DNA from: a virus
Length of the DNA: 39,569 nucleotides
Reading direction: 5' to 3' (one strand)
Virus record (IMG/VR): IMGVR_UViG_3300030419_005289
Coordinates: 1-39,569 of that record
Part shown: positions 1-39,569 of the stretch, piece after piece
How positions within the stretch are numbered: the stretch's first letter is position 1
Layout of the letters: each line of letters opens with the position of its first letter
Translations under genes and position numbers: made by a program
The notes under the pieces: generated by a model
Databases searched by the model: none
What the model saw: the letters and a program-made list of their open reading frames with translations, nothing else
Told to the model about the DNA's origin: nothing

Positions 1-2
1 TT

Positions 3-269
3 CAAAGTGTTGCTTCTGATATTAATCTTCTTGGTGTGATTGATTTAATGGACTGGATACAAGATAATCGCTATGAAGAAGATATGTTAACCTTCACTGT
101 TGTCCACGATTCAATTGTAAGTGAAGTAAGAGAAGATTTAATTGATACTTACATCGAAAATGCTAAACGTTGCATACAGAAAGATCGTGGACTTTCTATT
201 CCTAACTGCCCTATTAAAGTGGATTTTGAAGTCGGGCCTAGTTGGGGTGAATTAAGTGACTATAAATAA
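3..269 (+). CDS. polA: DNA polymerase, family A (Pol I-like), C-terminal fragment
   Basis: The reading frame is open to the left edge, so only the last 88 residues are present; the GTG at 36 is internal, not a start. The fragment holds the family A motif C pattern VHD (His-Asp codons at 105-110) inside a hydrophobic strand (TFTVVHDSIVSEV), which supplies a metal-binding Asp of the palm domain, followed by a helix and a short end resembling the usual Pol I tail (VDFEVGPSWGE). It would be the phage replicative polymerase, consistent with the helicase, SSB and 5'-3' exonuclease downstream. The next gene starts inside its last codons. Only the C-terminus is visible, so subfamily and any 3'-5' exonuclease domain cannot be judged. 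Confidence 0.85.
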   Translation, partial: QSVASDINLLGVIDLMDWIQDNRYEEDMLTFTVVHDSIVSEVREDLIDTYIENAKRCIQKDRGLSIPNCPIKVDFEVGPSWGELSDYK

Positions 270-753
270 ATTTTCTAAAATATCTTTTCCTTTTTTTGGG
301 CTACTTAGTAAACCTTATGAAGTTAGTATTACATTTAGTAAAATACAAATTAGGCGTAAAAGATTTTCTCAATTAGAAACACTAGATGATAAAGCCTTAG
401 CAGGTGATTATTTTGCTCGTTTATTACAACTGGATAAACGTGGTGATTTTAATGTTACCTGTAAAAATATACAAGATTGTTTAGTATCTAAAGTCGTATG
501 GGGATTAGATAAAAACGCTGTAATTCACGATCTAACAAAGAAAAATACATTTCCAGCAGAAAATAGAAAGATACGAAAAGTAAAAGATAATCTAGTTTGG
601 CTTGACAAAATAGCTTATCCATTTAAAGTAAATACAGATCAAGTTTTATTTATAGAAGATGTACTTTATGGTAGAGTAGTTTATGTAAATAATGAGTGGT
701 TTTTAAAAGAATTTATAATGGAGCCAGTGAGCAGAAACTATGAGCGACTCTAA
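256..753 (+). CDS. Hypothetical protein, 165 aa
   Basis: I do not recognise this protein. It starts at a GTG (256) that overlaps the polymerase stop by 14 nt, an arrangement suggesting translational coupling, and its end overlaps the next gene by 14 nt. It is basic and mixed alpha/beta in appearance, with no membrane segment, no signal peptide and no obvious catalytic motif. Two cysteines (around residues 69 and 74, in CKNIQDC) are the only ones. Its position between polymerase and helicase suggests a replication accessory role, but that is inference from context. The ORF is real by its packing in a strand-consistent operon with no gap. Confidence 0.7.
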   Translation: MTINKFSKISFPFFGLLSKPYEVSITFSKIQIRRKRFSQLETLDDKALAGDYFARLLQLDKRGDFNVTCKNIQDCLVSKVVWGLDKNAVIHDLTKKNTFPAENRKIRKVKDNLVWLDKIAYPFKVNTDQVLFIEDVLYGRVVYVNNEWFLKEFIMEPVSRNYERL

Positions 754-961
754 TATTATATCCTTAAAAGATGTGTTAGAACAAAAATTAAGGAAAGAAC
801 AAGAATTAGAATATTATGAACAACAACTTACAGAGCTTCAACGTAAGATGACTTTAGTAAAAAATGATATTAATATTACTAATTTAGTAATTGAAATAAT
901 AAATGATGAATCAAGAGATATATTAAGAGTTTTACGGCAAGACAAGTTATTATTAAAATGA
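740..961 (+). CDS. Small coiled-coil protein, 73 aa
   Basis: This is a short, highly charged protein whose central part (about residues 10-48, rich in E, K, Q and L in heptad-like spacing such as EQKLRKEQELEYYEQQL) is predicted by eye to be a coiled coil, followed by a short Ile/Asn-rich segment and a basic Leu-rich end. It begins with ATG inside the end of the previous gene and its stop overlaps the helicase start in an ATGA junction, so the three are probably translated together. No enzymatic motif is present. It might act as an oligomeric adaptor in the replication complex, but nothing in the sequence shows a partner. Confidence 0.7.
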   Translation: MSDSNIISLKDVLEQKLRKEQELEYYEQQLTELQRKMTLVKNDINITNLVIEIINDESRDILRVLRQDKLLLK

Positions 962-2241
962 AAGCAAAAGTAAAAACAATTTATATATCTGATAAGATAT
1001 ATATAAAAAAAGAAGATGTTGAAGATCCTAATGACTTAATTAGTCTTTTTACATATGATAATGGTGATGAAATTTTATCTACTTTAGGAGAGGATGATAA
1101 TTATTTTATTGTTCCAAGTAATAGTTATCATAAACTAGAATGGCAAAAAGTAGTAGATAAAAGAAAATATGAAGAAGCCAAAACAGAGATGACTTTTTCT
1201 GGAGAACTAAGATGGGAACAACAAGAAGTAGTTGATGAATTTTTTAAAAAAGGTCGCGCAAGAAGTGGTATAATTCAAGCACCTTGTGGCTGGGGTAAAA
1301 CATATACTGGTTGTAATATAATAGCTCGTAACAATATAAAAACTTTAATAATGGTTCATACAAAACTCTTATTCAGACAATGGATTGAAGAGTTAGATCA
1401 TCAAATACCAAATATAAAAATAGGTAAAATTGGTGATGGATTTTTAGAAGTAGAGGATATAACAGTAGGTATTTATAAAAGTGTATACAATAATCTAGCG
1501 CAACTTAGAGAGTCATTCTCAATGATTATTGTTGATGAGGCACATTTATGTCCTGCGGATTTATTCTCTACTGCGTTAAATAATCTAAATGCCAAAATAA
1601 AAATTGGAATATCTGCTACTCCTAAAAGAAAAGATGGTAAGCATGTTTATCTTTCTGATTATTTTTCTCCTTTTTTAGTAGCCGCAAAAGATCCTAGACA
1701 AGTTAATGATCCATCTGTTAAAATAATACAAACAGATTTTAGATTTCCAGTAATTGATCCAAAACGAGACTGGTCTAGACAATTAAATAAACTTTGTTCT
1801 AATCAACAATATTTAGAACTTATAGCTAAAGAAGCTATAAAAATGATTGCTAATCGTAGGTGTCCTCTTATATTAGGCGAAAGAGTACAGATGTTAAAAG
1901 ATTTACAAAAATTAATTCCAACAAGCATATGTTTAATAGGAGAAACAGATGAATCAACTAGAAAAGATGTTCTTTCTAATGTCGGAGGAAAATATAAAGC
2001 TGTCCTATCAACGAAGCTCTTTGATGAAGGCATTAGTTGTCATCGGTTGGATACATTGTTTCTTACTTGCCCTAATAATAATCCTATTAAGCTTGAACAA
2101 CGAATTGGTCGTATCATCCGTGAACATGATGATAAACAACTACCTCAAGTAGTAGACTTTTGGTTAAGAGGACCAATTGTACAACGTCAACAAACTAAAA
2201 GAATAGAGTGGTATACAAAACGTGGATACTATATACTTTAA
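958..2241 (+). CDS. Superfamily 2 DEAH-box DNA helicase
   Basis: A 427-residue ATP-dependent helicase with the full SF2 motif set: Walker A APCGWGKT (residues 108-115), Walker B/motif II VDEAH (192-196), motif III SAT (219-221) and motif VI QRIGRIIR (381-388). The first ~85 residues are a non-helicase N-terminal region. It resembles the phage UvsW/RadD/XPB-like group used for branch migration, recombination-dependent replication or strand annealing rather than a hexameric DnaB-type replicative helicase. It starts in an ATGA overlap with the small coiled-coil gene, and the following gene starts at a GTG 20 nt before its stop. No separate primase or hexameric helicase is in the window; they may lie upstream. 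Confidence 0.92.
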   Translation: MKAKVKTIYISDKIYIKKEDVEDPNDLISLFTYDNGDEILSTLGEDDNYFIVPSNSYHKLEWQKVVDKRKYEEAKTEMTFSGELRWEQQEVVDEFFKKGRARSGIIQAPCGWGKTYTGCNIIARNNIKTLIMVHTKLLFRQWIEELDHQIPNIKIGKIGDGFLEVEDITVGIYKSVYNNLAQLRESFSMIIVDEAHLCPADLFSTALNNLNAKIKIGISATPKRKDGKHVYLSDYFSPFLVAAKDPRQVNDPSVKIIQTDFRFPVIDPKRDWSRQLNKLCSNQQYLELIAKEAIKMIANRRCPLILGERVQMLKDLQKLIPTSICLIGETDESTRKDVLSNVGGKYKAVLSTKLFDEGISCHRLDTLFLTCPNNNPIKLEQRIGRIIREHDDKQLPQVVDFWLRGPIVQRQQTKRIEWYTKRGYYIL

Positions 2242-2680
2242 TTGGTATGAACTAAATCAAAGAGGACGCAAAGATCCTGCTGCAATAATAATCTTGACTC
2301 ATGCTCTAAATTTTGATTATAATTATCCAATAGCATGGTCAGCAGGAAAATCTTTATTACAAAAACTTCACATACATCACATACCTGCTTTTTTATTTCA
2401 AACAGGTATTTTAGAAGCATCTAATGGTAATATTTACTGTACATATAAAACAGAAAATAATCAAAGCTATATAAAAAATAATAAATTTTTATATTATAAT
2501 GTATCTGCAACTAAAAAGGTTGAATATATAAAAGCTTTAAGTATGAGAAGAATTTCTGATAAAACTGATAAAATTCCTAGAAGTTATATTGAGGGAGATA
2601 TTGATAACCCTTTCTTAACACACGATAAAGAATCTATTTACTTTAGATACGAGTCTCTGGTTGCAGAGATAAAATCCTAA
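2222..2680 (+). CDS. Hypothetical protein, 152 aa
   Basis: Starts at a GTG within the helicase end (20-nt overlap) and is followed by a 32-nt gap to the SSB gene. The first third (WYELNQRGRKDPAAIIILTHAL) looks like a helical region and the rest is Tyr/Asn/Lys-rich without a recognisable active site. There is no signal peptide or membrane segment; hydrophobic stretches are short. I do not recognise the family. The coupling to the helicase suggests it acts in replication or recombination, but this is only positional. If the first in-frame ATG were used instead the protein would lose most of its N-terminal half, so the GTG is preferred. Confidence 0.65.
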   Translation: MDTIYFNWYELNQRGRKDPAAIIILTHALNFDYNYPIAWSAGKSLLQKLHIHHIPAFLFQTGILEASNGNIYCTYKTENNQSYIKNNKFLYYNVSATKKVEYIKALSMRRISDKTDKIPRSYIEGDIDNPFLTHDKESIYFRYESLVAEIKS

Positions 2681-2712
2681 ATTCAGAACCAACGTTCAAC
2701 AAGGAGGATAAA

Positions 2713-3366
2713 ATGGTCGCTTGGGATAAAGCAAAAGGAAAACAAAATACTGGTCAACGCAGAGAAATTCAGCGTATGACAATGAACATTGGGGACAATA
2801 AACTTCGATTAATCGGAGATGTATTGCCCCGTTATTGTTATTGGGTAACAACTACTGAAGGTAGAAAAATGCCCGTAGAATGTTTGGAATTTAATAGGGA
2901 AACTGAAAGTTTCGATAATACTGCCGCTAATCCTTTTAAAGAGATTGATGAGGCAGTATACTCAGATAAACCTCAATTTTCTTACGTCTGTAATGTAATT
3001 GATCGTTCAGATGGTAGTATTAAATTATTTGATCTACGCTCTACTATTTATAGTCAAATTGTGGATTATGCATCTAATCCTGAATATGGGAATCCTTCTG
3101 ATCCCGAAACAGGATATGATATTACTGTTAAAAAAGAAAAAACAGGTCCGTTACCTCAAAATGTTAAATATACTTGTATTCCCGCGAGAGCAAGTGTGAA
3201 GCTCAGTAGCGATGAATTAGCTCTTGAACTTTTTGATCTTTCTCGCATCTACAAGCGTCAAAGCTATGACGAGCAAAAAGAATGGTTAATGCAAAATACT
3301 TCATACTTTGCTGGCGATGCCGGTGATGAGTTTAAAGCAACAGAGGATGTTGACGATCTATCATGA
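2713..3366 (+). CDS. Single-stranded DNA-binding protein (gp32-like)
   Basis: A 217-residue protein that looks like the phage SSB family related to T4 gp32. It has a basic, Lys/Gly-rich N-terminal arm (residues 1-25), a central beta-rich core with the pattern VIDRSDGSIKLFDL, then PEYGNPSDPETGYDITVKK, which matches the conserved DPxxGYDI strand of these proteins, and a strongly acidic C-terminal tail ending DVDDLS as expected for partner recruitment. It protects and organises ssDNA for the polymerase, helicase and recombination nuclease. A strong ribosome-binding site AAGGAGG (2701-2707) sits 5 nt before the ATG, unlike the mostly overlapping neighbours, fitting high expression. The zinc ligands of T4 gp32 are not evident. 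Confidence 0.8.
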   Translation: MVAWDKAKGKQNTGQRREIQRMTMNIGDNKLRLIGDVLPRYCYWVTTTEGRKMPVECLEFNRETESFDNTAANPFKEIDEAVYSDKPQFSYVCNVIDRSDGSIKLFDLRSTIYSQIVDYASNPEYGNPSDPETGYDITVKKEKTGPLPQNVKYTCIPARASVKLSSDELALELFDLSRIYKRQSYDEQKEWLMQNTSYFAGDAGDEFKATEDVDDLS

Positions 3367-4175
3367 AAAAATCACTTAAAGATTTAGTGACCCCAGACTC
3401 AGGAGAAAGCTCTAACTTTGGAGCTTTCACTGACGTCGATGGGGGAGAAGCAAAGATTAATTTAGATGAACTAAGAAAACATGAAATATTCTTTGCTACA
3501 CCTTGTTATGGGGGTATGCTCACAGATCAATACTTTTTATCTATGTTTAAGCTTTCACAAGCTTTTATGCAGTATGGAATCTCATTTAGGATTACAACTT
3601 TACGAAACGAGAGTTTGGTAACCCGCGCTAGAAATATACTTGCTGCAATGTTTATGGAAAGTACCGCAACTCATCTATTTTTTATAGATGCAGATATAGA
3701 ATTTGATGTTGATTCGATTCTTAGAGCATTGGCTTATGATAAAGACATACTAGCCGCTGCTTATCCTAAAAAAGCTTTACCTATTCAGTATGCAATAAAT
3801 TTTAAGTTTAAAGACCCCACTACTAAACAAGTTCGTATTGAAAATGGTGCAGTCGAAGTATTAGATGCTTCTACAGGATTTTTCTGTATTAAACGTAGAG
3901 TATTTGATAAAATGCGAGAAGCATACCCAGAATTACATTATCGAAATGATTCTAATATAGATGAAAAATTTCACAAATATTGTTATTCTTTTTTTGATAC
4001 AATTCAAGATCCAGATGACAATAGGTACTTATCAGAAGATTATACCTTTTGTCGAAGATGGCAAAAAATTGGTGGAGAGATTTGGTTAGATCCTAATACA
4101 AAACTTAATCATATTGGCACCTATACTTTCGAAGGAGACGTATCAAAAATTATGGAACAAAGAGCAGGGCCTTGA
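3363..4175 (+). CDS. GT-A fold glycosyltransferase-like protein
   Basis: 270 residues with the core of a nucleotide-sugar transferase of GT-A type. It shows an N-terminal strand and loop (FFATPCYGG, residues 43-51), a basic RNxSLVTRARN segment (81-91), the metal-binding DxD motif as DAD (109-111) preceded by a hydrophobic strand, and a C-terminal SEDYTFCRRW element (224-233) with an acidic pair typical of the catalytic region, then a WLDP...LNHIG motif with His250. Such proteins are widespread in tailed phages. The acceptor is unknown: modified DNA bases, host surface glycans or virion proteins are possible. It overlaps the SSB stop by 4 nt and the next gene's TTG start by 4 nt, so it is in the same transcript. 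Confidence 0.78.
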   Translation: MKKSLKDLVTPDSGESSNFGAFTDVDGGEAKINLDELRKHEIFFATPCYGGMLTDQYFLSMFKLSQAFMQYGISFRITTLRNESLVTRARNILAAMFMESTATHLFFIDADIEFDVDSILRALAYDKDILAAAYPKKALPIQYAINFKFKDPTTKQVRIENGAVEVLDASTGFFCIKRRVFDKMREAYPELHYRNDSNIDEKFHKYCYSFFDTIQDPDDNRYLSEDYTFCRRWQKIGGEIWLDPNTKLNHIGTYTFEGDVSKIMEQRAGP

Positions 4176-4885
4176 TTGATGAAGATTACCAGGCTTGGAA
4201 TAAATATCCTCAATATAGATGGATATTTAATAAGCTAGATATAGCTCTCAAGCTTGGATATCAAGCCGGACCTGCTTGTGTACCTCTGCCACCAGTACCC
4301 TACTATTTTAAAGCTGTAGTAAGACCTATATACAATTTATATGGTATGGGTATAGGTGCAAGGGTGCATAAATTTACACCTGAAGTTGATAATGATTTTA
4401 TTGTTAATCACGGATGTATCCCTCCTGGATATTTTTGGTGTGAATATTTTGAAGGTACTCACTATTCTATAGACTATAAAGCTACTAACGCACCTAAAGG
4501 CTCTATGTTTAGATGGGAATCTTTTAATGCAATGGTAGGAGTAAATACAGAAAAAGATCTTACCAGATTTAAAAGGTGGACTTCTGTAGAACCTCCTAAA
4601 ATGATGCTTCCAGATTTTATTAATAAAATAATGGATGTTGAATATTTAAATATAGAATGTATTGATGATAAGATAATAGAAATACATCTTAGAACAGGTA
4701 ATGATGTGTTACACGATATGCCTTTAGGTACTGAAATTATTCCTATATGGAGTGATGAGAAAGCTACATCTAAAGAATTGGAAAAACAAGGATATAAATT
4801 TAAAGCAAACCTACATCCTGATTCTTTTAATTATGGTGCTGATGGTCATTTAAAATATGTTAGAGAAGGATATATGATAAAATAA
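4172..4885 (+). CDS. Conserved phage protein of unknown function, possibly ATP-grasp-like
   Basis: 237 residues, starting at a TTG that overlaps the glycosyltransferase stop. The opening (WNKYPQYRWIFNKLDIAL) followed by GPACVPLPP and the RPIYNLYGMGIGA stretch (about residues 52-64), then CIPPGYFWCEYFEG and HYSIDY, is an arrangement I associate with a conserved phage family that has no firm function. The RPIxNxxGMG element recalls the glycine-rich loop after the nucleotide-binding Lys/Arg of ATP-grasp ligases, and the later acidic strand IIEIHLRTG (about 168-176) would fit its metal-binding part. This assignment is a weak inference from pattern. It lies directly between a glycosyltransferase and an AspH-type hydroxylase, which suggests a role in tailoring chemistry. 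Confidence 0.7.
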   Translation: MIDEDYQAWNKYPQYRWIFNKLDIALKLGYQAGPACVPLPPVPYYFKAVVRPIYNLYGMGIGARVHKFTPEVDNDFIVNHGCIPPGYFWCEYFEGTHYSIDYKATNAPKGSMFRWESFNAMVGVNTEKDLTRFKRWTSVEPPKMMLPDFINKIMDVEYLNIECIDDKIIEIHLRTGNDVLHDMPLGTEIIPIWSDEKATSKELEKQGYKFKANLHPDSFNYGADGHLKYVREGYMIK

Positions 4886-5374
4886 ATGACGTACCAATTT
4901 ATTAAAAAATTTGAACAAAATTATGAAAAAATTTATCAAGACTATTTATCTATAAAAAATAAAGTAGTTCCTTGGCCTGAGCCAGAACTCTATGATAAAG
5001 GATGGGAAGTATTTGGACTATTTATGTCAAAAGATGTTTCAACATTAATAAATAGAGATCTTACTTTTTCTACAGAATGTGCCTTTACAAAAAATTTAAT
5101 ATCACAGAATGTTCCTAATCACGGAACAGCGGGGTTTTCTCTACTAAAAGCTAATAGCGTAATAAAACCACATGAAGGACTTAAAAGTAACTATTTTAGG
5201 ATGCATTTAGGATTAGAAGTGCCAGAGGGAGATTTAGGTATATTAACTGCTTCTCATGGATTACTAAGATGGGAAGAAGGAAAAGCATTTTACTTTGATG
5301 ATACTTTATTGCATGAAGCGTGGAACAAAACTAATCAAGATAGAGTAGTTCTTTTAATGGATTTTGAAAGATGA
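4886..5374 (+). CDS. Aspartyl/asparaginyl beta-hydroxylase-like 2-oxoglutarate/Fe(II) dioxygenase
   Basis: 162 residues corresponding to the catalytic domain of the AspH family. The two iron-ligand histidines are visible: His96 in KPHEG (the family lacks the third carboxylate ligand, and Gly is found here as expected) and His143 in HEAWN. Arg153 in DRVVLLMD is placed to bind 2-oxoglutarate, and the conserved FRMHLGL strand and FDD element precede the second histidine. The enzyme should hydroxylate an Asp or Asn side chain of a protein, peptide or small molecule. No signal peptide is present, so it acts in the cytoplasm. It starts right after the previous stop and overlaps the SbcD-like gene by 4 nt. 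The substrate cannot be read from the sequence. Confidence 0.85.
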   Translation: MTYQFIKKFEQNYEKIYQDYLSIKNKVVPWPEPELYDKGWEVFGLFMSKDVSTLINRDLTFSTECAFTKNLISQNVPNHGTAGFSLLKANSVIKPHEGLKSNYFRMHLGLEVPEGDLGILTASHGLLRWEEGKAFYFDDTLLHEAWNKTNQDRVVLLMDFER

Positions 5375-6336
5375 AAATTTTAAACTCAGCTGATTGGCAT
5401 ATTCTTCTTCATAAAAAGAAGGTTCCCTATAAATGGCAAGTTAATAGATTTAAAACTATGTTTAGAAAACTTCTCGCTTTAGAACATCAATGCGATGTAC
5501 ATATAATTAGTGGAGATGTATTTGATAAAAAACCAGAAGCTGATGAAGTATGTTTATTTTTAAGTTATATTAACTCTGTTACTAAGCCTACATATATTAT
5601 ACCCGGCAACCATGAAGCAACTAAAAAAGGAGATAGTTTTTTAGAATATTTTGGACAAGAAAATGCAATAAAAAATAAAAATGTCCAAATTATTACTAAG
5701 AATGAACGGATTCAAGTAGGTAGTGTAATATTTCAGTTTTTCCCTTATGGAGAAATGCAATTAGATAATTTACCTAAACACTATGAAGATGATATTCTGG
5801 TAACACATATCAGAGGAGAAGTACCTCCACATATTACTGCTGAGTATGATTTTGAGAAACTTCGTCCTTGGAAGCTTATTTTATTAGGTGATTTACATTT
5901 CGCACATAAATATAAAGATTATCCAGCATACTACCCTGGTAGCCCGTTAAATGTAACTTTTGATAGAGATGATAAACGTAAATATGGAGTTAATATTATT
6001 ACTAAATTTTACGAAAACTTTTCTTATAAAATAGATTTTGTTGATTTAGAATTGCCTAAACTACTAAGAAAAACTATCTCTGTAAAAGATGAATTAATTA
6101 AAGATGACTTTAATCATGTAGTATATGAAGTTACAGGTTCAATTGATGAGCTTTCAAAAGTTAAAAACTCTGATCTGTTAGATAAAAAAATAGCAACACA
6201 ACCTGTTGAAGATTCAAAACTTGATTTAAAAAATAAATCATTAGTAGAAGAACTAGAGTTATATTTAGAGTTTCTAAAAATAAAAGATACAAAAACTATT
6301 ATAAAAGACTATAAAGATTTAAATATAAATGTATGA
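5371..6336 (+). CDS. sbcD: SbcD/Mre11-like nuclease (T4 gp47-type recombination subunit)
   Basis: 321-residue calcineurin-like metallophosphoesterase. Metal-binding motifs appear in order: DWH (residues 8-10), GDVFD (48-52), GNHE (79-82), THIRGE with His146, and GDLHFAH (173-179). This is the Mre11/SbcD/T4 gp47 layout, followed by a capping domain and a charged C-terminal part that would bind the coiled coil of its ATPase partner. The partner, an SbcC/gp46-like protein, is encoded one gene downstream, so the complex should act in end resection and recombination-dependent replication. The PP-loop gene that separates them is unusual. Start ATG overlaps the AspH stop. Confidence 0.92.
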   Translation: MKILNSADWHILLHKKKVPYKWQVNRFKTMFRKLLALEHQCDVHIISGDVFDKKPEADEVCLFLSYINSVTKPTYIIPGNHEATKKGDSFLEYFGQENAIKNKNVQIITKNERIQVGSVIFQFFPYGEMQLDNLPKHYEDDILVTHIRGEVPPHITAEYDFEKLRPWKLILLGDLHFAHKYKDYPAYYPGSPLNVTFDRDDKRKYGVNIITKFYENFSYKIDFVDLELPKLLRKTISVKDELIKDDFNHVVYEVTGSIDELSKVKNSDLLDKKIATQPVEDSKLDLKNKSLVEELELYLEFLKIKDTKTIIKDYKDLNINV

Positions 6337-7240
6337 ACTTGATTTAAGTCTAAATCGTGTCTATTGGGAATATAGACAAAGTAGAAATTTTTTACGTCCT
6401 AATAAAGGGTATAAAGGTAATGAGTTAGTACCTAGTATCGGTGCTAGAGCAACTTGTAATGTCTATAGTAAAAGAGGTATTAGTTTTAAACATGATTTAG
6501 AAAACTTAGTAAAATCTTTTGGCGAACTGTATAAAAATCGTAATATATACATGACTCTAAGTGGGGGTATAGATAGTGAGATTACCGCCGAAGCATTTTA
6601 TAGGGCAGGTATTAGTTTTACAGGATTATCTCTAAGATTATTAGATGGTATAAATGACTATGATATAATTTATGCAGTAAAATATTGTAAAGATAGAAAT
6701 ATTAGACATCGAATAATTAAACTACCTAATGAAGAATTAATAGAAAAAACTATTCCTAAAGCGATTAAGTATGGACAGTTTACGCATGCTTATAGCCAAG
6801 TCGCTTTAACAAAATTGCTAGATGTAGCAACAGAGGATGATATAGTTATATTTAGTGGTCATAATCCAGATTTTCATCCTCAAATTGGCCCTGGTTGGTG
6901 GGAAGATAGCCCTAATATAGTAAAGTATGCAATAAATACAAAAAAGAATTTTTTTACATTTACAAGCTTAGAACCAATATTTTGTCACTATGCTAAAAAT
7001 TATGACATAAATCAACCGGGAGAAAAAGATAATGACTTTCTTTATGAGTGTTATCCTAATTTAGTAAGAAGAGTAAAGTATACAGGATGGGAAAAAAGTC
7101 ATGATATACTACCTCCTATTCTTGATAAACTATATAAAACTCATAACTATAGATATCAAACATTTTTGACATGGGACTTTTATACAATGAGATATTTATA
7201 CAAATTATTTTTAAAAGGAAAACTAAGTGTCTCAAATTAA
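6329..7240 (+). CDS. PP-loop ATP pyrophosphatase family protein (asparagine-synthase/QueC-like fold)
   Basis: 303 residues with the P-loop-like pyrophosphatase motif LSGGIDSE at 77-84, which binds ATP and adenylates a substrate in asparagine synthetases, GMP synthetase, QueC, TilS and similar enzymes. Downstream blocks fit an alpha/beta HUP-type nucleotide-binding fold, with IIFSGHNPDFHP-type residues near 173-184 as a later binding loop. The zinc cysteines of QueC are not seen, and no glutaminase domain precedes it, so it is not a complete AsnB or a clear QueC. It probably forms an amide, thioamide or similar bond through an adenylated intermediate; the substrate is unknown. The gene lies between sbcD and sbcC, overlapping both (8 nt and 14 nt). 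Confidence 0.8.
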   Translation: MYELDLSLNRVYWEYRQSRNFLRPNKGYKGNELVPSIGARATCNVYSKRGISFKHDLENLVKSFGELYKNRNIYMTLSGGIDSEITAEAFYRAGISFTGLSLRLLDGINDYDIIYAVKYCKDRNIRHRIIKLPNEELIEKTIPKAIKYGQFTHAYSQVALTKLLDVATEDDIVIFSGHNPDFHPQIGPGWWEDSPNIVKYAINTKKNFFTFTSLEPIFCHYAKNYDINQPGEKDNDFLYECYPNLVRRVKYTGWEKSHDILPPILDKLYKTHNYRYQTFLTWDFYTMRYLYKLFLKGKLSVSN

Positions 7241-9062
7241 TTTAAAAAAATTAACATTTTCTAATATGTTTTCCTATGGAAAAAAAGAAAATATAATAGA
7301 ATTTAATAAAAATAAAATAACACAATTAACGGCTCCTAATGGAAGTGGTAAATCTTCTATTGCTCTTATCTTACAAGAAGTTTTATTTAATAAAAATATT
7401 AAAGGAATAAAAAAAGCTGATATACTTAATAGATGGTCTAATTTAAAAGAATGGAGTGCGAATCTAGATTTTAGCGTTGATGATACTGACTATACTATTA
7501 AGGTTAGTAGATTAGGAGCAAAAAGTATTGTACAACTAAACTCAGATGGTAAAGATTTATCTGAACATAAGGTATTAGATACTTACAAAAAAATACAAGA
7601 ATTACTAAATCTTGATTTTAGTATTTTCTCTCAACTTACCTACCAAAGCTCAATAGACTTATTAGAATTTCTTAAAGCCACAGATACAAATAGAAAAAAG
7701 TTTTTAATAAATTTATTTAATTTAGAAAAATATATAAAAATTGGAGAAGCTATAAAAATTATAAGTAACAATCAAAATAAAAAGTTAACGTTGTTACAAG
7801 GAGAGCTTCACGGTATTGAATCATTTTTAAAAGATACTAATATTCCAGAAACTATTGAGTTTGTTGAAATTCCTAAATCTGATGAAAACTTAATTAAAAG
7901 TTTAGCTTTATTAGAGAAAGAAGTTAATGAATATGAAGAAACTTGTAAAAAAATAGATAAAAATAATTTTTCAATAGAAGAACGAAATGGCCTAACATTT
8001 GATATGTCTATGAAAACTCCAGAAACAGATCCTACTATGTTTTCTGATTTAGAAGAATTAAACCAAGAAGTAACTAAGGCAAAACTACATAAACAGAATA
8101 TTGAAAAATCTTTAATGAATATTGATATGTCCGATACCTGTTATGCCTGTGGACAAAAAATAGATAATTCTCAGTCAAAACAATTACATAAAGATTTAGA
8201 TGGAGATTTACATAATACAGTAATAAGAATTGAGGGTTTATCAGAAGAATTAGAATATGTTAAGGAACGAGTTAATAATTATCAATATGAAACAGAAAAG
8301 TATAATAAAAATCAAAAAACTATAGAAAAGTTTGAACAACTTACTAGAATGATTGATGAGTCATTACCTACAATACATCCTAATTATGATCAACTACAAA
8401 AAGATTTACTTAACACTAAGGAAAAAGTAAATAACAATAATAGTAAGATTCAAGATGCTACAGAACATAATCAAAAAGTAGGAATACACAATGCTAAAGT
8501 GTCTGCACTTATAGAGCAAAAAGAAGATTTTTTAAGTAGACAAACAGTTATTAAAAATGATATTTTAAATTTATCAAATAAATTAAATAATCTAAATGTC
8601 TTGAAAAAGGCTTTTAGCACTTCTGGAATTGTTGCATTTAAGTTAGAAAATCTAACAAAAGAGCTAGAAACAACAATCAATTACTATCTATCTCTATTAT
8701 CAGATGGTCAATTTCAAGTTTCTTTCAGACTTGATAAAGAAAAGTTAAATATTATCGTTTCTAATAATGGAATAGATACTCCCATCGAAACAGTATCAGG
8801 CGGAGAATTTAGTAGGATACAAACCTCTATTCTTTTAGCTATTAGAAGTTTATTAGCTAAATTAGGGGGTAGTAGTGTAAATCTCTTATTCTTAGATGAG
8901 ATAACAGGTGTACTAGATGACGAAGGTAAAGAAAAACTAATAGAAGTATTATCTGAAGAAAAAGATTTAAATGTATTTTTAATTTCACATGATTTTACAC
9001 ATCCATTAATAGATAAAATATCAATTATTAAAGAAAATAATATAAGTGAACTACATTCATGA
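7227..9062 (+). CDS. sbcC: SbcC/Rad50-like ATPase (T4 gp46-type recombination subunit)
   Basis: 611-residue SMC-like ATPase. The N-terminal Walker A is APNGSGKS (36-43); long coiled-coil arms surround a zinc hook CYAC (Cys305, Cys308) at the apex; the C-terminal half has the ABC signature VSGGEFSR (523-530) and Walker B LLFLDE (553-558), with a C-terminal LISHD switch His. It pairs with the SbcD-like nuclease to process DNA ends. The length matches phage gp46 proteins and is much shorter than cellular SbcC. It starts at a GTG overlapping the PP-loop gene, and its stop overlaps the next ATG. Confidence 0.93.
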   Translation: MSQINLKKLTFSNMFSYGKKENIIEFNKNKITQLTAPNGSGKSSIALILQEVLFNKNIKGIKKADILNRWSNLKEWSANLDFSVDDTDYTIKVSRLGAKSIVQLNSDGKDLSEHKVLDTYKKIQELLNLDFSIFSQLTYQSSIDLLEFLKATDTNRKKFLINLFNLEKYIKIGEAIKIISNNQNKKLTLLQGELHGIESFLKDTNIPETIEFVEIPKSDENLIKSLALLEKEVNEYEETCKKIDKNNFSIEERNGLTFDMSMKTPETDPTMFSDLEELNQEVTKAKLHKQNIEKSLMNIDMSDTCYACGQKIDNSQSKQLHKDLDGDLHNTVIRIEGLSEELEYVKERVNNYQYETEKYNKNQKTIEKFEQLTRMIDESLPTIHPNYDQLQKDLLNTKEKVNNNNSKIQDATEHNQKVGIHNAKVSALIEQKEDFLSRQTVIKNDILNLSNKLNNLNVLKKAFSTSGIVAFKLENLTKELETTINYYLSLLSDGQFQVSFRLDKEKLNIIVSNNGIDTPIETVSGGEFSRIQTSILLAIRSLLAKLGGSSVNLLFLDEITGVLDDEGKEKLIEVLSEEKDLNVFLISHDFTHPLIDKISIIKENNISELHS

Positions 9063-9697
9063 AAGTAAAATCTGTTCATTGTACTTGCTGTGAGTATGAT
9101 GTACCCTATATTATATCCAATGAGTATAGTAATAAAATAATTGGGGTGTTTGGAGATAGCTTTGGTGGTTTAGCTGATATAAAGAATTATAGTGAAAAAC
9201 ATTTAAATGACTACTTCTCACACGAATGTTCTTGGTTATTTTATCTAGGAATATTATCATACAGTGAAGTTCATTCATGGGGAGTATCTGGTGGCAGCGA
9301 GTATGATATTTTACAAACATTACTAAATAATAAAACTAAATATGATTATTATATAATATTTCATACACAACCACATAGAAGAAATATAACTACTGATAAA
9401 AATATAAATCTTTATAAAACTCTTGCAGCTATTGAAAGTATAACAAGAGAAAAACTAAATGTATTACATCTTTTTTGGAATAACGAACATGAAGTATATA
9501 CTTTCTCTCAACCTAAATACTGTATAGAAAATATTTTAAAAAAACATCCATCTATGGGTGATCGATTTATGATAAAAGAACAAGTTATAAATAAAAATGA
9601 TCAACAAAGTGGTCATTGTCACCTGTCTAATAGAGGTAATTTATTACTAGCTATTGAGTTAAATAAAATTATATTCAGTAACGATGAGTCGAACTGA
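9059..9697 (+). CDS. SGNH/GDSL-type hydrolase-like protein
   Basis: 212 residues with a plausible SGNH esterase layout: block I FGDSF (31-35, nucleophile Ser34), block II GVSGGSEYD with Gly at 75-79, a strand ending HTQPH (102-106) in the block III position, and block V HCHLSNRG with His188 as catalytic base. A Cys-rich start HCTCC (residues 7-11) is unusual. Members of this fold act as acyl esterases on glycans, lipids or peptidoglycan. There is no signal peptide, so the substrate may be cytoplasmic or the protein may be packaged. ATG overlaps the SbcC stop by 4 nt; a 30-nt gap follows before the RNR gene. Confidence 0.72.
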   Translation: MKVKSVHCTCCEYDVPYIISNEYSNKIIGVFGDSFGGLADIKNYSEKHLNDYFSHECSWLFYLGILSYSEVHSWGVSGGSEYDILQTLLNNKTKYDYYIIFHTQPHRRNITTDKNINLYKTLAAIESITREKLNVLHLFWNNEHEVYTFSQPKYCIENILKKHPSMGDRFMIKEQVINKNDQQSGHCHLSNRGNLLLAIELNKIIFSNDESN

Positions 9698-9727
9698 ATT
9701 ACTTTAAACGAGTTTAAGGAGAAATAA

Positions 9728-11851
9728 ATGTTAGCACCCGGAAAATATCCGATTGACTTCGCTTTGCGAAGTCCCTTCAAAGAAGAACTTAAATCCAAAC
9801 CTATAGACTGGGGTTATGGTGGTTTATCAGAGTTCACTTACTACAGAACATATTCAAGAATGAAATCCGATGGGTACATGGAAACATGGGCAGATTGTGT
9901 AATTCGTGTTGTTGAAGGATTCTTTTCTATTCTAAAAACTCATTCTGTAGCATCATATATTACATGGGACGAAAAGAAAGCACATAAATTAGCAGAAGAA
10001 GCTGCTGAACGTCTTTTTGCATTTAAATGGATGCCCCCAGGTCGAGGACTTTGGATGATGGGTACTCCTTTCATATGGGAAAAAGGTGGCGCAGCTTTAA
10101 ATAATTGTGCTTTTGTGTCTACACAAGATATTGATGCAGAGCTATCTAAATCTTTTGCTTTTCTAATGGATATGAGCATGGTTGGAGTAGGAGTAGGCTT
10201 TGACACAAAAGGCGCTGATAAAGTTGCATCTATAGAGCCAGAAGGATCTCCAGAACTTATATATATTGAAGATTCTAGAGAAGGATGGGTAGAAGCTTTA
10301 TCGTGTTTAATTGATTCTTACTTAGAAGAAGGCTCTGCTCCTGTAGATTTTAATTTTAAAAGAATTAGGGCTTATGGAGAGCCTATTAAGGGATTTGGAG
10401 GAGTTGCTTCAGGACCAGAGCCGCTAAAACACGGACTTGAGGGTATTAGAGATATTTTGACTAAAAGAGCAAAATCTGATAATCCTTTATTGAACTCTGT
10501 AGATATAACGGATATAATGAATATTATTGGTAAAATCGTAGTCGCAGGTAATGTTCGCCGTACAGCAGAGATTGCATTTTCTTCTCCTGATGATACTGCT
10601 TTTATGGAAATGAAAAACTGGAAAACAGCAAGTGTAGAAACAGGCGCAACTGCTCCAGAAGAGTTAAAACTTTTAAATAGTCAAGACTACGATCTTTATA
10701 ATAATGATTATGATTCAAGGAGTGAAATTGCTAAAAAATATAGTGAAAATTCTTGGGCGTATAAGTTTGGTGGTTGGCGGTGGGCTTCTAATAATTCTAT
10801 CTTTGCAGATGTTGGAATGGACTATACAGAAGCCTCCAAATCTATCGCAATTTCTGGTGAACCTGGTTTTGCTTGGTTAAAAAATATGCAACAATATAGT
10901 AGGATGAAAGATCCTGCTGATTGGAAAGATCGACGCGTAGCTGGGGGTAATCCTTGTCTTGAGCAATCATTAGAATCTTATGAACTGTGTTGTTTAGTTG
11001 AGACATTCCCTGCTAAACACGATGATTATTGGGATTATCAACGCACTCTTAAATTTGCTTATATGTATGCTAAAGCTGTTACATTAATGGCTACACACTG
11101 GCAAGATACTAATGATGTTATTAAACGTAACCGTAGAATTGGCTGTTCTCAGTCAGGTATTCAAGAAGCTATTCTTAAATTTGGTCGCCGTAAATATTTA
11201 GATGAATATTGTGATCGTGCGTATACCTATATTCAATATATTGATCAGAAATACTCAGAATGGATGGGAGTGCCTTTATCTCGTAAAACAACCTCTGTTA
11301 AACCATCCGGCACAGTAAGTCTTGTAGCAGGATCTTTACCTGGTATACATTATGCTGAGAATGAATCTTATTATCGTACAGTACGTTTATCTGCTATATC
11401 TCCTATGATTGAAATATTAAAAGATGCAGGATATCGTATTGAGCCAGCAGTGTCTGATCCTATTCGTACAGTTGTAGTTTATTTTCCTGTTGTCCATCCA
11501 CAAGGTACAATTTCAAAACATGATGTATCTATTTGGGAACAATTTACTAATGCTGTTGACATGCAACATTATTGGGCAGATAATCAAGTCTCAATTACAA
11601 TTACATTTAAACCAGGAGAGGCTGATCAAATTGCAAGGGCTCTTTCATGTTTTGATTCACGACTTAAAGGTGTTTCTTTACTTCCAATATCTGATCATGG
11701 ATATGCACAAGCACCTTATATTACTACAGGTAGACAAGACATCGAAGCCTACGCAAATACTTTAAAACCCTTAAATTTTAATCTTTTATCAGAGGAAGGA
11801 GAAAATGCAGATGCGAATAAATTCTGTGATTCAGATGGTTGTGAAATTTAA
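9728..11851 (+). CDS. nrdJ: Class II (adenosylcobalamin-dependent) ribonucleoside-triphosphate reductase, monomeric
   Basis: 707 residues, complete, closely matching the monomeric RTPR type known from Lactobacillus leichmannii. Key residues are in place: Cys127 (NNCAF) and Cys421 as the active-site redox pair, Asn408-Pro-Cys410-Leu-Glu412 (NPCLE) with Cys410 as the thiyl-radical cysteine, and a C-terminal shuttle pair Cys700/Cys705 (CDSDGC). The spacings 410 to 421 and 700 to 705 equal those of the reference enzyme (408 to 419, 731 to 736). It converts NTPs to dNTPs using coenzyme B12, so it works only in hosts that make or import cobalamin. SD AAGGAG lies at 9717-9722. No intein interrupts it. 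The glutaredoxin downstream may serve as reductant. Confidence 0.95.
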   Translation: MLAPGKYPIDFALRSPFKEELKSKPIDWGYGGLSEFTYYRTYSRMKSDGYMETWADCVIRVVEGFFSILKTHSVASYITWDEKKAHKLAEEAAERLFAFKWMPPGRGLWMMGTPFIWEKGGAALNNCAFVSTQDIDAELSKSFAFLMDMSMVGVGVGFDTKGADKVASIEPEGSPELIYIEDSREGWVEALSCLIDSYLEEGSAPVDFNFKRIRAYGEPIKGFGGVASGPEPLKHGLEGIRDILTKRAKSDNPLLNSVDITDIMNIIGKIVVAGNVRRTAEIAFSSPDDTAFMEMKNWKTASVETGATAPEELKLLNSQDYDLYNNDYDSRSEIAKKYSENSWAYKFGGWRWASNNSIFADVGMDYTEASKSIAISGEPGFAWLKNMQQYSRMKDPADWKDRRVAGGNPCLEQSLESYELCCLVETFPAKHDDYWDYQRTLKFAYMYAKAVTLMATHWQDTNDVIKRNRRIGCSQSGIQEAILKFGRRKYLDEYCDRAYTYIQYIDQKYSEWMGVPLSRKTTSVKPSGTVSLVAGSLPGIHYAENESYYRTVRLSAISPMIEILKDAGYRIEPAVSDPIRTVVVYFPVVHPQGTISKHDVSIWEQFTNAVDMQHYWADNQVSITITFKPGEADQIARALSCFDSRLKGVSLLPISDHGYAQAPYITTGRQDIEAYANTLKPLNFNLLSEEGENADANKFCDSDGCEI

Positions 11852-11948
11852 AAAGTGGCTTAATGGAAATTTTATGACAAATAGTGCCGCTTATGCAAAT
11901 AATTTTAGAAGGACATCCCAATTTAAATGGGATGATGTGTGTATGTAA
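11805..11948 (+). CDS. Small basic ORF overlapping nrdJ end and mazG start, 47 aa
   Basis: An ORF below the usual length cutoff in the frame between nrdJ and mazG. The ATG at 11805 lies inside the last codons of nrdJ, preceded by purine-rich GAGGAAGGAG (11792-11801) that can serve as ribosome-binding site, and the TAA at 11946-11948 shares its last base with the mazG ATG (TAATG). It fills the only apparent gap between the two genes. The product is basic at first (KFKKWLNGNF) and ends with NNFRRTSQFKWDDVCM. An alternative start at 11874 gives a 24-residue version. The function is unknown; the coupling geometry is the main support. Confidence 0.55.
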   Translation: MQMRINSVIQMVVKFKKWLNGNFMTNSAAYANNFRRTSQFKWDDVCM

Positions 11949-12334
11949 TGATAGATTTATATAGTTATCAAACTTTTGTTGACGGTGTAACATCAGAAGG
12001 AAGTAAATCAAATGATGTATATATGAGAACCATTGCTACACTTGCTAATAAGGGTATGGATGTTCCTAGACTATCAACAGCCTCAATTGGGCTATCTGGC
12101 GAAGTAGGAGAGTTCAATGATCTAATTAAGAAAATTTTCTTTCAAGGTAAAGAATATGATGAAGAAAATAAAGACAAATTAGAGAGTGAGTTAGGAGATA
12201 TTATGTGGTACTGGGCACAAGCATGCATGGCTCTACATCTTGATCCTTATACAGTACTGAAAAAAAATATTAAAAAACTAGAAAGTAGATATCCCGGAGG
12301 TAAGTTCTCCGTTGAAAAATCTGAAAAAAGATAA
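11948..12334 (+). CDS. mazG: MazG-like nucleotide pyrophosphohydrolase
   Basis: 128 residues (start chosen at the ATG 11948; a GTG at 11939 would add three). It has the MazG/all-alpha NTP pyrophosphatase motif EVGE (Glu52, Glu55) followed by ELGD (Glu81, Asp84), which coordinates Mg2+, and the usual ending with SRYPGGKF. The enzyme hydrolyses NTPs or dNTPs to monophosphates; in phages it has been proposed to clean the nucleotide pool or alter ppGpp, though that is debated. It lies between the RNR and glutaredoxin genes, consistent with a nucleotide-pool role. Confidence 0.92.
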   Translation: MIDLYSYQTFVDGVTSEGSKSNDVYMRTIATLANKGMDVPRLSTASIGLSGEVGEFNDLIKKIFFQGKEYDEENKDKLESELGDIMWYWAQACMALHLDPYTVLKKNIKKLESRYPGGKFSVEKSEKR

Positions 12335-12361
12335 ATATTGCTAAAAGGAACAAATTAAGCT

Positions 12362-12610
12362 ATGCTAAAAGCAACAATTTGGTGTAAAGATAATTGTGTA
12401 TATTGTTCTCTTGCCCAAAAAGAACTACATAAAAAAGAATATGAAATCGAAAAACGAAACATTGATCATATCTGGTCAAAAGAAGATTTACAGAAAGTTG
12501 TACCTAATGCTAAAACAGTACCGCAAATCTTTATTGGAGATAAATATATCGGAGGATACAGCGAATTAATGACATATTTTGAAGAAACAACAAGTAACTA
12601 CGGACATTAA
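12362..12610 (+). CDS. grxC: Glutaredoxin
   Basis: 82 residues with the redox site CVYC (Cys12-Cys15), the cis-proline loop TVPQIF (Pro54) and the GGYSEL glutathione-binding element, all in the standard positions of a small glutaredoxin. A further Cys8 precedes the active site. It can supply electrons to the class II RNR or protect phage proteins; the short distance from nrdJ supports the first. A weak SD (AAAAGGAA at 12341-12348) lies upstream, and the stop overlaps the PhoH ATG by one base. Confidence 0.9.
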   Translation: MLKATIWCKDNCVYCSLAQKELHKKEYEIEKRNIDHIWSKEDLQKVVPNAKTVPQIFIGDKYIGGYSELMTYFEETTSNYGH

Positions 12611-13299
12611 TGGCAAACGGTAAAGCCTTAAAACGTGTAAGAATAGATGATTTATTAAGTTTTTCCTCGATAACAAAAAATCAAGATAAAACATATAAAG
12701 CATATAAAGAAGGTAAACACTTAATACTTCATGGATTAGCAGGTACGGGAAAAACATTTATTTCTCTATATCTCGCTCTTGAAGAAGTATTAGATAAATC
12801 TACTTTAGTAAATGATATTTTTATTGTTCGTTCCATAGTATCTACAAGAGATATAGGTTTTTTACCGGGCGATGAACAAGAGAAAGTATCTATATATGAA
12901 GCTCCCTACAGATCCATTTGTTCAGAGCTTTTTAATGTTAATGACGCATATGATTCTCTCAAATTCCAAGGTAATATTAAATTTATGTCCACCTCTTTTA
13001 TAAGGGGCATTACTTTAAATAATTCTGTAGTGATTGTGGATGAATGTCAGAACTTGAATTTTCATGAACTTGATTCTATAATAACAAGAGTCGGAAAACA
13101 TAGTCGCATAATTTTTTGTGGAGACTATTCACAGACCGATTTATCAAGAGAAAATGATAAGAAAGGTATACTTCGGTTCATGGAAGTGCTGTCCCACATA
13201 CCAGAGTTTGAAACTGTTGAATTTATGATGGATGATATAGTACGAAGTGACTTTTTAAAGTCGTACATAATCGCTAAGTATAAACTAGGGCATGGTTAA
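12610..13299 (+). CDS. phoH: PhoH-like ATPase
   Basis: 229 residues with the PhoH P-loop ATPase layout: Walker A GLAGTGKT (42-49), the conserved RSIVSTRDIGFLPGD segment (74-88) including the DIGFLPGD motif, Walker B VIVDECQN (141-148) and a C-terminal GDYSQTDL sensor region. PhoH proteins are common in marine phages; they may act as RNA-binding ATPases or helicases, but their role in infection is unsettled. The annotation as phosphate-starvation gene comes from E. coli and should not be read as proof of phosphate metabolism. The next gene starts 8 nt before its stop. Confidence 0.93.
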   Translation: MANGKALKRVRIDDLLSFSSITKNQDKTYKAYKEGKHLILHGLAGTGKTFISLYLALEEVLDKSTLVNDIFIVRSIVSTRDIGFLPGDEQEKVSIYEAPYRSICSELFNVNDAYDSLKFQGNIKFMSTSFIRGITLNNSVVIVDECQNLNFHELDSIITRVGKHSRIIFCGDYSQTDLSRENDKKGILRFMEVLSHIPEFETVEFMMDDIVRSDFLKSYIIAKYKLGHG

Positions 13300-13741
13300 T
13301 AAGTCAAAAATAAAAGGCACAGCATACGAAGCTAAAATTAAAAGATATTTAAATTCACATTTAAATATAGAGTTTGAGCGTATGCCTCTCTCCGGAGCAA
13401 TAGAATATCTTAAAGGAGATCTTTGGACTCCCCACGACACAGCAGCGTGGCCTTACTGTATTGAGTGTAAACATTATAAAGATATTCAATGGAATAATCT
13501 TTTAACAGCTAAAACTACTGATTTACTTAATTTTTGGAGACAAGCAGAAAGAGAAGCAGAGGTTATGAAAAAGAAACCTCTGCTTATTTTTAGATGGAAT
13601 CGCTCAAAAGATTTTGTAGGTTGGGATGATGATATAGAAGTAGATCATTATGTAGAAATTAAATCTTTTGGTTGTCATTTTAAAGTTACACAGCTTGATG
13701 ACTGGATTAAAGCACTTAAAAGTCAAACAAATCTTGCATAA
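13292..13741 (+). CDS. PD-(D/E)XK nuclease, Holliday-junction-resolvase-like
   Basis: 149 residues. Features of the archaeal-type resolvase or RecB-like fold are visible: KGTAYEAKIKRYL with Glu13 in the first helix, GD at 42-43 (KGDLW) and the paired acidic-lysine motif IECK (Glu58, Lys60), then a helix with Gln and Arg (WRQAEREA). The substrate could be branched DNA from recombination or host DNA; the presence of an SbcCD pair, SF2 helicase and SSB favours recombination intermediates. A predicted promoter overlaps its last codons. Phages of this type often carry such a small nuclease in place of RusA or endonuclease VII. Confidence 0.78.
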   Translation: MVNKSKIKGTAYEAKIKRYLNSHLNIEFERMPLSGAIEYLKGDLWTPHDTAAWPYCIECKHYKDIQWNNLLTAKTTDLLNFWRQAEREAEVMKKKPLLIFRWNRSKDFVGWDDDIEVDHYVEIKSFGCHFKVTQLDDWIKALKSQTNLA

Positions 13742-13762
13742 ACGGCTTCTGTAATATATAAT
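13734..13762 (+). promoter_or_regulatory. Candidate sigma70-type promoter upstream of the exonuclease
   Basis: TTGCAT (13734-13739) and a perfect TATAAT (13757-13762) are separated by exactly 17 nt. A second TATAAT (13766-13771) follows closely. The site lies at the end of the nuclease gene in one of the few real gaps on the + strand and precedes SD AGGAGA (13774-13779) and the ATG of the exonuclease, so the 5' leader would be only ~15 nt. AT-rich DNA gives chance TATAAT matches, so this is a candidate only. Confidence 0.45.
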
Positions 13763-13784
13763 ACTTATAATACAGGAGAATAAC

Positions 13785-14630
13785 ATGAACACAAAATCTT
13801 GGAATGATTTAGCCGAGCTAACTATGACTACAGATAGCTCGTATAATAATTTACTATTAATTGATGCTAACAATATAGCGTATAGATGGCTTCAACGCAT
13901 AAACTATAATTCTTTTTCGTCTGACTATCAACGAACTGTTCAAAGCCTAACAAAAAGTTATGAGGCAATCAGAACTGTGGCCTGTTTTGATTTTGGTCGT
14001 AGTTATTATCGTATGAATATGTACGAAGATTATAAACAAAATCGTAAAAAGCCTAAAGAAGAAGACGAAGCAAAAAAATATGAAGAGTTTTTTGGAGTTC
14101 TTAACACCCTTCCAGAATATCTCAATGAAGAAGTGTTAAAATTTAGGGGTGTAGAAGCAGATGATATTATTACATATCTAGTTAAAAATATATCAAAAGA
14201 CTATGAGCATACATGGATTATATCTTCTGATAGAGATTTATATCAATTAGTAAATGATAATGTTAGTATTTTCAATCTATTTTCTCGTAAAGAGATTACT
14301 AAGCAAACACTTAAAGAAAATTTTGATTTATCGCCAGATGAATATCTATTATCAAGAATAATTGAGGGTGATAAAAGTGATAATATATATGGTGTTGAAG
14401 GTATAGGGCCAAAACGTGCTCAAGGATTGGCTAAAGAACATAAAACATTTAAAACATTATTAGAATCTCTTCCAGTAAAAGGTAGAGCTAAATATATACA
14501 AAATCTTAATGCAAGTAAAGAAATACTTGAGAGAAATGAAAAACTTATTAATTTAAAAAAATACAATGAGGCTGCAATATTAAGTGGTAAATACGGTCAG
14601 GAATCATTAGATGAGCTTATCTCCTTTTAA
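13785..14630 (+). CDS. 5'-3' exonuclease (FEN/RNase H-like, Pol I N-terminal domain type)
   Basis: 281 residues, a stand-alone flap/5' nuclease like T4 RNase H or T7 gp6. Metal-binding acidic residues are seen at Asp27 (LLLIDANNIAYR), Asp69 (CFDFGR), EADD (124-127), SDRD (148-151) and GDKSDN (195-200), followed by a helix-hairpin-helix GVEGIGPKRA (203-212). It should remove RNA primers or 5' flaps and help degrade DNA. The family A polymerase at the left edge would be its partner, in effect a Pol I whose 5' nuclease is encoded separately. The ATG has SD AGGAGA 5 nt upstream. Confidence 0.92.
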   Translation: MNTKSWNDLAELTMTTDSSYNNLLLIDANNIAYRWLQRINYNSFSSDYQRTVQSLTKSYEAIRTVACFDFGRSYYRMNMYEDYKQNRKKPKEEDEAKKYEEFFGVLNTLPEYLNEEVLKFRGVEADDIITYLVKNISKDYEHTWIISSDRDLYQLVNDNVSIFNLFSRKEITKQTLKENFDLSPDEYLLSRIIEGDKSDNIYGVEGIGPKRAQGLAKEHKTFKTLLESLPVKGRAKYIQNLNASKEILERNEKLINLKKYNEAAILSGKYGQESLDELISF

Positions 14631-15168
14631 TCTTACTTATGAAATTAGCTCATCAGCCCAAACTTTAGAAAAAGTTTTAGGAATATCATGGGAACTTCAA
14701 AAAGAAAATCCCGCTGATCCCTACATCAAACTTAGGGCTTGCATAGATGACAATATGATATTCCAAAAACGCCACAGTAGCTTTTATTGTAGAACAGGTA
14801 TTTATCCTCAATTTTCAAATCCTAATTATAGATTAGAAATTACATCTTTATCAGATCTAGTATATGCAAAAGGAATTATAGTTTTAGATAGTCCGTCTAT
14901 TTATGATTATACACACAGAAATGAAATTGTTTTACTACTTCAAAGTGTATTAGATAATGATATCTACATTCATCCTGGAGAATTTATTGCTGCTCTTAGT
15001 GTTAAAAGAGTTGAAGTATTTACTACAAAACGTGTACATCAAGTTGAAGAAGCACCGTATACTTTTGGTTCACAAAAATGGGTACAGAAACTAAAAAACA
15101 GAGATAAAAATGAAAGAGAGTCTATAGAATACTCTCGCTCAGATGTTAAACGATATTTGGATGCATAA
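14611..15168 (+). CDS. Hypothetical protein, 185 aa
   Basis: Begins with ATG 20 nt before the exonuclease stop and ends one base into the thyX ATG (TAATG), so it is tightly coupled on both sides. No known motif was recognised. It has a mixed alpha/beta pattern with two Cys (around 44 and 59), an Ile/Leu-rich stretch NEIVLLLQSVL near 104-114, and a basic C-terminal region (KWVQKLKNRDKNERE). It lacks a signal peptide and transmembrane segments. Placement between exonuclease and ThyX suggests a link to DNA or nucleotide metabolism, with no firmer basis. Confidence 0.68.
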   Translation: MSLSPFNLTYEISSSAQTLEKVLGISWELQKENPADPYIKLRACIDDNMIFQKRHSSFYCRTGIYPQFSNPNYRLEITSLSDLVYAKGIIVLDSPSIYDYTHRNEIVLLLQSVLDNDIYIHPGEFIAALSVKRVEVFTTKRVHQVEEAPYTFGSQKWVQKLKNRDKNERESIEYSRSDVKRYLDA

Positions 15169-15827
15169 TGAAAGTTAAATTAAAAGCACACTCATCACCA
15201 TCGCATGATAATATAGGTAGTAGTATATTAGATCTTATTTCTTATTGTGCAAGGGTGTCTAATCCTTCAAATCAAAATAATACAGAAACTAGTGAAAAAT
15301 TAATTAGATATTTAATTAAACACAAACACTGGTCCCCATTTGAAATGGCATCAATCTGTCTTGAAATTACTACAACCAGAGATATAGCTAGACAAATACT
15401 TCGTCATCGTTCATTTTCTTTTCAGGAGTTTTCTCAAAGATATGCTGATCCCACTAAAGATTTAAACTTTGTAATGAGACAAGCAAGATTACAAGATAAT
15501 AAAAATAGACAAAACTCTATTGAAGTAGAAGATGAATATATACATAAAAATTGGAAACTACGACAAACCCTAGTAATGCAAGAAGTTATTGAAGCATATG
15601 ATTGGGCAATTGCAAATGGTGTTGCAAAAGAGCAAGCTAGAGCCATCTTACCAGAGGGTAATACAGAAAGTAGGTTATATATGAATGGAACAGTTCGTTC
15701 TTGGATTCATTATATAGAACTTCGCTCAGGCCCAGAAACACAAAAAGAACATAGAGAAGTAGCCCAAGCATGTGCTACAGCAATTGAACCTATCTTTCCC
15801 ATGATTATGGAATTTGTCAGTGAATGA
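15168..15827 (+). CDS. thyX: Flavin-dependent thymidylate synthase
   Basis: 219 residues. The ThyX signature RHRX7S is exact: Arg79-His80-Arg81 to Ser89 (RHRSFSFQEFS), followed by QRY, and the C-terminal half has the EQARAILP and RSWIHYIELR elements with the catalytic C-terminal helix. It makes dTMP from dUMP with CH2-THF and FAD and complements the class II RNR in supplying deoxynucleotides. No ThyA is present. The start overlaps the previous stop, and the end overlaps the GT-B gene start by 4 nt. Confidence 0.95.
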   Translation: MKVKLKAHSSPSHDNIGSSILDLISYCARVSNPSNQNNTETSEKLIRYLIKHKHWSPFEMASICLEITTTRDIARQILRHRSFSFQEFSQRYADPTKDLNFVMRQARLQDNKNRQNSIEVEDEYIHKNWKLRQTLVMQEVIEAYDWAIANGVAKEQARAILPEGNTESRLYMNGTVRSWIHYIELRSGPETQKEHREVAQACATAIEPIFPMIMEFVSE

Positions 15828-16948
15828 TTGTTTTTCTCACTCAATACTATCGTGGCTTAGGCCACTGTATGAGAACCAAGTTTATTGCAGAAGAAGTAGC
15901 AAAAACACATGATGTTCTTGTTGTTGACCAACTTTTTGATCCACCAATTTCCTACGATGATTGTGAAAGAATTTCGTTTTTAAAGGCATATATTCCAAGT
16001 GATATAAAAAACATTTTTAATTTTATAATGAGTAAAGAACTTGTATTACTCCGTAAAAAAGAATGGATTAAGATACTTGATACACACCCCGTAAAGTTAA
16101 TTATATGCGAAGGATTCCCATTTTGTAGGCATCAATTTTCTCACGAATACTTTTCATTTTTTGAAGAAGCAAAAAAACGTGGGATTAAAATTGTAATAAG
16201 CGCAAGAGATTTTCCATGGGATGAGCCGCATCAAGACTCTTTACAAGATTGGGTAGCATACACTCAAAATATAGTATGTAAATATTACGCTGAAGCAGTT
16301 TTAATTCATGGAGATCCTAATTATCTACCACTTTATCCTGATAGAGTAAGAATGAACTACCCATCTGAAGTAATCAATCATTTAAGTGATAAATTAATCT
16401 ATACTGGTTATGTATGTAATCCAAAAATAAAATCCCATAAAAGAACTAATAAAAATATATTTGTAAGCACAGGTTTAAATAAAGAAGAAGGAATGTTAGT
16501 ATTTAAAGAGATTACTAAGATTGCATCACAGTTTCCTGATTACAAGTTTATTATGCCTATAGCTAATCGCTATATAAACACCTCAAAAACTAAATCTAAA
16601 GAAAATGTAACTATTGTTCCTTATATAAATGATATGTATAAATTACTAAGTTCATGTGCATTATATATAACATATGGGGGATATAATTCAACAATGGAAA
16701 TTTTAAAAAGTAAAATACCTTCAATTATTATACCAAGAACTGATGGACAAAAAATGGAACAGTTTGTAAGAAGTTTTGTTTTAGAGCCTTTTAATTTTTT
16801 TAAAGTAGTTTCTAAGTCAGATTTTAAAAATCTTACCTCAGTTATCAAAATATGTTTAGAAGATAATTCATTTCCAAGTAAAAATAATATAGATTTAAAT
16901 GGAGCTTACAAATCTGCGAGTATTATAAATGAAATATACACTAGATGA
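15824..16948 (+). CDS. GT-B fold glycosyltransferase (MurG/GT28-like)
   Basis: 374 residues with the layout of MurG-like (GT28) glycosyltransferases. The N-terminal domain starts with a strand and the glycine-rich YRGLGHCMR loop (9-17), as in MurG and related enzymes; the C-terminal domain carries the nucleotide-sugar site YGGYNSTME (284-292), an IPSIIIPR strand and Gln309...Gln313 as donor-binding residues. The acceptor is not visible in the sequence. It could modify host or virion surface glycans, possibly together with the GT-A protein at 3363. No membrane anchor is seen. Confidence 0.85.
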   Translation: MIVFLTQYYRGLGHCMRTKFIAEEVAKTHDVLVVDQLFDPPISYDDCERISFLKAYIPSDIKNIFNFIMSKELVLLRKKEWIKILDTHPVKLIICEGFPFCRHQFSHEYFSFFEEAKKRGIKIVISARDFPWDEPHQDSLQDWVAYTQNIVCKYYAEAVLIHGDPNYLPLYPDRVRMNYPSEVINHLSDKLIYTGYVCNPKIKSHKRTNKNIFVSTGLNKEEGMLVFKEITKIASQFPDYKFIMPIANRYINTSKTKSKENVTIVPYINDMYKLLSSCALYITYGGYNSTMEILKSKIPSIIIPRTDGQKMEQFVRSFVLEPFNFFKVVSKSDFKNLTSVIKICLEDNSFPSKNNIDLNGAYKSASIINEIYTR

Positions 16949-17480
16949 TTTAAAAAAAGATGAAAAAAATTGGAAAGATGTAATACTAATAAACGAACTT
17001 ATATTAGTAAAAAGATTTCTATCTGTAGGTTTGCATCTAGCTTATGAAGAGGCGGAACTTAATGCGTGGATAATTAAAACTTTAATGGATAAAAAACAAA
17101 GATATAAATTTAAAACTACAAAAAATATAGTATTAGTAGGAAGCGGTGTGTATCCTTATAGTATGTTTGATCTACATAAGCAGTATCCTCATATTAACCA
17201 AGTAGGTCTTGAAATAGTGAATAAAAGAGCTATACTATCTAGAAAATTAGTAGAAGCATCTCCCGCTAAAGATAAAATAAAAATTTTATCAGTTGATGGG
17301 TTAGAATTTGATTATTCATGGATGACGGATGATGATTTTGTATTTATAAGTGTTGATGTAGATGTAGATAAAATATTTAAAAGGGTAATAGAAACAAGTA
17401 AGGCGCACCCATTAGTGTGTGCGCCTTATAAAAATACTTGGATTAAGAATTTATTTACCGTTTCTTTTTCTTCTTCTTAG
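16929..17480 (+). CDS. Nicotianamine-synthase-like or related SAM-dependent methyltransferase
   Basis: 183 residues with a class I SAM-binding fold: motif I IVLVGSGVYPYS (67-78), acidic residue Glu95 at the end of the second strand (VGLEIV), and a later LSVDGLEF strand (120-127). The GSGVYPYS loop and the following helix resemble nicotianamine synthase and its prokaryotic relatives, in which SAM aminobutyryl groups are joined, more than ordinary methyltransferases. It is the last + strand gene. Its end overlaps the opposing 33-residue ORF by 26 nt, and a strong hairpin lies inside its 3' end. The function remains a fold-level inference; an ordinary methyltransferase is the alternative. Confidence 0.7.
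   Translation: MKYTLDDLKKDEKNWKDVILINELILVKRFLSVGLHLAYEEAELNAWIIKTLMDKKQRYKFKTTKNIVLVGSGVYPYSMFDLHKQYPHINQVGLEIVNKRAILSRKLVEASPAKDKIKILSVDGLEFDYSWMTDDDFVFISVDVDVDKIFKRVIETSKAHPLVCAPYKNTWIKNLFTVSFSSS
17399..17428. terminator. Hairpin at the convergent junction, likely terminator
   Basis: A 10-bp GC-rich perfect stem (AAGGCGCAC at 17400-17408 with GTGCGCCTT at 17419-17427, plus one outer T-A pair) has a 10-nt loop. On the - strand it lies about 27 nt after the stop of the last leftward gene and is followed by TTGTTTC, so it may end the tail-module transcript. It is inside the coding end of the + strand gene (16929-17480), which has no U-run right after it. No other gene ends here, so a two-way barrier is plausible. 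Confidence 0.55.
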
Positions 17481-17556
17481 TCTTTTTTCTTTTAACTATT
17501 TTTATTTTCTTTTTTCCATATCTAGGTGATCGCTGAAAAGCTTCAGGTATGTTCAT
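17455..17556 (-). CDS. Very basic 33-aa peptide ORF, Lys-rich tail
   Basis: An ORF shorter than the usual cutoff, read leftward. It begins at ATG (17554-17556), which overlaps the TGA of the preceding gene in an ATGA junction. It encodes MNIPEAFQRSPRYG, then KKKIKIV, and a tail of Lys and Arg only apart from one Thr. The stop overlaps the + strand methyltransferase gene by 26 nt. Such Lys-rich ends recur in the 48-residue protein at 19045-19191, but the two share no other similarity. It may bind nucleic acid or package with it. Support comes from the junction geometry only. Confidence 0.5.
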   Translation of the reverse strand: MNIPEAFQRSPRYGKKKIKIVKRKKTKKKKKKR

Positions 17557-17768
17557 TCTTGAAATGTAACCTTCGGCCCTTTTACTGTTGCAACAGTTTG
17601 TAAATTTGGATTTTTAACTTCGGTTACAGTAATATTATGACCAACACGATAATATTCTAAAGTTTGCTCTTTTACTTTAGGGTCATATTGTTCGCGTAAT
17701 CCGTAACGATTGTCACCGATTCTCGCAACCTTACCTTCACCTTTTCCTGATCCAAATGAAGTTCTCAT
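17553..17768 (-). CDS. Hypothetical small basic protein, 71 aa
   Basis: Starts with ATG two bases after the previous gene's stop (17771) and ends in an ATGA overlap with the next ORF. The N-terminal 25 residues are Gly/Lys/Arg-rich (FGSGKGEGKVARIG), the middle has Tyr and charged residues, and the last third alternates Val/Thr in a beta-like pattern. No known domain was recognised. It belongs to the small-protein group at the downstream end of the tail module, with the 130-residue Gly/Ser-rich protein. A virion or regulatory role is possible; nothing specific can be shown. Confidence 0.65.
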   Translation of the reverse strand: MRTSFGSGKGEGKVARIGDNRYGLREQYDPKVKEQTLEYYRVGHNITVTEVKNPNLQTVATVKGPKVTFQE

Positions 17769-17770
17769 AA

Positions 17771-18163
17771 TTACCTCTTCACATTATTGCTAAATGGGGC
17801 TTGTGAACCAGATGCGCCAAAAGGCTTCATCGGGGTATATACTTTTCCACCCATACCAGCACTAATATTTTCAGAAGCAACAGAAATACGTTTATTAACT
17901 CCTGCATTAGGACCACCTGAAACAGTATCCTGCGGAGGTTTATTAGATGTGTCACTAGTTACAGGACCATCATCAACTAGACCTGGTGCGTATTTTAAAT
18001 ACTCTTTACCAGAGGCAGCACCGGCACCTGAACGACCATCACTAGATCCTCTAAAAGAAGTACGTTGAGTACCCCCTTTAGGAGTTTTAGGTGCGTTTTT
18101 AGCGTTTTGGACATACTTCATCGCTTCAGCACTGCCGGGCGCGGTTTTTCCAATCATTGCCAT
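17771..18163 (-). CDS. Gly/Ser/Pro-rich hypothetical protein, 130 aa
   Basis: 130 residues without Cys or Trp, rich in Gly, Ser, Pro, Ala and Asn, with low complexity (SSDGRSGAGAASGK, then VSGGPNAG). It looks largely disordered apart from a short helical start (residues 8-25, GSAEAMKYVQNAKNAP). A good SD AAGGAG (revcomp of 18173-18178) lies 9 nt before the ATG. It follows the beta-helix protein by 22 nt and precedes the small basic gene by 2 nt, so all are in one leftward transcript. No family was recognised; a disordered virion-associated protein or linker is one reading. Confidence 0.65.
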   Translation of the reverse strand: MAMIGKTAPGSAEAMKYVQNAKNAPKTPKGGTQRTSFRGSSDGRSGAGAASGKEYLKYAPGLVDDGPVTSDTSNKPPQDTVSGGPNAGVNKRISVASENISAGMGGKVYTPMKPFGASGSQAPFSNNVKR

Positions 18164-18185
18164 GTTATATTCTCCTTATAAAAAA

Positions 18186-18917
18186 TTACGAAATAGCTGC
18201 TACAACAGTTTCCGTCATGTTGCCAGCATTAGCGGCAGCAGCAACAGAAAGACGTACTGTAGCCGTCGGCGTACCGCCTGCAGCGATAGCAAGAGCATAT
18301 GCATTAGCTCCCGTAAATGTGCAATGTTCAATTGCGGTTGCAACATTAATCATCATACCTGCATCACTTGCAATACGACAATGACGCACTGCGAGAGATC
18401 CACTATTGTTATGTGCTACGATACCATAACCAGGACCGACATTAGCACCAATCGTACAACGCTCTAATGAAACTACAGAAGCCGCATCAGTCGCTGCAAC
18501 ACCTGCATTAGAATCTAAGACACCAGTGAGAACTGCTGCATTAGCAATTGCAAGAGCAGATGCCTTTGCATTACCAGAAGTTCCATCAATAATACAATCT
18601 TCAACCGTAACAGTCGATGCAGTATTACCAACAATCAAACCAGCGGCTTGAATTGTCATATTTTGAATTCTAGTGTTTGAACCAGCAGCTTGGCCTGACA
18701 TAATAGAAAAACCATTAAAGACAACGTCTTTGTTTCCGCCAAAACCTTGCACAGTGCAATTAGCAATATTAGCTGTGCGCGGATCATCATATGTTCCAGG
18801 ATACACCAAAATCGTATCTCCGTCCTGAAGCATAGTTGTAGGGATGTGCTCGATAGCCTTGAACTGAGCATCATTTGTGAGTTCAGGGCTGACTCTGTGA
18901 ACTTGTTTGTTCGCCAT
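18186..18917 (-). CDS. Parallel beta-helix-like (pectin-lyase-fold) structural protein
   Basis: 243 residues. After a short N-terminal head, the pattern of turns with Val/Ile strands, Asn and Cys at regular spacing (NCTVQGFGG, ITIQAAG, VEDCIIDG, LERCTIG, VRHCRIAS, IEHCTFTG) repeats about every 20-25 residues, as expected for right-handed parallel beta-helices in phage fibres, decoration proteins and some enzymes. Its codon use and sequence look more GC-rich than the rest, so recent transfer or strong expression is possible. It has an SD AAAGGAG and is preceded by the 127-nt gap with promoter-like elements. It lacks an obvious enzyme motif; receptor-binding or capsid decoration are alternatives. 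Confidence 0.65.
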   Translation of the reverse strand: MANKQVHRVSPELTNDAQFKAIEHIPTTMLQDGDTILVYPGTYDDPRTANIANCTVQGFGGNKDVVFNGFSIMSGQAAGSNTRIQNMTIQAAGLIVGNTASTVTVEDCIIDGTSGNAKASALAIANAAVLTGVLDSNAGVAATDAASVVSLERCTIGANVGPGYGIVAHNNSGSLAVRHCRIASDAGMMINVATAIEHCTFTGANAYALAIAAGGTPTATVRLSVAAAANAGNMTETVVAAIS

Positions 18918-18985
18918 AACTTTCTCCTTTGAAATAATATATCTATAAGATTTCGGAAATATCCTTGAACTCTTACGTCAATATG

Positions 18986-19017
18986 TTTATATTCGCAAAA
19001 AATATGTGAAGTGTCAA
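18986..19017 (-). promoter_or_regulatory. Candidate leftward promoter for the beta-helix protein
   Basis: In the 127-nt gap (18918-19044), the only sizeable gap on the - strand, the leftward strand carries a perfect TTGACA (19012-19017) and TATAAA (18986-18991), but 20 nt apart, longer than the usual 17. A second TATAG-like run lies nearer the gene. The position in front of a well-started gene is suggestive. An inverted repeat (18994-19034) encloses the -35 element, which might be an operator. Confidence 0.35.
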
Positions 19018-19034
19018 AAATTTATTTTTTTGCG
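18994..19034. repeat. Inverted repeat CGCAAAAAA / TTTTTTGCG around the -35 box
   Basis: CGCAAAAAA (18994-19002) and TTTTTTGCG (19026-19034) are perfect 9-bp arms with a 23-nt loop. The loop contains the TTGACA of the leftward candidate promoter, so protein binding could cover it; alternatively, the element folds in the transcript as a weak terminator for the small gene at 19045-19191, whose stop is 11 nt upstream. The A/T content of the arms makes the hairpin weak. The rest of the gap shows nothing else. Confidence 0.45.
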
Positions 19035-19044
19035 TTAAGTTTTG

Positions 19045-19191
19045 CTACTTACTTTTTCTCTTTGTTTTCTTTTTCTTTCCTGCGTTACTTAAAGCTATTG
19101 CAATAGCTTGTTTTTGTGGACGACCTTCTTTTTTAAGTTTTCTTATATTCATACCAATTGTTTTTTGGCTTGAACCACGTTTAAGGGGCAT
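19045..19191 (-). CDS. Small basic conserved phage protein (MPLKRGSS family), 48 aa
   Basis: The start is the ATG at 19191, giving [13 protein letters not shown]...; the longer in-frame upstream part would not match the family. The sequence MPLKxGSSxKTIxxNI, then [17 protein letters not shown] and a Lys-rich tail is a pattern I know as a widespread short protein of marine phages with no assigned function. It overlaps the end of the upstream gene by 11 nt. The pattern suggests nucleic-acid binding, perhaps in packaging, but this is inference. No promoter of its own is evident. Confidence 0.8.
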
Positions 19192-20113
19192 TATTTTGCT
19201 CCCTAGCTTGAAGAACTGAAGGCGGCAACATATCTGAATTATCAACAGGAACTACCGCGGGATCATCATCTCTAAATACTAATAGAGAAGATGAAGCATC
19301 ATCTACATCTTGCGTAGCTCCTTCATTAGTCTCATAAACAATATAATCTCTCAAGGAATTAAGATAAGCGGCGGCTACTGCTAATTTATTAGTCCACCAA
19401 GAAGGTAAACTTTCTTCTTCATTTTTAGACAATAATGAGTTATACATATCAATGACATCTTCTTGTATTTTTTTCATTTGTCGTTTAGCAGATGGAACAT
19501 CGGTATGCCCATCTTTTATAACTACTTGAAGTCCCTCTGATAGCTTTTCATTTTTAAAACTCTTCTCAGAATCTCCCATTTCATTCATCTCATCATTCCA
19601 CCAAGGAATAGAAGGATCAACTCTATTATCATCAATTATTCTTTTTATTCGTCTATCATATTCTTGTCTAGAAGGTTTGGTATAACCATTAACACAGTCT
19701 ATTACAAATTGAAGCGTAGCTGCTGATATTGATAAAGAAGCACATCTACCTGTTACAAGTTGATTTAGTTCATCTAGTAAGATAGTAGGAGATGAAGCTT
19801 TTAAAGGTCCGACTAATTTTGGGGGTACAGTAAAATATAAACTAGCTTCCACAAAAACTTTTGCAGGATATGGGTGTAATTTATTAGTATTTGAGTCTAC
19901 AACCCTGACTTTATCAAAACCATCTATATTTAACCATGTTGCTGAATAAGCTTCATTTGATGCAGGATTTTTCTCAACATAGGTCGGCTTTCCAAACTTT
20001 TCAGATAGATTTACCGCCATATCGCGTGGGCCTTCATAAATCCAATTGCCTAAATCGAATTCTCTAGTCTCTGGTGCTGGTTCAAGCATATTATCACTTT
20101 GAAATACGTCCAT
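19181..20113 (-). CDS. Hypothetical protein, 310 aa
   Basis: Not recognised. The N-terminal half contains [20 protein letters not shown] and a beta-rich region ([23 protein letters not shown]) and the C-terminal half is helical and acidic with WWNDEMNEM and [14 protein letters not shown]. Two Cys (about 123 and 138) are seen. It sits between the second radical SAM gene and the small MPLKRGSS protein, within 3 nt of the former. The position at the end of the tail-fibre region suggests a virion or fibre-associated protein, or a substrate or partner of the radical SAM enzyme. No domain supports either. Confidence 0.65.
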
Positions 20114-20116
20114 TAA

Positions 20117-21103
20117 TTAATTACCCCATTGATTATGAGCATCAACTTTTTGTTGAGTGCCTGTGATAAGATTTTCTTCTATTTTCTCAATACTACTTAC
20201 GATTTTTCCACACTGTGACTTACAAAGTGAGAAGCTACGTTCATATCCCTCAAGATATTTACTGAGTTTATTCCAATAATTATAACTAATTATTTTTTCT
20301 ATGGGAACATAAAATCCATTAAATTTTTTAGTAAAGTCTGGTGGATAATAAAAACGTGAGTTATTATTATCATAATAGTGACCGCCTGTCCAACAACACC
20401 TAAAAACTAATCCTTCTGGAGAGATATACCATTTACCATAATCTTCCCATACACAATTAATTTTTCTCTCGGCATTTTTATAATCTTTTGTTCGTTTAAT
20501 ATGGACAAAACTACCACTTTTAGGTCTAGCAAAATCTCTACTCGTTTTTACGGATGAAAATGTATTAAAACCTAAAGTCTTAGCAAGCTCTTTTGCATCA
20601 TCTACTTGATGCTTGTTATGTTCAAATACAATGTATTTCCAGTGAACACTAGCTTGTGTGTTATCTATAACAGATTTTGCATTTGATAATACTGTATTAA
20701 ATTCTGTATTTATTCTATATAAATGATGGGTATCAGCTAACCCATCTAAATCAAAATTTATAATATCATCTTTTTGTAATATCTTACCTACATCTGCCCA
20801 ATATTCATGATTATGTATTCCACCATTAGTATGTATATTTATTTTAGTTCCATGTTCTTTTACATATGAAATAATTTCTCGAAACTGCTTGTTCATTATA
20901 GAATCACCAAAATTACCATTTAATACTAAAGATTCTAAATTATTTAATAACTTTGGATAAAAAATTTTTTTAAAGGATTCTAGTGTGTAAGTATATTTAG
21001 AATCGTTTAAATTAATTTTATTAATTCGTAAACGATGACAAGCGGGGCATTTTGCATTACACCTAAATGTAAGCTCTGTTGTTAACTGTTTAATGTTTCT
21101 CAT
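20117..21103 (-). CDS. Radical SAM enzyme with C-terminal cysteine cluster (twitch/SPASM-like)
   Basis: 328 residues. The radical SAM motif CNAKCPAC (Cys15, Cys19, Cys22) is near the N-terminus, followed by a TIM-barrel-like alternation of strands and helices (INIHTNGG 89-95, NFDLDG 116-121). The C-terminal region holds Cys217, Cys236, Cys237, Cys294 and Cys298, fitting an auxiliary iron-sulfur site of twitch or SPASM type. Such enzymes cleave SAM to a 5'-deoxyadenosyl radical and often modify peptides or proteins, but the substrate here is unknown. It lies between a tail fibre and an unknown gene, 2-3 nt from each, so it is expressed with virion proteins. Confidence 0.85.
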   Translation of the reverse strand: MRNIKQLTTELTFRCNAKCPACHRLRINKINLNDSKYTYTLESFKKIFYPKLLNNLESLVLNGNFGDSIMNKQFREIISYVKEHGTKINIHTNGGIHNHEYWADVGKILQKDDIINFDLDGLADTHHLYRINTEFNTVLSNAKSVIDNTQASVHWKYIVFEHNKHQVDDAKELAKTLGFNTFSSVKTSRDFARPKSGSFVHIKRTKDYKNAERKINCVWEDYGKWYISPEGLVFRCCWTGGHYYDNNNSRFYYPPDFTKKFNGFYVPIEKIISYNYWNKLSKYLEGYERSFSLCKSQCGKIVSSIEKIEENLITGTQQKVDAHNQWGN

Positions 21104-21105
21104 TG

Positions 21106-22785
21106 CTAGAAAAGTATTGTTGTTGTAACTATTGATCCCGCCGGTATACTGGGTGCAGTAAATTTAATTGATGCATGTGCTGATGCTGCATTTACTATGA
21201 AATCATTATTAGCAGTTCCAGGTTGATCCTTTCGTTGAAAAACCCCATCTATTGCAACTGATACTATATTAGCTAAACCATCTCCAGGTATTGCCTTGCC
21301 TATAAAAAATGTATTTGCTGTTGTACCAGTCTGAGTAGTCGTATTGAAAAAAGGTCTCAAGAGAACTCCGCCTCCTGTAAGTGATGCTACATTATCCTGC
21401 ACAATATCGACATTACCTTGTACTGTATTTACATTTGCATTTAATCTAGTAAATGTTATAAAATCATTTGATTGAAAACTAGCTGTAGTTGCTTTAGCAT
21501 CTAGCTGGGTTTGTATAGCAGAACTAACACCATCTACATAATTAAGTTCAGCGGTAGTAGCAGTGACTCCATCAAGTATATTTAGCTCAGAACCTGATGA
21601 TGTTATTTCTGTCCCATTTAGAGATAGAGTTTCAATAGAAACATTGCCTACTACTAAATTAGCACTTCTGGTTACATGATCATTTGTAATTAAACTATTT
21701 GATATTGGAGAGGTTGTTTCAGCAAGCCTATAACCTTTTGCGGATTCATCATAGTATAAAGCAGCATTACCTTGATTACCACGATTAAAAAACATACCTG
21801 AATCTAAAGATGGAGATCCTGAAACACCATTTGCTAACATCAAGAAATGGTCTTGAATCACTAAACTATCTGTATTTACAGTTGTAGTAGTACCTAAAAC
21901 TTGTAAGTTACCCGTGACAATTAAGTCATCATCCATTGTAACTTGATCAGTAAACTTACCTGTTCCTACAACATGCAAGTTAGCAGAGGGAGAAGCGGTT
22001 CCCACACCAAATTTCATAGTAGGATCAAGATGTAGATAAACTGAATACGCACCAGTATCGCCAGAACGATATCGATGCTGAAAAGAACTAGATGGTTCAA
22101 ATAATCCTACTTTATAATTAGTATCAGTACCATGTGAATTTCTATAATGAATTAAAACGTTTCCCTGTTCTACAGTATTATCAATACGAAGAGGGTCATC
22201 ATTAGTTTGTACAGAAGTTGTTAATGTTAAAGGTCGACCAGAAGAAGTGGTTACATTAACTGCTCCTACTGCGGTAACGTTTTGAAAATTAGCAGAGCCA
22301 GACTGAACATCTAATGTATGAGACGTAGTGGCTGTGGTCAAATCAGCGCCGAGTATAACATTACCGCCCTTAGCGACTCCTGAACCACCAGTCGCCCTAA
22401 TTAAGACATTAGCGGGTGTGCCGAGCACCAAGGTATTAACAGGAGCAGTACCAAATGCAGTTGGTGTATTAGCTATTCCTAATGAACTTTCAGATTTATC
22501 AAAAAAGTATTTACCTGACCCAATATCTAAGTCAGTTGTAGCATCTTTAATTGCAGCAGTATTAGCAGCTTCTAAAGTGAGATTAGCATTTACAAGATTA
22601 GTGCGTGTTTCTACAAGTGCAAGATTAGCTCCAATTGAGCCTGCACTTACTGCATTAGCACCTAATTTATCAGCTGTAATTGCTTCATTAGCAATTTTAA
22701 CTGAAGTTATAGTGCCGTTAGCTAGTTTTGCGCCACTAACGGCCTCCTCTCCAATTACTGTTTGTGTAACTCGGGTTATTGCCAT
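21106..22785 (-). CDS. Tail fibre protein with repeat-rich shaft
   Basis: 559 residues. The N-terminal part repeats the theme ITSVKIANEAITADKLGANAVS, as in many phage fibres, then a beta-rich, Gly/Thr-rich region. The middle has LHVVGTGKFTDQVTMDDDLIVTGNLQVLGTTTTVN, a common fibre shaft pattern, and the C-terminal third has LDGVTATTAELNYVDGV, a typical phage fibre repeat. The last ~80 residues form a possible receptor-binding end. It is likely a trimeric, host-recognition fibre. The gene is preceded by a small acidic protein gene by 3 nt, and the second radical SAM gene follows by 2 nt. Confidence 0.85.
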   Translation of the reverse strand: MAITRVTQTVIGEEAVSGAKLANGTITSVKIANEAITADKLGANAVSAGSIGANLALVETRTNLVNANLTLEAANTAAIKDATTDLDIGSGKYFFDKSESSLGIANTPTAFGTAPVNTLVLGTPANVLIRATGGSGVAKGGNVILGADLTTATTSHTLDVQSGSANFQNVTAVGAVNVTTSSGRPLTLTTSVQTNDDPLRIDNTVEQGNVLIHYRNSHGTDTNYKVGLFEPSSSFQHRYRSGDTGAYSVYLHLDPTMKFGVGTASPSANLHVVGTGKFTDQVTMDDDLIVTGNLQVLGTTTTVNTDSLVIQDHFLMLANGVSGSPSLDSGMFFNRGNQGNAALYYDESAKGYRLAETTSPISNSLITNDHVTRSANLVVGNVSIETLSLNGTEITSSGSELNILDGVTATTAELNYVDGVSSAIQTQLDAKATTASFQSNDFITFTRLNANVNTVQGNVDIVQDNVASLTGGGVLLRPFFNTTTQTGTTANTFFIGKAIPGDGLANIVSVAIDGVFQRKDQPGTANNDFIVNAASAHASIKFTAPSIPAGSIVTTTILF

Positions 22786-22788
22786 AAA

Positions 22789-23256
22789 TTATTCCTTTTC
22801 GGAAGTAGACTCAGACTCCTGTTCTAATTCTTCAAAAAATTCAGCAAGAAAATCTTTTTGTTCAAGTTGCTCATCATCTTCTTCAAAAAATTGTTTAATA
22901 AAATCTTCAACCTGTTCATCAACAGATGGTGGTTTAAGAAGTTCGTCCCATTTTTCATCTATGCAAGCTTCTTTTGCTGTCTTGACACAAAAGTCTTTTT
23001 CTTCGTCTGTAAGAGGAATGACTAAACCATTAATATCTTTTTTCTCAGTAATGATTTGAGTACCTCGTTGTTCGTAATAAATATTAGTTATAATTCCTTT
23101 TACCATTTCTAGCACATGAGGAATTTCTTCCGATATTTTTTCTAAAGGAAAAGATCTAGTTTTAAGTTCTCCTTTTCCTTCTTCATTTACTTCTCTATAT
23201 TCGCAAAAAACAGAGTTGTTTGTCAACTCATCAATTTCAAATTTTATATATTCCAT
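22789..23256 (-). CDS. Acidic hypothetical protein, possible fibre chaperone, 155 aa
   Basis: 155 residues with a strongly acidic C-terminal third (EQVEDFIKQFFEEDDEQLEQ). The first half is mixed alpha/beta with Cys at about 18, 89 and 97. No known domain was found. It is between two fibre genes, 3 nt from the downstream one and 9 nt from the upstream one. Small proteins at this place often help fibre folding or attachment (like lambda Tfa or T4 gp57), so a chaperone role is a reasonable guess, not shown by sequence. Confidence 0.65.
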   Translation of the reverse strand: MEYIKFEIDELTNNSVFCEYREVNEEGKGELKTRSFPLEKISEEIPHVLEMVKGIITNIYYEQRGTQIITEKKDINGLVIPLTDEEKDFCVKTAKEACIDEKWDELLKPPSVDEQVEDFIKQFFEEDDEQLEQKDFLAEFFEELEQESESTSEKE

Positions 23257-23265
23257 TTTTCCCCT

Positions 23266-24546
23266 CTAGGTTTTAATGATATAATTCATTACCTGTGTCG
23301 GTAATGTAACGTTATGTGTGTGACTAGATGTAGTTACACCTGTGATTGCTGATCCAGTAGATGAATCCTTAGCTGAAGTTGAAAAAGTACCAGTGGTTGT
23401 AGTAATACTCTGTGTTGCAGCAGCTGTTGCAACAATTGAAGATCCACTAGCACCTGTTGTGACAGCACCAAGAGTGCTATTATTAGTACCTTTTCCTAAA
23501 GGTAGTCTATCTCTTAAATCAGGAACTGCAAATGTAGTCGTAGTATCACCTGCTCCATATGTAGTGCCAATAAGTGCAAATAATCCAGCATAGGTAGTTC
23601 TAGAAATAGCAGAACCATCACATAATAAGAATCCTGTTGGAGCCGTGGCACCTGACCATAAACTAACAGTACCAACAGGAACAATAGGAGCAACGTCATT
23701 TGCGCCAACACCGTTACCTATAACAGATTGCATAATAACATTAGCTGCTAATGGGGCAAGGTTAGCTCCATTATGTCCATGAACACGAAGTCCTGATTTA
23801 GTACCTACTGTTGCCCCAGTACCTGCTCCATAGAATACCAAAGAAGCATTAGCTGCTGAGTTTTGACTATTAAAACCTATAGCTACATTAGCACCTCGGG
23901 TAGCTGACGCACCACTTCCTCCATGATTATGAAAAGATTGTACAGCAAAAGTTATATTAGCACCAGTAAAGCCGCCACTATTAAACTCAGAAGCCACGTT
24001 CATGCGATCTGAAGTTACTCCTGATACAGTGCCTAAACTAATCATGGTATTAACAATATTACCTGTTAATGGCGGAATCCGACAATCTACAAATCTATCA
24101 ATTCCTGAAGCACTAGATATTGTTAATTTTAAGTGAGACGTTGATCCAGATATCACGGAAACTACTTCACCTGGCTCATAAGTATGTGCATTTGATATAA
24201 GTTGCGCTATACTATCTTCAGTGCGTACTATACCTTGTCTAGTAAAACCAGTGCCTGTTAAGGGATGACCAGAACCTACTCTTGATCTATCTGAATCCTG
24301 TATATATAAAGCGGAAGTTTCTCCTGCTCCTGTAGCGCCAGAATTGTCATGGTAAAAAAGTGCCCCTGTAGGAACTGCAATAGCTGTACCATCTCTAGTA
24401 TAGTTAGCAGCAGTTAAACTAGGTGCCGCATTACTAGCAAAATTTACAAGCAATGAATGATAAGTTTCATTTTGGCGAAGCCTAGCTGTGGCTAATGCTG
24501 TTCCAGCAGTAACCTCTGTATATGTATTAGAATCTGCTAACGCCAT
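23266..24546 (-). CDS. Tail fibre/collar-domain protein
   Basis: 426 residues with a phage tail collar domain (PF07484 type) at about 290-353: PVGTVSLWSGATAPTGFLLC, then ALIGTTYGAGDTTTTFAVPD and LRDRLPLGKG. It ends with MNYIIKT, the usual C-terminus of such proteins. The N-terminal region is rich in Ala, Ser, Asn and Gly, fitting a fibrous shaft, and has an FHNHGG and VHGHNG pair (205-210, 255-260) of the type seen around collar domains. It probably forms a fibre or short spike at the tail tip, adjacent to gpJ-like protein, 2 nt upstream. The last 70 residues are Ser/Thr-rich. Confidence 0.88.
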   Translation of the reverse strand: MALADSNTYTEVTAGTALATARLRQNETYHSLLVNFASNAAPSLTAANYTRDGTAIAVPTGALFYHDNSGATGAGETSALYIQDSDRSRVGSGHPLTGTGFTRQGIVRTEDSIAQLISNAHTYEPGEVVSVISGSTSHLKLTISSASGIDRFVDCRIPPLTGNIVNTMISLGTVSGVTSDRMNVASEFNSGGFTGANITFAVQSFHNHGGSGASATRGANVAIGFNSQNSAANASLVFYGAGTGATVGTKSGLRVHGHNGANLAPLAANVIMQSVIGNGVGANDVAPIVPVGTVSLWSGATAPTGFLLCDGSAISRTTYAGLFALIGTTYGAGDTTTTFAVPDLRDRLPLGKGTNNSTLGAVTTGASGSSIVATAAATQSITTTTGTFSTSAKDSSTGSAITGVTTSSHTHNVTLPTQVMNYIIKT

Positions 24547-24548
24547 TA

Positions 24549-27500
24549 TTAAACTCCCTCAGCCGTTATATTAAGTAATGCAGAACTGTCTGCTGCCTTA
24601 TTTGAACCATCATGTTGAAATAATTTTACAGTACCACTGGTATTACTTAATGCAGTAAAAGCACCAAAAGTAGCATTACCTACATCTGTAATTGTTAAAC
24701 TAACAGATGGTGTCCTAGTAAAGTTTTGACCAGACCAATCAATTGTTTTTCCAACTGAATCATATTCTAAATTTGTTGATGTAAAAGTTGATGGTTCTTT
24801 CTTAATTTTATAACGAATTTTATCTATTGTAAAATCATTTTCATCAGGCTTCAAATTATCAATTATAAATTTTAATTGGAACTGTCTAAATTGTGATTCC
24901 CTACCAGTAAATACGGTAAAGCCCTCGTCGTCATTCTCAGGATTAATAAACTGAGCAACGGCAACATTACCCACGGCTTCTGTTCCATGCGGTGAATACC
25001 CTGGAAAGCCCGCTTCATTTGGATCAGAAGTTACAAATGCCTTACCTAGGAAAACATTAGCTTCAGTAGATAGTCTTACCTTTTTAGTTGTAGTTACCGC
25101 TAAGTCACCGCCTTCATAATTAAAACTACTATCATCAGCGTAATCACGAAGATCAACTAATACAAAAGCATTACCTGCATCACCAGTGACATTAGCAAAA
25201 ACATTTGCAGATGAAGAGGTACCATTAGCATTAAATACAGTACCAAGTTCTATTCTATCTGCGTCAATTACTCCTGCTATTAGAGCATAAGAATTTGAAT
25301 TTGCATAATCTCCTTGATCTATGACTCCACCTGAAGAATATGCTGTATAGGATGAAGTATCTAGTCCTGAACCTCCCATAGCTTGTATACTTAGAGTAGT
25401 ATCAGAAACTCGTGTTAATTTAATCTCTTGATTATTCAATTGTGTCATACCAACAATATCATGTAGTATAGCACGATTTCCTGAACCAGTCAAGCCGTGT
25501 GCGGAAGCAGTAGTAATTACCCCTGGATTAGCTCTTGTAATTGCTGAAATGGAGAAAACATCACCGGTATATTTTACGGTTTTAAATATGGCTAAAACAT
25601 TTTGTTTTGGGTTAGCACCTGTAATACCTGCACTTACTGTATCAACTAATGTTTGATTATCTATACTGAATGACACATTAGAACTATTGATAAAGGTGCC
25701 AATTCCCGTAGCTTTAAGCACGTTAGCTGAATTTCCCGCTGTTGGCGCCAAAGATGTGCCACTTACAATATCACTTTTTAAATCAAAATATGTGGTTTTT
25801 GGAGTTTGTGTTCCTACAATATCAATATCCATATCATAAGTTGAATTTAATCCTAAATCTCTAATTTGTGTGGTATATATAGCTTGTGAACCTGTTGTAA
25901 TCAGATCAGTAGCTGAGGCTGTAGATGCAAATCCACTGCTACTTCCATTAAGATTATCTACAGGGCTACCTGGGACAGATGCAATGAATGTTCCATTAGC
26001 GTTATTAGAAGTATTAAAAGAAGGGTAATTTGCTTCTGAAGCATTAGTATTAGTTATATCTGTAAAGTTTGAACTAGGAGAATCTTCGTTAAAAGCTGCA
26101 ACAACTTCAGTATCGACACCTTCAACACTAGTTAATATAGTAGATACTACACTCTCACTAAAGTTACCGCTAGTATCTTTTGTTCTAGCTAAATAAGTAA
26201 ATTCACCAAAAGTATCAATAGGAGATGATTTACGGTTAACACCTGCAGCAACTGATAATACCTCTTCGCCACTGTTAAAATTAGCAACTGTAGCAGTTAC
26301 TTGTCCAGGCTTTCTTCTTATTATAACGTCTTGTAAATCTAAGTCAATAGGATCAGAATATTGCCAAAAAAATGTAAGTTGATTTTTTACTTGTCCTACA
26401 GAAAAATTAGAAACGTTGCTAGGAGGAGCAGTTTTACCTAAAATTACATGATTAGCAGAAGTTGTAATTCCTCTTAATTCTTTATTTAAAGCAGTTATTC
26501 TAACAACTAAGGTATTAACACCAGAAACACTTCCTCTGTCAATATTATTAACAGTGAATCTAACTTTACCATCAGCGTCAACACCTGCCGCAGAAACTTT
26601 TACTGTATTAAAACTAGTTAAGTCAGGAGCTTCACCTGTAATTTTATAAGAAATTTCATAGTCTGTAACTTCTTGTCCAGAGATATGATCAAAAGCTATA
26701 ATAGCTCTTACAGAGACTCCTTTATTCCTATCTATAAATAAAGATTCACTAATTTCAATATTTGTAACTTTTCTTATTGGAATAGCATCTATTATAACAG
26801 ATTTTGTAACAAAAGGACTAGTTCTGCCTTGAGAGTTTCTATTCCTAGCTTTTACTGATATGGGGCCAAAAGTATCAACATTAATTAATCTATCTTGTGT
26901 AAGAAATATTTGATTATACTCCCCGCCTAAACTTAAATCATAAATACCATTGTTTGCAAGTTTCCACTGGCCTGGATAAGTAGCTGTATCATAATCAAGT
27001 GTAAATGTATCACCACTAACATTTCCTAATTTTGCGGTAATATCAGGAGAAATATTTACCATTGCAAATCCACTTACATTAGCTTTTGGAGATTCACCTC
27101 CTAATGTAACTGTATAAATAGAATTAGCAGTCATAGGAGTATTAGAGGTAAATGTATTTGTAGCTTCCTGGCCAGGAGAATAGCTAGTGGCTATTACAGG
27201 AAACACGTTTCCAGAAGCAAACTGTACATTGTCACCAACCTCAATAGCAGGAACAGTATAATGATCTATTAACAATTTAACTTTTGTATCTGCGCTAGTT
27301 AAAGATAAAAATTCAACATTACAGTTAGAAGCTACAGTTCCTGTTTGATCATCTAAGTGTAATGTAAATTTATCGGAGGCTATTTCTACTCCATCTACAA
27401 AAGCTTTGATAAAAGCTTTATTTCTAGGTCGTATATCAAGTGGTTCAATATGGGATGTAGTACTAGCTGATGGATTATCACTAGGAGCAACTAAACTAAC

Positions 27501-30500
27501 AGAATTGCTTCTTGAATAAGTAGTATCAGATCCTGATACATAAAAACTATTATTTTGATAATATCTTGCATCAACCAATTGATTAATTGTTACATAAAAA
27601 GGAGTATCAGGTAAAGCAGTATTTAGTTTTGTCCCATCTGTAGAGGCAGTATTTTCAATAATTAGTTGATTAAAACTTGCTGCTGGACTAGTAACTGAAC
27701 TTTGCGTATTACTATTATAAGATACTATTTCAGAACTATATTGTGTTATACGGGGATTATGGCCTACAAAACCTACAGCTGTCCCTGTATTAGCTTTTTC
27801 ATTGACAGGAAAAGATACTCGTTCTACACCTTTTAATCCTTGAAATGTTAAAGTATCATCATTAGGAGTTAATACATGCTCTGCAAAATTAAAATCGTAA
27901 ACAACATTTAATCCTTCAGTAGTAAAAGCAATATACTTATCGTCTGTTCCACCTTCTGCTACTAAAGATACCTGATTACATAATAATCTAATTTCTCCCG
28001 TTGTCCCAGAAAACCCATTTTTACCTGTTAAAAATACCGGACTAAGACTATCAGCTAACCCAGCAGTATTACCTACTTTAAATGTAGCAGGATACGATGC
28101 TGTTGTAGTTGCTGCGTTTGAGTTAACTACTTTTTGAAGTGCAGTAGGTTGTGAAATAAAATAATCTGTTAATGTTCTAATGGGATAATTAAGAAGTTCT
28201 GTAGTAGTATCAATTGATAAATCTACAGTAACACTGCCATCTGTTAATCTTCTAGGAAAAGTTGAAAGACTAAAACTTGGTGCAGGAGGAGGGATAAAAG
28301 GAGATGTCATATCCGTGTAAGCTGTAGGAGTATAATCAATAAAGGTATCTGAGTCTACATAAACATTAGATATATACTCAATAGCTTCAATCTGTACTTC
28401 ATGATCATCTGTCCTGTTTAAAGCAGTAACTTTAAATAATTTACCTGCTTTATTTGTGTATAGATCTGCGATTGATGACCCTGGTGTACCAGGATTATTC
28501 ATCTCACCTAACATCCAAAGATCACCCTTAGTAGGTAATGCATTTGCTGTTGAAAAGCCGGAATATGCATCAAAGAGTTGTGTTACAACATTATATCTAT
28601 GTGTTACTCTTATATCAACAAAATCACCACCTACAGTAACATTAGCATTAGTTGTAAGTACTTGAGAAGCGTTTGATGTAACATTTGGTATATCTTTTGT
28701 GGTAGTAAAAACTTTAAATTTTTGGTTATCTACTAAATATAAATCAACATCATCAGAGGATTGGCTAAAGATTCTTAATGCTATAGGTTTTGTGTTTGCG
28801 GTAAAAGTAGTAGAAGTTAATGCGGGTTCTGTAAAGTATTCTAAATATACATTTTGAGTATGCACATTACCACCGACATCAAGATTAGAAGTTTCCCTTA
28901 TTTTACCACCAAAACCAAAACTAACTCCTGATTGTTTTTGAGATACAGAGATAACATCCCCAGGTGTTAATGTAATAGCTTCGATACTTGTAGTGAATTG
29001 AACTCTTCTTCGTAAATATCTTGATGCAGCTATTTGATAGTGAGCGTAGCGTAAAGCTTGACTTCTTCGAGTAACACCTATTAAGTCTAAAGAAGCAATA
29101 TTTTCTAATGCGCTTTTATCATTGCCATCATTCCTATCAATAGTATCTATACGAACAGTTTCTCTTTTATAGTGGTTAGTAGGTTCTATATAGCTAACGT
29201 CTACTCCAGTAATTATTTCACTTTCTTTAATACCAGATACTTGAAAAGATGCATCTTTAATATTTACTTCATTAAACATTGCTACAGGAAGTTCATTAGG
29301 CATATCAACAGCTAATGTTAGCTTACCCATATTATACACTAAAACAGATCTAAAGATCGCAGCCACTTGGTTTAAAATATCCATTACCTGACCTTGATCA
29401 GAGATAGTTATATCGCAAGTGAATCTTCTCTCAACTATCTCTGTTCCGATAGTTAAACCAATTTGATTTTCTCTAGTGCTTGTAAACTTGCCTCTAGGTT
29501 TATGCCTAAAAGACCCGTCAGCTAAGGCGATTACACCATCAAATTTACCTGTTTGCGGATTTACTGCATCACAATATTGAGCTATTTGATAAAATCTATA
29601 TTTATCTATAACATCTTCTGGAATACCTAATCCATAGGTATTATTGGTAAGTATGTCATAAATAATCCATACAGGATTCTGTGTCCAACTATATACAAAT
29701 GTACCATCCCAAGTGCCTATATATATTTCAGGATTACTAGCTGTAAGTTTTGTTCCTGGCCCAGGAAACTGTAGTGAATAACCATTTTCTTGATAGGAAT
29801 TATCCGTTGAGCCTCCAGAGGTAACTTCAACCTCTCTCCAATCTATTTCTCCATCTTCTAAAACAGGTTGATTATAATTAGAGGGTACTTTAACAATAAG
29901 ACCTTTTACTAGTGATGTAAAGTTTGGGACACCGCCTGCATGTTCAGAATGAGCTTTTATAGCATAACCAATATGTGCTGTTCGCGGATATGCCTGTCTA
30001 GCAAATTCAATTTCAGTCCAACCTTTAACAGTAATAGTATCATGAATCTTAGAGGAATCACTGTCATCAGAGGTTTTCTTAATAGTGAATCTATAGCCAT
30101 CATTTGAACGATGCTCTTCTGGAATTAATATGGTTACGTCAAAACTAAAGTTAGTGTTTGTTTTTCCTGAAATAGTCTCGATATGAGGTTCCGCATTAGG
30201 CATAATGCTATTAGCACCTGTTCTATCAAATACCTCAATAGATAATTCAGCGGTATGTCCATGAATATTTCCTCTATCATCTTGATTTATTAATCCTCTC
30301 AGATTAAAATTAAATCTAAGAGCATCCCAAGCCTGAGCACTTGTATCCTGTAGCTCTACCTTAGATTCAGGAATTCCACCAACATTGCCTTTTCTTAATA
30401 CAACTTGTGATTGAAAATCTTGTGGAGTTGCTATCTCTTCACCAAAAATCCTTAGCGGACCCTGATGTATACTACCATTGTTAACTAAGGTTTTAAATAG

Positions 30501-31175
30501 ATTTGTATTCTCATCTCCATCACCATCAAGATTTACCATGTCATCAATAGATCCATCTTGTATCTCTATATCTTGAGGACCATTTGGGTTTATTCTATAT
30601 ACAGGTCCTTCTCCTAAACCTGATGTGACAAATAATATATCTGTAGAAAATTTATCATTTGGATCTTCTACAGCACCACCGCCACCACCACCACCTTTAT
30701 CTCCTCCTTTATTATGTACACGGACGTCATTGGCTATATAAGTGTGCTGCTTAGAGACAGTAAAATTATAACTATCACCCTTCCCACCATATTCAATAGA
30801 TTCGATAGGAGATATTTTACCGTCATAAGTAACTACCTGATCATCTTCAGTAAATTTTCCAGCCTCTAGAAATAACCCATCTTCAAGAAGTAACCAGTGA
30901 TTAGGCGTAACAATAAACTCTCCTGCCCAATGTTTAATAATTATAAATTCATCATCTTCATGTTGATATAACTGAGTAACACTTGCTGGACCAAGATTAC
31001 CTAGTTTATCAAAAGACATTACTAAATCACCAACATTAATATCCTCAATGTTTTTTTGTGAATCATCTGCCATGCGAATTTTAGTGCCTGCAATAAAACA
31101 GCCACCCTTGCCGGCACCAGTAATATGTGGTATACGTTGTCCATCATACACCGTATATTGTCTACTAGCAGTCAT
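24549..31175 (-). CDS. gpJ-like tail-tip/host specificity protein with an inserted Hint domain
   Basis: 2208 residues, far longer than lambda gpJ (about 1130). The first 25 residues end GAGKGG, then a Hint domain (26-155, see separate entry), a Gly-rich linker KGGDKGGGGGGG, and the gpJ homology: GEGPVYRINPNG (about 190-202), LVKGLIVKVPSNYN, IYIGTWDGTFVYSWTQNP and VWIIYDILTNNTYGLG are close to lambda gpJ patterns. The C-terminal half has fibronectin III-like and beta-rich modules with no further recognisable enzyme. It should form the trimeric tail-tip hub and contact the receptor. The start overlaps the gpI-like stop. The Hint insertion is unusual and is the main reason to look again. Confidence 0.93.
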   Translation of the reverse strand: MTASRQYTVYDGQRIPHITGAGKGGCFIAGTKIRMADDSQKNIEDINVGDLVMSFDKLGNLGPASVTQLYQHEDDEFIIIKHWAGEFIVTPNHWLLLEDGLFLEAGKFTEDDQVVTYDGKISPIESIEYGGKGDSYNFTVSKQHTYIANDVRVHNKGGDKGGGGGGGAVEDPNDKFSTDILFVTSGLGEGPVYRINPNGPQDIEIQDGSIDDMVNLDGDGDENTNLFKTLVNNGSIHQGPLRIFGEEIATPQDFQSQVVLRKGNVGGIPESKVELQDTSAQAWDALRFNFNLRGLINQDDRGNIHGHTAELSIEVFDRTGANSIMPNAEPHIETISGKTNTNFSFDVTILIPEEHRSNDGYRFTIKKTSDDSDSSKIHDTITVKGWTEIEFARQAYPRTAHIGYAIKAHSEHAGGVPNFTSLVKGLIVKVPSNYNQPVLEDGEIDWREVEVTSGGSTDNSYQENGYSLQFPGPGTKLTASNPEIYIGTWDGTFVYSWTQNPVWIIYDILTNNTYGLGIPEDVIDKYRFYQIAQYCDAVNPQTGKFDGVIALADGSFRHKPRGKFTSTRENQIGLTIGTEIVERRFTCDITISDQGQVMDILNQVAAIFRSVLVYNMGKLTLAVDMPNELPVAMFNEVNIKDASFQVSGIKESEIITGVDVSYIEPTNHYKRETVRIDTIDRNDGNDKSALENIASLDLIGVTRRSQALRYAHYQIAASRYLRRRVQFTTSIEAITLTPGDVISVSQKQSGVSFGFGGKIRETSNLDVGGNVHTQNVYLEYFTEPALTSTTFTANTKPIALRIFSQSSDDVDLYLVDNQKFKVFTTTKDIPNVTSNASQVLTTNANVTVGGDFVDIRVTHRYNVVTQLFDAYSGFSTANALPTKGDLWMLGEMNNPGTPGSSIADLYTNKAGKLFKVTALNRTDDHEVQIEAIEYISNVYVDSDTFIDYTPTAYTDMTSPFIPPPAPSFSLSTFPRRLTDGSVTVDLSIDTTTELLNYPIRTLTDYFISQPTALQKVVNSNAATTTASYPATFKVGNTAGLADSLSPVFLTGKNGFSGTTGEIRLLCNQVSLVAEGGTDDKYIAFTTEGLNVVYDFNFAEHVLTPNDDTLTFQGLKGVERVSFPVNEKANTGTAVGFVGHNPRITQYSSEIVSYNSNTQSSVTSPAASFNQLIIENTASTDGTKLNTALPDTPFYVTINQLVDARYYQNNSFYVSGSDTTYSRSNSVSLVAPSDNPSASTTSHIEPLDIRPRNKAFIKAFVDGVEIASDKFTLHLDDQTGTVASNCNVEFLSLTSADTKVKLLIDHYTVPAIEVGDNVQFASGNVFPVIATSYSPGQEATNTFTSNTPMTANSIYTVTLGGESPKANVSGFAMVNISPDITAKLGNVSGDTFTLDYDTATYPGQWKLANNGIYDLSLGGEYNQIFLTQDRLINVDTFGPISVKARNRNSQGRTSPFVTKSVIIDAIPIRKVTNIEISESLFIDRNKGVSVRAIIAFDHISGQEVTDYEISYKITGEAPDLTSFNTVKVSAAGVDADGKVRFTVNNIDRGSVSGVNTLVVRITALNKELRGITTSANHVILGKTAPPSNVSNFSVGQVKNQLTFFWQYSDPIDLDLQDVIIRRKPGQVTATVANFNSGEEVLSVAAGVNRKSSPIDTFGEFTYLARTKDTSGNFSESVVSTILTSVEGVDTEVVAAFNEDSPSSNFTDITNTNASEANYPSFNTSNNANGTFIASVPGSPVDNLNGSSSGFASTASATDLITTGSQAIYTTQIRDLGLNSTYDMDIDIVGTQTPKTTYFDLKSDIVSGTSLAPTAGNSANVLKATGIGTFINSSNVSFSIDNQTLVDTVSAGITGANPKQNVLAIFKTVKYTGDVFSISAITRANPGVITTASAHGLTGSGNRAILHDIVGMTQLNNQEIKLTRVSDTTLSIQAMGGSGLDTSSYTAYSSGGVIDQGDYANSNSYALIAGVIDADRIELGTVFNANGTSSSANVFANVTGDAGNAFVLVDLRDYADDSSFNYEGGDLAVTTTKKVRLSTEANVFLGKAFVTSDPNEAGFPGYSPHGTEAVGNVAVAQFINPENDDEGFTVFTGRESQFRQFQLKFIIDNLKPDENDFTIDKIRYKIKKEPSTFTSTNLEYDSVGKTIDWSGQNFTRTPSVSLTITDVGNATFGAFTALSNTSGTVKLFQHDGSNKAADSSALLNITAEGV
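30711..31100 (-). other. Hint (intein-like, BIL-type) domain inside the gpJ-like protein
   Basis: Residues 26-155 of the 2208-residue protein. Block A starts CFIAGTKIRMADDSQKNIED at Cys26, preceded by Gly-Gly; block B has VTPNHWLL (Thr90, His93); the C-terminal block is HTYIANDVRVHN, ending His154-Asn155. At about 130 residues it has no homing endonuclease. The residue after Asn is Lys156, so no Cys, Ser or Thr is available at the +1 position, and ordinary intein splicing is unlikely; BIL-type domains with such ends can cleave or rarely splice. Flanks GAGKGG and KGGDKGG are similar, so precise removal would leave a continuous Gly/Lys-rich linker. Confidence 0.85.
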
Positions 31176-31978
31176 TCTGATGATACCGCCTCTGCTGCTA
31201 ATGGTGTTTGATTAGCATTGAATATTGATTGAACACTAGGAGCACTATCCTGAGCATGTTGTTGACTTAAAACATATCCACTTAAAAATTGCCCTCCAAC
31301 TCTAAATAATCCATAGTTAAGTAATATAGGAGTACCTGCAGTGGTTGTATTTTTTAAAGATCCAAACATATTATTTTCAGTTCTAGTGCCCGAATCTTTA
31401 GTAACCTGCATATCTTGAGATGGAGGTTTAGATGCAAATAACATTTGCATAGCAGAAAGAGCTAAATTACCAATCATACCTTTAACAAAACTAGGCATAC
31501 CAGCAAAAGCTGCTCCTAAACCGCTAAAAAATCCACCACCACTACCAATACCAATATTGGTAGCTGCTTCGGCAGCAAAAAACTTAATTCCACCGGCAGT
31601 AGTAAAACCACCACCGCCACCATATAAACCTGCACCCATAGGACCAGCAGCAACCACTGCTGCAATTGCAACTGCTGCAAATAAAAATCCTTTTTTACCG
31701 CCACTACCACAAACAACTGGAGCTATATAAATTACTTCTCCATCTTTTATCTTTTTAAATGGATAGTTTTGTTTTTCAATTACTTTTAAATCACTATTTA
31801 AATAACTAATACTTTCTTGAGATGATCCATTTTTAATTTGAGCTATATAAGTTTTAAATTTAGGATGCACAGCCGAAAGATAACTCTCAATATCATAAAG
31901 AGAATTTATATCAATTTTATACTCAAGATCATTAAAATAATCTTTAAATGTTGGACTTATTTTAACAGTTGCTAACAT
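31172..31978 (-). CDS. gpI-like tail assembly protein
   Basis: 268 residues with the layout of lambda tail assembly protein I: a ubiquitin-like beta-grasp N-terminal region (1-85), a hydrophobic Gly/Ala-rich segment (about 95-185, AAVAIAAVVAAGPMGAG and later), and a C-terminal part ending with NTTTAGTPILLNYGLFRVGGQFLSGY, close to the conserved end of gpI. Gene order K-I-J matches lambda. It is probably needed for tail-tip initiation and may not remain in the mature virion. The ATG is immediately after the JAMM stop, and its own stop overlaps the gpJ-like ATG. Confidence 0.85.
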   Translation of the reverse strand: MLATVKISPTFKDYFNDLEYKIDINSLYDIESYLSAVHPKFKTYIAQIKNGSSQESISYLNSDLKVIEKQNYPFKKIKDGEVIYIAPVVCGSGGKKGFLFAAVAIAAVVAAGPMGAGLYGGGGGFTTAGGIKFFAAEAATNIGIGSGGGFFSGLGAAFAGMPSFVKGMIGNLALSAMQMLFASKPPSQDMQVTKDSGTRTENNMFGSLKNTTTAGTPILLNYGLFRVGGQFLSGYVLSQQHAQDSAPSVQSIFNANQTPLAAEAVSSE

Positions 31979-32344
31979 TTATTTAAAGTGATCCTCTCGT
32001 AATTTAGTAAATTTTAGTGCGTCAATCTTTTTATCCATCCAGTATATATAAAATTTATTATTGAAGCCAACTAAAAATTTATACTGTTGAAATGCAGCGC
32101 TGACTTTATCATCTTGACTAGGTATTGGCTTATCACTACCTGGGTGTGAATGAAAAACCCCCCAAATGTTCTCATACTTAATAAATACCGCAGGATCTAA
32201 AATAAAAGTAAGAGTGGGCTCCATGCTTATATTATCACAAGGAACATAGGTAAAATCATCTAAAATTACTCCACAAGCTTCTCTGGGATAATCCCTTAAA
32301 GCATGATTATTCATATCATTTATTAATTTGGCATACCAACCCAT
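31979..32344 (-). CDS. JAMM/Mov34 peptidase-like tail protein (lambda gpK N-terminal type)
   Basis: 121 residues. The zinc-binding JAMM motif is complete: Glu22 (REACGV), His65-Ser-His67-Pro (HSHPG), Ser76 and Asp79 (PSQDD). It corresponds to the N-terminal half of lambda gpK, which in lambda is fused to an NlpC/P60 domain; here two separate NlpC/P60-like genes precede it. The activity may process tail proteins or help peptidoglycan passage. It overlaps the upstream gene by 22 nt; the start ATG at 32344 is the only good one. Confidence 0.9.
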   Translation of the reverse strand: MGWYAKLINDMNNHALRDYPREACGVILDDFTYVPCDNISMEPTLTFILDPAVFIKYENIWGVFHSHPGSDKPIPSQDDKVSAAFQQYKFLVGFNNKFYIYWMDKKIDALKFTKLREDHFK

Positions 32345-32805
32345 TTATATATTCCCATAGTGTAAGTTTTATAATATCTCCCATAAGGTGCTATCCAACT
32401 TTTTTTATCAATCATTGTTTGTAGTATCTTGTTATCACCAATAAAAAGAGCACAATGATTAGTTACATTGGTAGAACCAAGAGACATAGTGATAACATTA
32501 AATTTTTCAGCTTTTAGTACTTTTTGCCAACCATATTTTAAATTACCTCCTTTTTCAAAAAAACGATCATGTGTTTTACGATACCAATTCTCATCTACAA
32601 TATTACACCAATCAGCAGTATCATAAGGTATATCAATATTGAGTTGTTCTCTATAAACTAATCTACAGAGATTAAAACAATCTATACCAGTTTCTGGATT
32701 ATCGCCTAAATGAAGATATGGTAAATTAAGATATTTACTATACCAAGGATTTATGTCTGTATACGGCGTAGAGTGCTCTAAGCCATTCGTTCGCAATTGA
32801 TTCAT
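32323..32805 (-). CDS. NlpC/P60-like cell-wall peptidase, tail-associated (second copy)
   Basis: 160 residues from ATG 32805, which has SD-like GAGGGGAG upstream at 11 nt; a longer start at 32883 would add 26 residues that lie in the coding region of the preceding gene and look unlike a protein start. The catalytic Cys43 is in GIDCFNLCRLVY and the catalytic His is at 117 (TNHCALFIGDNKILQ), fitting an NlpC/P60 papain-like fold. It resembles the C-terminal part of lambda gpK, which cleaves peptidoglycan stem peptides during DNA entry. Overlaps the JAMM gene at its end. Confidence 0.82.
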   Translation of the reverse strand: MNQLRTNGLEHSTPYTDINPWYSKYLNLPYLHLGDNPETGIDCFNLCRLVYREQLNIDIPYDTADWCNIVDENWYRKTHDRFFEKGGNLKYGWQKVLKAEKFNVITMSLGSTNVTNHCALFIGDNKILQTMIDKKSWIAPYGRYYKTYTMGIYKWVGMPN

Positions 32806-33148
32806 ATCTTGATGTTCTCCCCTCTTCAAGATGTAACATATGACACGGCTTAATAAACATGCCGAAATGTATCGGTCTTGCAAATGTATTTGATCTAAAT
32901 ACCATTACATCAAAATCTTGAGCTTCTGTCAATGGAACTTTTATGCCATATTGTAATGCCCATTCATCAATTTGCTCTAAGCTAATATTTTTCATCCATC
33001 TTCTATTAGCAATATTTGATGGTATTATTTTTTCTATATCATCAATATCAAGCTCGGTTTTAAAAAATTTATCAATTATAGTAATACAATTAATATTATC
33101 ATAATCGTGTTGTAATCCAATATAGTTTATTAAATTTTCTCGTACCAT
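32738..33148 (-). CDS. NlpC/P60-like protein (first copy)
   Basis: 136 residues. Cys21 (DYDNINCITIIDKFF) fits the catalytic cysteine, and His94 (PIHFGMFI) the catalytic histidine, in the typical order with the preceding DVMVFR strand. It is smaller than the following NlpC/P60-like gene, and their sequences differ strongly. The start ATG (33148) overlaps the radical SAM stop by 19 nt, and the end overlaps the second copy by 68 nt in another frame. It may be a second cell-wall hydrolase or have changed to a structural or chaperone role; the catalytic Asn/His third residue cannot be placed with confidence. Confidence 0.75.
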   Translation of the reverse strand: MVRENLINYIGLQHDYDNINCITIIDKFFKTELDIDDIEKIIPSNIANRRWMKNISLEQIDEWALQYGIKVPLTEAQDFDVMVFRSNTFARPIHFGMFIKPCHMLHLEEGRTSRYESIANEWLRALYAVYRHKSLV

Positions 33149-34308
33149 TCTTCTAACTCTGGATAAATATTTGTAAAAGAAGTATTATTAAGATTATCTA
33201 CTTCATTATTAAATTGTTTAAAATTTTTTAATAGTTTTTCTCTATTTTCTATATCTTTATTTAGATACTCTATATTTTTATTAATATTGTCTTTTTCACT
33301 AGTATTTAACGGTATCTTTTTCTCTAAGATATCAAACTTTTTATTTATACGATTTTTTATATCATTAGGTAATAGTCTCATATCAAAGTGTTTAGGATTA
33401 CCAAGTATACTTAAATATGTTGAAATATTATACGCCTTCATTTGCGCTATTAATTCAGGTGTTGTTAATATGCTATAAATTGATGTAGTACAGCTCACAG
33501 TATTTACATATTTCTTAACTTTTAATAAGTTAGTTATGAACGTGTCCCAATTAAAATTAGTTCTACTATAAGCACAATGTTTTTTATATCCATCAACACT
33601 TGGCCAAAGAGAAATATTATCAAAGTGTTTCCACAATTCAAAAACATCATGATTTTTATAAGTTAGTGTACTTAAATTAGTATTATAAGTTAATTCTACA
33701 TCAGTTTTATTGTTATCAATAAACCATTGTAATAGTTTATAGTGACCATCCATTAATAGAGGTTCACCACCCGCAAAGTAAAAATATTTTACTGTTTGTT
33801 TTATTTTAGCTAAGTACTCCCAAAAATCAGGAGAATCTGTATAATAATCTTCTAATTGTTGAGAAGCATTTTTAAACTGAGAAACTTTTTTTGCATCTTT
33901 AAACCATGTGCTTGAAGAATAAGGGCCGCAAATACGACACTTAAAATTACACTTATTACCAAATCTAATATCTAAATAAATAGGATTATTTGATACGCTT
34001 CCATCTTTAGCTGTTTGATCTTGTAGCTGACTAAGATTATCAAATCGTTTATTTACTTGTTGCCTGTTAGACTCTCCACCTAAATCTTCAATATCATAAC
34101 AAGTTTTCTTACAAATAGCCGGGATATCATTAGAAAGAAACTGTTTTCTAACCTTTTTATACTTATCATTATTAAATATAGAAGAGATAGGTTGTGTATA
34201 ATCACCAACCTTATGACCTGAACTAGGTGATATGTGACAACATAATCTATAATCTCCTTGTATATCACCATACAAGTGCATCCACGGAAGTATACATCCT
34301 TTAGTCAT
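33130..34308 (-). CDS. Radical SAM enzyme with N-terminal twitch/SPASM-like cysteines, in the tail operon
   Basis: 392 residues. An N-terminal cysteine region (Cys5, Cys23, Cys24, Cys66, Cys70; CILPWMHL...RLCCH...CKKTC) is like the half-SPASM or twitch domain, here ahead of the radical SAM core CNFKCRIC (Cys120, Cys124, Cys127) and GGEP (180-183). Such N-terminal arrangement is seen in phage-encoded and anaerobic sulfatase-maturing-like families. The C-terminal third is Lys/Asn-rich helical. It sits between gpL-like and NlpC/P60-like genes, overlapping both by one or a few bases, so it is expressed as part of the tail assembly operon. Substrate unknown. Confidence 0.85.
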   Translation of the reverse strand: MTKGCILPWMHLYGDIQGDYRLCCHISPSSGHKVGDYTQPISSIFNNDKYKKVRKQFLSNDIPAICKKTCYDIEDLGGESNRQQVNKRFDNLSQLQDQTAKDGSVSNNPIYLDIRFGNKCNFKCRICGPYSSSTWFKDAKKVSQFKNASQQLEDYYTDSPDFWEYLAKIKQTVKYFYFAGGEPLLMDGHYKLLQWFIDNNKTDVELTYNTNLSTLTYKNHDVFELWKHFDNISLWPSVDGYKKHCAYSRTNFNWDTFITNLLKVKKYVNTVSCTTSIYSILTTPELIAQMKAYNISTYLSILGNPKHFDMRLLPNDIKNRINKKFDILEKKIPLNTSEKDNINKNIEYLNKDIENREKLLKNFKQFNNEVDNLNNTSFTNIYPELEEWYEKI

Positions 34309-36386
34309 TATTGTCTCGGAATGGTTCTACCAGTAGCAGGAAAGCCTCCAAAGTGAATATCATTATTTCTAATTTGGCATGATAATAAACTTTTACCACA
34401 TATATCTTCACTAGCTAATGTAGCAGCAGAATTATTAGCATGAATAGGATTTGTATTACCTAATAAATTAGTTCCAGGTATAGGAAGTCCCTGACTAGCA
34501 GATGCTACCGTATTTGGGCCAGGATACTGACACTCAGCACCTTTATACTCCCACTGACAAGTATTTTTATAATATTTTCTTTTAGGAACTACAAATTTAA
34601 AATACTGTAACCAAGATGTTAAATTAAAATTAGCTACCGAATCATTTAAACCTTCAAGAGAATCAATCTTAAAGATATCTTCAATAAATGACTCAGGATC
34701 TGCATCAGCATTAATTATATATAAAGGATCACCAATCGTTGTATCAGAGTGCACTGGAGCATCAAGAAATATAAATCTATTTTCTTCTATACCTTGTATT
34801 GTAGCTTCTGTTGAGCCTTTATTACTTTTTACTTTATCACCAACTCTATAAGGCATCGTGCTTACTAATTCATATGCATTACCTAAAATTGACTTCACAG
34901 TTGAATATTCGGGCCAAACATCTAAAAAATTTGCAAAGGTAGATTTTATTTCAACAACAGCACCTAATAAATCACGACTATCTAACTTCTTTTCATCCCA
35001 ATCAGCAGATGATGATCCAGCAGCAGTTGCGACCTCATCATATGTCCAAGAAGCATTTTCTTTACCATACGTACCTTTTACCGTATCACTATAATTAAAG
35101 ACATTAGTGGCTGTTCCATCTATAGTAACCTGTTTAGTCCGTAATTCATATAGAATACTAGCAGCTAAATTAGCTGTTGTTCCTGGAGAACTATCAAAAT
35201 CAGGAAAACCACTCCAATTACTTATTTCATCGGCTTCCATATTAATAGTTCTAGGATCAATACCATTTACATATTCATGATTAACTAAAGCCATAGCAGA
35301 GTTAGCTTTGTTATTACCTGCTATAAAGGGATCTTCTACTAATGCACTTATTGTATTTTCAAAATTAAATATATTTACAGATATCTCATTAATTTCTCCA
35401 TCACTTGCTTGACTAATTGGAGAAATATTTATAGGGTATGGTGAATAGCTATCACCATCAAAAGTTACATTATAACTTATATCAGATATTATATCCCCAT
35501 TTATCTCTGCTATTTTAAAAGGAAAGTCATTGGGCCAAGAAAGACCTGCGCCTGCACCTGTAGGATTACCATTTGAATTTGGAGGATACCACTCACCAGG
35601 ATAGTAAATTTTTACAAGCCTAACTAGTGGATTTTGGGTAAAAGCATTTTTCTCTGCAATATAAGGTGAAGGAGCAATTGAGGTTATAACATTACTTATC
35701 GCAGTATTAGCATTAGATACAAAAACAGCTGGTTCAAAAGTTGTAGCCTGTAAATTAGCTGTTTCAACTCTTAGAGTAACATTGGTATTGGCACCAATTC
35801 TTTGATTTGGAAAATGAATTGCATTTGCAAAAAAGGGAGTAATATTAAAAGATGTTTGGGACTCAAGAGTTAACGAACCTCCGAAAGATCCTGTTACAGT
35901 CGCATCAGAAGCTAGATCGCCTGTCCATATGTATTCTTTTGTACTAACCATGACATTATTTAAGAATACTGTAATTTCTTCTTTTGTATTAGCAGGAACT
36001 GGTAGTATAAATGTATCAATAACACTTGCGCCTAATGAATCTCCAGCAGTTTTAATTGTACTTCTTATTGTGGCCAAGTCTGAATTAATAGCCGCAAAAT
36101 TAGCTTTGTTGATGGTAGAAACTGTACCAGTATTACTATATTTTAATGTAGAAGATATAGTTCTAGTTGTAATTGATTTAGAATGTACATTTTCTGATGG
36201 TATGAATTTTACAGAAGAATTAGAATACTTTACCTTCATAGTATTAGCACTAGTATCTACATTAGCAATAATTGCTTTTGCACCACTAGAACTACCTATA
36301 ATAGTGTTACCTACCGTAAAAATTCCAGTATTAGCTACTACATTAGGGCTAAAACCTAATATAACATCATAATTTCTGCCAGTCAT
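34308..36386 (-). CDS. gpL-like minor tail protein with [4Fe-4S] cysteine set
   Basis: 692 residues, about three times lambda gpL (232). The C-terminal end has the four cysteines of the lambda gpL iron-sulfur domain: Cys610, Cys619, Cys663 and Cys670, in CQWEYKGAEC and DICGKSLLSC, followed by HFGGFPA. The N-terminal two-thirds is Ser/Thr/Asn-rich beta structure absent from gpL, with a possible carbohydrate-binding or extension role. gpL closes the tail-tip ring below the tape measure. Gene order M-L is as in lambda, and the ATG overlaps the gpM-like stop by one base. Confidence 0.85.
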   Translation of the reverse strand: MTGRNYDVILGFSPNVVANTGIFTVGNTIIGSSSGAKAIIANVDTSANTMKVKYSNSSVKFIPSENVHSKSITTRTISSTLKYSNTGTVSTINKANFAAINSDLATIRSTIKTAGDSLGASVIDTFILPVPANTKEEITVFLNNVMVSTKEYIWTGDLASDATVTGSFGGSLTLESQTSFNITPFFANAIHFPNQRIGANTNVTLRVETANLQATTFEPAVFVSNANTAISNVITSIAPSPYIAEKNAFTQNPLVRLVKIYYPGEWYPPNSNGNPTGAGAGLSWPNDFPFKIAEINGDIISDISYNVTFDGDSYSPYPINISPISQASDGEINEISVNIFNFENTISALVEDPFIAGNNKANSAMALVNHEYVNGIDPRTINMEADEISNWSGFPDFDSSPGTTANLAASILYELRTKQVTIDGTATNVFNYSDTVKGTYGKENASWTYDEVATAAGSSSADWDEKKLDSRDLLGAVVEIKSTFANFLDVWPEYSTVKSILGNAYELVSTMPYRVGDKVKSNKGSTEATIQGIEENRFIFLDAPVHSDTTIGDPLYIINADADPESFIEDIFKIDSLEGLNDSVANFNLTSWLQYFKFVVPKRKYYKNTCQWEYKGAECQYPGPNTVASASQGLPIPGTNLLGNTNPIHANNSAATLASEDICGKSLLSCQIRNNDIHFGGFPATGRTIPRQ

Positions 36387-38230
36387 CAGTCAAAAACCTC
36401 TCTAAGGTTAAAACTCATTGTATAAAAGTTATCTACTAGAGCCGTGCCTCTAGAAAGAACTTGTGTGGTGTTGAGTGGACCATCAAATCTTGCATTTATT
36501 GTACCAGAATCATTTATATGTGACAAGTCAAAAGTGAACGCTTCAAAAGTTCCACTTCTTGATCTATAAAATTCTTCAATAGCTGTTTTTTCAATACCCG
36601 TAATATTAGTATAGTTTAATGAATAATTTCGTTTAGAGCGACGAGACTTAAGTCTACGTTTTTCATAGCCTGCCTGACTAGCAAAAGTAGTAACATCAAA
36701 AACTTCTCCTGTTGTAAAACCTTTATCCGGTTTACGGTCCGCCATAGATGTGAAACGATCATCTGTAGTAACAGATAATCCGATTGATCGTATAGTTAGC
36801 TTATCATTTTCATCAACAGAACCTAATGCACCTCCGCCTAAAACAGTAGGTGCAGTATTTGCTGGTTGAAGTTTAGCGCCTCTATATTTTGCACTTTTTG
36901 TAATTCTCAAAGCATCAATATGACCATTAAAATCCTGTGACAAAAGATTAGCATTACCTATTTGCAGAGGAGCACTAGCCAAAAGAATATGATTAGATAC
37001 ACTAAATGCTGTATTAGTAGTAAAACGGTTATTATTAAGGTACATTCCTAATAAGCCAGTTCCGGCATCTCCGCCTAACGCATCAAAAGATACAGCTACA
37101 TGAGCAAATTGAGCACCAGAAGGAAATGTAAATGTTAAATCTACATTATCACTTAGTGATTGTGAAGAGCTTAAAGTTATACCAGTTCCTGCAGCATTAA
37201 CAGCAGATACAGTAACAGTTCCAGAAATCCCGCTTCCTGTTACCACCTGTCCTACAATAATAACACCTCCTGTAATATTATCTACAGTAAGAGATGTTGA
37301 ACCATCAACTTCACCAGCAACTTTTGCTTTTGTAATACCAGCATTTACCTCATAAGTTGTGCCTTCTTTTCTATATACAAAATTATATCCAGTATTAGCT
37401 ACAGCAGCAAGACGGTAGAAGTTATCTGCATCTTTTGTTCTAGAAAGAATACATAAATTAGAAGAAAAACCCGATGTAGGACGAGCAAAGCACTCAATTG
37501 TAAAGCTAGTATCACTTAAATCAAAATCACCATGTGCGGCAATGTTAACTGCATCATTAGTACCATCTAGAAGCAAAGAAGCAGTACCAAATTGTTTAAA
37601 AGAGGTATCTAATTGAGCATTGTTCTCGAAAGATAATGTATGTTCATTATCACTTTCATCAGTAGAGGAAGTCGCTGTATCTGTCCCATCAAAGTTACAT
37701 AAAAGTTTAGTTGCTGTGTTATCTCCAATATCAATACCATCATTTCCGTAAACTACACTAGGATATGTGTAAGCGGTTGCATCTTGGAATACACCACTAA
37801 CATATACAAAAAGTTCATCTGTTGATGTGATATTAGCGCCTTCAGGAAAGGCAAAAGATTCAGTATTACTATTAATTAAAAAAGTATTACTATTAACAGT
37901 AGTTGCAGATGTATTACTATAATTAACCGCAACAGATTCAGTTACAGATCTATTAACTAAAAACCTAGTTGGTACGCTAATAACTCTTAAAGTAAGATTT
38001 GAAGCGTTAGGAGCAACTAAAAACGTAATCCCATTTCCATCAGCGTCAATAGTATATGAATCTGTTGCCTGAGTAATTCCATCAGCTATAGCTAAAACCT
38101 CTCCTGGAAAAGTAGCTGAACTATCTAAATCAAAATTTGTAGCTGTTGCTCCTGTATTTGTATGCGTTTTTTCAGAAATTATTGAAAAAGATTCTTGAGA
38201 AATTGTAGCGTCATCAGGATATGTTGCCAT
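36386..38230 (-). CDS. gpM-like minor tail protein with inserted LamG (lectin-like) domain
   Basis: 614 residues. The C-terminal ~115 residues (about 500-614) look like lambda gpM or DUF2460: KRNYSLNYTNITGIEKTAI, EEFYRSRSGTFEAFTFDL. Residues 173-455 have the signs of a LamG/concanavalin A-like lectin fold: LLCNFDGTD, SLLLDGTNDAVNI, DTSFTIECFARP and FNGHIDALRITK. Within it, residues about 305-370 form another small beta domain (STSLTVDNITGG...VTVSAV...LSSSQSLSD), which is common in phage proteins. The N-terminal 170 residues are beta-rich. The protein may combine a distal tail role with host glycan binding. It starts at ATG immediately beside the tape-measure stop. Confidence 0.82.
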   Translation of the reverse strand: MATYPDDATISQESFSIISEKTHTNTGATATNFDLDSSATFPGEVLAIADGITQATDSYTIDADGNGITFLVAPNASNLTLRVISVPTRFLVNRSVTESVAVNYSNTSATTVNSNTFLINSNTESFAFPEGANITSTDELFVYVSGVFQDATAYTYPSVVYGNDGIDIGDNTATKLLCNFDGTDTATSSTDESDNEHTLSFENNAQLDTSFKQFGTASLLLDGTNDAVNIAAHGDFDLSDTSFTIECFARPTSGFSSNLCILSRTKDADNFYRLAAVANTGYNFVYRKEGTTYEVNAGITKAKVAGEVDGSTSLTVDNITGGVIIVGQVVTGSGISGTVTVSAVNAAGTGITLSSSQSLSDNVDLTFTFPSGAQFAHVAVSFDALGGDAGTGLLGMYLNNNRFTTNTAFSVSNHILLASAPLQIGNANLLSQDFNGHIDALRITKSAKYRGAKLQPANTAPTVLGGGALGSVDENDKLTIRSIGLSVTTDDRFTSMADRKPDKGFTTGEVFDVTTFASQAGYEKRRLKSRRSKRNYSLNYTNITGIEKTAIEEFYRSRSGTFEAFTFDLSHINDSGTINARFDGPLNTTQVLSRGTALVDNFYTMSFNLREVFD

Positions 38231-38898
38231 TATGTGTTACCCCTTAAAGTCTTACGAATTGGTCCATTATTACGAATATCACGAGTAACAATTTCGACAA
38301 CCATTCTATCAACGTCGATTTGTGGTTTAACGCTTGCCTGAGCATCTTTAGGTGTGCCTTCATTATTAACAACTACCTCAATATTAGGTGTTAATCCTTT
38401 ACCTGTACCATTCATTGCGTGTAGCGCGGGACCGCCAATAGCTTTTGCCATTGGTTTACGAATTACAAACTCACCTGGCTCAAGCATAGCAGGTATACGA
38501 TCTCGTCTCATGGCACCACCAGCTGCTAACTGAGTGGGTCCGCCGGCTGCTAAATGAACTGGTCCACCGGCTGCTCCAAAAAATGATTTCGCTAGACCAG
38601 CACCTACATCTTCTAGTACAGGTGTAATAAACTTTTCAGTAACGCTTTTTTGTAAGCTATTAATAATATTTTGCATAAAGCTATTAAAAGCATCTTTTGC
38701 CGAATTTAATATGCCTTTTCCTTCACGAACACCATCAAAGAAAGAGTCAAAGGCACTTGAAAGCTCGCCGCTAAAGATACGACTTACGTCAGAACCAAAT
38801 TGTTTAAAGTAGTCTCTTTCTCTAGCAATTTGTTTTAGTTTTTCATCTCGTAAAGCAGCAGCTGCATCCCGTTCTCTTTGCAGTTTCTTCTGCATCAA
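38230..38898 (-). CDS. Tape measure protein, C-terminal part (separate frame)
   Basis: 222 residues from TTG 38898 (ATG 38895). It has a charged coiled-coil start (QRERDAAAALRDEKLK), a helical region, a repeat of GGPVHLAAGG/GGPTQLAAGG (about 111-128) and RIPAMLEPGEFVIRKPMAKAIGGPALHAMN (135-162), the typical C-terminus of phage tape-measure proteins. It overlaps the upstream piece by 56 nt in a +1 frame. The starts lack a ribosome-binding site, so it looks like the end of one tape measure whose frame is broken. A programmed frameshift, a true split gene or a sequencing error are possible. Confidence 0.75.
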   Translation of the reverse strand: MMQKKLQRERDAAAALRDEKLKQIARERDYFKQFGSDVSRIFSGELSSAFDSFFDGVREGKGILNSAKDAFNSFMQNIINSLQKSVTEKFITPVLEDVGAGLAKSFFGAAGGPVHLAAGGPTQLAAGGAMRRDRIPAMLEPGEFVIRKPMAKAIGGPALHAMNGTGKGLTPNIEVVVNNEGTPKDAQASVKPQIDVDRMVVEIVTRDIRNNGPIRKTLRGNT

Positions 38899-39569
38899 TT
38901 ATTTGAAATTCCGTAACACTATTTGCTAATTTTTTATCAATGAGTTTTATTTCTCTGTTTAGAGCATCAATAGCTTCTTTTCTACTCATATCGGCAAGTT
39001 TAGTTTCAAGCGCTTGTCTCTCTGCTACATTAATTTTTAATGCATTATTAGCTGTTATCTGAGAGTTGAGATCGGCTAATCTAGCGGCCGTTAAATCTTT
39101 ATTTGCAGCAGTTTGCTCATCATAAGTATCTTTTTGAAGCTGTTGATTACTTAATATTCTTTCTTTTAAAAGATCAAAATTAATAGCTATCTCAGCAGGA
39201 TCAAATTTATCTAAATTACCAATACCTGTTTCATCCAGTCCAGCTTTTCTCTGTGAATCTCTTATAAACTCATCAATTGCTTCTACAAAAGGAGTTCTCC
39301 CAACAGCTTTTTGAAATTCTTCAACAATTCGTACTTGAGCCTGTAAGTTCTTTAATTCAACTAACTGTTTTTCGTTTTCAAACTTTTGAGCAGCGCGTTG
39401 CGCATCTAACTGTGCTTGTTGCACATTAGCCTGTGCAGTAACAATGGCTTTTTGTTGTGTTAAACGTGCGTTTTCATCAGTAATTTTTCGAATCTCAGCT
39501 TGCTGTTTTTTTGCTTCAATATCTTTTTCTATAGCTTGAATTTCTTTAGTTTTAGCGATAGTATCTACA
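38843..39569 (-). CDS. Tape measure protein, partial (cut by the window edge)
   Basis: The frame is open from the right edge (39568 downwards), so this is the distal part of a longer gene. It is a long Gln/Ala/Glu/Lys-rich coiled coil (QQAQLDAQRAAQKFENEK, AERQALETKLADMSRKEAIDAL), as expected for the tail-tape measure, ending at a TGA after an odd GCSCCF stretch. That ending is unlike the rest and out of frame with the conserved tape-measure C-terminus that follows. Deleting one A of the run at about 38886-38888 would join the frames as DAEELQRERD. It is the first part of a broken reading frame. Confidence 0.75.
   Translation of the reverse strand, partial: VDTIAKTKEIQAIEKDIEAKKQQAEIRKITDENARLTQQKAIVTAQANVQQAQLDAQRAAQKFENEKQLVELKNLQAQVRIVEEFQKAVGRTPFVEAIDEFIRDSQRKAGLDETGIGNLDKFDPAEIAINFDLLKERILSNQQLQKDTYDEQTAANKDLTAARLADLNSQITANNALKINVAERQALETKLADMSRKEAIDALNREIKLIDKKLANSVTEFQIIDAEETAKRTGCSCCFTR

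Follow-up and report, generated by a model that had tools for sequence, protein, structure and literature searches.

The gpJ-like tail-tip protein encoded in the window (the whole 39,569-nucleotide stretch of viral DNA analysed here) contains, at residues 26-155, what its predicted structure identifies as a complete Hint domain, with bacterial intein-like (BIL) domains rather than inteins as its nearest solved relatives. Similar domains sit in the N-terminal Gly-rich linker of gpJ in many divergent uncultured phages, and this recurrence makes it probable that the copy in the window is functional. Our preferred reading, held at a probability of roughly 0.5, is that the gpJ Hint is an active A-type BIL that would excise itself from the Gly/Lys linker, with ligation as the likeliest main outcome.

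Identification of the Hint domain

Features were located in the window as follows.

24549..31175 (-), gpJ-like tail-tip (hub/central fibre) protein, host of the Hint, 2208 aa
31101..31175 (-), N-terminal peptide of gpJ, residues 1-25, equivalent of an N-extein, ending in GAGKGG
30711..31100 (-), Hint (A-type BIL-like) domain, residues 26-155
31098..31100 (-), Cys26, N-terminal nucleophile, present in 31/31 gpJ Hints
30897..30908 (-), block B TPNH, residues 90-93, with T90, N92 and H93 in 31/31
30711..30716 (-), C-terminal His154-Asn155, with N155 in 31/31 and H154 in 30/31
30675..30710 (-), Lys156 (+1) and Gly/Lys linker, residues 156-167; +1 is Lys or Gly in the relatives counted
28935..29399 (-), Phage-tail_3 domain of gpJ, residues 593-747, E 8.8e-19
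31172..31978 (-), gpI-like neighbour (phrog_32), a family with its own Hint in other phages (gpI of L115)

Translation of 24549-31175 (-) gave MTASRQYTVYDGQRIPHITGAGKGG-C26FIAGT...T90PNH93...H154N155-K156GGDKGGGGGGG. The sequence-only reading had placed the domain at residues 26-155 (30711-31100) with Cys26 after GG, a TxxH block B (Thr90/His93), His154-Asn155 and Lys156, all of which match the translation. The N-terminal peptide (1-25) carries the motif Y...PxIxG, common to Hint-less gpJ proteins. The domain is 130 aa long in the window's gpJ and 129-152 aa in relatives.

An AlphaFold2 model built from a 26-sequence alignment of relatives had a Hint fold; pLDDT was 90-98 over the domain itself and less than 50 in its disordered flanks to either side. 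Foldseek with this model returned 66 PDB matches at E<=0.001, led by BIL domains and inteins, with Tetrahymena BUBL BIL2 and the C. thermocellum BIL 2lwy placed before inteins. E-values for the Hint family profile were 2.3e-23 against 2lwy, 3e-17 to 7e-17 against BUBL BIL2 and 3e-15 against the gp41-1 intein. The earlier assignment to the Hint/BIL fold is thus upheld by predicted fold, Foldseek and profile matches; a chance motif was excluded on the fold and profile evidence. Single-sequence Pfam scores were just below the curated cut-offs (PT-HINT, 27.0 versus 27.7 bits; Hint, 26.7 versus 29.7), and an automatic pipeline applying these thresholds would therefore overlook the gpJ Hint.

Membership of the A-type BILs was judged on four properties. 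The fold is nearer to BILs than to inteins; of the residues expected at the two ends, Cys (or Ser) first and His-Asn last, C26 and H154-N155 are present and conserved; the +1 residue is other than Cys, Ser or Thr (Lys156; Lys or Gly in relatives); and the insertion region is non-conserved, being a Gly/Lys linker of variable length. Canonical (class 1) inteins have Cys, Ser or Thr at +1, a conserved functional insertion site and a homing endonuclease (dispensable in mini-inteins). The gpJ Hint has Lys156 (the lack of a nucleophile at +1 being class-wide), lies in a disordered Gly/Lys linker and, at 130 aa, has no endonuclease. A canonical intein was excluded by the +1 residue and the insertion site. 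An active homing element was also excluded, as an endonuclease-sized insert was found in no relative.

The +1 residue was counted in 49 distinct Hints from viral contigs, mostly tail proteins, and was Lys in 33, Gly in 15 and Cys, Ser or Thr in 0, the one row that was neither Lys nor Gly being a pattern artefact. It was Lys in 27 and Gly in 4 of the 31 non-redundant gpJ Hints. Related bacterial and archaeal Hints mostly had Lys at this position, followed by Asp, Gly, Ala, Gln and Glu, with Thr in 2/89. Control phage-enzyme inteins, where the end was readable, had Cys (the K453 helicase and an unannotated Proteus phage protein) or Ser (a portal protein and a DNA polymerase). The missing +1 nucleophile, claimed for the window from its letters, was therefore confirmed there (Lys156) and found likewise in tail-protein relatives, making it typical of the class rather than a flaw in the window's copy.

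Host protein and tail-tip cassette

The 2208-aa ORF matched phrog_31 (E 6.9e-93), FNIII-A_GpJ and Phage-tail_3 were both over the Pfam cut-off, and lambda gpJ was among the PDB matches. With these two domains and with gpL, NlpC/P60, JAB and gpI genes upstream, the locus is of the lambda gpJ type. The gpL homologue (34308-36386 (-), 692 aa) matches gpL only in its C-terminal part (559-686). A twitch-domain radical SAM protein (33130-34308 (-); NF033640, E 1.5e-106) is encoded between gpL and the NlpC/P60 gene in the tail-tip operon, and homologues are found in many related tail loci, Hint-bearing or Hint-less. A second radical SAM match, weak and under the Pfam cut-off, is at 20117-21103 (-), downstream of collar/fibre genes. 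Within 31172-33148 (-), JAB is a separate ORF and two NlpC/P60-like ORFs overlap; in lambda a single protein contains both JAB and NlpC/P60. The gpI-like protein of this segment has a weakly MoaD/ubiquitin-like N-half ending in CGSGGKKG.

The cassette of gpL, radical SAM (in many), NlpC/P60, JAB, gpI and gpJ surrounds Hint-bearing and Hint-less gpJ genes alike, so a tail of this kind does not need the Hint. The suggestion that self-cleavage times assembly or host entry found no support, since many close homologues with the same K-I-J cassette are Hint-less.

Distribution among tail proteins

Searching with the gpJ core, rather than the Hint, as query gave 80 viral contigs with two types of gpJ N-terminus. 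Hint-less alleles typically read Y/F...VPxIxG[A/S/G]xGGGKGGGGG...EDPNSLFSTD with an uninterrupted linker. Hint-bearing alleles have the same kind of N-terminus, the Gly/Lys linker being broken by C...HN. The comparison of gpJ proteins with and without the insert, proposed in the sequence-only reading, thus gave Hint-less homologues with the linker unbroken. Relatives were extended by two further gpJ-core scans from distant members (sets 2 and 3) and by Hint-alignment scans. After exclusion of proteins with a missing N-terminus or uncertain start, the Hint was present in 25/79 scored core-found proteins in set 1, 18/18 in set 2 and 6/66 in set 3. None of the phage-record matches examined was a Hint-bearing gpJ.

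Several variants were recorded. In one gpJ clade (L070, L072, L073, L076, L305-L313) the Hint ends in Ser-Asn rather than His-Asn. In L101, L102 and L164 a second N-peptide-like motif and Gly linker come after the Hint, which looks like a duplication of the gpJ start on either side of it. Outside gpJ, marine phage collagen-like tail proteins (L002) have a related Hint in which the C-terminal HN is absent, and other marine phage proteins (L143, L147-L151) have related Hints and terminate in or just past HN-K or HN-GGGNKR. Tandem Hints of the HN-K type, with only KG or KGGG linkers between them, were seen in apparently secreted proteins (L193, L196, L199, L203, L208, L213, L230, L234, L238) from genomes of Legionella, Lentisphaerae, Verrucomicrobia and Syntrophales.

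A second host is gpI. Hint-bearing gpI proteins (L108, L109, L115-L121, L124-L126, L129) are about 440 aa long and match phrog_32 and, beyond the Hint, a tail-protein family. The Hint lies in a glycine run between the N-terminal half and a hydrophobic stretch, has Gly at +1 and scores 43.6 bits against PT-HINT, above the cut-off of 27.7. In these phages gpJ begins differently, and no Hint was seen in it. An AlphaFold2 model of one Hint-bearing gpI was poor (pLDDT 42.9) and was not used. As described in PMC1779556, gpI consists of a ubiquitin-like domain, a Gly-rich linker and a C-terminal domain, and the JAB peptidase is predicted to cut it at the linker. Cryo-EM of lambda resolved only the C-terminal part of gpI, according to PMC11101478 and PMC10721106.

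Selection and exchange

C26, F27, T90, N92, H93 and N155 are identical in 31/31 non-redundant gpJ Hints and H154 in 30/31, at pairwise identities as low as 26%. In informative pairs the dN/dS of the Hint was about 0.02-0.27, mostly <0.2 and of the same order as that of the gpJ core; very close pairs (e.g. the L252-L268 group) held too few changes to be informative. These patterns indicate that the domain is maintained under function, with strong purifying selection on the cleavage residues, and it is this conservation that points to auto-cleavage or splicing activity. The invariant catalytic residues and the dN/dS excluded a degraded intein relic.

Trees were quick LG+G4 reconstructions with SH-aLRT as the sole support, and distant members had been found partly through the Hint. 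In the window's clade, Hint-less alleles form one supported group beside the Hint-bearing ones, and a single change suffices. Across the wider gpJ tree, Hint presence or absence requires 8 changes, at least 3 of them forced by supported branches, so gains or losses of the Hint have occurred repeatedly at this linker. Identities of Hint and core disagree (L005/L006: core 95%, Hint 76%; L011/L086: core 73%, Hint 94%), which leaves strictly vertical inheritance unsupported and suggests that Hint alleles have been exchanged between gpJ genes. The gpJ and gpI Hints form one supported set of 51 rows, 9 of them from bacterial genomes, including at least one gpJ (L164).

Proposed processing route

In the type-A BIL route, as given in PMC4031507, an N-terminal thioester is formed, Asn cyclisation cleaves the C-terminus, and the freed amine attacks the thioester. 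The BIL route had been offered in the sequence-only reading, and it is plausible, all residues for the type-A reaction being present. By analogy, Cys26 would accept the acyl group of Gly25 as a thioester through an N-S acyl shift, and Asn155 would cyclise and release the amine of Lys156. This amine would then attack the Gly25 thioester, the domain would depart and the linker would be rejoined, at least partly, while some gpJ molecules would end up as cleaved halves. A Gly acyl donor and a Gly/Lys amine between flexible flanks should favour direct aminolysis. The tail-tip cassette functions whether or not gpJ carries the Hint, as would be expected of a domain that removes itself.

Two-ended self-cleavage without ligation, in which the N-peptide would be lost or bound non-covalently and gpJ would start at Lys156, appears somewhat unlikely. 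Cleavage products dominate in type-A BILs according to PMC4031507, and PMC7765530, in disagreement with that paper, holds that type-A BILs are unable to ligate. After joining, the flanks would span about 24 residues, and the C-side alone is 20, near the full Hint-less linker of 18; these lengths do not favour ligation, and as a test of splicing they are not decisive. Hints at protein C-termini that end in HN-K would likewise speak against ligation, with nothing left to ligate, and where an N-peptide-like motif follows the Hint (L101, L102, L164) the first peptide might be expendable. Loss of the peptide is opposed by the retention of PxIxG in Hint-bearing gpJ and by its rate of change. The dN/dS of N-peptide and core was 0.43/0.20 in Hint-bearing and 0.41/0.18 in Hint-less gpJ (0.50 versus 0.27 and 0.08 versus 0.05 in a narrower bin), from non-independent pairs with synonymous sites near saturation. 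Constraint relative to the core is thus alike in the two groups, which argues mildly against simple discarding of the peptide.

An inert insert, remaining in mature gpJ as a folded decoration of a flexible linker, is improbable. The disordered flanks would accommodate a 130-residue domain, and protein-ending Hints keep HN though almost nothing is left to cleave off; the invariant cleavage residues and low dN/dS are contrary to it. Less probable still is acyl transfer, in which an amine different from the alpha-amine of Lys156, for instance on a lysine side chain in the linker or in an adjacent tail protein, would resolve the Gly25 thioester and give an isopeptide-linked N-peptide. Lys is the commonest +1 residue, HN-K is retained even where the Hint ends the protein, and Hedgehog Hint domains pass an acyl group to a third molecule (PMC5874633). 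The +1 residue is, however, Gly rather than Lys in a good part of the family, and the conjugate is purely hypothetical. Self-excision with ligation was rated a little higher than plain cleavage, and an inert domain far lower than either.

A wider proposal, which we consider doubtful as a whole, is that phages have domesticated a BIL and made it a permanent component of tail-tip assembly. The Hint, placed in the Gly-rich linker of gpJ (elsewhere of gpI), would have its thioester resolved by a Gly/Lys amine. Either the linker would be religated by direct aminolysis, sortase-like and with no nucleophilic side chain, or the N-peptide (in gpI, the ubiquitin-like half) would be attached to another tail-tip amine.

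Comparison with known systems

The findings place a BIL-type Hint repeatedly in the siphophage tail hub, a machine whose structure has been well studied. Because gpJ occurs naturally both with and without the Hint, one can ask directly which role (ligation, cleavage or transfer) a type-A BIL has in nature, and tail Hints may yield natural ligation domains that act between Gly-rich flanks without a nucleophilic +1. No report of a BIL or Hint domain in gpJ or gpI was found in the literature covered, which is weak evidence, as subscription papers were mostly outside its scope. Type-A BIL domains are already known; new relative to the literature covered are their presence in a tail-hub protein across many lineages, at a fixed site in the linker, the second host gpI, and Lys or Gly at +1 throughout the class.

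Phage enzyme mini-inteins (the Vibrio phage K453 helicase; terminase, portal and polymerase) share the Hint fold, Cys1 and the HN end, and Vibrio helicase inteins were the best tblastn matches among phage records. They differ from the gpJ Hint in having Cys or Ser at +1, where the end is readable, and in being inserted within an enzyme. For PT-HINT (pretoxin Hint, PF07591), the gpI Hint passes the Pfam cut-off and the gpJ Hint nearly does (27.0 bits), but the host of the tail Hints is a tail protein and no toxin domain was found after the Hint. BUBL BIL2 of Tetrahymena thermophila (6y75, 6tmm) was the top fold match and second-best profile match to the gpJ Hint. BUBL by its name denotes a locus joining ubiquitin-like and BIL domains, as in Hint-bearing gpI; BIL2 is, however, eukaryotic and not a tail protein, and the ubiquitin-like parallel is with gpI of other phages, not with the window's gpJ. 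Closest by sequence profile is the C. thermocellum A-type BIL 2lwy (target TM-score 0.87, rmsd 1.6 A; profile E 2.3e-23), which like the gpJ Hint has Cys1, a His-Asn end, an insertion in a variable region and neither a +1 nucleophile nor an endonuclease. According to two reviews (PMC7765530, PMC5874633), BILs sit in variable, non-conserved bacterial proteins, whereas the gpJ Hint sits in a phage tail hub, at a fixed linker position and in many lineages, and the tail set differs from 2lwy in having Lys or Gly at +1 throughout.
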